The notes under the pieces were generated by a model that was not told the DNA's origin, ran no database searches, and saw nothing but the letters and a program-made list of their open reading frames with translations. A DNA stretch of 43,023 bases from Gammaproteobacteria bacterium (GTDB taxonomy: Bacteria; Gemmatimonadota; Gemmatimonadetes; Longimicrobiales; Gaopeijiaceae), in assembly GCA_009840525.1 (NCBI GenBank), contig VXNP01000038.1, positions 1 through 43,023 of the forward strand, written 5' to 3'. The translations under genes were made by a program, and so were the position numbers. Below are positions 1 to 43,023 of the stretch, one piece after another; within the stretch, counting starts at the first letter, position 1; every line of letters starts with the position of its first letter.

Positions 1-116
1 ACGGCGGTTCGTAGGGTCGAGGCCGCCGGACGCCCCCGCACCGATTCCGCTGTCCGGACGCCGGGTAGCGGGCCGGTTCTCCGCGCGCGAGGCCCGACTC
101 TTCCCCCGCGGGGCTC

Positions 117-1922
117 ATGAGGCGTAGCTCGCGAGCCCTGTTCGATCGCGAGGTCCGCTGGGCTCTCGGCTTCGTCCGTCCGTACGCGAGGTGGCTGGTC
201 CTGATCCTCGTGCTGTCCTTGGCGAGCACCGCCCTCTCGCTCTACATCCCCTACCTGTCCAAGGACCTGGTGGACACCGCCCTGCTGGGGCAGGACGGCG
301 GCGCGCTCACCCGCATCGTCGCGCTCTTCGCGGGGATCACCGTGGTCTCGTTCGGGCTGAACGTGGTCTCCGGGATGCGCTACACGCGCACGTCGGCGGA
401 CATCCTCTTCGACATGCGCCTGGCCCTGTACCGGCACCTGCAGCGGCTCTCGCCCCGTTTCTACGCCCGCACCCCCATCGGCGACATCATGTCGCGCATC
501 AACAACGACATCGGCGAGATCCAGCGCGTGGTTTCCGAGAGCCTGCTGTCGTGGCTGGGCAACATCGCGTACCTGCTGGGGACGGTGGGGATCCTGCTCT
601 GGCTGGATGCCCGGCTCTTTCTGGTGAGCCTCGCGGTCCTGCCGCCCTGCCTGTGGGCGCTGGTGCGCTACAGGAGGCGGCTCGAGAGCGTCACGGCGGA
701 GCTGCGCGAGCGGAGCGCGGGGATCGGCAGCTTCCTGATCGAGACCATCCTCGGGCTCAAGCTCACCGTGGCGTCGAACGCGCAGCGGCGGGAGCAGAGG
801 CGGTTCCGGAGCAAGAACGACGCCTTCATCCGGACGCTGATGTCGATGCGGCTGCTGACCTACCTCGCGGGCGGGCTGCCCGGGCTGATCCTGGCGGGTG
901 GGGTGGCGGTGATTTTCCTGTACGGTGGCCAGCGGGTGATCGCAGAGGCGATCACGATGGGGACGTTCGTCGCCTTCATGGCCTACCAGATGCGGCTGCT
1001 GGGACCGATCCAGGGGCTGATGGGGCTGTACGCGAGCCTCGCCACCGCGCGGGTCTCGCTTGGGCGCGTGCATGTGATTCTGGACACCCCGGTCGACGTG
1101 CGGGATCCTGAGGCGCCCGTCCACGTCGAGGGGCTGCGGGGGGAGGGGCAGGTGGAGGCGCGGGATTCGGGCGTCCCGGTCGCCATGGAGCGGCTGGGTG
1201 GGGAGATGCGGCTGCAGGGGGTGAGCTTCTCGTTCGGGCGCGGGGAGCCGGTGCTGGACGGGGTCGACCTGGTGGTGGGCGAGGGAGAGGTGGTGGCGGT
1301 CGTGGGTGCGAGCGGGAGCGGCAAGTCCACCATCGTGGACCTGCTCTCGCGGCAGCTTGACCCGGACGCCGGCCGGATCCTGCTGGGCGGCCGCGACCTG
1401 CGCGCGCTGCGGCTTGCTGACGTGCGTGCCGCGGTGGTCCCGGTCGAGCAGGAGCCGTTCCTGTTCAACACCACCATCGCGGAGAACATCCGCTACGGCC
1501 GGCCGGACGCGTCCGACGCGGAGGTGGCGGCGACCGCGCGCGCGGTGGGGCTGGACGCCTTCCTGGCGACCCTCCCGGACGGCCTCGAGACGCTGGTCGG
1601 CGAGCAGGGGAGGGAGCTGTCGGCGGGGCAACGCCAGCGGGTCGCGGTCGCGCGCGCCTTCCTGGCCGACCCGGCGGTGCTGGTGCTCGATGAGCCCACT
1701 TCGTCGCTCGATCCGGCCTCCGAGCGCGCGCTGATGGAGGGCTACCAGGCCGTGATGCGGGGCCGCACGACCATCCTGGTGTCCCACCGCCTCGCGCTCG
1801 CCCGGCGGGCCGACCGCGTGGTGGTGCTGGAGCGCGGCCGCATCGTGGAGGAAGGCACGGCCGCGGAGCTGCTGGGGCGGCGCGGTACGTTCGCCCGGTT
1901 GTTCGGGGGCGAGGGGCGTTAG
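117..1922 (+). CDS. ABC exporter half-transporter (fused membrane and ATPase domains)
   Basis: Seen: 601 residues. An N-terminal membrane domain of about six helices (residues about 20-320) is followed by a nucleotide-binding domain (about 362-595). Walker A GASGSGKST lies near 397-405, a Q-loop in VPVEQEPFLFN near 441-451, the signature LSAGQ near 501, Walker B VLVLDEPTS near 521-529 and the H-loop histidine in LVSHRLA near 557. Length and order fit the MsbA/BmrA-type exporters, which work as dimers in the inner membrane and pump lipids, drugs or peptides outward. A linker (about 325-360) rich in acidic residues and Val-Pro-Val pieces joins the two domains. The substrate cannot be read from the sequence. 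No strong Shine-Dalgarno site precedes the ATG. The gene stands alone; the next gene is 138 bases downstream. Confidence 0.93.
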   Translation: MRRSSRALFDREVRWALGFVRPYARWLVLILVLSLASTALSLYIPYLSKDLVDTALLGQDGGALTRIVALFAGITVVSFGLNVVSGMRYTRTSADILFDMRLALYRHLQRLSPRFYARTPIGDIMSRINNDIGEIQRVVSESLLSWLGNIAYLLGTVGILLWLDARLFLVSLAVLPPCLWALVRYRRRLESVTAELRERSAGIGSFLIETILGLKLTVASNAQRREQRRFRSKNDAFIRTLMSMRLLTYLAGGLPGLILAGGVAVIFLYGGQRVIAEAITMGTFVAFMAYQMRLLGPIQGLMGLYASLATARVSLGRVHVILDTPVDVRDPEAPVHVEGLRGEGQVEARDSGVPVAMERLGGEMRLQGVSFSFGRGEPVLDGVDLVVGEGEVVAVVGASGSGKSTIVDLLSRQLDPDAGRILLGGRDLRALRLADVRAAVVPVEQEPFLFNTTIAENIRYGRPDASDAEVAATARAVGLDAFLATLPDGLETLVGEQGRELSAGQRQRVAVARAFLADPAVLVLDEPTSSLDPASERALMEGYQAVMRGRTTILVSHRLALARRADRVVVLERGRIVEEGTAAELLGRRGTFARLFGGEGR

Positions 1923-1985
1923 CGGCAGGGGCCGCTCAGATGGCCGCGACTATTCGGTAGTCCTTCTGCCCAACCCTCTGCAGAC

Positions 1986-2036
1986 TGTTGCAAAAGTCAA
2001 AAGGCAACAATTTGTTGCATCTGGCGATTTGCAACA
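1986..2036. promoter_or_regulatory. Nested inverted repeat of GTTGCAA-like half-sites, putative operator
   Basis: TGTTGCAAA (1986-1994) is matched by its reverse complement TTTGCAACA (2028-2036). Between them lies a second perfect inverted repeat, GCAACAA (2004-2010), T, TTGTTGC (2012-2018). Four copies of one half-site therefore occur within 51 bases, ending 24 bases before the ATG of the subtilase gene, in a locally AT-rich patch. This spacing suits binding of a dimeric repressor over a promoter. The binding protein is unknown and no regulator gene lies beside it. Confidence 0.5.
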
Positions 2037-2060
2037 CCGTGCAGAGGGGTGCTCACGCAG

Positions 2061-2900
2061 ATGCGACAGCCTCCGATGCCACGCGGCGATCCGTTGGCTT
2101 GGTTGCGGGAGCTTCCAGCCTTTATCATCGATCTCATGGGACCAATGGCAGAATGGGAACATCTGGAGCTGCGGCTGGACGCGCCGCCACCGGATGAACT
2201 TCGAGGGGAGGGTGTCCGCATTGCGGTGGTGGACAGCGGCGTTCACGCGGCGCATCCCCACGTAGGTGGAGTGGCCGGCGGCGTGGCCATTGGGTCGGAT
2301 GGATCGGAAGCCGACGACTACGTCGACTGGCTCGGCCACGGGACGGCCGTCACCGCGGCCATCAGAGAGAAGGCGCCCGCAGCCGAGTTGTTCGCCGTGA
2401 AGGTGTTCGGCGACCGGCTGGCCACCAGTTGCGGCGCCCTGGTGCGGGCCATCGAATGGGCGGCGGAGCAAGAGGCGCAGCTCGTAAACCTGAGCCTGGG
2501 CACGTCGAATCCGGCGCACGAAGCCAGGCTGGCCGTGGCCGTACAGCGGGCGGCGGAGCAGGGAGCGCTCGTCGTCTCGGCTCGGCGTAGTGATGGCGTG
2601 CGCTGGCTTCCGGGGTCGATCCCTGGCACCATCGGGGTGCTGCTGGACTGGAGCTGTTCACGCCATTCGGTGCGGGTGGGCATCGACCATCAGGGACATC
2701 CGGCGTTCCTGGCGTCGGGTTTCCCCAGACCGATTCCCGGCGTTTCCCCCGCGCGCAACCTGGGCGGAATCAGCTTTGCGGTGGCCAACGTGACGGGTGT
2801 TCTTGCCCGGCTGCTGGAAGCGGAGCCGGAGGTGGGCAGCGTGGGTCAGGTCTTCGAACAGGCCCGCCGCTACGCCGTCCGGCGGCCAGCCACCCAGTAG
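2061..2900 (+). CDS. Small cytosolic subtilisin-like (S8 family) serine protease
   Basis: Seen: 279 residues from the ATG at 2061, which has GAGGGG about ten bases upstream; a GTG at 2049 lies inside that site and is less likely. The S8 catalytic triad is present: Asp58 in VVDSGVHAAH, His93 in GHGTAVTAAI and Ser238 in GGISFAVANVTG. There is no signal peptide or propeptide, so the enzyme is probably intracellular. The usual oxyanion-hole asparagine (in the GN of subtilisins) is replaced by arginine in VVSARRSDG, and the proline after the catalytic serine motif is alanine. It may be a slow or highly specific protease. Small subtilases of this kind sometimes mature peptides, but no precursor peptide or modifying enzyme is visible here. 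Its last 31 bases overlap the convergent permease gene. Confidence 0.85.
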   Translation: MRQPPMPRGDPLAWLRELPAFIIDLMGPMAEWEHLELRLDAPPPDELRGEGVRIAVVDSGVHAAHPHVGGVAGGVAIGSDGSEADDYVDWLGHGTAVTAAIREKAPAAELFAVKVFGDRLATSCGALVRAIEWAAEQEAQLVNLSLGTSNPAHEARLAVAVQRAAEQGALVVSARRSDGVRWLPGSIPGTIGVLLDWSCSRHSVRVGIDHQGHPAFLASGFPRPIPGVSPARNLGGISFAVANVTGVLARLLEAEPEVGSVGQVFEQARRYAVRRPATQ

Positions 2901-4279
2901 AACAGCAGCCCGGCCGCGATCAGTCCCAGGCCGATGAGGCCCTGCGCCGGACGGTCGACGAGGATGAAGGCGAGCGTCCAGGAGGTCAGCGCCAGGTACA
3001 CCAGGGGCGTGACCGGATATCCCCAGGCGCGGTAGGGGCGCTCGAGCTCGGGCTCGCGCCTCCGCAGCACGAAGATTCCCGCCACCGCGAGCAGGCTGTT
3101 CAGCCCCAGCGTGAAGCCGGAGAACACCAGGATCGCCTCGAAGGACGCGCTGAAGATGAAGAAGAGGGCGAGCGCCGCCTGGGTGAGAATCGCGACCCTG
3201 GGGATGCCGGACGGCGTCCTCTTCTCCAGGAATCGAAAGACGGGGTAGTCCTCGCCGATGACGTGCAGTACGCGCGGGCCGGCCAGCACCATGGCGCTCA
3301 CCGTGGAGACCAGCAGAACGGCCAGCGTGACGCCCATGATGTCGGCGCCCAGGGGCCCGAAGATGTGCATGGCGGCGATGTGCCCCACCTCGAGCCTTCC
3401 TTCCAGTTCCGACATCGGCGCCGCCCTCAGGAAGGTGTAGTTGAGGGCCAGGTAGAGAACCATGACCAGCAGGGTGCCGCCCGCGAGCACGCCGGGCAGG
3501 GTGCGCCCCGGGTTCTCGAGCTCGCCGGTCAGGTAGGTAGCCGCGTTCCAGCCGGTGTACGCGTACGAGACGTAGATGAGCGACACGGCGAAGGCGCCGC
3601 CGAAGACGAGTTCGGCATCGCCCGCCGAAGGGAGGAGCGCGACGGGCTCGGGCGCGTCGACCATGGCGAGCGCGGCGGCGCAGAAGGCGGCGATCAGGAT
3701 CACCTTGACGGTCGTGAAGCTGCGCTGGAAGAAGGACGAGGCGCCGTAGGTGGCCGAGTGCACCCACGCCGCCGCCGCGACCAAGCCGGCGGCCAGCCAG
3801 GTGGGCGACAGGGCGGGGAAGACCGAGGCCAGGTAGGTGCCGAAGGTGATCGCGGCCAGCGCGGTGGGGGCGGCGAACCCGACCGTGGCCGAGATCCATC
3901 CCGACACGAAGCCCGCGGCGGGATGGTAGATGCGTCCCAGAAAGGTGTACTCGCCGCCCGAGCGCCGTAGCGCCGCGCCCAGCTCCGCGTAGGTGATCGC
4001 GCCGCAGAAAGCCGCCACGCCCCCGACCACCCAGAGCAACAGGAGCGGGAAGGTGGACTGGATGGTCTCCAGCTGGAACCCCAGGCTGGTGAACACCCCG
4101 GTGCCGATCATGTTGGCGACCACGACCGCCGCCGCCGCGTGGAAGCCGTAGCCGCGCCCGAATGTCGCTCGGCTGTCCGCGGGCTCCCGACCCCCAGCGC
4201 CGCGGCCGCCCGCTACCACATCGTCGCGCCCGGCGCGTCCCGGTCGGGACGCCATCTTCCTTGGTGTCTTGGGTTGCAT
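2870..4279 (-). CDS. APC-superfamily amino-acid permease
   Basis: Seen: about 469 residues, strongly hydrophobic, with about twelve membrane helices. The first helix carries the substrate/ion-binding signature NMIGTGVF, and FCGAITYAELG and the YTGWNAATYLTGELENPGR stretch are typical of the amino acid-polyamine-organocation family. It is expected to move amino acids across the inner membrane by antiport or proton symport; the substrate is not readable. The start is uncertain: ATG at 4279, ATG at 4255 (AAGGAAG directly adjacent) or TTG at 4297 are all open. The conserved part begins at GYGFHAAAAVVVAN, so all options keep the core. An Arg/Gly-rich N-terminal tail of about 40 residues is unusual. 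The 3' end overlaps the convergent protease gene. Confidence 0.9.
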   Translation of the reverse strand: MQPKTPRKMASRPGRAGRDDVVAGGRGAGGREPADSRATFGRGYGFHAAAAVVVANMIGTGVFTSLGFQLETIQSTFPLLLLWVVGGVAAFCGAITYAELGAALRRSGGEYTFLGRIYHPAAGFVSGWISATVGFAAPTALAAITFGTYLASVFPALSPTWLAAGLVAAAAWVHSATYGASSFFQRSFTTVKVILIAAFCAAALAMVDAPEPVALLPSAGDAELVFGGAFAVSLIYVSYAYTGWNAATYLTGELENPGRTLPGVLAGGTLLVMVLYLALNYTFLRAAPMSELEGRLEVGHIAAMHIFGPLGADIMGVTLAVLLVSTVSAMVLAGPRVLHVIGEDYPVFRFLEKRTPSGIPRVAILTQAALALFFIFSASFEAILVFSGFTLGLNSLLAVAGIFVLRRREPELERPYRAWGYPVTPLVYLALTSWTLAFILVDRPAQGLIGLGLIAAGLLFYWVAGRRTA

Positions 4280-4332
4280 GGCTGGCGTGGGGCACAAAGA
4301 CGGCCCGGATCACCACACGCGGTGGCGAGAAC

Positions 4333-4356
4333 CGGGCCGTGCTTGGGTGCGGCCCG
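4333..4356 (-). terminator. Stem-loop downstream of the SnoaL-like gene
   Basis: CGGGCCG (4333-4339) and CGGCCCG (4350-4356) form a 7-bp stem with a 10-base loop, 17 bases past the stop codon of the minus-strand gene ending at 4374. There is no T-run, so it is a weak terminator candidate, or an attenuating hairpin ahead of the permease gene. Confidence 0.35.
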
Positions 4357-4373
4357 AAGGCCGGGCTCCGCGA

Positions 4374-4910
4374 CTATTCGGGGCTGTAGGGCAGCGATGA
4401 ATGATGAAGATTGATCTTCAAATCACCGTCAATAAGGACGTAGCCAAAGGTGAACTCAACCTTTGTCTCGCTACCGTCCGGGCCTGTGAAGTAGTAGTTG
4501 CCCATGGCCATTGCGGAGGCGTCGTTGGTGTAGATGCCGTTGTTCTCCCACCGAACATTGGTCCAGCCCGAGATCGCGAACCCTTTGTCTTCCGTTCCGT
4601 CTTGTCCGATAAAGTAGCTCAGAGCTCCATCAAATGTATCGCGGAACTGATTTTCAGCGGCCATGGTCGGCTTGAACATGACATCGGTCTCGCCATATGC
4701 ATAAAGGTCATTGATGTGTTCCGTCGCACGGGCGGCGTAGTCGCCGCCATCGGTATGAACTTTGGCGATCGCGACAATACCCTCGCCCCAGGCTTCCTGT
4801 GCCTCAATGACAGCTTGTTCGGAGATCTGTTGCGCCGCAGCTGACGTCGCAATGGCGGCAAGGGCGAAGCCGGAAGCCGCGGCCAGAACAAGATGTAGTT
4901 GATTCTTCAT
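4374..4910 (-). CDS. Secreted SnoaL-like/DUF4440-type protein of unknown function, low GC
   Basis: Seen: 178 residues from the ATG at 4910, with GAGAGGAC about eight bases upstream; an ATG further out lacks such a site. A clear signal peptide (MKNQLHLVLAAASGF, cleavage after about residue 26 in TSAAA-QQ) predicts export. The mature part begins with a helix (ISEQAVIEAQEAWGEGIVAIAKV) and continues with strand-rich segments such as VEFTFGYVLIDGDLKINLHHSS, the pattern of the small cone-shaped SnoaL/NTF2-like fold. I recall similar proteins from marine alphaproteobacteria, sometimes mislabelled phosphoribosyl-AMP cyclohydrolase; no catalytic motif of that enzyme is visible. My count over 4381-4860 gives about 55 percent G+C, well below the neighbours, so recent horizontal transfer is plausible. 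Confidence 0.7.
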   Translation of the reverse strand: MKNQLHLVLAAASGFALAAIATSAAAQQISEQAVIEAQEAWGEGIVAIAKVHTDGGDYAARATEHINDLYAYGETDVMFKPTMAAENQFRDTFDGALSYFIGQDGTEDKGFAISGWTNVRWENNGIYTNDASAMAMGNYYFTGPDGSETKVEFTFGYVLIDGDLKINLHHSSLPYSPE

Positions 4911-5108
4911 GATGGGTGTCCTCTCTTTCGTGAAACCTCTTTCCGCGTCCAGCGACGGCAAGAGTAACGGAAGGCGGTCACCTCGGCAAGATCGGTTTCA
5001 CCGTCGTTTTCAACCCCGATTGCGGGCTCCGCGGGCGTGCGGCATCTTGATGTGGAGACTCGTGGCGGAGCGGGAAGCGGCGCCCGGTGGCGGCCGGCAA
5101 GGTGCAGG

Positions 5109-5783
5109 ATGTGCCCGGGAGAAGATCAGATCGTGCCCGACGAGCGTGGTTCCCGTCGCTCTCGCAGGTCTATTGCCCGGTCCCGCCCCGTGGTCGGCGT
5201 CATGGGCTCCGGCTCCGCCCGGCACGCCCATCTCGCCGAGCCGCTTGGCCGCGCACTGGCTCGCATCGGCGTACACCTGCTGACCGGGGGCGGGGCCGGC
5301 GTCATGGAGTCCGTCTCGCACGCCTTCAGCGCAGTGCCGGACCGGGAGGGACTGGTCGTCGGGATCCTCCCCGCAGGGGACGCGCGCCCCGATCAAGCCG
5401 ATGCGGACCCGGGCACTCCCCCCGGCTATCCCAATCCCTGGGTCGAACTCGCAATCCGCACTCACCTCGACGCCCGGGGAGACGACGGTTCGGGAATCCG
5501 CTCCCGCAACCACATCAACATCCTGTCGTCGGATGTTGTCATCGCAATGCCGGGATCCTCGGGGACGGCCTCGGAGGTGGAGCTCGCGATCCGTTACCGC
5601 CGACCGCTCATCCTGCTGGGAGACACCGCTCGGGCGGCGAACCTGCCGGCGTCCGTGCCGACGACCGAGAGCGTAGATGAGGCGGTGGAATTCGTGCTGC
5701 GAGCTGTGCAGATGGCCTCTGGATGTGACGAAGACGACGCGGATCCGGCCCGCCAGAGGGCAAGGGAGCCTCTGGGCGGTTAG
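5109..5783 (+). CDS. LOG/SLOG-family (lysine decarboxylase-like, TIGR00725-type) nucleotide-binding protein
   Basis: Seen: 224 residues from the ATG at 5109, preceded by AAGGTGCAGG; a GTG at 5037 and a GTG at 5133 are also open. A Rossmann-like core starts with VVGVMGSGSARHAHLAEPLG and continues LLTGGGAGVMESVSHAF, then RSRNHINILSSDVVIAMPGSSGTASEVELA. The last segment corresponds to the PGGxGTxxE motif of the LOG family (cytokinin-type nucleoside 5'-monophosphate phosphoribohydrolases), here PGSSGTASE, so one of the two glycines is changed. Family members cleave or bind nucleotides; the precise substrate is unknown. The C-terminal 25 residues are acidic and polar. It lies 55 bases upstream of the FKBP gene on the same strand and may share a transcript. 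Confidence 0.78.
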   Translation: MCPGEDQIVPDERGSRRSRRSIARSRPVVGVMGSGSARHAHLAEPLGRALARIGVHLLTGGGAGVMESVSHAFSAVPDREGLVVGILPAGDARPDQADADPGTPPGYPNPWVELAIRTHLDARGDDGSGIRSRNHINILSSDVVIAMPGSSGTASEVELAIRYRRPLILLGDTARAANLPASVPTTESVDEAVEFVLRAVQMASGCDEDDADPARQRAREPLGG

Positions 5784-5838
5784 CTTCCTGTCGACGTTAC
5801 CATCATCCCGAAAACTTCCACCATCCAAGGAGCAAGTG

Positions 5839-6252
5839 ATGCGCAAGTCATCTCGCGGTGTACTCGCCCTGCTGGGGCTGACCTGCGTCGCATGCGCGGG
5901 CGATGTCCCCGAAGTGATCACCACCGAAAGCGGTCTTCAGTACGAGGTGCTGCGAGAGGGTGACGGCCCGGGCCCAACGATGGATGACCAGGTCGTCGTC
6001 CACTACCGCGGCACGCTCACCGACGGAACGCAGTTCGACGCCTCCTATGACAGGGGCGAACCGAACACCTTCCCGGTGAACGGCCTTATCGCGGGATTCA
6101 GCGAAGCGCTCCAGATGATGTCGGTCGGGAGCCACGTCCGCGTCACGATCCCGTCGGAGCTGGCGTACGGCGAAGCCGGCAGGGGCGCGCTGATCGGCCC
6201 CAACGAGACGCTGATCTTCGAGATCGAGCTGCTCGAAATCGTTGGGAGATAG
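5839..6252 (+). CDS. FKBP-type peptidyl-prolyl cis-trans isomerase, probable lipoprotein
   Basis: Seen: 137 residues from the ATG at 5839, with AAGGAG six bases upstream; the frame is open further upstream but lacks a comparable start. The N-terminus is a short export signal ending in TCVACAGD, a probable lipobox with Cys19 or so as lipidated residue. The rest is one FKBP domain: VVVHYRGTLTDGTQFDASYDRG, NGLIAGFSEALQMMSVGSHVRVTIPSELAYGEAGRG and ETLIFEIELLEI, all hallmark segments including the Tyr, Asp and Phe residues that line the proline-binding pocket. It should assist folding of exported proteins in the periplasm, anchored to a membrane. No dimerisation domain of the FkpA/Mip type is present. 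Confidence 0.9.
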   Translation: MRKSSRGVLALLGLTCVACAGDVPEVITTESGLQYEVLREGDGPGPTMDDQVVVHYRGTLTDGTQFDASYDRGEPNTFPVNGLIAGFSEALQMMSVGSHVRVTIPSELAYGEAGRGALIGPNETLIFEIELLEIVGR

Positions 6253-6292
6253 CGGAGTAGCTTGACGTTGCGAGGCGCCGGTTGCCCCGGCC

Positions 6293-6748
6293 CTACAGGT
6301 TCCCCGTCACCAGCCTTATCACGAACGCGACCATGAGCATGATCGTGGGGATGACGAAGGTGACGCCCACCCCGAGCGTCAGACCCGCCCGGAAGAGCGC
6401 CGGCCCGACCGGGCGCAGGCTCCGGCCCCAGACCTTGTGCAGAACGCTCTCGGCCATCCATCCGAGCGTGTAGCAGAGGTTCGCCATGATCCCGAACGGA
6501 AGGATCGCCGGGAGCGCCTGCACCACCTCGGAGAGCGGGTTCAGGGTAAGCAGCGCCATGAAGATGGTGCCGATGCCCGAACCCGCCAGCACCGCGTTGT
6601 AGGCGAGGCGCCGCTTCTCCCACCACTTGATGATCCCGCCGACCTTGCGTTCGGCGGGGGCGGGATAGAGGAAGCCGACGAGCGGCGACTCTACGGGGCC
6701 GTCGCCCGCCGCGTGCGGCTCCAGGCTCATTGGATCGGATGGGGTCAC
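6293..6748 (-). CDS. Small integral membrane protein of unknown function
   Basis: Seen: 151 residues from a GTG at 6748 that has GAGGAG four bases upstream; an ATG at 6730 is the alternative. Three hydrophobic segments are visible: YNAVLAGSGIGTIFMALLTL, a central one around ILPFGIMANLCYTLGWMAESVL and a C-terminal one around GVTFVIPTIMLMVAFVIRL. A short stretch, GGIIKWWEKRRLAYN, precedes the first helix and is probably cytoplasmic. I do not recognise the family. It lies 40 bases from the convergent FKBP gene and 70 bases beyond the stop of the TonB receptor gene on the same strand. Confidence 0.7.
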   Translation of the reverse strand: MTPSDPMSLEPHAAGDGPVESPLVGFLYPAPAERKVGGIIKWWEKRRLAYNAVLAGSGIGTIFMALLTLNPLSEVVQALPAILPFGIMANLCYTLGWMAESVLHKVWGRSLRPVGPALFRAGLTLGVGVTFVIPTIMLMVAFVIRLVTGNL

Positions 6749-6818
6749 GGATCTCCTCGCTGGACGGTGGTATCCGTTGGACACCCCAGCGGATCCCGGA
6801 GTTGCCCCGGAGCCGGCC

Positions 6819-9065
6819 TCAGAAGCGGGAGGTCACGGTGACCCGGAAGCTCCGGGTCGCTCCCGGATTGCGCTCCTGGACGTCTACGTACTCCGCCTGC
6901 AGAAGGTTCTCCACCTTCGCCCGCACATCCATGTCCATGACTTCGAGGGCGAGCCGCAGGTCCAGCAGCGTGATGGGGCCGCGTTCATCCAGAGGATAAG
7001 CGAGAACGGTTTCCGCCTCGCTCCGATGACGCACGTCCAGCGCCAGCACATCGGCCCAGCCGGACAAAGTGGTCGTAATGTTGTGACGCGAGCGGTACGC
7101 GAGCGGCCGGCCGGTGTCGAGATCCTGCGAGTCGATGAAGAGGTAGTTCGCGTGCAGGTTCAGCTTCTGCGGCACGACCCCGAAGCGCATGCCGGCGTCG
7201 AGTCCGCGTACCCGGGCCTCGGCCACGTTGCGGAACTGGAAGGTGAGGGGCTGGTTCGGGGCGCCGGTGACCTCTATGAGGCCGGAGTACTCGCTCCAGA
7301 AGAGTCCCGCATCGAGCCAGAGCCGTTCGTTGGGGACGATGGTGGTGCCCACCTCGCCGGCCCAGGCCGATTCGCCGCGCAACTCGAGATTGGGCACGAC
7401 GCGAAAGCCGAAGGTGGTGGTCCTGGTGAACTGCTCCACGACGCTGGGCGACCGGTATCCCCGGCTCAGGGATGTCCTCAGGCTCATGTCCGGCGTGGCA
7501 TCGAAGACAAGCCCGATCTTGGGATTGAGCGTCAGATCGCCTGCCACTACCGAGGCCTTGTGCGAATCCAGCCGGATGCCCGCCGAACCGCGCAGCCGCT
7601 CCGAAAAACCGATTTCGTCCTGAACGAACAGCGCCAGATCGGTGACGTCCGGCGTCGGGCTGAGGAAGTTGGAGGTCACACCGGTGCGAGACGCTTCTCC
7701 TCCCAATGTGACCGCATGACGTCCGCCGGAAAAGAACGACAGCTGCAGATCGGTGCCGAAGCGCGTGGAACGGTGGGAATCCTCGTTGTCGTGGAAGTAG
7801 TTCTGGTTGCGGACATGCTGCACCTGCGGCCGCAACTGCAGCTTGAGCGTCGAGGTCACCACCGGGGTGGCCGTCAGCCCGAAGATGAGATCGGAATGGC
7901 GCTTCCAGTCGCCCAGATCGGCGGGATCCACTTCGAGACGGCGCTCGGGGGAGAGCCAGGTGAAGAACTCCTCCACGTCCTCGCGCTTTCCGCTGGCGAA
8001 CACCTCCAGCGGCTTTGACGACTCGGCTCCGAAGACGGCCTTGGCGCGCCAATGCCAGCGCTCCTGGCCTCCGTTCTGGCGAAAGCCGTCGGACCCCTCG
8101 CGTCCCGCGAACACCGTGACGCCCGCGCCCCCGACCTGCCGCGAGTGCTGGATCTGGAGGCCCCGCATGCTCAGGCGCTCGTCGGTGAAGTCGAGGTTGC
8201 CCGGAGTGTCGAACACGCCGTAGTAGCCGCGCACGGCGGTGCGCGGGGGCCCGAGGGGCGGGCGCGTGATCACGTTGACCACGCCGGCCATGGCGTTGGT
8301 GCCCCACAGCGTGGAGTTGGGGCCCTTCACGATCTCGACACGGTCGACGTCCAGGAGCGGCAGGATGTTGTAGTCGATCCTCGATTCCGCGCCGGTGAGC
8401 GCCCGGTGGCCGTCCAGCAGCATCAGGACCCGGCTGCCGACACCCCGGGCGAAGCCGCTGGAGCCGCGAATGTCCAGGTGGCCCGCGTTGAAGGTCACGC
8501 CCTGGGCGAACGGGAGCGCTTCCTTGAGGTTGGTGACATCGCGGCGCTGGATCTCCTCCCCGCTCAGGATTGCGACGCTTACGGGCGCGTCGCCCGGGCG
8601 GACCGTGGTCCGGCTTGCGGTGACGGTTACGCCGGGGACGTCGAAGAGCTGCGGCTCGAGCGAAATCCGGAGCGGTTCGGATGCGGTGGCGGCGGGGTCG
8701 GCCGTGACCTCCGCGTTGCCGAAGCCGTCCGCGATGACGAATAGCGTGTAGGTGCCCTCGTCCGGCACGGGAATCTCGAAGCTGCCGTCGTCGCCGGTGA
8801 GCGCGCGCAGCGGGGTCGACTGCACCAGCACCTCCGCGCCCATGACCGGGGTGCCTTGATCGTCGCCCACCACGACGCCCCGGATGGTGGGTCCGGCCTG
8901 GGCGGTCAGCGGCGCACCGGCGAGCAGAAGGAAGAGTGCGAAGAGCGTGGTCCGGGCCAGGCGCCGTGGTGGGCGGATGCGCGTCGTGCGGCGGCCGACC
9001 GGACCGGATCGTTCGCTCTGCCTTTCCAGCCTCTCGGTTCCCGCCGAACGGGCTGCCACCGCCAC
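6819..9065 (-). CDS. TonB-dependent outer-membrane receptor with N-terminal carboxypeptidase-regulatory-like domain
   Basis: Seen: 748 residues from GTG at 9065. After an Arg-rich leader and a hydrophobic export signal (FALFLLLAGAPLTAQA) comes a beta-sandwich domain (GPTIRGVVVGDDQGTPVMGAEV, about 58-140) of the CarboxypepD_reg type, then a TonB-box-like VPGVTVTASR, a plug domain with LDIRGSSGFARGVGSRVLMLLDG and VEIVKGPNSTLWGTNAMAGVVNVITR, and a beta-barrel ending in Phe (VTVTSRF). These receptors import siderophores, vitamin B12, sugars or peptides using TonB energy. The ligand is not readable; the layout is closer to the vitamin/siderophore type than to SusC. The start abuts the stop of the upstream lipoprotein gene, with GGAAG about nine bases before, so the two are probably translationally coupled. 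Confidence 0.92.
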   Translation of the reverse strand: MAVAARSAGTERLERQSERSGPVGRRTTRIRPPRRLARTTLFALFLLLAGAPLTAQAGPTIRGVVVGDDQGTPVMGAEVLVQSTPLRALTGDDGSFEIPVPDEGTYTLFVIADGFGNAEVTADPAATASEPLRISLEPQLFDVPGVTVTASRTTVRPGDAPVSVAILSGEEIQRRDVTNLKEALPFAQGVTFNAGHLDIRGSSGFARGVGSRVLMLLDGHRALTGAESRIDYNILPLLDVDRVEIVKGPNSTLWGTNAMAGVVNVITRPPLGPPRTAVRGYYGVFDTPGNLDFTDERLSMRGLQIQHSRQVGGAGVTVFAGREGSDGFRQNGGQERWHWRAKAVFGAESSKPLEVFASGKREDVEEFFTWLSPERRLEVDPADLGDWKRHSDLIFGLTATPVVTSTLKLQLRPQVQHVRNQNYFHDNEDSHRSTRFGTDLQLSFFSGGRHAVTLGGEASRTGVTSNFLSPTPDVTDLALFVQDEIGFSERLRGSAGIRLDSHKASVVAGDLTLNPKIGLVFDATPDMSLRTSLSRGYRSPSVVEQFTRTTTFGFRVVPNLELRGESAWAGEVGTTIVPNERLWLDAGLFWSEYSGLIEVTGAPNQPLTFQFRNVAEARVRGLDAGMRFGVVPQKLNLHANYLFIDSQDLDTGRPLAYRSRHNITTTLSGWADVLALDVRHRSEAETVLAYPLDERGPITLLDLRLALEVMDMDVRAKVENLLQAEYVDVQERNPGATRSFRVTVTSRF

Positions 9066-9067
9066 CG

Positions 9068-9526
9068 TCAGTTCTTCCGCCAGACCGTGGTCGAGACGTT
9101 GAGCGCGGGCTCGGTCACGTCAACGGTCAGGATGGCGCCCTGGACCGTGTAGGTTCCGAGGCCCTGCAGCAGAACGCCGGCCTGCTCCCAGGTTCCGTCG
9201 AGGCGATTAACGTAGGTGCCCTGGTCCTCAAGCGTGGTCATCCCGCCCAGACCGTCCGGAAGCGTGACGGTGATCATGGTCGTGCCCGAGGCTTCGGGCC
9301 CCGTGACCGATGTCTGCTGCACCGAAAAGGACCCCGAAACATCCGGCGGCGTCAGCGTCAGGCCGCCGGTAACGATGGCGGAAAGCGACTCCAGCGTGTA
9401 GGAGCCCGAGAGATCGGGCGGTCGTTCCGGCTCGGGTTCCACCGGATCCTCACCCCCGCCGCAGGCCGCGAGTGCCAGAATGGCGACGAGGAGGGGAAAG
9501 AGTCGGGGTAACCTGGGACGGAGCAT
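9068..9526 (-). CDS. Hypothetical lipoprotein upstream of TonB receptor
   Basis: Seen: 152 residues. The N-terminus (MLRPRLPRLFPLLVAILALAACGGG) is a lipoprotein signal with lipobox LAAC, Cys22 being the lipidated residue. A Pro/Glu linker (DPVEPEPERPPDLSG) follows, then about 110 residues of alternating hydrophobic/polar strands rich in Thr, Ser and Gly, suggesting a small beta-sandwich or lipocalin-like fold (SGSYTLESLSAIV, TTVWRKN at the end). I do not recognise the family. Because it directly precedes and is apparently coupled to the TonB receptor gene, it may be a surface or periplasmic partner for the receptor. Divergent from the ABC importer operon starting at 9779. Confidence 0.75.
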   Translation of the reverse strand: MLRPRLPRLFPLLVAILALAACGGGEDPVEPEPERPPDLSGSYTLESLSAIVTGGLTLTPPDVSGSFSVQQTSVTGPEASGTTMITVTLPDGLGGMTTLEDQGTYVNRLDGTWEQAGVLLQGLGTYTVQGAILTVDVTEPALNVSTTVWRKN

Positions 9527-9778
9527 TGCTTTCTCGCTGTTGACGGGACCGACACCAACGATCCGACGAGCCGTGGCGGCACGTGTTCACCGCGCCCCGG
9601 ACGCGCCCGGAACCAACGCAACACCCTTGATAACCTATTGGCGGCCGGGGGTTCTCACCAGAATGGGGCTCGGATGGCCCGGCGGACGATTTGCCGTTTT
9701 GCCGCCAACGGTTTTGACTCTACATTGCGCGCGCCGTCCGGCGTGCCGCCCTTCGTCTACACGGAACAGGACCAGCGC

Positions 9779-10888
9779 GTGACGACTCAAGCAGACCCCC
9801 ACGTCGAGTTCGAGGACATCGCCAAGAGCTACGATGGCCGGGTGATGGCCGTCCAGGGACTGAACCTCAGTGTGCGCCGAGGCGAGTTTCTGAGCCTGCT
9901 CGGGCCGTCCGGCTCGGGGAAGACGACGTGCCTGATGATGCTCGCGGGGTTCGAGACCCCGACCGCGGGAGCCATCCGCATCGCCGGCCGCTCGGTGCAC
10001 GCCCTGCCGCCGCGCAAGCGGGGCATCGGCATGGTGTTTCAGGACTACGCGCTCTTTCCCCACATGACCGTCGAGGACAACCTGGCCTTTCCGCTGGACG
10101 TGCGCGGCATCGGGCGCGACCGGCGGGGAGAGCTTGTCGACCGGGCGCTCAAGCTGGTTCGGCTGGAGGGCTTCGAGAAGCGTCGGCCCGGGCAACTCTC
10201 GGGCGGGCAGCAACAGCGGGTGGCGATTGCGCGCGCGCTGGTCTTCGAGCCCGAACTCGTGCTGATGGACGAGCCCCTGGGCGCCCTCGACCGCCACCTG
10301 CGCGAAGAGTTGCAGTACGAGATCCGGCGCATCCACCGGACGCTCGGCGTGACCATCGTCTACGTGACCCACGATCAGCAGGAGGCCATGGTCATGTCGG
10401 ACCGCATCGCCGTGCTGCGCGACGGCATGGTGGAGCAGGTGGCCGCGCCCGAAGCCCTGTACGAGGAACCCGAACGCTCGTTCGTCGCGCGCTTCATCGG
10501 CGAGAACAACCGGCTGCACGGGCGGGTCGCAACGGTGGACGGCGACGTGTGCGACGTGAAGGTGGGCGCCCAGGTGGTGCGTGGATATCGGGTAGTGGAC
10601 TGCCGGCCGGGGGACCCGGTCACGCTCTCCATCAGGCCGGAGCGCATCACGCTGCATCCCGAGCCGGGGGTGTTCTCGAACCAGTTCGACGCGGTCATCG
10701 AGCACATCACCTTCGTGGGGGATCACCTGCGCATCCACATGGAGACCTGCGGGCGGGCCGACTTCGTGGCGAAGATCTCCAACGTGGTGGGACAGGGCGC
10801 GGTGCTGGAGGGCGACGAAATCCGCGTGGGATGGACGGCTGCCGACTGCCGGGTCCTGGACTACGGCGGCGCGGAGGGCGCGGTGTGA
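9779..10888 (+). CDS. potA: Polyamine-type ABC importer ATPase (PotA-like)
   Basis: Seen: 369 residues from GTG at 9779, with AGGA about nine bases upstream; the frame is open further upstream but the conserved start VEFEDIAKSYDG and the normal family length favour this site. Walker A GPSGSGKTT lies at about 42-50, Q-loop in FQDYALFPHMTVEDN near 86, signature LSGGQQQRVAIARA near 140, Walker B LVLMDEPLGALD near 160 and the H-loop histidine in VTHDQQEAM near 197. A C-terminal TOBE-type region (about 245-365) matches the PotA/CysA class. It energises the two permeases encoded downstream. Substrates of such systems are spermidine, putrescine or other cations; the assignment rests on family resemblance. 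Confidence 0.9.
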   Translation: MTTQADPHVEFEDIAKSYDGRVMAVQGLNLSVRRGEFLSLLGPSGSGKTTCLMMLAGFETPTAGAIRIAGRSVHALPPRKRGIGMVFQDYALFPHMTVEDNLAFPLDVRGIGRDRRGELVDRALKLVRLEGFEKRRPGQLSGGQQQRVAIARALVFEPELVLMDEPLGALDRHLREELQYEIRRIHRTLGVTIVYVTHDQQEAMVMSDRIAVLRDGMVEQVAAPEALYEEPERSFVARFIGENNRLHGRVATVDGDVCDVKVGAQVVRGYRVVDCRPGDPVTLSIRPERITLHPEPGVFSNQFDAVIEHITFVGDHLRIHMETCGRADFVAKISNVVGQGAVLEGDEIRVGWTAADCRVLDYGGAEGAV

Positions 10889-10934
10889 ACGAGCGTTGCA
10901 GCGCCCGCCCGGCGCGTCGGCGGGAGGCTCTCCC

Positions 10935-12014
10935 ATGATCCGCCGGATCGCGGTGTTGGGGCTCGCGGCGCTCGTTGCCGCCTGTGGCGAGGACGGCGGC
11001 GATTCGCTCACCGTGGGCGCGTGGGGCGGCGCCTACACGCGCGCCTGCAAGCTCGCCTACTACGAGCCGTTCATTGCCGAGACCGGCGTCGTCATCCGCG
11101 ACGCCCAGTACAACGGCGGCCTGGCCGAAGTCCGGGCGCAGGTCGACGTGGGGCGGATTCACTGGGACGTGGTGCCCATGGAGATCGCCGACGCGGTGCG
11201 CGGCTGCGACGAGGGGCTGCTCGAGCCGCTCGATCCGTCGATCTGGGCTCCCGGCGCGGATGGAGCGCCACCCGAAGAGGACTTCTTCCCAGGCACCCTG
11301 ACCGAGTGCGGCGTCGGCGCCGAGTTCTACGCAACCGTCATTGCCTACAACCGGGAGAACATCGCTGGGCCCGAGCCCCGGACCATGCAGGACTTCTTCG
11401 ATCTGGAGACCTTTCCAGGCCGCCGCGGCATGCGCCGCAAGCCGATGGGCAACATGGAGTTCGCGCTCATGGCCGACGGCGTGCCACCGGCGGAGGTGTA
11501 CCAGTTGCTGGACACCCCCGAGGGGATCGAGCGCGCGTTCCGCAAGCTGGACACCATCAAGGACCAGATCGTGTGGTGGGAGGCGGGCGCCCAGCCGCCC
11601 CAGCTCCTCGCCGACGGCGAGGTGACCATGACCACGGCGTACAACGGCCGCATCTTCAACGCCCAGGTGCTGGAAAACCAGCCCTTCGAGATCATCTGGG
11701 ACGGGCAACTGCTCGATTTCGGCCAGTTGGTGATCGTGGCCGGGACGCCGAACCTGGAGGCCGCGCTCGAGTTCCTGGCCTTCGCGACCACGCCGCAGTC
11801 CATGGCCCGGGTCAGCGCCAACATCTCCTACAGCCCCACGCGCTACTCCGGGCTACCGCTGGTGGGGTCGCACGCCGAGGCTGGGGTCGACATGCTGCCG
11901 CACATGCCCACCTCCCCGGAGAACCTGGAGCGGGCGCTGCGCAACGATTGGGAGTGGTGGGTGAACCACACCGACGAGATGAACGAGCGCTTCAGCTCGT
12001 GGCTGGCCCGATGA
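10935..12014 (+). CDS. Periplasmic polyamine-type solute-binding lipoprotein (PotD-like)
   Basis: Seen: 359 residues from ATG at 10935, with GGGAGG about seven bases upstream. The signal MIRRIAVLGLAALVAACGED has lipobox VAAC. The mature part begins SLTVGAWGGAYTRACKLAYYEPFIAETG, typical of the extracellular binding proteins of the spermidine/putrescine cluster (SBP_bac_8 type), and contains YNGGLAEVRAQVD, VIAYNREN, a TMQDFFDLETFPGRRGM segment and EWWVNHTDEMNERF at the end. It should capture the ligand in the periplasm and deliver it to the two permeases. Aromatic and acidic residues suit a cationic ligand, but a small carboxylate or opine cannot be excluded. It lies 46 bases after the ATPase gene. 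Confidence 0.88.
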   Translation: MIRRIAVLGLAALVAACGEDGGDSLTVGAWGGAYTRACKLAYYEPFIAETGVVIRDAQYNGGLAEVRAQVDVGRIHWDVVPMEIADAVRGCDEGLLEPLDPSIWAPGADGAPPEEDFFPGTLTECGVGAEFYATVIAYNRENIAGPEPRTMQDFFDLETFPGRRGMRRKPMGNMEFALMADGVPPAEVYQLLDTPEGIERAFRKLDTIKDQIVWWEAGAQPPQLLADGEVTMTTAYNGRIFNAQVLENQPFEIIWDGQLLDFGQLVIVAGTPNLEAALEFLAFATTPQSMARVSANISYSPTRYSGLPLVGSHAEAGVDMLPHMPTSPENLERALRNDWEWWVNHTDEMNERFSSWLAR

Positions 12015-12045
12015 GGGGAGGCTCGATGGCGGGCGGCTCGCGACG

Positions 12046-13260
12046 GTGAGCTCTGAGGCGATGCGGCGGGGGCGCGACTGGCGGCCGCAACTGCGGGCGG
12101 CGGGGCTTGCGTTGCCGCTCGTGGCCTTCGTCGGCGTGACCTTCGTGGCGCCTCTCGCCACGATGTTCAGCCGGAGCGTCTACGACGCGGTGGTGGCGGA
12201 CGCGCTGCCCGAGACGCTCGCCCTGCTGGAGGGATGGGACGGGGAGAGTGTGCCCGGCGAGGAAGTCTTCGCGGCAGCCGCGCGCGAGCTGATGCGGGCG
12301 CAGGAGGAGCGGGTGATCGGGCAGGTGGCCGGCCGGGTCAACCGGGTGCAGGGCGGGATGCGGAGCATCGTCGCGGTGACGGGTCGGCGGCTTGCCGCCG
12401 CGCCCGACGGGTCCTGGCGCGAGACCTTCGTCGGGATCGATCCGGCCTGGGGCGAGGCGGGCACCTGGCACGCGCTGCGCACCGCCGGCGAGCGCTACAC
12501 CAGCCGCCACTACCTGGCCGCGGTCGATCTGCGGCGACTTCCGGACGGATCCATCGCGCGCCAGGAGGAGGACCGCCGCATCTACCTGCGTCTGTTCGCG
12601 CGCACCTTCCTGGTCAGCCTGTCCATCACCGGGCTGTGCCTCCTGTTCGGCTATCCGCTCGCGCACTTCATCGCGCATGCGCCGCCACGCCGCGCCGGCC
12701 TGCTCCTGGCGCTGGTGCTGGTTCCCTTCTGGACCTCGCTGCTGGTGCGCACGACGTCCTGGATCGTCCTGCTCCAGGGCCAGGGCGTGATCAACGACAT
12801 TCTGGTCGCGCTGAGGCTCGTTTCCGACGATGGACGACTCGCGCTCATCTACAACATGACCGGCACGTTCGTCGCGATGACGCACGTTCTGCTGCCGTTC
12901 ATGGTGCTGCCGCTCTACTCGGTCATGCGCGGGATTCCCCGCTCGCACATGGACGCGGCCGCGTCGCTCGGGGCCGGCCCGGCGCAGGGGTTCCTGCGGG
13001 TCTACTGGCCCCAGACGCTCCCCGGGGTGGGGGCGGGGAGCCTGCTCGTGTTCATCCTGGCCATCGGCTACTACATCACCCCGGCGCTGGTGGGGGGAAG
13101 CACCGGCCAGCTCATCTCCAACATGGTCGCGTACCACATGCAGACCTCCCTCAACTGGGGGCTGGCGTCCGCGTTGGGCGCGATCATCCTGGCGTGCGTG
13201 ATCGGCCTCTACCTGCTGTACGAACGGCTGGCCGGGACCGAAGGCGTGAGGGTGGCCTGA
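12046..13260 (+). CDS. Polyamine-type ABC permease (PotB-like) with a large periplasmic insertion
   Basis: Seen: 404 residues from GTG at 12046 (ATG at 12061, with GAGG three bases upstream, is the alternative). TM1 is AAGLALPLVAFVGVTFVAPLATMF; about 145 mostly hydrophilic residues follow (VYDAVVADALPE to EDRRIYLRLFAR) before TM2, FLVSLSITGLCLLFGYPLAHF. The remaining helices carry the EAA-like loop MDAAASLGAGPAQGFLRVYWPQTLPGV that docks on the ATPase. Ordinary PotB is about 285 residues, so roughly 115-120 residues are extra, in the TM1-TM2 periplasmic loop. A seven-codon reading frame with a good ribosome site (ATG at 12025) ends in TGA overlapping the GTG start, which could couple translation to the preceding gene. 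Confidence 0.9.
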   Translation: MSSEAMRRGRDWRPQLRAAGLALPLVAFVGVTFVAPLATMFSRSVYDAVVADALPETLALLEGWDGESVPGEEVFAAAARELMRAQEERVIGQVAGRVNRVQGGMRSIVAVTGRRLAAAPDGSWRETFVGIDPAWGEAGTWHALRTAGERYTSRHYLAAVDLRRLPDGSIARQEEDRRIYLRLFARTFLVSLSITGLCLLFGYPLAHFIAHAPPRRAGLLLALVLVPFWTSLLVRTTSWIVLLQGQGVINDILVALRLVSDDGRLALIYNMTGTFVAMTHVLLPFMVLPLYSVMRGIPRSHMDAAASLGAGPAQGFLRVYWPQTLPGVGAGSLLVFILAIGYYITPALVGGSTGQLISNMVAYHMQTSLNWGLASALGAIILACVIGLYLLYERLAGTEGVRVA

Positions 13261-13261
13261 C

Positions 13262-14089
13262 GTGCGCGCGCTGAGTCGGGCGGAGAGGGCAGGAAGGAGG
13301 ATGCACGTCGCGTTCTGCGCGGCGGTGCTGTTCTTCCTGATGGCTCCCATCCTCGTGATCGTGCCGCTCAGCTTCAACGCGGAGCCCTACTTCACCTTCA
13401 CGGAGGGCATGCTGCGGCTGGACCCGGAAGCGTGGTCGCTGCGCTGGTACCAGGAGATCGCGACCAGCGACGTGTGGCGGAGCGCGCTGGTCAACAGTCT
13501 GGTGATCGGCGCCGCCGCCACGGCGCTGGCCACCTTCCTGGGCACGCTGGCCGCGCTCGGCCTCTCGAGTCCGGACATGCCCGCGCGCCGCTTCCTGATG
13601 GGCTTCCTGGTCTCGCCGCTGGTGACCCCGGTGATCATCTCGGCCGCGGGGATGTTCTTCTTCTATTCCCGCATGGGGCTGGGCCAGACCCACCTCGGGC
13701 TGATCCTGGCGCACGCTGCACTGGGGACGCCGTTCGTGGTGATCACGGTGACCGCCACCCTGACCGCCTACAACACCACGCTGAACCGGGCCGCCGCCTC
13801 GCTGGGGGCGGGCCCGCTCCGGACCTTCACCCGCGTGCAATTGCCGCTGATCGCTCCGGGGGTGCTCTCGGGGGCGCTCTTCGCTTTCGCGACCTCGTTC
13901 GACGAGGTGGTGGTCGTGCTCTTCCTCGGCGGAGTGGAGCAGAACACCATCCCGCGCCAGATGTGGGCGGGCATCCGCGAGGAGATCAGCCCGGCCATCC
14001 TTGCCGTCGCGACCTTCCTGATCGTGTTCGCGGCGGCGCTGCTGCTTACGGTGGGGTGGTTGAGGAGGAGGGCGGCGGGGACGGGCTGA
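13262..14089 (+). CDS. Polyamine-type ABC permease (PotC-like)
   Basis: Seen: 275 residues from GTG at 13262, one base after the stop of the preceding permease; an in-frame ATG at 13301 is possible. About six membrane helices begin at MHVAFCAAVLFFLMAPILVIV. The permease EAA loop reads RAAASLGAGPLRTFTRVQLPLIAPGV near residues 178-203, the docking site for the ATPase. SFDEVVVVLFLGG near the C-terminal part is characteristic of PotC-type subunits. It completes the four-gene importer, the two permeases forming a heterodimeric channel in the inner membrane. Gene order ATPase, binding protein, permease, permease with almost no gaps indicates one operon. Confidence 0.9.
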   Translation: MRALSRAERAGRRMHVAFCAAVLFFLMAPILVIVPLSFNAEPYFTFTEGMLRLDPEAWSLRWYQEIATSDVWRSALVNSLVIGAAATALATFLGTLAALGLSSPDMPARRFLMGFLVSPLVTPVIISAAGMFFFYSRMGLGQTHLGLILAHAALGTPFVVITVTATLTAYNTTLNRAAASLGAGPLRTFTRVQLPLIAPGVLSGALFAFATSFDEVVVVLFLGGVEQNTIPRQMWAGIREEISPAILAVATFLIVFAAALLLTVGWLRRRAAGTG

Positions 14090-14251
14090 CCGGCGGTCGA
14101 ACCGGCGTGCCTTGCGCGGGATGCTGGCGATTCCTGGCAACTCAGCCGACGGCGCTGCATCTTGGGATCAAGACTCACGCAAGCCACCGTGCTCTACGTC
14201 CGTCGTGAGGGACGCGGGGGCGGACCCGGAGCCTTTGACCAATGCACATGT

Positions 14252-16015
14252 ATGAGACCTGACCAAAGCCTTCGCTACCAGGCCACCGACTCGCTGCAAC
14301 CGCTCGTCGGTATTGGGCTCGGATCGCAGCTGGCCCTGCTTTCGGTGCATTCCGCGGTGCTACTCCCCACGATCGTCTTTGGGGCCGCCAATGCGGGGGA
14401 TTTCCTCTTGTGGGCGATCTTCGGCGGCATGCTGGCGTGCGGCATCATCACCGCAGTGCAGGCAGTCCGGCCGGGACAGCTCGGCGCCGGATACCAAATG
14501 CTCCACGGGTGCTCCGCGCCGTTCATCGCGGTATGTGTTGCGGCCCTGGTTCAAGGGGGGCCGCCGCTACTGGCGACTCTGGTCTTCGTGTCGGGGATGG
14601 TGCATGTGGCATTGTCCCGGCAGCTCGCCCTGTTGCACCGCGTCTTCACCCCAGTGGTGACGGGCACGGTCATCATGCTTCTGCCGGTCACCATCATGCC
14701 CATCGTGTTGCGCATGCTGAACGAGGTGCCGGTCGGCGCCCCGGCCGCAGCCGTCCCCCTGAGCGCGTGCGTGACGATTGCCGCGGCCACCGGGATTCAC
14801 CTGAAGGGATCACCCGGACTTCGCCTGTGGGCCCCGGTGGTCGGGCTCGCAGCCGGGTCCGCCGTGGCCACGTTGATGGGGATCTCCGAGTTCGGAGGCG
14901 TGGCCGAGGCGGCGTGGATCGGGTTGCCCGAAGGCCGTCCCCCGGGGCTGGACCTTGGTTTCGGCCCAGCCTTCTGGGCGCTGCTGCCGAGCTTCGTTTT
15001 CATTGCGCTTGTCGGGACCACCAAGGCGGTAGGGGTGGCCGTCGCAACCCAGCGTGTATCCTGGCGGAAGCCTCGCGCAGTGGATTTTCGCTCCGTACAG
15101 CGTGCCGTGGCGGCCGAGGGCGGCGGCAACATCCTTGCAAGCCTGGCAGGTGGGCTTCCCAACACGCTCCACCCCACGCCGATCGCCACGATCGAGACGA
15201 CTGGAGTGGCGTCTCGCAGCGTGGGCCTTTTCGCCGGGCTTGCCCTGATCGCCCTGGCCTGCTTCCCCAAGCTGGTGGCCGTGATCGTCGGGATTCCGGA
15301 CGCTGTCGTGGCTGCCGTGATCATCGTCACCCTGTGTACGCTCTTCGTGGTCGGCATGCGCGAGGTGGTTACCGGAAGTCGGAACAATCCGCGGTCCGGA
15401 CTCATCGCGGGGCTCGCGGTCTGGGCAGGCATCACCATTGAGTTCGACCTGGTCTTCCCGGGCTTCTTCAACGACTTCGCGGGTGGGCTCCTGAACAACG
15501 GGATGACCGCGGGCGGCATGCTCGCCATCCTGCTAGTGGGCCTGACGATGCCACGCGCAGCGCGGTTCAGGGGAAGAGTCGACGTACGCGAACTGCCCCG
15601 GATCAATGAGTTCATTCGCAGGTTCGCACGCGGTGCTGGTCTGGAGGCGTTGATCGGCCGGATGGAAGCCGCCGCCGAGGAGACCCTGCTGATGCTGGTG
15701 GAGCCTCCGGGTACGGAGGATGAGAAAGAGGACGACGCTGCGCGGAGCCGGCGCGCACTCCTGCTCACGGCTTCAAGGGAAAAAGGGCACGCCGTCCTGC
15801 AATTCAAGGCAACTGCGGCGGGACAGGAGGAGCTCAACCTTCAGGATCGGCTGGCCTGGCTCGGAGATGAGACCGGGAGCGAACTGGAGGAGCAGGCAAT
15901 CTCGCTGCGGCTGCTCCGGCATCTGGCTTCGTCCGTCCGGCACCAGCAATACCACAATGTGGACATTGTCACCCTGAAGGTTGCCGCGGGTCGGCCGGAA
16001 AGTTCGAGGCGTTGA
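14252..16015 (+). CDS. NCS2-family xanthine/uracil permease with C-terminal degenerate HATPase-like domain
   Basis: Seen: 587 residues from ATG at 14252 (the frame is open to 14162, but that lead lacks a ribosome site). Residues about 1-435 form the NCS2 nucleobase:cation symporter core with 12-14 helices, including GAGYQMLHGCSAPFIAV, the strand-like segments around GGNILASLAGGLPNT and STIETTG-like ATIETTGVASRSVG, where family members bind nucleobase. About 150 hydrophilic residues follow. INEFIRRFARGAGLEALIGRMEAAAEETLLML and the final SLRLLRHLASSVRHQQYHNVDIVTLKV resemble the first helix and the G-box/last strand of RsbW-type anti-sigma ATPases, but the Asn of the N-box is absent. That resemblance is my inference. 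The stop (TGAAATG) is one base from the TRAP binding protein gene. Confidence 0.85.
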   Translation: MRPDQSLRYQATDSLQPLVGIGLGSQLALLSVHSAVLLPTIVFGAANAGDFLLWAIFGGMLACGIITAVQAVRPGQLGAGYQMLHGCSAPFIAVCVAALVQGGPPLLATLVFVSGMVHVALSRQLALLHRVFTPVVTGTVIMLLPVTIMPIVLRMLNEVPVGAPAAAVPLSACVTIAAATGIHLKGSPGLRLWAPVVGLAAGSAVATLMGISEFGGVAEAAWIGLPEGRPPGLDLGFGPAFWALLPSFVFIALVGTTKAVGVAVATQRVSWRKPRAVDFRSVQRAVAAEGGGNILASLAGGLPNTLHPTPIATIETTGVASRSVGLFAGLALIALACFPKLVAVIVGIPDAVVAAVIIVTLCTLFVVGMREVVTGSRNNPRSGLIAGLAVWAGITIEFDLVFPGFFNDFAGGLLNNGMTAGGMLAILLVGLTMPRAARFRGRVDVRELPRINEFIRRFARGAGLEALIGRMEAAAEETLLMLVEPPGTEDEKEDDAARSRRALLLTASREKGHAVLQFKATAAGQEELNLQDRLAWLGDETGSELEEQAISLRLLRHLASSVRHQQYHNVDIVTLKVAAGRPESSRR

Positions 16016-16016
16016 A

Positions 16017-17039
16017 ATGCTGAGACTGCCACCTGTGGGTATCGCGGCGGCGACGGCCCTGGTCGTCGCACTTTCTGCCTGCTCTCCCGTCTCGCAGGGC
16101 GATGGCAACGAGGGCGGGAGCAAGTCTCTGATCCTGGCGCACCCGTTGCCCCCGCTCGCTCCCCCCAGGTCCGGAGTCATCGTTCCGTTCATCCAACGGC
16201 TGGCGGAAGTGTCCGGCGGCAGGCTGACGGCGGAAGAGTACATGGGGGGTGCCCTCGGTAGCGATGCCCGCAGGTATTACCCCATGTTGCTTGAGGGGGT
16301 GGCGGACATAGCCCTGGTAGTTCCGGGATATACGGCCACAACGTTCCCGAGGACGGCGTTGAGCACATTTCCGGGCGTGTGCGACAGCCCCGTCGACTGT
16401 ACGGCCGCCCTGCAGCGCGGCCTTACGGTCCTGGAGGACGACTACAACGCGAGAATCCTGGCGATGTGGTCCCCCGGTCCGCCGGTGCTCCTCACCCGCG
16501 ACAGGCCGGTGCGCCGGTTGGAGGATATTCGCGGCCTCAAGTTGCGCGTGCCGTCGGCGATCGAAATGCCCTTCCTGGAGGCCTTGGGGGCGACGCCGGT
16601 GCAGCAGCCGGTCACGGAACTCTACCAGAGTCTCCAGACAGGCGTGATCGACGGAATCGTGATGCCGGCGGGGGGCATTCCCGCCTTTCGGCTGAACGAG
16701 GTAGCCTCGTTTCTCACTACCTGGATGCCTCTCTCCGCGACTCCGGTCACGCTGCTGATGAATCGAGGCGCCTACGATCTCCTCACGCCGCGGGAACGGA
16801 GATGGGTGGACGAGGCATCGGGTGTCCGCCTGTCGGAGTCCGGGGGTCAGGCCTTCGAACTTGCCACTGCCCGCGGTCTGGGTTTCGCCCGTGAATCGGG
16901 CATCGAGATGATCGATCTATCCGATATCGAAAAGGCGCGATTCCTGGGAGCGGTCGCGGAAGTCTACGAGGCGGAACTCTCCCGCAGAATCGGGGACGTG
17001 ACGGTGGCTGAAATCCTTGCGGGGTTGGTCGGCAATTGA
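16017..17039 (+). CDS. dctP: TRAP transporter solute-binding lipoprotein (DctP family)
   Basis: Seen: 340 residues from ATG at 16017. The signal MLRLPPVGIAAATALVVALSACSPV has lipobox LSAC, so the protein is lipidated rather than free. The mature part has the DctP pattern: LILAHPLPP near the start, FIQRLAEVSGGRLTAEEYMGGALG, a central EDIRGLKLRVPSAIEMPFLEALGATPVQQP with the arginine (in KLRVPS) that clamps a ligand carboxylate in characterised members, then VTELYQSLQTGVIDGI. It should bind an organic acid or other anion in the periplasm for the DctQ/DctM membrane subunits downstream. Separated from the permease stop by a single base, so it is translationally coupled. Confidence 0.9.
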   Translation: MLRLPPVGIAAATALVVALSACSPVSQGDGNEGGSKSLILAHPLPPLAPPRSGVIVPFIQRLAEVSGGRLTAEEYMGGALGSDARRYYPMLLEGVADIALVVPGYTATTFPRTALSTFPGVCDSPVDCTAALQRGLTVLEDDYNARILAMWSPGPPVLLTRDRPVRRLEDIRGLKLRVPSAIEMPFLEALGATPVQQPVTELYQSLQTGVIDGIVMPAGGIPAFRLNEVASFLTTWMPLSATPVTLLMNRGAYDLLTPRERRWVDEASGVRLSESGGQAFELATARGLGFARESGIEMIDLSDIEKARFLGAVAEVYEAELSRRIGDVTVAEILAGLVGN

Positions 17040-17072
17040 GGGCCTTTCGGCTGGAGTCCGGCCGGGATCGCA

Positions 17073-17582
17073 GTGGCGTCCCCCGGGTGCTTCAAAAGGG
17101 GTTTGATCGCCGTCTGCGCGGTCGCCGGAGGCGGGGCGTTGCTGCTGCTCGTGGGTCTGACCGTGGCCGAGGTCGTGGCCCGCCATCTCTTCCAGGCTCC
17201 CTTGCCGGGCGTGGAGGATGTCGCCTCCATGGGGCTGACGGTGCTCGTTGCGGCCGCAGTGGTTTGCGCGGCCCAGAACCAGACGCATGTGTCGGTCGAC
17301 CTCATCGGACGCTTGGGCGGCGGTGTCTTCACTCGCGTGACCGATGTGCTTGCAAGGCTCGTGGGGGCGACCGCTGCCGCGCTCGCGGCGTTCGCCCTCT
17401 TCGCCAAGGGCGGCTGCGGGAACGAGTGCGGCGAGGTCACCGGAACGATCGCCATCGTGCACACGCCCTTCTACTACGCGCTGGGTGTGTCCATGGCGAT
17501 ATGCTCACTGTTGCTTGCGTACCAACTGATCCGCCGGCCCAATGCGACTGACGCGGACGAACGGCGGGGCCGGGGCGACTGA
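17073..17582 (+). CDS. dctQ: TRAP transporter small membrane subunit (DctQ family)
   Basis: Seen: 169 residues from GTG at 17073, in a 33-base gap after the binding-protein gene. Four hydrophobic segments are visible: LIAVCAVAGGGALLLLVGLTVAEVVARHLF, GLTVLVAAAVVCAAQNQTHVSVDL, LVGATAAALAAFALFAKGG and FYYALGVSMAICSLLLAYQLI. The ARHLFQAPLPGVEDV and HVSVDLI segments are typical of DctQ. It supports the large DctM subunit. An unusual Cys pair (GGCGNECG) sits in the loop between helices three and four. Its TGA overlaps the ATG of the next gene by one base. Confidence 0.88.
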   Translation: MASPGCFKRGLIAVCAVAGGGALLLLVGLTVAEVVARHLFQAPLPGVEDVASMGLTVLVAAAVVCAAQNQTHVSVDLIGRLGGGVFTRVTDVLARLVGATAAALAAFALFAKGGCGNECGEVTGTIAIVHTPFYYALGVSMAICSLLLAYQLIRRPNATDADERRGRGD

Positions 17583-18892
17583 TGGACGGGTCCGTGGCTG
17601 CTCTGCTCGGCATCGCCCTGATGCTCGTCCTTATCCTGATGCGGGTGTCGGTAGGGCTGTCCATGCTCATCGCGGGCGCGGCCGCCATCGTCCTGATCCG
17701 GCCTCAGGCGGTTCTCGCCATCATCGCGGGGGAGACCTTCTCCGTGTCGTCGCGGTACACGCTCATCATCATCCCGCTCTTCATGTTGATGGGGAATCTG
17801 ACCGTCGTCTCGGGAATGAGCCGGGATCTGTACCTCGCAGCCAACCGTTGGCTGGGCCGCGTCAGAGGCGGCCTGGCCGCGGCTTCGGTCCTCGCCTGTG
17901 CAGGCTTCTCGGCGCTCTCCGGGTCTTCGCTCGCGGCCGCGCTGACCATGGGACGCGTCGCGTTGCCCGAGATGCGGCGTTTCAACTACGACAAGTCGCT
18001 GGCAGCGGGAGCCGTCGCCGCGGGAGGGACTCTCGGCATCCTCATTCCGCCCTCGGCCGGGCTGGTCTTCTATGGCATCCTGACCGAGCAGAGCATCAGC
18101 CACCTTTTCATGGCCGGATTGCTGCCCGGAATTCTGCTGACGGCGATTTTCGTCATGACCGTCGTCATCATCGCAACTCTTCACCCCGACAGGGCACCCC
18201 GGGGCGGTCGTACCGCCACCATCGAACTCGGGCAGCGCGGCCGCCGGCCCACCGGCGCCTACTGGATTCTGGCACTCGCCGCTGTGACCCTCGGAGGCAT
18301 TTACGCCGGAATCTTCTCCGCCCTGGAGGCATCCGGCGTAGGCGCGTTCCTGACCCTTCTGGTGGCACTGGGGCGCGGCTCGCTGACCCGAGATACCCTC
18401 GCAGAATGCCTGCTCTCGACGCTCAGGGCGTGTGGCACCGTGTTCCTGATCCTGATCGGCGCCTACATCTTCAAGGTGTTCCTGGGCTACACCCGGACAC
18501 CACTCGCCATGGCCAGCTGGGTTGGCGACCAGGGATGGTCGGGGCCCCAGGTGGTTGCGATGGTGCTCGCCATGTTCATCGTGCTGGGCACGTTCCTGGA
18601 CGGATTCGCGATCCTCGTTCTGATGACCCCGTTGGTTCAGCCGATTCTCACGTCACTGGGCGTCGACATGATCTGGTTCGGCGTCATGCTTGTGATCACC
18701 CTCGAGATGGCGCTGATCTCGCCGCCGGTCGGCCTGAACACCTTTGTGGTGAAGACCGTGGCCCCGGATATCCCGATCCGTTCGATCTTTCGCGGCATCA
18801 TACCCTTCTGGCTCGCGATGCTGGTGCTGCTGGTGCTGCTCGCGCTCGTGCCCGGGCTTGTCACATTCCTGCCTCGGGCGATGTTGGGATAG
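17582..18892 (+). CDS. dctM: TRAP transporter large membrane subunit (DctM family)
   Basis: Seen: 436 residues from an ATG overlapping the upstream stop by one base. The protein is almost entirely membrane-spanning (about 11-12 helices). Segments typical of the ion-transporter superfamily DctM subunit are seen: IIIPLFMLMGNLTVVSGMSRDLY, CAGFSALSGSSLAAALTMGRVALPEM, AGGTLGILIPPSAGLVFYGILTEQSISHLFMAG and ALISPPVGLNTFVVKT. It is the sodium-driven translocation channel that takes ligand from the DctP protein. It closes a probable four-gene operon starting with the nucleobase permease. Confidence 0.93.
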   Translation: MDGSVAALLGIALMLVLILMRVSVGLSMLIAGAAAIVLIRPQAVLAIIAGETFSVSSRYTLIIIPLFMLMGNLTVVSGMSRDLYLAANRWLGRVRGGLAAASVLACAGFSALSGSSLAAALTMGRVALPEMRRFNYDKSLAAGAVAAGGTLGILIPPSAGLVFYGILTEQSISHLFMAGLLPGILLTAIFVMTVVIIATLHPDRAPRGGRTATIELGQRGRRPTGAYWILALAAVTLGGIYAGIFSALEASGVGAFLTLLVALGRGSLTRDTLAECLLSTLRACGTVFLILIGAYIFKVFLGYTRTPLAMASWVGDQGWSGPQVVAMVLAMFIVLGTFLDGFAILVLMTPLVQPILTSLGVDMIWFGVMLVITLEMALISPPVGLNTFVVKTVAPDIPIRSIFRGIIPFWLAMLVLLVLLALVPGLVTFLPRAMLG

Positions 18893-18957
18893 CGATTCCG
18901 CCCGAATGCCGCGCGGGCCTTGTCCCACGGGCTGCTGAACCGCCGGACCCTTGTGGG

Positions 18958-19245
18958 TCAGGCGTCGTCTCCCAGCAGAATGGCGTGGAACGTGCAGCAT
19001 TCGGACGTAGCGTCTCGAAGGTTTCGGCGTTCCTCACTCTCGTAGAAGCCCCGGGCCGCGTCGCTATCGGGAAACCGTTGGACCACGACCCTGCTGGGGC
19101 ATTCGCCCTCCAATGCGGTGCACTCGCTGCTGCCGACCTCGATTTCGCCGCCCCACTTCTTGAACAGGGGCATCGCTGCAGCCAGGAATTCCTCATACTT
19201 GTCGCGATCGTGCACATGAACGTGCGTTACGACGTAAGCCGACAT
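18958..19245 (-). CDS. DUF1330-family small protein
   Basis: Seen: 95 residues from ATG at 19245, with AAGGAG six bases upstream. The sequence (AYVVTHVHVHDRDKYEEFL, GGEIEVGSSECTALEG, VVVQRFPDSDAARGFYESEE) matches the DUF1330 dimeric ferredoxin-like (alpha+beta barrel) fold, cytosolic and without signal peptide. These small proteins are related in shape to antibiotic biosynthesis monooxygenases but have no assigned reaction. It follows the second TonB receptor in the same direction by orientation (its stop lies upstream of it on the map, with the receptor gene's stop 105 bases away), so the two could be cotranscribed. Confidence 0.82.
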   Translation of the reverse strand: MSAYVVTHVHVHDRDKYEEFLAAAMPLFKKWGGEIEVGSSECTALEGECPSRVVVQRFPDSDAARGFYESEERRNLRDATSECCTFHAILLGDDA

Positions 19246-19350
19246 CTGTTTCTCCTTGTCCGGAATGATGGGTGCGCGACGATCAAGGCGCCGCCGTCCA
19301 CGACACCTCCAGCGTAAACGACTCGTGACGGGTCGCGCAAAGGATACATG

Positions 19351-21762
19351 TCACCAGTTGTACTCAACCGACACCGACCATTCCCGCGGTCGCCCGTAGA
19401 CCAGCTCCACGTACGACCCTCCCGTGTTGAAGGAAGAGTTCCCGGTTACGAGGTAGCGTTCGTCCGTCAGGTTGCGGGCCGCCCACTCCACCTGCCAACG
19501 CCCGTCACCGATCCGGGCGCGCAACGCCGCGTTCACCAGGCGATAGCCATCCTGTAGCAAGTGCGAGGAGTTGGTCGCATCGTGGTACTGTGATCCCGTG
19601 AACGACCAGTTGAGCCGTGGCGTGAGCACCAGACCGCGTGCGGCGGCTATCGCCTTGGACACGCTGACGGAGTAATTCAAGTTCGGCGTCTTGGCGAGCC
19701 GGTAATCGGGAAGGATCGGGGCGGAATTGTTCAGGACGCTCTCGCTGAGCTCGTCGTACTCGGCGCGGATCGTGCCCAGATTGGCCCTGAGGTCCCACCC
19801 GCCGCCGGGCACCCAGGCGGTCTCCAGCTCGGCGCCGGACATGTTGGCGGTCCCTCCGTTGAACGTCTTCGGGATGAAGGTCTCACGTACGATGATATGC
19901 ATATCGTCGTAGGTGGCTCGGAACAGCGCGACGTTGAACAGCAGCCTGCCCCCGGCCAGAAGCGACTTGAATCCCAGCTCGTAGCTGGAGACCGCCTCCG
20001 GCTCATAGGTGTCGGGGGCCGCGGTCGGGGAATTCGGTTCGTGGCCCGGCGGAGGCGCCGGAAAGCGCCCATTGAACCCGCCGCTCTTGAACCCCTCGGA
20101 GTATCCGACGTAGCCCATCGCGCCGGGCGTGAAATGGTACGCCGCCGTTGCCGTTACCGTGAGCGCGCTGAAGTTCTCGGTGAAATCCCTGCGGGGGAGC
20201 ATCCGGTCTCCCGGCCGCATCGGACCCCCTGGCGAACTGAATATCCCCTGAAGCAACGGCCAGGTGGGACCGAAGATGCTGCCCCTGCTCTGGGAGGCGT
20301 CGCCAACGGCGTACATGTCGGGGTTCAGGCCCTTCCGATCCAATGTGTACCGCCCGCCAGCAGTCAACGACACCCTGTCCGTCACATCGGCGGTAATCTG
20401 GCCGAACCCAGCCACCGACCGGTTGTCGTAATCGCGTCCGATTACCGACGCGCCTACGGGAATGAGCACATGGCCGACCTCGTATCCGAATTCGCGGAAC
20501 AGGTAGAGGCCGGTTTGCCAGTGCAGTCGTCTTCCAGCGGCCAGTCCGCCGATTTGCAGTTCCTGGGTGACCTGCTCGTGGTCCCAGTCCTGCTGGTTGC
20601 TCACCATGTTGGCCGGGGTGTTGTCCGCGTCGCGCGACGTCCTCAGCCGGAAACCTCGGTAACCGGTCAGCGACGTCAACGTACCCCAACCTGCCAGCGA
20701 CCAGGACAGCTCCGCGCTGCTTCCCCAGGAGTCGAGGTCTTCAAAGGCCGGAAACGTGCCCTCTGATGTGTACTCGCCCGCAAAGCTGTCCGGCCCATAG
20801 CAGCCTGCCGCGCCGCCGGCCCCGGTCCCTGGAGGAGGGAAGGTCGGCGGACCCGCACGGGGAAAGTTGGGGTTTATCCTGACCGCCTCGCATTCCGGTA
20901 GCAGGGCGTTGCCGAAGGTGGCGAAGGCCTGACGGTCGTTGAGTCCCCCGGAGACCGTGGGCGCACCGTTCTCCCGTAGCCGGGAGTAGTCCGCCGTGAC
21001 GAACAGCTCGATGTCGTCCGATGGCCGCCACACGAGGGATCCCCGAGCCGCCTGTGCGTTGTCGTCGCCCATGTCGAGTCCGTCGTGGACGCGCGTGACG
21101 TGGCCGTCCCGGTGGCGGTAGGAAACCGCGGCGCCTCCGTACAGACCCTCCGCGATCCGGCCACTCCCTGCAGCGGTCGTGTACGCCATCCGGTTGCTGC
21201 CGAGTCGCTGGCGGATACTGCCGCGCGACTCCTCGCCGGGCCGCGTCGAGTGCACGGACACCGCACCCCCCATCGCATTTCGTCCGAAGAGCGTGCCCTG
21301 AGGGCCGCGCAGCACTTCAACGCGCCCGATGTCAAGGAGATGCATGAGCGGGCCGACCGACCGGGCCATGTAGATGCCGTCCAGATAGACGGCAACTCCG
21401 GGATCCGTGGTGGGGATGTAGTCGGTCTGGCCCACGCCCCGAATGAAGACCTGCGATGCCGACTTGGCGCCGACGAACGCGCCGGATGAATTGAAGGTGA
21501 GGTTGGGCGTGGCGTAGGAGAGCTGATCGGTCGCATCGACCTGCTGAAGCCGGAGCTCCCTGCCCGACAACGCCGATATGGCGATAGGGACGTCCTGCAG
21601 GGCCTCTGCCCGGTTTCTGGCGGTGACCACGATGGAGTCCAGCACAACCAGGCTGTCGGGGTTGGGAGGGGGAGGGTTCTGCGCGGCGAGGGGAGGGGCG
21701 ATTGCGGCAAGAGAGACGACCATCACGAGGGGGATCCCGCGAACGGAAGCAGGTGTCTTCAC
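19351..21762 (-). CDS. TonB-dependent outer-membrane receptor, sphingomonad-like type
   Basis: Seen: 803 residues from ATG at 21762. The signal peptide ends in APPLAAQ; the TonB box is probably LDSIVVTARNRAE. The plug contains DVPIAISALSGRELRLQQVD, FIRGVGQTDYIPTTDPGVAVYLDGIY and VEVLRGPQGTLFGRNAMGGAVSVHS. The barrel follows with typical gate segments (FTENFSALTVTATAAYHFTPGAMGYVGYSEGFKSGGFNG) and ends in YNW. The segments match the receptor class common in Sphingomonadales that imports ferric siderophores or plant-type compounds; the ligand is not readable. No CarboxypepD-like domain precedes the plug. A TTGACA-like element lies upstream at 21800-21805 (minus strand), without a convincing -10. 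Confidence 0.92.
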   Translation of the reverse strand: MKTPASVRGIPLVMVVSLAAIAPPLAAQNPPPPNPDSLVVLDSIVVTARNRAEALQDVPIAISALSGRELRLQQVDATDQLSYATPNLTFNSSGAFVGAKSASQVFIRGVGQTDYIPTTDPGVAVYLDGIYMARSVGPLMHLLDIGRVEVLRGPQGTLFGRNAMGGAVSVHSTRPGEESRGSIRQRLGSNRMAYTTAAGSGRIAEGLYGGAAVSYRHRDGHVTRVHDGLDMGDDNAQAARGSLVWRPSDDIELFVTADYSRLRENGAPTVSGGLNDRQAFATFGNALLPECEAVRINPNFPRAGPPTFPPPGTGAGGAAGCYGPDSFAGEYTSEGTFPAFEDLDSWGSSAELSWSLAGWGTLTSLTGYRGFRLRTSRDADNTPANMVSNQQDWDHEQVTQELQIGGLAAGRRLHWQTGLYLFREFGYEVGHVLIPVGASVIGRDYDNRSVAGFGQITADVTDRVSLTAGGRYTLDRKGLNPDMYAVGDASQSRGSIFGPTWPLLQGIFSSPGGPMRPGDRMLPRRDFTENFSALTVTATAAYHFTPGAMGYVGYSEGFKSGGFNGRFPAPPPGHEPNSPTAAPDTYEPEAVSSYELGFKSLLAGGRLLFNVALFRATYDDMHIIVRETFIPKTFNGGTANMSGAELETAWVPGGGWDLRANLGTIRAEYDELSESVLNNSAPILPDYRLAKTPNLNYSVSVSKAIAAARGLVLTPRLNWSFTGSQYHDATNSSHLLQDGYRLVNAALRARIGDGRWQVEWAARNLTDERYLVTGNSSFNTGGSYVELVYGRPREWSVSVEYNW

Positions 21763-21951
21763 GGTGTCTTCAAGTCGATGAGGGACGGGCGAGTGCTGAT
21801 GTCAAGAGTTCCGGCTCCAAGGTGAAGGCCAAGCTACCCGACCGACTTGACTGCGGCAACACACTTGACACACCACGGGTGCCCTTTCCTGCGTAGTCTT
21901 GTGAAAGGACTGGAAGGCGCCAACCACCAGCCACCGTAGGCCCTTCCGCCT
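21763..21951. other. Gene-free stretch upstream of the TonB receptor
   Basis: No gene is supported here. The stretch holds the presumed promoter of the minus-strand receptor and repeated TTGAC elements on the plus strand (CTTGACT and CTTGACA, about 20 bases apart). It runs into the degraded toxin gene beyond 21951. Confidence 0.4.
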
Positions 21952-22259
21952 TGCCCGTTCAAGCACCCATTCGGCGAGACGGGCACGGATCGCCTTGGGC
22001 CTGGGAGCTTCTCTTGGCTGCGCGTCGGGGGCAGCGCCTCTTCGTCGCCTTCGGAATCCTAATCGGGAGCAAAGCTCCGAATGTCATATGTGATGTCTAT
22101 GTCTTCGGAGCACCGCCGGATCGCTTGCCAGACCTTCGACAGCGATGTGCCGCGCTTGAACACCAGATGCCGTCCGAACGGAGCCTCGAACAGGGTGTAG
22201 ACACGCCACTTCTGCGCTGCCATTCTTGGCAGACTCCCGGCTTCATGTCTGCCATTCTG
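21952..22259 (-). pseudogene. Remnant of an AbiEii-type nucleotidyltransferase toxin gene
   Basis: Reading the minus strand from 22223, a 54-codon frame encodes MAAQKWRVYTLFEAPFGRHL then VFKRGTSLSKVWQAIRRCSE then DIDITYDIRSFAPD, ending at a TAG (22059-22061). The GTSLSKVW..I.R.SEDID signature belongs to AbiEii/MenT nucleotidyltransferase toxins (usually about 250-300 residues). Past the stop, the same frame continues as DSEGDEEALPPTRSQ, then a shift leads to KAIRARLAEWVLERA, also the AbiEii pattern. After about 21952 homology stops. The N-terminus is lost too: homology begins directly after the VOC gene stop. No AbiEi antitoxin is nearby. So one nonsense codon, at least one frameshift, and truncation at both ends: a dead toxin gene. 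Confidence 0.78.
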
Positions 22260-22694
22260 TCAGGTCGCCGGACCGTCCTGGCCTCCGTGACCTCCCTTCC
22301 GCACCGGACCAATATCCTGCCCGAACAGCAGCACATGTCCCTCGGGATCCACAACTTCGAATTCCCTCAGTCCATAGAATCGGTCCACGCACTCGGTCGC
22401 CGGCCAGCTCGCTCTGACCACCGACTCGCGCAGCGCATCCGCATCCTCCACGTAGAAGTAGTACGCAGCCTGCGGATAACGTCCCTCGACCCTCGGAGCC
22501 CGCGGGATGTAGGTCGGGCTCGCCAGCATGATCTGCGCCGCACCGTTGCGCAGAGACGCGAATCCGGTGGCGCCGACATCGTCCATCCGGTCGACAACCT
22601 CGAACCCGAGCACATCGCAATAGAAGCGCACCGACGCCTGCACATCGGCGCACATCAGCATCGGAACGAGGTCCAGGAAGGGGGAAAGGGTCAT
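22260..22694 (-). CDS. VOC-superfamily (glyoxalase/bleomycin-resistance-like) protein
   Basis: Seen: 144 residues from ATG at 22694, with no clear ribosome site. The fold pattern is vicinal-oxygen-chelate: LVPMLMCADVQASVRFYCDVLGF, GAAQIMLASP, AAYYFYVEDADALRESVVRA and FEVVDPEGHVLLFGQD. The DPEGH motif carries the typical glutamate. Such proteins act in the cytosol as metal-dependent lyases, dioxygenases or antibiotic-binding proteins, and the substrate here is unknown. The C-terminal tail is Gly-rich (VRKGGHGGQDG). Its stop codon is followed in the same frame by the AbiEii remnant, suggesting a recombination junction there. Confidence 0.82.
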   Translation of the reverse strand: MTLSPFLDLVPMLMCADVQASVRFYCDVLGFEVVDRMDDVGATGFASLRNGAAQIMLASPTYIPRAPRVEGRYPQAAYYFYVEDADALRESVVRASWPATECVDRFYGLREFEVVDPEGHVLLFGQDIGPVRKGGHGGQDGPAT

Positions 22695-22706
22695 CGGGAA
22701 GGGAAT

Positions 22707-22734
22707 CGCCGCGCCGTCCGGGTGGGGCGCGGCG
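22707..22734 (-). terminator. Strong hairpin after the peroxiredoxin gene
   Basis: CGCCGCGCC (22707-22715) and GGCGCGGCG (22726-22734) form a perfect 9-bp stem with a 10-base loop, between the peroxiredoxin stop (22812) and the VOC start (22694). A short, weak T-containing tract (ATTCCCTT) follows on the minus strand. Likely an intrinsic terminator. Confidence 0.5.
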
Positions 22735-22811
22735 GATTGCGCAGGCAGGAAGCCCCCACCCCCCGGACCCGAACCCCGGGCCCGGGAGATGAGTCGGCTA
22801 TCGAATCTCGC

Positions 22812-23378
22812 CTACGGCTCGGGCGTGGCCTCGTCGACCATGGCCGCCAGCTCCTCGTAGGCGGTCGGGTCCACCTGGGCGAACTGCGGGATCACCCCGG
22901 CGATGCGGCCGTCCGGGCCGACCACGATGACCGAGCGGCTGTCGACCATGTTGTTGTCGCGCTTGCCGCCACCGAACGCCTCGTATGTGGCGCCTTCGGT
23001 TCCGGCATCGCTGAGGAACAGGAAGGGGAAGTCCTCGTCCTTGAGCCAGGAGCCCAGCTCTTCGGGACTGTCGTTGGAGATCCCGACGACGACGACGTTC
23101 CGGCCTTCGTTGAACAAGCTTGCGTACTGATCACGGTACGCTGTCATCTGCACCGTTCAGCCACGTGTTCGAACGCGGAAGAAGAAGGCGAGGACAACGG
23201 TTTCTCCCCGGTAGTCGCTGAGTCGAACCGGGTCCTGCAGCACGCCGAAGCGGGTGGCGCCGGGCAGCTCGAAGTCGGGAGCCATCTCTCCCACCTCGAG
23301 AAGCTGGGCATCCGCCTCCGCGGGGGCCCCGAGCCCGAGTACCCCGGCAAGCAGGAATAGGGCGGCGAACCTGCGCAT
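22812..23378 (-). CDS. Exported peroxiredoxin with in-frame TGA (probable selenocysteine) at the peroxidatic position
   Basis: Seen: one continuous frame of 188 residues from ATG at 23378, with GGGAGGAT six bases upstream. The signal peptide MRRFAALFLLAGVLGLGAP ends near ADAQ, so the enzyme is exported. GEMAPDFELPG, RGETVVLAFFFRVRTRG, TGA (23157-23159), then TVQMTAYRDQYASLF follow. Homologues of this AhpC/TSA-Bcp-like group read FFF.ARTKGCTVQM at this point, so the TGA replaces the peroxidatic Cys (residue 74). Downstream, VVVVGISNDSPEELGSWLKD, the SDAGTEGATYEAFGG turn, and DSRSVIVVGPDGRIAGVIP with conserved Arg148 are all intact. There is no Cys anywhere else. A recoded UGA (selenocysteine) is the simplest explanation; a nonsense mutation is the alternative. 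The usual gene calls would show two hypothetical fragments. Confidence 0.78.
23122..23141 (-). promoter_or_regulatory. Putative bacterial SECIS hairpin just downstream of the TGA
   Basis: On the minus strand GCGTAC (23141-23136), an 8-base loop CGTGATCA and GTACGC (23127-23122) make a perfect 6-bp stem. The apical loop starts 22 nt after the TGA, and its second base is G. Published bacterial SECIS rules (apical loop about 16-37 nt from the UGA, a G among the first two loop bases, small upper stem) are met. The hairpin is inside the coding sequence, as in bacterial selenoprotein mRNAs, where SelB reads it. Confidence 0.62.
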
Positions 23379-23523
23379 GTCTGATCCTCCCTGGAGTCGG
23401 TGAGCGGTTGGAGTCGCTGAGCGGGTTGGAAGGCGCCGCGAGACGACGCTCGCGGCCACAGCGGACAAGGTGCGCTGTCGGTGCCCGTCGCGACAGGGGT
23501 AGACGGCGGTCAGGAGACGACGT

Positions 23524-24975
23524 TCAGGGCAGGCGCGTCTCGCCCATCAGCCAGCGGTCGATTTCGCGCGCGGCCTCGCGCCCTTCGCGGATGGCCCACA
23601 CCACCAGCGACTGTCCGCGCCGGCAGTCCCCGGCGGCGAACACGCCGTCCACGTTCGTGGCGTAGGAACCGAACTCCGCGGCGTAGTTGGAGTGCTCGTC
23701 GTATTCGATGCCCAGCGGCTCTGCGGGCGCGTGCTCCGGGCCCACAAACCCCATCGATAGCAGGACGAGATCCGCGCTCCACTCCCGCTGGCTGCCCGGA
23801 ATCTTGCGCAGGCGGCCTCCATGGAAGGTCACGTCGAGCGTACGTACGCCCGCGACCTTGCCATCAGGGCCCGCGAAAAAGCTCTCCGCCGAAATCGCGT
23901 AGACCCGCGGATCGTGTCCGAGATGAGCGACCGACTCCTCGTGCCCGTATTCCACGCGAAAGATGAGCGGCCAGGCAGGCCACGGGTTGTCCGGAGCCCG
24001 CTCCTGAGGGGGCCGCGGCAGGAGTTCGAAGTTGATCAGGCGTCGGCACGACTGGCGCAGGGAAGTCCCAATGCAGTCGGTGCCGGTATCGCCCCCGCCG
24101 ATGACGACGACATCAAGGCCGTTCGCGGGGATTCTGGGCGGATGATCGCCAAGCCCCGCCTGGATGCTGTCGGTGAGGTACTCCATGGCGAAGTGGATGC
24201 CGGGCAGCTCGCGTCCGCCCACCGGGAGGTCGCGTGCGCGCGTCGCGCCCGTGGCCAGGAGCAGAGCGTCGAAGCGCCTCCTCAGCCCGCGCACATCCAG
24301 TGACCCGCCACGGCCATCGGCGACCGTCGCGTTGGTCACGAACTCGACCCCCTCCTCGCGCAGGAGCGAAACGCGGCGCTCCACGACGCGCTTGTCGAGC
24401 TTCATGTTGGGGATCCCGTACATGAGCAGGCCCCCGATGCGGTCGTCGCGCTCGTAGACCGTGACCCGATGCCCCGCGGAGTTGAGCTGCGCCGCCGCCG
24501 CCAGCCCGGCCGGGCCCGAACCCACCACCGCCACGCTCTTGCCGGTGCGGGCGGACGGCGGATGAGCCCGCACCCACCCCTCGTCGAAGCCCCGGTCGGC
24601 GATCGCCATCTCGATGTTCTTGATGGTGACGGGGGGATCGGCGATGCCGAGGACGCAGGAGCCTTCGCACGGAGCGGGACATACCCGCCCGGTGACCTCC
24701 GGGAAGTTGTTGGTGCGGTGCAGGCGATCAAGCGCTTCGCGCCACCGCCCCCGGTAGACGAGGTCGTTCCACTCCGGGATCAGATTGTAGACGGGGCAGC
24801 CGTCGTCCGACTGGCAGAACGGAACGCCGCAGTCCATGCAGCGCGCGCCCTGGGTCTTCAGCCGCTCGTCGGCATGCGGGGTGTAGATCTCGTCGAAATC
24901 CCGGATGCGGGTGGCTGGGTCGCGGTAGGGGGCCGCCTCGCGCGCGTATTCCTTGAAGCCCGTGACCTTGCCCAT
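23524..24975 (-). CDS. gltD: Glutamate synthase (NADPH) small subunit
   Basis: Seen: 483 residues from ATG at 24975 (GAGGG seven bases upstream). The N-terminal domain holds two cysteine clusters for [4Fe-4S] centres: ARCMDCGVPFCQSDDGC near 45-61 and GRVCPAPCEGSCVLG near 95-109. The FAD site is VAVVGSGPAGLAAAAQL, the NADPH site VVVIGGGDTGTDC, and the final FAD segment VDGVFAAGDCRRGQSLVVWA. It oxidises NADPH and passes electrons to the large subunit, which makes two glutamates from 2-oxoglutarate and glutamine. It starts 10 bases after gltB, so the two are translated together. Confidence 0.96.
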   Translation of the reverse strand: MGKVTGFKEYAREAAPYRDPATRIRDFDEIYTPHADERLKTQGARCMDCGVPFCQSDDGCPVYNLIPEWNDLVYRGRWREALDRLHRTNNFPEVTGRVCPAPCEGSCVLGIADPPVTIKNIEMAIADRGFDEGWVRAHPPSARTGKSVAVVGSGPAGLAAAAQLNSAGHRVTVYERDDRIGGLLMYGIPNMKLDKRVVERRVSLLREEGVEFVTNATVADGRGGSLDVRGLRRRFDALLLATGATRARDLPVGGRELPGIHFAMEYLTDSIQAGLGDHPPRIPANGLDVVVIGGGDTGTDCIGTSLRQSCRRLINFELLPRPPQERAPDNPWPAWPLIFRVEYGHEESVAHLGHDPRVYAISAESFFAGPDGKVAGVRTLDVTFHGGRLRKIPGSQREWSADLVLLSMGFVGPEHAPAEPLGIEYDEHSNYAAEFGSYATNVDGVFAAGDCRRGQSLVVWAIREGREAAREIDRWLMGETRLP

Positions 24976-24985
24976 GCAGCCGCCC

Positions 24986-27900
24986 TCAGGTGCCCGCCGC
25001 GACGGGCAGCTCGTGCGCATGGCCCGCGGCGGCGCGCTCCTCCAGCGCCCGCTTGTAGTCGATCGGCACCACCTTCACGAACTCCGGATGGCGGGCATCC
25101 CAGTCCGCGAGGATGGCGGCCGCAACGCTGGAGCCCGTGTACTCGCGGTGCCGTTCGATGAGACGGCGAATCTCCTCGCGCTCATCCGCGTCGACAAGGC
25201 GCTCGAGCACCACCAGGTCCATGTTGCAGCGGCCCTCGAAGGTCCCGCGAGGATCCCACACGTAGGCGATCCCCCCCGACATCCCGGCCCCGAAGTTGAT
25301 CCCGGTCTCGCCCAGCACCACGACGCGCCCGCCCGTCATGTACTCGCAGCCGTGGTCGCCGATGCCCTCCACCACGGCTGTGGCGCCGCTGTTGCGGACG
25401 CAGAAGCGCTCGGCCGCGATACCCCGGAAGAAGCCCTCGCCGCTGATGGCGCCGTAGAACGCCACGTTGCCGATCAGGATGTTCTCTTCGGCCTTGAACC
25501 GGGACGCCCCGGGGGGATACAGGATGATCCGGCCGCCGGAGAGCCCCTTGCCGACGTAGTCGTTGGCGTCGCCTTCCACTTCCAGCGTGACCCCGCGCGC
25601 CAGCCAGGCCCCGAAGCTCTGTCCCGCGCTCCCGCGGAAGCGGAAGTGAATGGAGTCGTCCGGAAGCATGGCCGGTCCCACGCGGCGGATGATGTGGTTG
25701 GACAGCATGCCTCCCACCACCCGGTTCGCGTTGGAGATGGCCATGTCGTGGCACACCGGCCGCCCCTCCTCGATGGCCGGCCCGGCCAGGCGGATCAGGG
25801 TGTGATCGAGGGCATCCTCCAGCCCGTGATCCTGTTCGTGCCGGCAATACACCCCCAGACAGTCTTCCGGCTCGAGCGCCGGCATCAGGAGCGCGTCCAC
25901 GTTCACGCTCCTCGCCTTCCAGTGGTCGGGCCGGGGCGCGGCCTCGAGCGCGTCCACCCGCCCGATCATCTCGTTCACGGTGCGGAAGCCGAGGCGGGCC
26001 ATGATCTCGCGCAGCTCGTGCGCGACCATGAACAGGTAGTTGATGATGTATTCCGGCTTCCCGGAGAACTTCTTGCGCAGCTCCGGGTCCTGGGTCGCCA
26101 CGCCCACCGGACAGGTGTTCAGGTGGCATTTGCGCATCATCACGCAGCCCAGAGTGATCAGCGGGGCGGTGGAGAAGCCGAACTCCTCCGCGCCCAGCAG
26201 CGCGGCGATGGCCACGTCGCGGCCCGTCTTGAGCTGCCCGTCGGTCTGCACGATGACCCGCGAACGCAGGTTGTTCATCACAAGCGTCTGATGGACTTCC
26301 GCGATCCCCAGCTCCCAGGGCAGGCCCGCGTGCTTGATGGAAGTCAGCGGCGAGGCGCCCGTGCCCCCGCTGTCGCCCGATATGACCAGGTGGTCGGCAC
26401 GCGCCTTGACCACCCCGGCGGCCACCGTGCCCACGCCGATCTCGGCGCACAGCTTCACGCTGATGCGCGCCTGCGGGTTGGCGTTCTTCAGGTCGTGGAT
26501 GAGCTGGGCGATGTCCTCGATGGAGTAGATGTCGTGGTGCGGGGGCGGGCTGATCAGCCCCACGCCGGGCGTGGAATGCCGGATCGACGCGATGTAGTCG
26601 TCCACCTTGCGGCCCGGCAGCTCGCCGCCCTCCCCGGGCTTGGCTCCCTGCACGATCTTGATCTGTAGCTCTTCGGCCGCGGTGAGGTACTCGATCGTCA
26701 CGCCGAAGCGCCCGCTGGCCACCTGCTTGATCGCGGAGCGGCGCAGCCCCCCGTCCGCGTCCGGGACGTTGCGCGCCGGATCCTCGCCGCCCTCGCCGGA
26801 ATTGGACTTGGCGCCGATGCGGTTCATGGCCAGGGCGAGCGACTCGTGGGCTTCTTTCGAGATGGAGCCGAAGCTCATCGCGCCGGTCGCGAAGCGCTTC
26901 ACGATCTCGGCCTCGGGCTCGACCTCGTCCAGATCGACCGGCGGACCGGTGGGGTGGAACCGGAGCAGGCCGCGCAGCGTCGCCTTGCGCGTGTTCTCTT
27001 CGTTGGCGTGGCGGGCGAAGCGCCAGTAGGCCTCCGGGGAGTTGGTGCGCGCGGCGACCCGCAGGCCGCGCACCGACACCGGATCCCACATGTGGCGCGC
27101 CCCACCCTTGCGCCAGTGGAAGTCGCCGGGATTGGGCAGGGCTCGTCCGTTGCCCTGCGCCGTGCCCGCGAAGCCCAGCTCGTGGCGGCGCTCGATCTCC
27201 TCCGCCAGCACCCCGAACCCGATCCCTCCCACGCGGCTCTCGGTATCGGTGAAACAGCGGTTCACAACCTCGGCTCCGAGCCCCACCGCCTCGAAGATCT
27301 GCGCCCCCTTGTACGACTGCAGCGTCGAGATGCCCATCTTGGCCATCACCTTGAGGATGCCCTTGCCGACCCCCTTGCGGTATGCGGCGACCACGTCGTC
27401 GTCGGAGGCGATGTGGGCGAAGTCGTCCATCCGCCCGGTGCGCCGGACGTGCCAGAGGCATTCGTAGGTGAGATAGGGATTGATGGCGTCGGCACCGTAG
27501 CCGAGCAGAAGGCAGTGATGGTGCACTTCGCGCGCCTCGCCGGTCTCGACGACAAGGGCGATGCGGGTACGCTGATGCGTGCGCACCAGGTGGTGGTGCA
27601 CACAGCCCACGGCGAGCAGGGAGCTGATTGCGAGGCGGCCGGGGCCGATCTCCCGGTCCGAGAGCACGAGTATCCGATAGCCCTCCTCGACTGCCCGGTC
27701 GGCCTCCTTCTCGAGGCGGGTGAGGGCGGCGAGCAGACCCCGCTTCCCCGAGCCGCGCGCGAAGGTGGCGTCGAGGGTCCGGCTCCGCCATCCGCGCTCC
27801 TCGAGTTGCGAGAGCGCTGCGAACTGCCGGTTGGAGAGGATCGGATGGGGAAGGCGCAGCCGGTGCGCGTGCTCCTCGGTGACCTCGAGCAGGTTCCCCT

Positions 27901-29578
27901 CGGGCCCGATGTAGCACTCGAGCGACATGACCACTTCCTCGCGGATCGAATCGATGGCGGGGTTGGTCACCTGCGCGAAGCGCTGCTTGAAGTAGTCGTA
28001 GAGCATGCGCGGCCGGTCCGCGAGCGCCGCCAGCTCCGCATCGTTGCCCATCGATCCGAGCGGGTCGCGCCGGTCGCGCACCAGGCTGAGCAGCATGAAC
28101 TGCACGGTCTCGGCGGTATAGCCGAAGGCGCGCATCCGCCGGAGAACGGTTGCTTCGTCGTAGCCGTGCGGATCGTCGGCCTCCCCCAGTTCCAGGCGCT
28201 GTCGCGCCAGCCACTCCCCGTAGGGCCGCTGCCTGGCCCACTCCGACTTGATCTCGCTGTCCGGTACCAGGCGCCCGGCGTCGAAGTCGATCAGGAAAAG
28301 CCGCCCCGGTTGCAGCCGCCCCTTCTTCACCACGCGCTCGGGTGCGACCGGCAGCACGCCCACCTCGGAGGCCATCACGCAGCGGTCGTCGTCGGTCACG
28401 TAGTAGCGGCTCGGGCGCAGCCCGTTGCGGTCGAGCACGGCGCCGATGCAGTGGCCGTCGGTGAAGGGGATGAGGGCCGGGCCGTCCCAGGGCTCCATGA
28501 GGCACGACTGGAATTCGTAGAAGGCGCGCTTGTCGGCCGGCATGCCCGGCCGCTGCTGCCACGCCTCCGGGATCATGGTCATGACCGACTCCGGCAGGCT
28601 GCGTCCGGTCATGAGCAGGAACTCGAGCACATTGTCGAAGTTGCCCGAATCCGAGCAGTTGGGCTCGATGATGGGGAAGAGCTTCTCCAGCTCGTCCTCG
28701 AACAGCTCCGAGCGCAGAACGCCTTCGCGCGCGTTCATCCAGTTGCAGTTGCCCAGCAGGGTGTTGATCTCGCCGTTGTGGCACATGGCGCGGTTGGGCT
28801 GCGCACGGTCCCAGGAGGGGAAGGTGTTCGTGGAGAAGCGCGAGTGCACCATCGCCATGTGGGACTCGTAGTCGGCGGCGCGGAGATCGTCGAAGAACTC
28901 GAAGAGCTGATGGGGCGTCAGCATCCCCTTGTAGATGACGGTGTTGGCCGAGAGCGAGCAGAAATAGGGCAGTTCGCGCCCCGAAAGCCGTGGATCGCCC
29001 CGCAGGCAGTGGCTGGCGTACTTGCGGATGATGTAGAGCTGGCGCTCGAAGGCGCGGTCGGCGAACCCTTCCCCAGCCTCGACGAAGAGCTGCTCGAGGT
29101 GCGGCATCGAACCGAGCGTGGTCGGAGTCAGCCCGGCCCGTTCTGCGCTGTGGGGGAGCCTGCGCCATCCGAGAAGCCGCTGTCCCTGCTCAGCGATGAT
29201 GGCCTCGGTGCTTTCCTTGCAGATCTGCCGCTCCCGGCGGTCGCGCGGGAGGAAGGCGATGCCGACCCCGTACTGGCCGGGAGGGGGGAGGGCGATGCCC
29301 AGTTGTTCCCGGGCCACCCGGTCGAGCAGCCGGTGCGGCAGCCCGGTCAGAATGCCCGCGCCGTCTCCGGTTCCGGGTTCGCAGCCGATGCCGCCGCGGT
29401 GCCCCATGCGGCAGTTGATGCGGTTGGCGTCGTCGAGGATCGCCCGGCTCGCGCGCCCCTTGATGTCGCACACGAAGCCGACCCCGCAACTGTCGTGCTC
29501 GTAGCGGGGACTGTACAGCCCGCGGGCCGCCGGCAGGCCGGCGTCGACCGCCGATCCTGCGTTGATCGTGCGTCGCAC
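24986..29578 (-). CDS. gltB: Glutamate synthase large subunit
   Basis: Seen: 1530 residues from a GTG at 29578 that has GGGGAGG five bases upstream; ATG at 29620 and TTG at 29638 are open but have poorer sites. The class-II glutaminase nucleophile is Cys31 in YEHDSCGVGF, normally exposed by propeptide removal. The FMN/synthase domain contains GEGGEDPAR, KPGEGGELPGRKVDDYIA and SGDSGGTGASPLTSIKHAG. The [3Fe-4S] cluster Cys residues are Cys1145, Cys1151 and Cys1156 (CVMMRKCHLNTC). The C-terminal beta-helix GXG domain follows (GGRIILYPPG, GGRVVVLGETGINFGAGMSGG). It channels ammonia from glutamine to 2-oxoglutarate. The window holds no glnA. Confidence 0.97.
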   Translation of the reverse strand: MRRTINAGSAVDAGLPAARGLYSPRYEHDSCGVGFVCDIKGRASRAILDDANRINCRMGHRGGIGCEPGTGDGAGILTGLPHRLLDRVAREQLGIALPPPGQYGVGIAFLPRDRRERQICKESTEAIIAEQGQRLLGWRRLPHSAERAGLTPTTLGSMPHLEQLFVEAGEGFADRAFERQLYIIRKYASHCLRGDPRLSGRELPYFCSLSANTVIYKGMLTPHQLFEFFDDLRAADYESHMAMVHSRFSTNTFPSWDRAQPNRAMCHNGEINTLLGNCNWMNAREGVLRSELFEDELEKLFPIIEPNCSDSGNFDNVLEFLLMTGRSLPESVMTMIPEAWQQRPGMPADKRAFYEFQSCLMEPWDGPALIPFTDGHCIGAVLDRNGLRPSRYYVTDDDRCVMASEVGVLPVAPERVVKKGRLQPGRLFLIDFDAGRLVPDSEIKSEWARQRPYGEWLARQRLELGEADDPHGYDEATVLRRMRAFGYTAETVQFMLLSLVRDRRDPLGSMGNDAELAALADRPRMLYDYFKQRFAQVTNPAIDSIREEVVMSLECYIGPEGNLLEVTEEHAHRLRLPHPILSNRQFAALSQLEERGWRSRTLDATFARGSGKRGLLAALTRLEKEADRAVEEGYRILVLSDREIGPGRLAISSLLAVGCVHHHLVRTHQRTRIALVVETGEAREVHHHCLLLGYGADAINPYLTYECLWHVRRTGRMDDFAHIASDDDVVAAYRKGVGKGILKVMAKMGISTLQSYKGAQIFEAVGLGAEVVNRCFTDTESRVGGIGFGVLAEEIERRHELGFAGTAQGNGRALPNPGDFHWRKGGARHMWDPVSVRGLRVAARTNSPEAYWRFARHANEENTRKATLRGLLRFHPTGPPVDLDEVEPEAEIVKRFATGAMSFGSISKEAHESLALAMNRIGAKSNSGEGGEDPARNVPDADGGLRRSAIKQVASGRFGVTIEYLTAAEELQIKIVQGAKPGEGGELPGRKVDDYIASIRHSTPGVGLISPPPHHDIYSIEDIAQLIHDLKNANPQARISVKLCAEIGVGTVAAGVVKARADHLVISGDSGGTGASPLTSIKHAGLPWELGIAEVHQTLVMNNLRSRVIVQTDGQLKTGRDVAIAALLGAEEFGFSTAPLITLGCVMMRKCHLNTCPVGVATQDPELRKKFSGKPEYIINYLFMVAHELREIMARLGFRTVNEMIGRVDALEAAPRPDHWKARSVNVDALLMPALEPEDCLGVYCRHEQDHGLEDALDHTLIRLAGPAIEEGRPVCHDMAISNANRVVGGMLSNHIIRRVGPAMLPDDSIHFRFRGSAGQSFGAWLARGVTLEVEGDANDYVGKGLSGGRIILYPPGASRFKAEENILIGNVAFYGAISGEGFFRGIAAERFCVRNSGATAVVEGIGDHGCEYMTGGRVVVLGETGINFGAGMSGGIAYVWDPRGTFEGRCNMDLVVLERLVDADEREEIRRLIERHREYTGSSVAAAILADWDARHPEFVKVVPIDYKRALEERAAAGHAHELPVAAGT

Positions 29579-29708
29579 GGTCGCCTCCCCGGAACTGGTA
29601 CCTGCAGAATATCCCGCCATTCCTGCGCGCAGGTTCAACTCTCACGGGGAATGGACGGGATGGACTTGGCAAATTGGGACGATGCGCCGGAGTCGGCAAC
29701 CGAGCCCG

Positions 29709-30758
29709 TCAGTGCTCCAGGTTCAGATTGTAGCGCATGATGCGGCCGTGCGGGCCCTGACGGTCGCGCTCGACCTCGAACACCTCTCCCCCGACGGTCT
29801 CCGGCACCATTGCCTCGAGGTGCGCCACATCGGACGGGGAGAGATGTACTCGGCGCCCGTCGACCATCAGCCCTCTCCGGCTCAGCCCGACGATCGCAGC
29901 CCCGACGCCCGGCTGGCTGAGCACGTAGGCCACCGCCGCGTCCGCCATGGCGGCCCCGTGCCGCGCGGCCAGCCCCGCGAGCGCCCCCCGAGCCCGCCCG
30001 AGCACCTCCCGGCCACCCACCTCCTCGGCGATCAGGCGGTACTTGGTCAGCGACCGGGACTCCGCCGGTACACCGCCGGCGTCCGACAGGAGCCCGCCCG
30101 CCAGGGCCCCATAGGCGAACACCGTGACGCCCCGCTCGCGGCAGAGCTTCGTCAGGCCCTTCAGGGGACGGCGGTCGAGAAGCGAGAGCTGGACCTGGCT
30201 GGACACCACCGGGATGCCCGCGTCCAGGAGGGTGCCGAGCGCGGCCCGGTCGAAGTTGGTGACGCCCAGGTGGCGGATGATCCCCTCCTGCCGGAGCTCC
30301 GCAAGCCACTCGGCGCCGCGCACCCACTTCGGTTGCGAGAGGTCCCACCACGCGAACTGCACCAACTCGAGTGCGTCGACCCGGAGGCGGTCCCGTGACC
30401 GCTGCACCACGCGGCGGACGTAGTTGCGGTCGATAGTGGACAAGGCGTCGAGGTCGGGCACGAACTTGGTATGGACGGCGACGTCGTCGGCGATATCCGG
30501 TCGTCCGGCCAGCCAGTCCCCGATGATGCGCTCCACGCCCGTATAGATGTCGGCGCAGTCCAGGACGAGGGGGCTTTCAGCCGCGGCCGCCGCGTCCAGG
30601 GCCGCGAAGGCGCGCTCCCTGCCCCAACCGTCGCTGTGGCCCTCGGAGAGCTGCCAGCACCCCCGGATCACCCCGGACAGAGGCAGCCGGAGAGGAGAGA
30701 GCCCGGGATTCACCGCGCGGAGCCCGTGGACGCTTTGTCGCCCGCGCGCCGGGGGCAT
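29709..30758 (-). CDS. Aldo/keto reductase-like protein lacking the usual catalytic histidine
   Basis: Seen: 349 residues, TIM-barrel aldo/keto reductase fold. Asp67 (LDCADIY), Tyr72 and Lys98 (HTKFVPD) of the catalytic tetrad are in place, but the histidine of the usual QFHWWD is Ala136 (LVQFAWWDL). NADP-binding elements toward the end are AYVLSQPGVGAAIVGL and SRRGLMVDGRR. The missing histidine may lower or change carbonyl reduction. The upstream gene (TIGR04076-like, 15 bases away) reads in the same direction, so they form a two-gene unit. The start at 30758 has no clear ribosome site and the first 25 residues are not conserved in style, so the real start may lie further in. Confidence 0.85.
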   Translation of the reverse strand: MPPARGRQSVHGLRAVNPGLSPLRLPLSGVIRGCWQLSEGHSDGWGRERAFAALDAAAAAESPLVLDCADIYTGVERIIGDWLAGRPDIADDVAVHTKFVPDLDALSTIDRNYVRRVVQRSRDRLRVDALELVQFAWWDLSQPKWVRGAEWLAELRQEGIIRHLGVTNFDRAALGTLLDAGIPVVSSQVQLSLLDRRPLKGLTKLCRERGVTVFAYGALAGGLLSDAGGVPAESRSLTKYRLIAEEVGGREVLGRARGALAGLAARHGAAMADAAVAYVLSQPGVGAAIVGLSRRGLMVDGRRVHLSPSDVAHLEAMVPETVGGEVFEVERDRQGPHGRIMRYNLNLEH

Positions 30759-30773
30759 CTTGACGACCGACGG

Positions 30774-31109
30774 TCAGTCCAGCGGAACACGCGTGACCTC
30801 GCTGTGGCGGAAGGTCGATCTGCCGGTCCGGGTGATGCGGAAGCGGGCGCCGCAGTGCGGGTCGGGGCAGGCGATCTCCGTGTCCGTGGTCATCCAGTCG
30901 TGGGGGTGCGTGTCGCGCTGCTTTGCGGGAAGGAGGGGCAGGAGGGCGGCCAGGGGATAGAGCGGAAAGGTCTGGCCGGCCGGAAAGGACAGGTTCTCCC
31001 CGCTGAGTTCGAAGTAGTCGCCCGCGTTGTGGTTGCACACCATGTCGCGCTCGCCGGCGACCACCTCGACCCGCAGGTCGTGGAGTTCGAAGACGTCGTC
31101 GACGCTCAT
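30774..31109 (-). CDS. TIGR04076-like small cysteine-containing protein
   Basis: Seen: 111 residues from ATG at 31109, with GGAGGG seven bases upstream. DLRVEVVAGERDMVCNHNAG, GENLSFPAGQTFPLYPLAALLPLLPAKQR, DWMTTDTEIACPDPHCGARF: this arrangement of an early Cys, a Gly-x-x-F segment, a Leu-rich central helix and a late CPDPHC knuckle is that of TIGR04076-type proteins (function unknown), my recollection rather than a search. The two Cys in CPDPHC could bind a metal. No signal peptide. It reads into the aldo/keto reductase gene 15 bases downstream. Confidence 0.68.
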   Translation of the reverse strand: MSVDDVFELHDLRVEVVAGERDMVCNHNAGDYFELSGENLSFPAGQTFPLYPLAALLPLLPAKQRDTHPHDWMTTDTEIACPDPHCGARFRITRTGRSTFRHSEVTRVPLD

Positions 31110-31182
31110 GCGCCTACCCTCCTTCGCCAGGAAACGAATCGCGGAAGCTGGCCCGGCCGGGGCCGATCCTCGATGATAGGGC

Positions 31183-32652
31183 GTGTCCCGTCACCCGGAA
31201 AACCCGCCCGACACCGTGAACCCCGCACCCGATCCGACACCCTCCCCGCGCTCGCGCGCGCAGCCGCCGGCACCGCTCGGCTTCCACTTCGGCCTTGCCG
31301 GCGCGGCGGCTCCCATCCTGGTCTTCGCCGCCGGCGCGGCGTGGCTTGGCTTCTCGGGTGCTCCCGACGAGCGCGGGCTGTGGCCGGTGCTCCTGGCAGC
31401 CCTCGGGGTCGGACTGGTGATCGCCCGCAGCGCGTCGGCATACAGCGCGGCCGCGCTCAGGGGCATGTCCCGCCCGATCGTGATGCTCATGGTCGCCGCG
31501 TGGCTGCTGGCGGGGGTCTTCTCGGTCGTGCTGCGCGAGGCGGGGCTCGTACACGCCCTCGTCTGGGCCGGGAGCGAACTCGGTGTACGCGGCGGAGGCT
31601 TCGTCCTCATGTCGTTCCTTATCGCGGTCCTGTTCTCCACCGCCACTGGGACCAGCCTGGGCACGATCCTGATCTGCGCTCCGCTCCTCTATCCCGCCGC
31701 CGGTGTCCTGGAGGCAAGTCCGGTCGTCCTCATCGGGGCCATCCTGGCCGGGGCCACCTTCGGCGACAACGTCTCGCCCGTGTCCGACACCACGATTGCC
31801 TCGGCGACCAGCCAGGGGGCGCCCATGGGGGGTGTGGTGCGCAGTCGCCTCCGGTACGCGCTTCCGGCCGCGGCGGTCGCGGCCCTCGTCCTGACCTTGC
31901 TGGGAGGAGCGGAAACCGCGGGCGCGCGGGTGCCGGGACAAGGCGCGATGCTCGAGGGCAGCCCGGCCGCGCTCCCCATGCTGCTGGCGCCTCTGGCCGC
32001 CTTCGTCATGCTGTGGCGGGGGCGTGGGCTGGTGGAGAGCCTCTTCTCCGGTGTGGCCGCGGCTGTGGTCCTGGCCCTGGCGCTTGGGCTCGTCGCGCCG
32101 GCCGACCTCGTCTACATCGACCGGGAGGCCTTCCGGGCCCGCGGGCTCATCCTCGACGGGATGGAAGCGGCGGTGGGGATCGTCGTGTTCACCATCCTGC
32201 TGATGGGCATCGTGGGGGCCGCGCAGGAGGCGGGAATCCTGGACCGCCTCGCGCAGGGTCCCAGGCGGGCGGCCGAAACCGCGCGCGCCGCGGAGCTGCG
32301 CATCTTCGGCGTGACCAGCGTGGCGGTCCTGCTGACGACGCATTCGGTCATGGCGATCCTCGCCGTCGGGGACCTGGTCCGGGACTCGGGCAGGCGCGCC
32401 GGCATCGGCCGCTTCCGGCGTGCCAACCTGCTCGACATGACCGTGTGCACCTACCCGTTTCTCTTCCCGTTCTTCATTCCCACCATCCTGGCCGCCTCGG
32501 CCACGGCATCCGGCGAGCCGTTCGGGATCGCGCGCGTGTCGGCCCTCGAAGCCGGTTTGGCCAACACATATTCCTGGGCGCTCCTCGCCGTGATGCTCGC
32601 GGCGATCTGGACGGGGCTGGGAAGGTCCGAAGCCGACACGGATCCGGTATGA
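31183..32652 (+). CDS. NhaC-family Na+/H+ antiporter
   Basis: Seen: 489 residues from GTG at 31183 (GTG at 31216 also possible). The first 30 residues are Pro-rich and hydrophilic, followed by about twelve helices. FSTATGTSLGTILICAPLLYPAAGV and ATFGDNVSPVSDTTIASATSQGAPMGGVVRSR (residues about 190-220) are the NhaC hallmarks. LLTTHSVMAILAVGDLVRDSG and MTVCTYPFLFPFFIPTIL occur later. The family exchanges Na+ and H+, and some members swap malate or lactate; which applies here cannot be told. Its ATG-overlapping stop (ATGA at 32649-32652) couples it to the downstream MBL-fold gene. The 73-base gap to the divergent gene at 31109 probably holds two promoters. Confidence 0.88.
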   Translation: MSRHPENPPDTVNPAPDPTPSPRSRAQPPAPLGFHFGLAGAAAPILVFAAGAAWLGFSGAPDERGLWPVLLAALGVGLVIARSASAYSAAALRGMSRPIVMLMVAAWLLAGVFSVVLREAGLVHALVWAGSELGVRGGGFVLMSFLIAVLFSTATGTSLGTILICAPLLYPAAGVLEASPVVLIGAILAGATFGDNVSPVSDTTIASATSQGAPMGGVVRSRLRYALPAAAVAALVLTLLGGAETAGARVPGQGAMLEGSPAALPMLLAPLAAFVMLWRGRGLVESLFSGVAAAVVLALALGLVAPADLVYIDREAFRARGLILDGMEAAVGIVVFTILLMGIVGAAQEAGILDRLAQGPRRAAETARAAELRIFGVTSVAVLLTTHSVMAILAVGDLVRDSGRRAGIGRFRRANLLDMTVCTYPFLFPFFIPTILAASATASGEPFGIARVSALEAGLANTYSWALLAVMLAAIWTGLGRSEADTDPV

Positions 32653-33653
32653 CACTTGGCGTTCGGCCGTTCACGCACGGCCTGCACGAGCTGGGATCCC
32701 GATGCTATGCGTGGATCCAGCCCGACGGCGGTTGGGGTTGGAGCAATGCCGGACTCATCGTCGACGGCGATGAGAGTCTGCTCGTGGACACCCTGTTCGA
32801 CCTCAGGCTCACCCGCGCCATGCTCGCCGCCATGCGCGACGCCGAGCCGGTGGCCGCGCGCAACGTCGACAAGCTTGTCAACACCCACGCCAACCCCGAC
32901 CACTGCAACGGCAACGAGTTGGTGGCCGGGGCGGAGATCATCGCCTCGAGGGCCGCGGCCGAGGAGATGACCGCCCAGAGTCCGGAGTGGCTCGCAATGC
33001 TCATGGGCGCGGCTCCGGGCATGGGCGAGACGGGGCGCTTCCTCATCGAGGCGTTCGACGCCTTCGACTTCGAAGGCATCACCCAGGTCCTTCCGACAAC
33101 CACCTTCGAAGATCATTACCGGACGCGCGTCGGAGACAAGAGCATCGTCCTGAAGCAGTTCGGCCCGTGCCACACGGCGGGCGACATCCTGGTTTACGTA
33201 CCGGACGACCAGCTCATCTTCACGGGCGACATACTGTTCATCGAGGGCCACCCCATCCTGTGGGCCGGACCCGTCGCGAACTGGATCGCGGCGTGCGACT
33301 ACATGCTCGGGTTGCCCGTTGAAGTCGTGGTCCCGGGCCACGGTCCGGTCACCGACAAGCGCGGCATCCAGGCCGTGCGGGACTACCTGGTGTATGTGCG
33401 GGACCAGGCCAGGATCCGCTTCGACGCGGGCTTGAGCGTGTATGACGCGGCGATGGACATCTCGCTCGCCGACTTCGATTCGTGGGGCGATGCCGAACGG
33501 ATCGTTGTCAACGTTGCGACGCTGTATCGGGAATTCGGCTCGACCGAGGAACCCGGCGATCCGTTCGCGCTGATGGCCAGGATTCGCAGTGAGCGAGCGG
33601 GGCGGCAAGCCGCGCGGCGAGGAGCAGAATTTCGCGCGCTGCCTGCTCCATGA
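32649..33653 (+). CDS. Metallo-beta-lactamase-fold hydrolase with an HxNxDH metal motif
   Basis: Seen: 334 residues from ATG at 32649, sharing four bases with the preceding stop. The metal motif is NTHANPDHCNGN (His80, Asn82, Asp84, His85), where the second ligand of the usual HxHxDH is Asn. Later ligands appear as HTAGD in QFGPCHTAGD, LIFTGDILFIEGHP and VVPGHGPVTD. So the fold is complete but one zinc ligand is changed. Such NTHxxxDHxxGN relatives are common in uncharacterised MBL proteins. No signal peptide. The substrate is unknown, and the last 25 residues are Arg/Ala-rich with no conserved look. Coupling to the antiporter gene suggests related use. Confidence 0.85.
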   Translation: MTLGVRPFTHGLHELGSRCYAWIQPDGGWGWSNAGLIVDGDESLLVDTLFDLRLTRAMLAAMRDAEPVAARNVDKLVNTHANPDHCNGNELVAGAEIIASRAAAEEMTAQSPEWLAMLMGAAPGMGETGRFLIEAFDAFDFEGITQVLPTTTFEDHYRTRVGDKSIVLKQFGPCHTAGDILVYVPDDQLIFTGDILFIEGHPILWAGPVANWIAACDYMLGLPVEVVVPGHGPVTDKRGIQAVRDYLVYVRDQARIRFDAGLSVYDAAMDISLADFDSWGDAERIVVNVATLYREFGSTEEPGDPFALMARIRSERAGRQAARRGAEFRALPAP

Positions 33654-34005
33654 TCTCAGTGGCGTCCCGCCCCCGCTCGGACGGCGGCCTGTGGAGTTGA
33701 AGCGCGTCCCTCGCGGAGCTTCCTGGCATCCTCCACCAGACAAATCTACGACTCGCCGCTCCGGATATGCCATTCCGGCAGGGCCCCGGCTGTCCTTGCG
33801 ACTCGTTTGACGATCACGATAATATCTTGCTGTTGAGCCACGTATCGCGGAAATGACACTGTGTCACATCTCTACGTGACATACATCCGGCGCGCAGCAT
33901 GTTACTTGAGTTCACACCTTGCGCATTAGCCAATGTCGCTGACCCGCGCGCCTTGTCCGCCAGCCCGCCCACCCCTTGGTGCCATCCCTCCGGGAGACCA
34001 CGAAG
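33654..34005. other. Gene-free region with inverted-repeat half-sites
   Basis: No gene is supported. The part from about 33810 is AT-rich with a TTGCGA and TAATAT pair (33796-33801 and 33820-33825, 18-base spacer) as possible promoter on the plus strand. TGACAC (33854-33859), GTGTCA (33861-33866) and GTGACA (33876-33881) give two alternative short inverted repeats that could be an operator. Confidence 0.4.
33854..33881. promoter_or_regulatory. TGACAC/GTGTCA palindrome upstream of sulfotransferase
   Basis: TGACAC and GTGTCA lie on either side of a single T (33860), an exact 13-base palindrome. A third half-site, GTGACA, follows at 33876-33881 and pairs with TGTCAC at 33862-33867. The site is about 125 bases before the sulfotransferase ATG and after a possible promoter. 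It looks like a repressor or activator site; the regulator is unknown. Confidence 0.35.
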
Positions 34006-35049
34006 ATGGCTGCCGGCATGCTGGCTCCCGTCCTCGTACTGAGCACGGGCCGGTGCGGCTCGACGATGGTTTCGGACATCCTCAGCCGGCACCCGGGCAT
34101 CCTCAGCGTGTCGGAGTTCTTCTCGTTCGTGGGTCCGCGCGCGTTCGTCGGCCGGCGGTTGAGCGGCGAGCGGATGTGGCGCCTGTACAGCCGGCCCGGA
34201 CGCCCCATCCGCCGCCTCAGGCACTTCGGCATTCCCAGCGAGCTCCTCTATCCGCTTGACGATTCGGCGGCACGTTTCTCGCTGGACGACCTGCCGCCGA
34301 TCCTGGCCATTACGCTGCCGCATCTCACCGCCGAGTACCATGACCTGTACGACGAGTGCGGCCGGGTTGTCCGGGCGCAGCCGCGACAAGCGCCCGCCGA
34401 ACATCACCGGCGCTTCTTCGAATGGCTGGCTGGAAGGTTCCGCCGGAAGGTATGGGTGGAACGCTCGGGGGGATCGCTTCTCTGGGGTTCGCGGTTGCTC
34501 GGCGCCTTTCCCGACGCGCGGGTGATTCACGTCTACAGGGACGGGCGCGACACGGCCCTCTCGATGAGCCGCCATCCACCGTTTCGTGTCATGCTCGCGA
34601 TCAGGAATCAGCTCAAGCCGTTGGGACTGGATCCGATGGGTTGGGTGGGCTCGGCGTCCGGCCGGGTTGTCGCGTTGCTCGACGAACTGGCGGGGATGCT
34701 CGTCCGGCCGGAGCGCCTGCGGCTGGACCGCGTGTCGCTGGCGGACTTCGCCTGGTTCTGGAACCAGATGATCGAGATGGGCGACGACCTGTTCGGTCAT
34801 TTCCCCTCCCACCGACTGCTGAATGTCGCGTTCGAGGATGTGCAGGCGTCGCCCGAATCCGAGATACGCCGGATCGTCCGGTTCATCTCCCCGGAGCTCG
34901 TGGACGATGCCTGGCTGCAAACCGTGTCGTCGATTCCACGGAAGACCACCTCCAGGTTCCCGCGCCTTGGGGCCGACGAGCGGGCCGCCGTTACCGAAGC
35001 GTGCCGTCCGGGCCTCGAGCGCCTCGGCTACCCCGTCCATGCGTCCTAG
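34006..35049 (+). CDS. PAPS-dependent sulfotransferase family protein
   Basis: Seen: 347 residues from ATG at 34006 (GGGAG about ten bases upstream; GTG at 33976 is a less likely start). The 5'-phosphosulfate-binding loop is VLVLSTGRCGSTMVSDIL (about 7-24) and the 3'-phosphate-binding segment is ARVIHVYRDGRDTALSM (about 171-187), both typical of the sulfotransferase superfamily. It would transfer sulfate from PAPS to a hydroxyl or amine; the acceptor is unknown. No signal peptide. Residues about 90-140 match no known motif. Its stop is 57 bases before an FAD oxidoreductase gene in the same direction, so the pair may modify one metabolite. Confidence 0.8.
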   Translation: MAAGMLAPVLVLSTGRCGSTMVSDILSRHPGILSVSEFFSFVGPRAFVGRRLSGERMWRLYSRPGRPIRRLRHFGIPSELLYPLDDSAARFSLDDLPPILAITLPHLTAEYHDLYDECGRVVRAQPRQAPAEHHRRFFEWLAGRFRRKVWVERSGGSLLWGSRLLGAFPDARVIHVYRDGRDTALSMSRHPPFRVMLAIRNQLKPLGLDPMGWVGSASGRVVALLDELAGMLVRPERLRLDRVSLADFAWFWNQMIEMGDDLFGHFPSHRLLNVAFEDVQASPESEIRRIVRFISPELVDDAWLQTVSSIPRKTTSRFPRLGADERAAVTEACRPGLERLGYPVHAS

Positions 35050-35106
35050 GCATGTCCTCGACGTCGTCCCATCCGATCCGCCGACATCGGAGGGTCGTTT
35101 AGTGCC

Positions 35107-36417
35107 GTGAAAGTGATTGTCGTGGGTGCTGGTGCCGCCGGGCTGGCCGCCGCCTACGCGCTACGCAAACGCGGCTTGGAGTTCACGGTGCTGGAGGCGG
35201 CCGACCGCGCCGGTGGGCGCATCGCGGTCGACGAAGTGGACGGATTCAGGATCGATATCGGCGCACAGGTATTCGCGGCGGGGTACGACACGGCGCTGCG
35301 GCTTTGCCGTGAACTGGGCGTGCCGGTGCGCGCAATCAGCCGTCGAGCCGGGATCTGGAGCCGTGGCGCATTCCGGGTCGTCGACCAGAACGATCCGTGG
35401 AGGAACCTGCGCACGCTGCTCGCCTTCAAACTGTTCTCGCCCGGGGGCTTGTGGCAGTTGCTCCGGCTCGGCTGGAAGCTCCGGCGCCGGGCTGCCGATC
35501 TGAGCTTCGCCGACCCGTCGGGAGCGTTGGCGCTGGACACGGACGCGAGCGTTGCCGACTGGATCCGGATGACTGGCGGCACCGAGTCGCTGGAGGGCCT
35601 GGCGGGCACGAGCATCAGGGTATTGACCCTCGCCGAACCCGAAGAGGTGGGTGCCGCCTACGGCATGACGTTGCTGTGGGGATTCACCTTCCAACCCAGC
35701 GAGTTGCTCACGCCGGAACGCGGGATGGGACAGTTCACCCAGGCCCTTGTCGCTGCTGTCGCCGACCAGATCCGCCTGTCCACGAGTGTCGAGCGGGTCA
35801 TCATCCGCGAGGGCGCGGTGGCCGGAGTGCAAACCGCTGCCGGCTTCGTCGCAGCGGACGCCGTCGTTTGCGCCACAACTGCCACGGAGGCTCGTCGCCT
35901 CCTGCCGGATCTGCCTGCGGACATCTGCCGCGCGCTGGGGCGAGTGACCTATTCGTCCAACTGCCGCGTGGTTTTCGGAGTTGACCGGCCGGTGCTGCCC
36001 GATCAGTGCTACTTCGTGGCCCTCCCGCGTCGCGAGGGGTCGTTCGTCGTGGATTATAGTGATGCGGTCGTCAAGTCTCCGCGGGTCGCGCCGTCAGGCC
36101 GGTTGATCCACGCAGAGTCGGCAAGCCATCGGGCGGAGTCGCTTTCGGCACTTCCGGACGGGGATCTCTGCCGGCGTTTTCTTTCCGAGATTCGCCGCTA
36201 TTCGCCTGAGATGCCGGAGCCGCGGTTCGCACGAGCGTATCGCCGGAAGGAGGCGGTCTGCCTGATGCCAAGCGGCGCCCTTGCCGCGCTCGCCCAGGCG
36301 CGCCGTAGCCTGCCGGAGCAGATTCGGGGGCTGGCGCTTGCAGGGGATTACATGCACTTGCCTTCGGTTGAGGGCGCTGTTGCGAGCGGCATTGCAGCGG
36401 TGGAAGACCTGCTGTAA
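35107..36417 (+). CDS. FAD-dependent amine-oxidase/protoporphyrinogen-oxidase-like oxidoreductase
   Basis: Seen: 436 residues from GTG at 35107. The dinucleotide-binding motif is VIVVGAGAAGLAAAYAL (residues 3-19), followed by VLEAADRAGGRIAVDEVDGF (28-47), the FAD pattern of the amine oxidase, phytoene desaturase and protoporphyrinogen oxidase group. The final FAD segment LALAGDYMHLPSVEGAVASG lies at about 409-428. The gene is cytosolic, without a signal peptide. It may be a carotenoid or porphyrin oxidase or an amine oxidase; the sequence does not decide, and no other pigment gene is near. It probably shares a transcript with the sulfotransferase. Confidence 0.85.
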   Translation: MKVIVVGAGAAGLAAAYALRKRGLEFTVLEAADRAGGRIAVDEVDGFRIDIGAQVFAAGYDTALRLCRELGVPVRAISRRAGIWSRGAFRVVDQNDPWRNLRTLLAFKLFSPGGLWQLLRLGWKLRRRAADLSFADPSGALALDTDASVADWIRMTGGTESLEGLAGTSIRVLTLAEPEEVGAAYGMTLLWGFTFQPSELLTPERGMGQFTQALVAAVADQIRLSTSVERVIIREGAVAGVQTAAGFVAADAVVCATTATEARRLLPDLPADICRALGRVTYSSNCRVVFGVDRPVLPDQCYFVALPRREGSFVVDYSDAVVKSPRVAPSGRLIHAESASHRAESLSALPDGDLCRRFLSEIRRYSPEMPEPRFARAYRRKEAVCLMPSGALAALAQARRSLPEQIRGLALAGDYMHLPSVEGAVASGIAAVEDLL

Positions 36418-36564
36418 CGGCGGAGGAGGCTCGGCTTCGCAAGGCGCTTGCCAACCATCGGGGGATTGGCTCCCGACGCAATCACCGGGAACCTGGTGGC
36501 TGGAATCCGGCCATCCGGACTCGTAAGTTCAAAACCCACTGAACGCCGCCGATCTACGACTCCT

Positions 36565-36647
36565 GCCGGGATGGCGGAACGGTAGACGCAGGGGACTTAA
36601 AATCCCCCAGGCTCAGGCCTGTGTGGGTTCGAATCCCACTCCCGGCA
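36565..36647 (+). tRNA. tRNA-Leu, anticodon TAA
   Basis: A full cloverleaf can be drawn: acceptor GCCGGGA pairs with TCCCGGC (36640-36646), the anticodon stem GGGGA pairs with TCCCC around loop CTTAAAA, the anticodon TAA is 36598-36600, a long variable arm follows, and the T arm is GTGGG/TTCGAAT/CCCAC. The long variable arm and length of 83 identify a class II tRNA; the anticodon reads UUA. No CCA is encoded. It lies between the oxidoreductase and the PLP enzyme genes. Confidence 0.95.
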
Positions 36648-36801
36648 CTCGGTTTGCGGTCGGGCTCATGTCGGTGCCCGATCGAGCCCCCGGGGCGCTG
36701 GCGTGAAAAACCCGGCGCGGGAGGTTACTATGCCCGTCGAACCCCGACAACGATCTGGAGACTAGAACCGTCTCCCAGGAACACAACGGCGAGGAGGCCC
36801 C

Positions 36802-38151
36802 ATGTCGCAGAAGCATCAGTTCAGCCGCAGAACCTTTTTGAGAGGCGCCGGAGCGACGGCGGTTCTCGGGGCGGTGGGGGCCCGGCCGGGCGGTATCGGG
36901 GGGGCTGCCGATCTCGTGGCCTCGACATCGCGGCAGAGCTTCGACTTCGATGAGATCTACGACCGCCGCGGCACCGACTGTACCAAGTGGGACCGGGCCA
37001 TTGCGGCCTTCGGCGAGGACATCGAGGTCGGGATGGGCATCGCGGACATGGACTTCCGCGCCGCCCCCTGCATCACCGAGGCGCTCGCCAAGCGCTGCGA
37101 CCATGAGAACTGGGGCTATCTGGCCCGGCCCGCCTCCTACACGCAGGCCATCGCCGACTGGAACCACCGGCGCTACGGCCTCGAGGTCGACCCCTCCACC
37201 ATCGAGCTGACCACGGGCGTGCACCCCGGGCTGATCGCAGCCCTGCACGCCTTCTCGCCCCCGGGGTCGCGGGTGCTCATGAACACCCCCACCTACAACG
37301 GCTTCTACAGCGACCTGCGCTTCACCCGCACGATCGCCGAAGACAGCGAGATGTTCGTGGTGAACGGCCGTTACGAGGTCGACTGGGACGACTTCGAGCG
37401 GCGCGCCACCCGGGTGAACACCTTCCTGCTGTGCAATCCGCAGAACCCCACCGGCAACTGCTGGTCGGAGGAGGATCTGCTGCGCATGGGCGAGATCTGT
37501 CTCCGCAACCGGGTCATCGTGCTCGCCGACGAGATCCACTGCGACTTCGTGACCGCGGACAACAAGTACACGCCCTTCGCGAGCCTCCCCGACAAGGAAA
37601 TCGTCGACAACAGCCTCACCTTCAAGGCGGCCAGCAAGACCTTCAGCCTCGCCGCGATGAAGGCCGCCTGGTACTTCTCCACCAACCGCAACCTGATGGC
37701 GCGCGCCCGCGCCTTCACCCGGGCCGACCTGAGCACGCTGGGAATGGAGGCCAACCGGGCCGCGCTCACCGACGGCGACGAGTGGCTCGACCAGCTCCTG
37801 GTCTACCTCGACGGCAACCACGACCTCGCCGAGTCCTACCTGAAGAACGTCCCCGGCGTGAACTACACCAAGGCCCAGGGCACCTACCTGGCCTGGCTGG
37901 ACGTAAACGGGCTGATGGAAAAGGTCGGCGCCCGCGAGAAGGCGGCGGAGGAGAACGAGACCTCCGAGTCGGTGGTCACGCCCGAGCAGGTCATGCAGCG
38001 CTGGTTCGCCGAGAACGCCCGGATCTATCTGAATCCGGGGCACTCCTACGGCACCGGCGGCAGCGGCCGCATGCGCATGAACCTGGCCACCTCGCGCGTG
38101 CTGGTGAAGAAGGCGCTCGACAACCTCGGCGAGGCGGTGGCGAACGCGTAG
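36802..38151 (+). CDS. Tat-exported class I/II PLP aminotransferase or cystathionine beta-lyase (MalY/PatB-like)
   Basis: Seen: 449 residues from ATG at 36802 (GAGGAGG five bases upstream). The N-terminus SRRTFLRGAGATAVLGAVGA is a twin-arginine signal, predicting export in folded form. The mature part is fold-type I PLP: GIADMDFRAAPCI, NWGYLARP, TTGVHPGLIAALHAF, FLLCNPQNPTGN, VLADEIHCDFV and PLP lysine Lys279 in KAASKTFSLAAMK, followed by an Arg-containing end (RMRMNLATSR). MalY/PatB relatives cleave cystathionine or transaminate amino acids. Insertion around 365-390 (REKAAEENETSES) is extra. A hairpin terminator follows. Confidence 0.9.
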   Translation: MSQKHQFSRRTFLRGAGATAVLGAVGARPGGIGGAADLVASTSRQSFDFDEIYDRRGTDCTKWDRAIAAFGEDIEVGMGIADMDFRAAPCITEALAKRCDHENWGYLARPASYTQAIADWNHRRYGLEVDPSTIELTTGVHPGLIAALHAFSPPGSRVLMNTPTYNGFYSDLRFTRTIAEDSEMFVVNGRYEVDWDDFERRATRVNTFLLCNPQNPTGNCWSEEDLLRMGEICLRNRVIVLADEIHCDFVTADNKYTPFASLPDKEIVDNSLTFKAASKTFSLAAMKAAWYFSTNRNLMARARAFTRADLSTLGMEANRAALTDGDEWLDQLLVYLDGNHDLAESYLKNVPGVNYTKAQGTYLAWLDVNGLMEKVGAREKAAEENETSESVVTPEQVMQRWFAENARIYLNPGHSYGTGGSGRMRMNLATSRVLVKKALDNLGEAVANA

Positions 38152-38189
38152 GGCGAAACCGCGGGACGGCCGGGTCTGCCGGCCGAACG

Positions 38190-38235
38190 CAAGAACGGCG
38201 GCGGGTCGCGATCACCGGGCCCGCCGCCGTTCTTG
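38190..38235. terminator. Strong intergenic hairpin between convergent PLP enzyme genes
   Basis: A 16-bp perfect stem (38190-38205 with 38220-38235) surrounds a 14-base loop. It lies 39 bases after the stop of the plus-strand gene and 98 bases from the end of the minus-strand gene. A smaller perfect hairpin (38167-38173 with 38179-38185) precedes it. The T-run is weak, but strength and position indicate a transcription terminator, possibly for both directions. Confidence 0.72.
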
Positions 38236-38332
38236 TTCGGAACTGCTGCTCTGACGTTTACTGGCGTCTACTGTCTATTGCTGACAATATCGACACCGCT
38301 CCACGCCCGTCGGTGCCCGGCAGAGTCGCTCG

Positions 38333-39643
38333 TCAGGCCGGCAGGCCGTGCCGGATGACGTGCTCCATGGCGTCGCCGAAGCGGTCGAGTTCCTCCAGGG
38401 TCGTGTAGACGCTGGGGGTGATGCGCGAACCGGTGCACTCCTCGTGGCCGATGCCGACCGCGATGATGCGGTGCTCGTTCCAGAGGTACTGATTCAGAAG
38501 GCCGGGATCGACGCCGTCGATCTGGACGTTGGCCAGCCCGCAGGCGAATCCCTCCTTGCGGGAGGTGTGCAGGCGCACCCGGTCGTGCTGCAGGAGCCGG
38601 TCCGCCCAGTAGTCGCGCAGGTAGACCATGCGCGCCTCCTTGCGCGCCCCGCCGATTCCCTGGTGGAAGGTCAGCGCCTCCGCGATGGCCAGGTAGTTGG
38701 CCGCCGGATGGGTGCCGATCTCCTCGAACTTGCGGATGTCGCCGTCCCTGCTCTCGGGGGCGGCGGTCAGCGGCCACACCTCCGGGATCCGCTCCCTGCG
38801 GACGTAGAGCAGCCCGGTGCCGTGGGGCGCGAACAGCCACTTGTGCAGGGAGGTGGCGTAGAAGTCCAGGTCCAGTTCGCCCAGATCGAAGTCGAAGTGG
38901 GCGAGCGCGTGGGCCCCGTCCACCAGCACCGGGATCCCGTGGCGGCGCCCCAGGGCGGTGAGTTCCTTCACCGGCAGGATCTGGCCGGTGAGGTTGATCA
39001 TGTGGCAGCACAGGATCATGCGCGTGCGCGGCGTGATGGCCTCCTCGAACAGGCGCACGATCTCGGCGGGGTCCTCGGCGGGCACGGGAATGCGGATCTG
39101 CTTCAGCACGATGCCGTCGCGCCGTTCCCGCTGCCGGTAGGTGGTGATCATGCGCCCGTAGTCCTGGGTCGTGGTCAGGACTTCATCGCCCGGTTCCAGG
39201 TCGAATCCGTGCTGGAGGATCTGCAGGCCCTCCGACGCGTTTCGCGTCAGGGCGATCTCCTCCGCATCCACGCCCCACTCGCGGGCCAGGCGCGCGCGCA
39301 CCGTCTCCCGCTGCGGCTCGAGGATCTGCCACATCGTGTAGGTGGGAGCCTCGTTGGAATAGTCGAGGTGGCGCTTCATCGCCTCCTGCACCCAACGCGG
39401 AGAAGGGCTCACGCCGCCGTTGTTCAGGTTGATGAGGCTCCGGTCGACGGTGAACGCGCGCGCAACCTCGACCCAGAAGTCCTCGTCGCGCGCGATCTGC
39501 ACGGGCGTCCCGGACCAGCTGCCCAGCTCCTCGGCGACCTTGCGGGCATCCGCTGAAAGGCGTGTGGGCAACAGGGGGAGTCCGGCGGCGGCCACGGCGG
39601 GCACGGCCATGGAACCGAGAAACTGTCGGCGACTGGGCATCAT
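38333..39643 (-). CDS. Tat-exported class V aminotransferase (isopenicillin-N epimerase-like)
   Basis: Seen: 436 residues from the first of two tandem ATGs (39643/39640; AGGAGA upstream). SRRQFLGSMAVPAVAAAG is a twin-arginine signal. The mature sequence is a fold-type I class V PLP enzyme: LINLNNGGVSPSP, NEAPTYTMW, LTRNASEGLQ, VDGAHALAHFDFD and PLP Lys268 in ATSLHKWLFAPHGTGLLYV. The family includes isopenicillin-N epimerase, cysteine desulfurase-like and ergothioneine C-S lyase (EgtE) members; the exact reaction is not readable. It converges on the other exported PLP enzyme gene, and two Tat-exported PLP enzymes side by side are uncommon. Confidence 0.88.
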   Translation of the reverse strand: MMPSRRQFLGSMAVPAVAAAGLPLLPTRLSADARKVAEELGSWSGTPVQIARDEDFWVEVARAFTVDRSLINLNNGGVSPSPRWVQEAMKRHLDYSNEAPTYTMWQILEPQRETVRARLAREWGVDAEEIALTRNASEGLQILQHGFDLEPGDEVLTTTQDYGRMITTYRQRERRDGIVLKQIRIPVPAEDPAEIVRLFEEAITPRTRMILCCHMINLTGQILPVKELTALGRRHGIPVLVDGAHALAHFDFDLGELDLDFYATSLHKWLFAPHGTGLLYVRRERIPEVWPLTAAPESRDGDIRKFEEIGTHPAANYLAIAEALTFHQGIGGARKEARMVYLRDYWADRLLQHDRVRLHTSRKEGFACGLANVQIDGVDPGLLNQYLWNEHRIIAVGIGHEECTGSRITPSVYTTLEELDRFGDAMEHVIRHGLPA

Positions 39644-39956
39644 CGGGTCTCTCCTGCAGAGAATATGGGCGCTCGCTCCGTTGCAGCCACGATACGACGT
39701 GCGGGATCGAATGTCACCTGCCCGTGGAGGCAGCCGGCCGGCGGCAGGGGAGCGACCTCACGCGTGGAAGGACGCGTGCCTTGCGCGTCTCCGCGGGCGT
39801 CCCCGCAACCGGGAACATTTCGTCGGTGGACGGGCTATTCCGGCGTCGTCCCCGTGCTTTCTGAGCTCATCCAGTCCAACGCGGCCCATCTCTCGAAAAC
39901 CTCGCCCGCCCCGCGCGGCGCCAGGCAACTCAGGCATGAACAGGAAGAGGATTGCG

Positions 39957-42176
39957 ATGCCGAAGTTGCCGTGTCCGGTCTGCGTCCTGGTTTGCGCGGC
40001 CACCCTTCTCGCTGCTGCCTTGCCCGCCCTGGCGCAGGCGCCGCCGGACGAGACGGATCCGGACTCGACGGCCTTCCTGCTGGATCCCCTGGTGGTGACC
40101 GCGACCCGCTTGGCGACCACCACCGACGAGCTCGCCGTGTCGGTCAACCTGGTGGGGCGGGCCGAACTGCGCGAACAGCCCAACCGCCTCGTCCTCGATG
40201 CCCTCGTCGCCGAGCCCGGCGTGCTGGTGCAGCAGACCACCGCGGGGCAGGGAGCCGCCTTCGTGCGGGCGCTCACCGGCAGCCAGGTGCTCCTGATGGT
40301 CGACGGCGTGCGCCTCAACAACGGCACTTTCCGTCAAGGCCCGAGCCAGTATCTGTCCTCCGTGGATCCGGAGATCATGGAGCGCATGGAGGTGGTGCGC
40401 GGGGCTTCGTCGGCGCTCTACGGCTCCGATGCCATGGGCGGAGTGATCAACGTGATCACCCGGCGCGCCGGAGACCTGCTCGAGCCGGGCGAGAGCTGGG
40501 TGACGGAGGGCTCCTACACCTTCGACGGAGCCACCAGCGGGAGTCGTGCGCGGCTCTCGGCGGCAACGGCCGTGCCGGACTTTCTGTCGGGTCTGGAGCT
40601 CTTCGGAGGCGCCAGCTTCGGCACCTGGTCGCACCTGAAGCCGGGCGGGGGCCTCCCGCCCCAGGACCCTACCGGCTACGACCAGTGGAGCGGCGACCTC
40701 CGCCTCGACCTGCAGGCCACCCGGCGGTTGCGCATCGAGATGGCCGGCCAGCATGCCGAGCAGAGCGATGTCCCGCGCTATGATCGCTACGTCGACTTCC
40801 GGGCTCCGGGAGTGGCCGGAGGAGGAGTGGGACGAAACGCGCGATACCTCTTCGAGCCCCAGGACCGTTCGCTCGCGCGCCTGAAGGGGACGCTGGCCAC
40901 GAGCCGGCCCTGGATATCCACGCTGGACGTCCAGGTGTCGTGGCAGGTGCAGCACGAGGGACGCTCGATCAGGAGCCAGTCGCTCAGGGATGACATCATC
41001 ATGCCCTCGGACCGCGTCCGCTACGTCTCCGACGACGTGCGTTCGGTGGCGCTGGACGTCCAGGGGCAGGCGATACACGGCGATGGCCGCAGCGGCGTGA
41101 CCTACGGGCTGGAAGTGTGGGACAACGTCACCCGCTCGCACGGCCGGGAGGAGAACCTGGCCACGGGCGCGGAGACGCCTTCGTTCCGGCAGAGCGGGGA
41201 GGAGGCCGTTCCCACCGGTCGGTTTCCCGATGGCTCCCGCTTCGGCGGCGCCGCGCTGTACGCCTTCGCCGACGAACCCTGGGGGAGGTTCCGTGTGCAG
41301 TTGGGGGGGCGCGCCAGCACCTATCGTACCACCACGAGGGTCGGCGACGACTTCGGCGGCGATGTGGACTCCCGGGTCGGAAACGTGACCGGCGAGCTCG
41401 GCGTGGTCTACCACCCCGCGCAGGGGGTGTCGCTAAGGGGGCGGGCGGCTCAGGCCTTTCGCGCGCCCAACATCTACGATCTAACCCTGGTCGGAGATGT
41501 CCCCGGCGGCATCGCGCTGCCCAATCCGGAGCTGAGCCCGGAGCGCAGCTACACACTCGAGCTGGGAGCGAGCTGGATTCGAGGTTCGGCGACGGCCGAG
41601 CTGACCGTCTTCCGCATCGGAATCGACGACCTGCTCGAACGCAGCTTCGGGACCTTCCAGGGACAGAGCACCTTCGGACCCGACCTGCTTCCCGTTCTCA
41701 CCATTCAGAACATCGGATCGGCGACCATCGACGGTGTCGAAGGGGGCCTGTCCGCCGGACTCCCCGCCCGCGGGCAGTTGGACCTTGCGGCTTCGTGGAC
41801 CTTGGGAGATGCGGTGGTTGCGCGCGACGGGATGCTCGCGGAGGAGCCGCTCAGCCGCGTGCCCCCGGTGACGCTGTCGTATCGCCTGCGCTGGCCGTGG
41901 TCCCGCGACGAGCGGTCGGGCTGGATCGAGTACTTCGGCAAGGTGGCGGGCGGCCAGGACCGGCTCGGCTTCCGCGATCGGATCGACAGCCGCATCCAGG
42001 AGGGAGGGACGCCCGCGTACCATGTCCACTCCCTTCGGGGAGGCGCGTCCTGGCGGGATCGATTGCGCATCTCCGCCGGGATCGAGAACCTGTTCGACGA
42101 GTTGTATCGCGTTCACGGCTCGGGCATCGACGCCCCCGGCCGGCACCTCTTCGTGCGGCTGGACGTGCGGAGTTGA
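39957..42176 (+). CDS. TonB-dependent outer-membrane receptor, vitamin/siderophore type
   Basis: Seen: 739 residues from ATG at 39957 (AGGAAGAGG about eight bases upstream; ATG at 39936 is the alternative). The signal peptide ends near LPALAQA. The TonB box is FLLDPLVVTATR. The plug has LVLDALVAEPGVLVQQTTAGQGAA, FVRALTGSQVLLMVDGVRLNN and VVRGASSALYGSDAMGGVINVITR. The barrel follows, with FRAPNIYDLTLVGDVPGG and ELSPERSYTLELGASW, and the protein ends LFVRLDVRS. It lacks the carboxypeptidase-regulatory-like domain of the receptor at 6819. It may bind a cobalamin- or siderophore-type ligand; I cannot say which. It is followed by ribonuclease Z after 24 bases. Confidence 0.92.
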   Translation: MPKLPCPVCVLVCAATLLAAALPALAQAPPDETDPDSTAFLLDPLVVTATRLATTTDELAVSVNLVGRAELREQPNRLVLDALVAEPGVLVQQTTAGQGAAFVRALTGSQVLLMVDGVRLNNGTFRQGPSQYLSSVDPEIMERMEVVRGASSALYGSDAMGGVINVITRRAGDLLEPGESWVTEGSYTFDGATSGSRARLSAATAVPDFLSGLELFGGASFGTWSHLKPGGGLPPQDPTGYDQWSGDLRLDLQATRRLRIEMAGQHAEQSDVPRYDRYVDFRAPGVAGGGVGRNARYLFEPQDRSLARLKGTLATSRPWISTLDVQVSWQVQHEGRSIRSQSLRDDIIMPSDRVRYVSDDVRSVALDVQGQAIHGDGRSGVTYGLEVWDNVTRSHGREENLATGAETPSFRQSGEEAVPTGRFPDGSRFGGAALYAFADEPWGRFRVQLGGRASTYRTTTRVGDDFGGDVDSRVGNVTGELGVVYHPAQGVSLRGRAAQAFRAPNIYDLTLVGDVPGGIALPNPELSPERSYTLELGASWIRGSATAELTVFRIGIDDLLERSFGTFQGQSTFGPDLLPVLTIQNIGSATIDGVEGGLSAGLPARGQLDLAASWTLGDAVVARDGMLAEEPLSRVPPVTLSYRLRWPWSRDERSGWIEYFGKVAGGQDRLGFRDRIDSRIQEGGTPAYHVHSLRGGASWRDRLRISAGIENLFDELYRVHGSGIDAPGRHLFVRLDVRS

Positions 42177-42200
42177 CCGGCCCCGCCTCACGCGCGAGAG

Positions 42201-42944
42201 ATGATGCGAGTGACGTTTCTGGGCACTTCGGCAGCGTGTCCGACCGTGCGCCGCAACGTGAGCGCCATCGCCGTGCAGCGGGAGGGCGACCTCATGCTCT
42301 TCGACTGCGGCGAGGGGACCCAGCGCCAGATGATGCGCTACGGCACGGGGTTCTCCGTCTGGGCAGTGTTCATCACGCACATGCATGCCGATCACTTCGT
42401 GGGTGTGACCGGGATGCTGCGCACTATGGCGCTTCAGGGGCGGGACGATCCGTTGCTGCTCACCTGTCCGGTCTCCGGCCGGCGGGTGCTCGAGGATGCC
42501 GTCCACCTCGGGTTCGACCGCCTGAGCTTTCCAGTCGAGGTCCGGGAACTGAAGCCGGGGGACTGCGTCGCCCGGGACGGCTATGAGGTGCGCGCCTTCC
42601 GGGTGAACCACGGCATGCCGGCGCTCGGATACGTGTTGCGCGAGGATGATCGGCGGGGACGGTTCGATGTGGAGCGGGCGCGTGCTCTGGGCGTCCCCGA
42701 AGGACCCGCCTTCGGCCGTCTGCACCGGGGCGAAACGGTGGAGGTCGCAGGGCGGGTGGTCCGGCCGGAAGAGGTCGTGGGACCCGGCCGCCCGGGCAGA
42801 ACGGTGGTCTATACGGGCGACACGCGTCCGGTGCGCTCGACGGTGGAGGTGGCGGCCGGGGCGGACCTGCTCGTCCACGAGTGCACGTTCGCGGGCGGGG
42901 AGTCGGCGCGGGCGCGCGCGACCTTCCACTCCACCGCCGCGGGC
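42201..42944 (+). CDS. rnz: Ribonuclease Z, 3' end lost at the contig end
   Basis: Seen: 248 residues from the first of two tandem ATGs (42201/42204) with no stop before the artefactual tail. The metal motif is FITHMHADHFVGVTG (His60, His62, Asp64, His65). FLGTSAACPTVRRN, LFDCGEGTQRQMM, VVYTGDTRPV, LLVHECTF and FHST all match ribonuclease Z/ElaC, which trims tRNA 3' ends. A full enzyme would go on for about 50 residues with a final His-containing LTHFSSRY-type segment, which is missing. The frame continues beyond 42944 into adapter-like sequence, so residues there are not real. Confidence 0.93.
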
Positions 42945-43023
42945 CTGTATCGTATTCCCATCTCCGAGCCCCCGAGACGGAGAGGTAGGGGGGGTGGGGG
43001 GGGGGTGAGGGATAAAAAATGTT
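42945..43023. other. Adapter and poly-G read-through at the contig end, not genome
   Basis: Bases 42945-42978 align without gaps to the reverse complement of the Illumina Nextera transposase adapter: 29 of 34 positions agree by my own count, including CATCTCCGAGCCC and CGAGAC. After it come a few index-like bases and long G-runs (42988-43007), the usual two-colour poly-G artefact, and a short A-rich end. This part should be trimmed; ribonuclease Z is therefore cut off at 42944. Confidence 0.8.

Follow-up and report, generated by a model that had tools for sequence, protein, structure and literature searches.

An NCS2-fold permease subfamily with a pseudo-RsbW tail: possible docking of a partner-switching cascade on a transporter

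Related transporters and the fused gene

Folds that belong to anti-sigma partner switching have been described both on and beside transporters. In the excerpted parts of PMC6497670, the SLC26/SulP proteins combine a 7+7 membrane architecture with a cytosolic domain from the partner-switching world, and the SLC23 proteins are said to be without C-terminal domains. In the ABC transporter subcomplex MlaFB, as described in part of PMC7367683, a partner-switching-type fold takes part in the post-translational control of a transporter. The protein considered here, which we refer to as NCS2*, resembles SLC26/SulP in the order of its parts, but it carries the RsbW half of the signalling pair where the C-terminal domain of SLC26 is STAS, the antagonist half. 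It resembles the NCS2/NAT permeases (SLC23: UapA, UraA, SVCT1) in its membrane core, by Pfam as well as by structure, but adds a domain of ~145 residues, has the QNxG-type motif of TM10 replaced and, in the copy analysed, has a lysine at the TM8 site; XanQ is a further permease of that family. In MlaFB a STAS protein, MlaB, is joined to an ABC ATPase, whereas NCS2* combines an RsbW-type domain and a secondary transporter in one polypeptide. A known transporter fold and a known signalling fold occur, in several phyla, in a pairing that we have not found described: the open-access literature, judged by title or abstract opening, yielded no description of an NCS2-RsbW fusion, and the main text of an NCS2 classification paper (PMC6308229) contains neither "C-terminal" nor "domain architecture".

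The gene lies in a stretch of 43,023 nucleotides (the window, here meaning the whole stretch) on contig C131 of a genome of 3.99 Mb in 155 contigs. The features that concern us are the following, all on the plus strand.

9638..14089, +, ABC transporter genes (an ATPase nearest to the polyamine ATPase PotA, a solute-binding protein, two permeases), upstream, 162 bp before NCS2*
14252..16015, +, NCS2-fold permease with C-terminal pseudo-RsbW domain (NCS2*), K-type, 587 aa (ORF, Pfam, structure model)
14252..15547, +, NCS2/SLC23-fold membrane core, residues 1-432 (Pfam, full-length model)
15023..15025, +, Lys258 at the TM8 substrate-site position (ETxGD becomes TKAVGV); Glu in the distant members and many others
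15560..15988, +, predicted pseudo-RsbW or degenerate HATPase_c_2 domain, residues ~437-579 (Pfam in relatives, profile comparison, predicted fold)
15680..15682, +, Glu477, equivalent of the N-box Glu
15692..15694, +, Met481, at the N-box Asn position
15836..15838, +, Asn529, in the former ATP lid
15902..15922, +, SLRLLRH motif (551-557) in place of the GxGL box (alignment)
16017..17039, +, TRAP solute-binding protein DctP
17073..17582, +, TRAP small subunit DctQ
17582..18892, +, TRAP large subunit DctM

The ABC transporter genes share their strand with NCS2* and may or may not belong to one operon with it. The one-base coupling to the TRAP system that an earlier note on this DNA had pointed out is confirmed: the stop codon tga of NCS2* is followed by a single a and then by the atg of DctP. 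Just past the TRAP genes, on the minus strand, are genes for a DUF1330 protein (18958-19245) and a TonB-dependent receptor (19351-21762).

Residues 23-398 of NCS2* match the Pfam family PF00860 (Xan_ur_permease) with 133 bits, for a cut-off of 27. The full-length AlphaFold2 model, made with 32 aligned members (pLDDT 80), consists of a helical membrane core and then an alpha/beta domain, which follows directly after the last membrane helix; a Foldseek search with this model placed UapA (E 2.5e-13), UraA and SVCT1 at the top and SLC26 proteins next. When the NCBIfam models for NCS2 proteins were considered (pbuX, ncs2, uracil permease and RutG types), the window copy remained under the curated cut-offs of pbuX (160.9 vs 414) and ncs2 (131 vs 292), and among the six models listed the broad NF037981 alone was passed (41.5 vs 40). 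The gene had been taken for a nucleobase permease in the earlier note, and the NCS2 core of that description is borne out by PF00860 and the fold, but the nucleobase substrate is not, given the lysine in TM8 and the absence of a QNxG-type motif.

The tail as a degenerate RsbW-type domain

The earlier note had likened the tail to an RsbW/HATPase fold, for which structure prediction and a fold search had been set beforehand as the refuting test; what they returned was a HATPase-type alpha/beta fold with RsbW and UsfX as its nearest neighbours. The AlphaFold2 model of the tail alone (31 aligned members, pLDDT 77.5) has the elements E H H E E, a disordered lid and H E E, which is the order of the GHKL/HATPase fold, with the lid region poorly predicted (pLDDT under 50). 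The 31 members of this alignment, like the 32 used for the full-length model, were representatives drawn from 106 full-length ORFs and thinned at 78% identity; the tail alignment (A3) does not include the paralogue L007, which a contig end truncates. In a Foldseek search of the PDB all ten matches with E <=0.001 were anti-sigma factors (UsfX, SpoIIAB, RsbW; best 1.2e-5), and complexes of SpoIIAB and RsbW with their partners were among the PDB matches. The highest VIA-align scores were those for B. subtilis RsbW and UsfX (Z 14.6, with 110-114 residues superposed at an rmsd of 2.3-2.5 A). SpoIIAB and Rv1364c came next with Z 13.2-13.9, after which the scores fell to ~10.6 for LvrC and SiaB and to ~8 for histidine kinases such as DesK.

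Searches with sequence profiles agree with this picture in the relatives of the window copy rather than in the window copy itself. The tail of the latter had no match in a direct search of Pfam or NCBIfam, and when the tail profile was compared with PDB sequences the four matches all had E 1 or worse. The Pfam family PF13581 (HATPase_c_2) matches 10 of the 31 aligned members under a lax limit of E 10 (best 4.3e-7), the window copy not being among them. Three of the 17 PF13581 matches in the window's own genome (E <=0.01) are NCS2* paralogues, and one of these (on C18) exceeds the cut-off. A distant homologue in genome G1567 exceeds the curated cut-offs of both PF00860 and PF13581, the latter barely (27.6 vs 27.4). 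In hhalign the tail profile aligned to a set of nine true RsbWs with E 2.6e-7 and a probability of 93% over 55 columns, which cover the first strand and two helices. The HATPase HMM search proposed in the earlier note gave matches in some of the relatives and none in the window copy. Taken together, PF13581 in relatives, hhalign and the predicted structure agree in supporting the assignment of the NCS2* tail, as modelled, to the RsbW/SpoIIAB type of domain.

The likeness to RsbW, SpoIIAB and UsfX thus extends to the fold (Z 13.2-14.6), the element order, the N-box Glu and the profile of the first strand and two helices; the differences are the tether to a transporter, the loss of the N-box Asn, DxGxG and GxGL, and the gain of an invariant lid Asn and the SLRLLRH motif. 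These features were read from an alignment of 176 fused ORFs, reduced to 152 by the removal of identical rows, with three true RsbWs added. All 152 distinct fused members have E at the position equivalent to the N-box Glu (Glu477). The N-box Asn, whose absence the earlier note had remarked upon, is Met481 in the window and Asn in none of the 152 (T 91, M 18, L 11, S 7, I 7, A 5, F 5, V 4, Y 4). The DxGxG stretch is missing, the GxGL box is mostly (V/I)SLRLL with Arg553 kept in 150 of 152, and Asn529, to which nothing corresponds in the three aligned RsbWs, is invariant (152 of 152). The same motif losses, with the Glu and the lid Asn likewise kept, are seen in distant members that came from the searches of the classes of L089 and L090 and of the phylum of L072. 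No member with an intact N-box occurs among the 152, a count made with a profile that itself lacks the Asn, so that an intact fusion could escape it; the same profile does weakly detect true RsbWs and probably also G409:C32:17898. Since the defining motifs that were tested are absent, we do not file the fusion as an RsbW kinase, and to judge from its residues the pseudo-RsbW domain should not function as a normal kinase. Median dN/dS is 0.23 for the tail domain and 0.19 for the core (Nei-Gojobori, 406 usable of 426 pairs), from which it follows that the tail is maintained by purifying selection.

Distribution and partner-switching neighbourhoods

NCS2* is a conserved subfamily of NCS2 proteins and its tail is no chance addition. 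The window's own genome has eight PF00860 genes, seven of which carry the pseudo-RsbW tail; the sole tail-less one is L001 (G000:C19), with an open frame of 472 aa. A contig scan found 473 stretches that encode a relative, and the best 80 of the 473, all of them MAGs, span at least 8 phyla by title; there was no match in a plasmid collection. Of the 111 ORFs of the first set (the window's genome and the relative loci), 110 join the domain to an NCS2 core, and the remaining one is cut by a contig end. In drawn samples of genomes, each including its centre genome, the domain was detected (E <=0.001) in 13/59 near relatives (own genome included), 49/395 genomes of the window's phylum, 3/148 of the phylum of L085 (Nitrospira), 15/297 of the phylum of L072 (Acidobacteria), 3/369 of the class of L090 and 19/385 of the class of L089, and with a distant-member profile in 3/10 genomes of the order of G1567. 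The copy numbers of NCS2* in these samples are lower bounds, since in many genomes the scoring covered a part of the initial candidates, and at least one weak row in the class sample of L089 (G1389) has no NCS2 core in frame. The earlier note had called such a fusion unusual and had asked how often it occurs elsewhere: with 473 relatives it is no oddity of one genome.

A sponge origin is indicated for at least 15 of the best 80 of the 473 relatives, namely 14 with jk18x names and one titled lac_sponge, in a scan whose pattern was derived from the copies of the window's own genome, so that the enrichment in sponges is no measured rate. Most other named loci among the 80 look like sponge samples by isolate name or prefix. 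Those that we take to be sponge-like by name only comprise 6 p16x, 20 RHO, 4 COS, 3 APA, 21 SB06 and 4 CO36 loci, four with plain bin numbers and one other Porisulfidus; L088 and L099 are left unassigned. The jk18x naming is used for MAGs from Ircinia sponges in the excerpted text of PMC9531527, and our reading of the other isolate names draws in part on the host species listed in PMC8163846; no sponge paper came up for the isolates SB0661, SB0662, RHO1, CO36386, p16x63 and COS4. Marine Gemmatimonadota have been reported as enriched in xanP in PMC11596202, in the excerpted text of which the tail goes unmentioned.

The genes around NCS2* bear on what the tail might do. When the flanking ORFs of 80 loci and the window were clustered, true RsbW, STAS and response-regulator/SpoIIE genes were found to adjoin NCS2* in loci of the Nitrospira and Nitrospinota types, which also encode a HAMP/HisKA and a Peripla_BP_6 protein; L065 and L082, which are cut by contig ends, have some of these genes. 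Home-made HMMs, applied to 139 NCS2 rows (some duplicated or overlapping and with flanks of varied length; L217, L237 and L244 repeat L187, L069 and L085), found STAS, RsbW or SpoIIE within 7.5 kb of NCS2* in 14 distinct places. In 11 of these 14, SpoIIE, RsbW, a solute-binding protein (SBP) and a sensor/kinase are all near NCS2*, the domains having been verified on examples: six are of the Nitrospira type and have STAS too, four are of the Nitrospinota type, with no STAS gene detected by these HMMs within 7.5 kb, and one is G1567. Both STAS and RsbW are near NCS2* in 8 distinct places. Of the remaining three, L099 lies at a contig end together with RsbW and STAS, and L044 and L206 are looser associations, L044 having SpoIIE and STAS at a distance of 4-5 kb on the opposite strand. 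Among the 148 genomes of the Nitrospirota sample, exactly the three that have the fusion also have its SpoIIE neighbour (85-100% identity), and two others have SpoIIE matches of 41-43% (limit E 1e-60).

In G1567, from the class search of L089, the genes form an array on a single strand that ends with NCS2*, no gap being longer than 89 bp.

L217:9511-10755, same strand as NCS2*, SBP
L217:10755-13271, same strand as NCS2*, one protein with sensor, HAMP, SpoIIE and HATPase_c_2 (RsbW) parts, its sensor region weakly TorS-like
L217:13286-13621, same strand as NCS2*, STAS
L217:13711-15444, NCS2*, the end of the array

We consider it somewhat short of an even chance (roughly 0.45) that the NCS2* tail is an ATP-dead RsbW docking module, probably for STAS proteins, through which a partner-switching cascade reaches the transporter. 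Binding of STAS proteins and sigma factors is established for SpoIIAB and RsbW, and because RsbW-type domains bind such partners, docking is the most economical reading of the tail. The phosphorylation of a STAS protein would depend on a sensor further up the cascade, on a phosphatase of the SpoIIE type and on a working RsbW kinase, and this STAS protein, as the natural partner of RsbW, would bind the dead RsbW domain on the transporter. Lacking the ATP motifs, this domain would bind STAS and leave it unphosphorylated, as a pure binding platform. The cascade might thereby reach the transporter directly, or the state or occupancy of the transporter might bias the cascade, and both directions fit equally well. 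In G1567 the gene encoding STAS directly precedes NCS2* and is itself preceded by that for a kinase/phosphatase protein that could control the STAS protein.

A more far-reaching and correspondingly more tentative version would have the NCS2-fold transporter as a direct output of the cascade, with sensor, phosphatase and kinase setting transport instead of, or besides, transcription; this would be the reverse of SLC26, present in several copies per genome, at least in many sponge symbionts, and with one branch re-wired to TRAP. The "sensory or allosteric" role proposed in the earlier note is suggested by gene neighbourhoods in lineages other than that of the window, and docking, a regulatory role and a control of transport by the tail are likewise inferred. 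The pairing raises the prospect that partner switching, a cascade familiar from gene regulation, may act on some transporters without an intermediate. The partner half of the SLC26 signalling pair is found on a sister transporter fold and, in some genomes, near partner-switching modules, so that the wiring of 7+7 transporters to partner switching becomes directly testable. If true, docking would add an output to RsbW/STAS signalling and open a way to approach how uncultured symbionts take up nutrients.

Several observations weigh against docking. Most places have no partner-switching gene nearby (there are 14 distinct places among the 139 gene rows). In Nitrospira loci RsbW is convergent and on the opposite strand, so that the locus is not a single operon; the Nitrospinota-type loci have no detected STAS; and in G496 a STAS/SpoIIE/SBP/kinase module lies elsewhere on the chromosome, far from the NCS2* genes. 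Contig C131 of the window has no STAS match (E 0.001) and no PF13581 match (E 0.01), and because it carries no partner-switching gene the claim for the window copy rests on homology. Elsewhere in the same genome there are seven STAS matches, and L109 and L110, among the 17 PF13581 matches, are RsbW-type genes beside STAS genes. Five of the six other fused copies of this genome are without STAS within 7.5 kb, two flanks being shortened by contig ends, and L206 alone has one. The STAS gene in L206 (L206:1362-1826, G000:C101) lies 3 kb from the NCS2* paralogue L006 on the same strand, with two opposite-strand genes between them that look to us like sulfate adenylyltransferase subunits.

The same scarcity of partner-switching neighbours at most loci favours the main rival, namely that the pseudo-RsbW domain acts within the molecule, with no separate partner, and stabilises, dimerises or gates the transporter as STAS does in SLC26. 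RsbW-type proteins dimerise, and in the window the domain directly follows the last membrane helix. In the excerpted text of PMC6497670 deletion of STAS from SLC26 impairs transport while dimers persist, and SLC23 transporters are dimeric, so that the domain could fit the dimer axis. This explanation leaves the recurrent RsbW, STAS and SpoIIE neighbourhood in three lineages unaccounted for, and we regard it as rather unlikely.

The conserved polar residues Glu477 and Asn529 (both 152/152) and Arg553 (150/152) admit of a further explanation, in which the former ATP pocket has been rebuilt for some other cytosolic ligand, such as a nucleotide or a pathway product, that would exert feedback control on transport. 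We take these residues to sit on the elements that frame the ATP site of RsbW, but the poor prediction of the lid (pLDDT under 50) counts against such a pocket, which we consider improbable.

The K-type branch and its TRAP genes

The membrane core has diverged at its presumed substrate site. At the TM8 site, aligned to a Glu of UapA (Glu356, the acidic residue of the substrate site), the 152 members have E 64, K 48, R 21, Q 16 and D 3, and the window copy has Lys258. In TM10 the AQNN region of UapA aligns to STSV-like residues in the family, and to PTPI in the window; a QNxG-type motif, the NAT signature, is absent. In a core-only tree of 95 of the 152 rows, built by a quick method without bootstrap and with several long branches, the 42 rows with K at TM8 group together in a single clade (SH-aLRT support 100%), and all eight rows of the most distant clade have E at TM8. 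DctP lies directly 3' of NCS2* in 33 of 40 K-type places and in 0 of 37 non-K places (named loci); the seven K-type places without a DctP call include two without room for the gene, four with none, and L048, where an overlapping DctP match was missed by the distance rule. The association with TRAP genes is therefore a property of the derived K-type branch, to which the window copy, with its TRAP genes, belongs. As the substrate-site motifs are changed, we do not file the protein as a nucleobase permease of known specificity, and the change of the TM8 Glu to Lys, together with membership in a TRAP operon, means that the substrate of the window copy is probably no plain nucleobase.

These observations would also accommodate a K-type branch that has ceased to transport and has become a receptor, its core sensing an anionic TRAP solute and signalling through the pseudo-RsbW tail. 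The confinement of the Lys to one clade and the adjacency of DctP are in its favour, and sulfate transceptors have been described in yeast (PMC4400352, in part). The core is nevertheless under purifying selection with its NCS2 fold kept, and an altered transport substrate accounts for the Lys equally well; we give this possibility little credence. Least probable is a tail that is the functionless relic of an old gene fusion, as its lack of a Pfam match in the window and its lost ATP motifs might suggest, and we reject it on the dN/dS of the tail, its invariant residues across many phyla and the survival of a tail in a truncated copy that lost its core (L241).

That copy, L241:8103-8933 on a 2.35 Mb contig of G496 (G496:C1), is a truncated NCS2* with no detectable membrane core, in which the last helix and a stop-free tail are kept, and it is convergent with RsbW.

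The second K-type copy of the window's genome, L007, lies ~6 kb from a dihydropyrimidinase gene (L211:3514-4947, G000:C149; over the NCBIfam equivalog cut-off), with genes for a class-V aminotransferase, an SDR, a DUF819 protein and a 2-hydroxyacid dehydrogenase also nearby. The dihydropyrimidinase points, if weakly, to substrates related to pyrimidines or to cyclic ureides. L034 and L035, which are titled Gammaproteobacteria, have an NCS2* core almost identical to that of L007 (branches about 0.005-0.008) and are perhaps mislabelled bins rather than instances of gene transfer.
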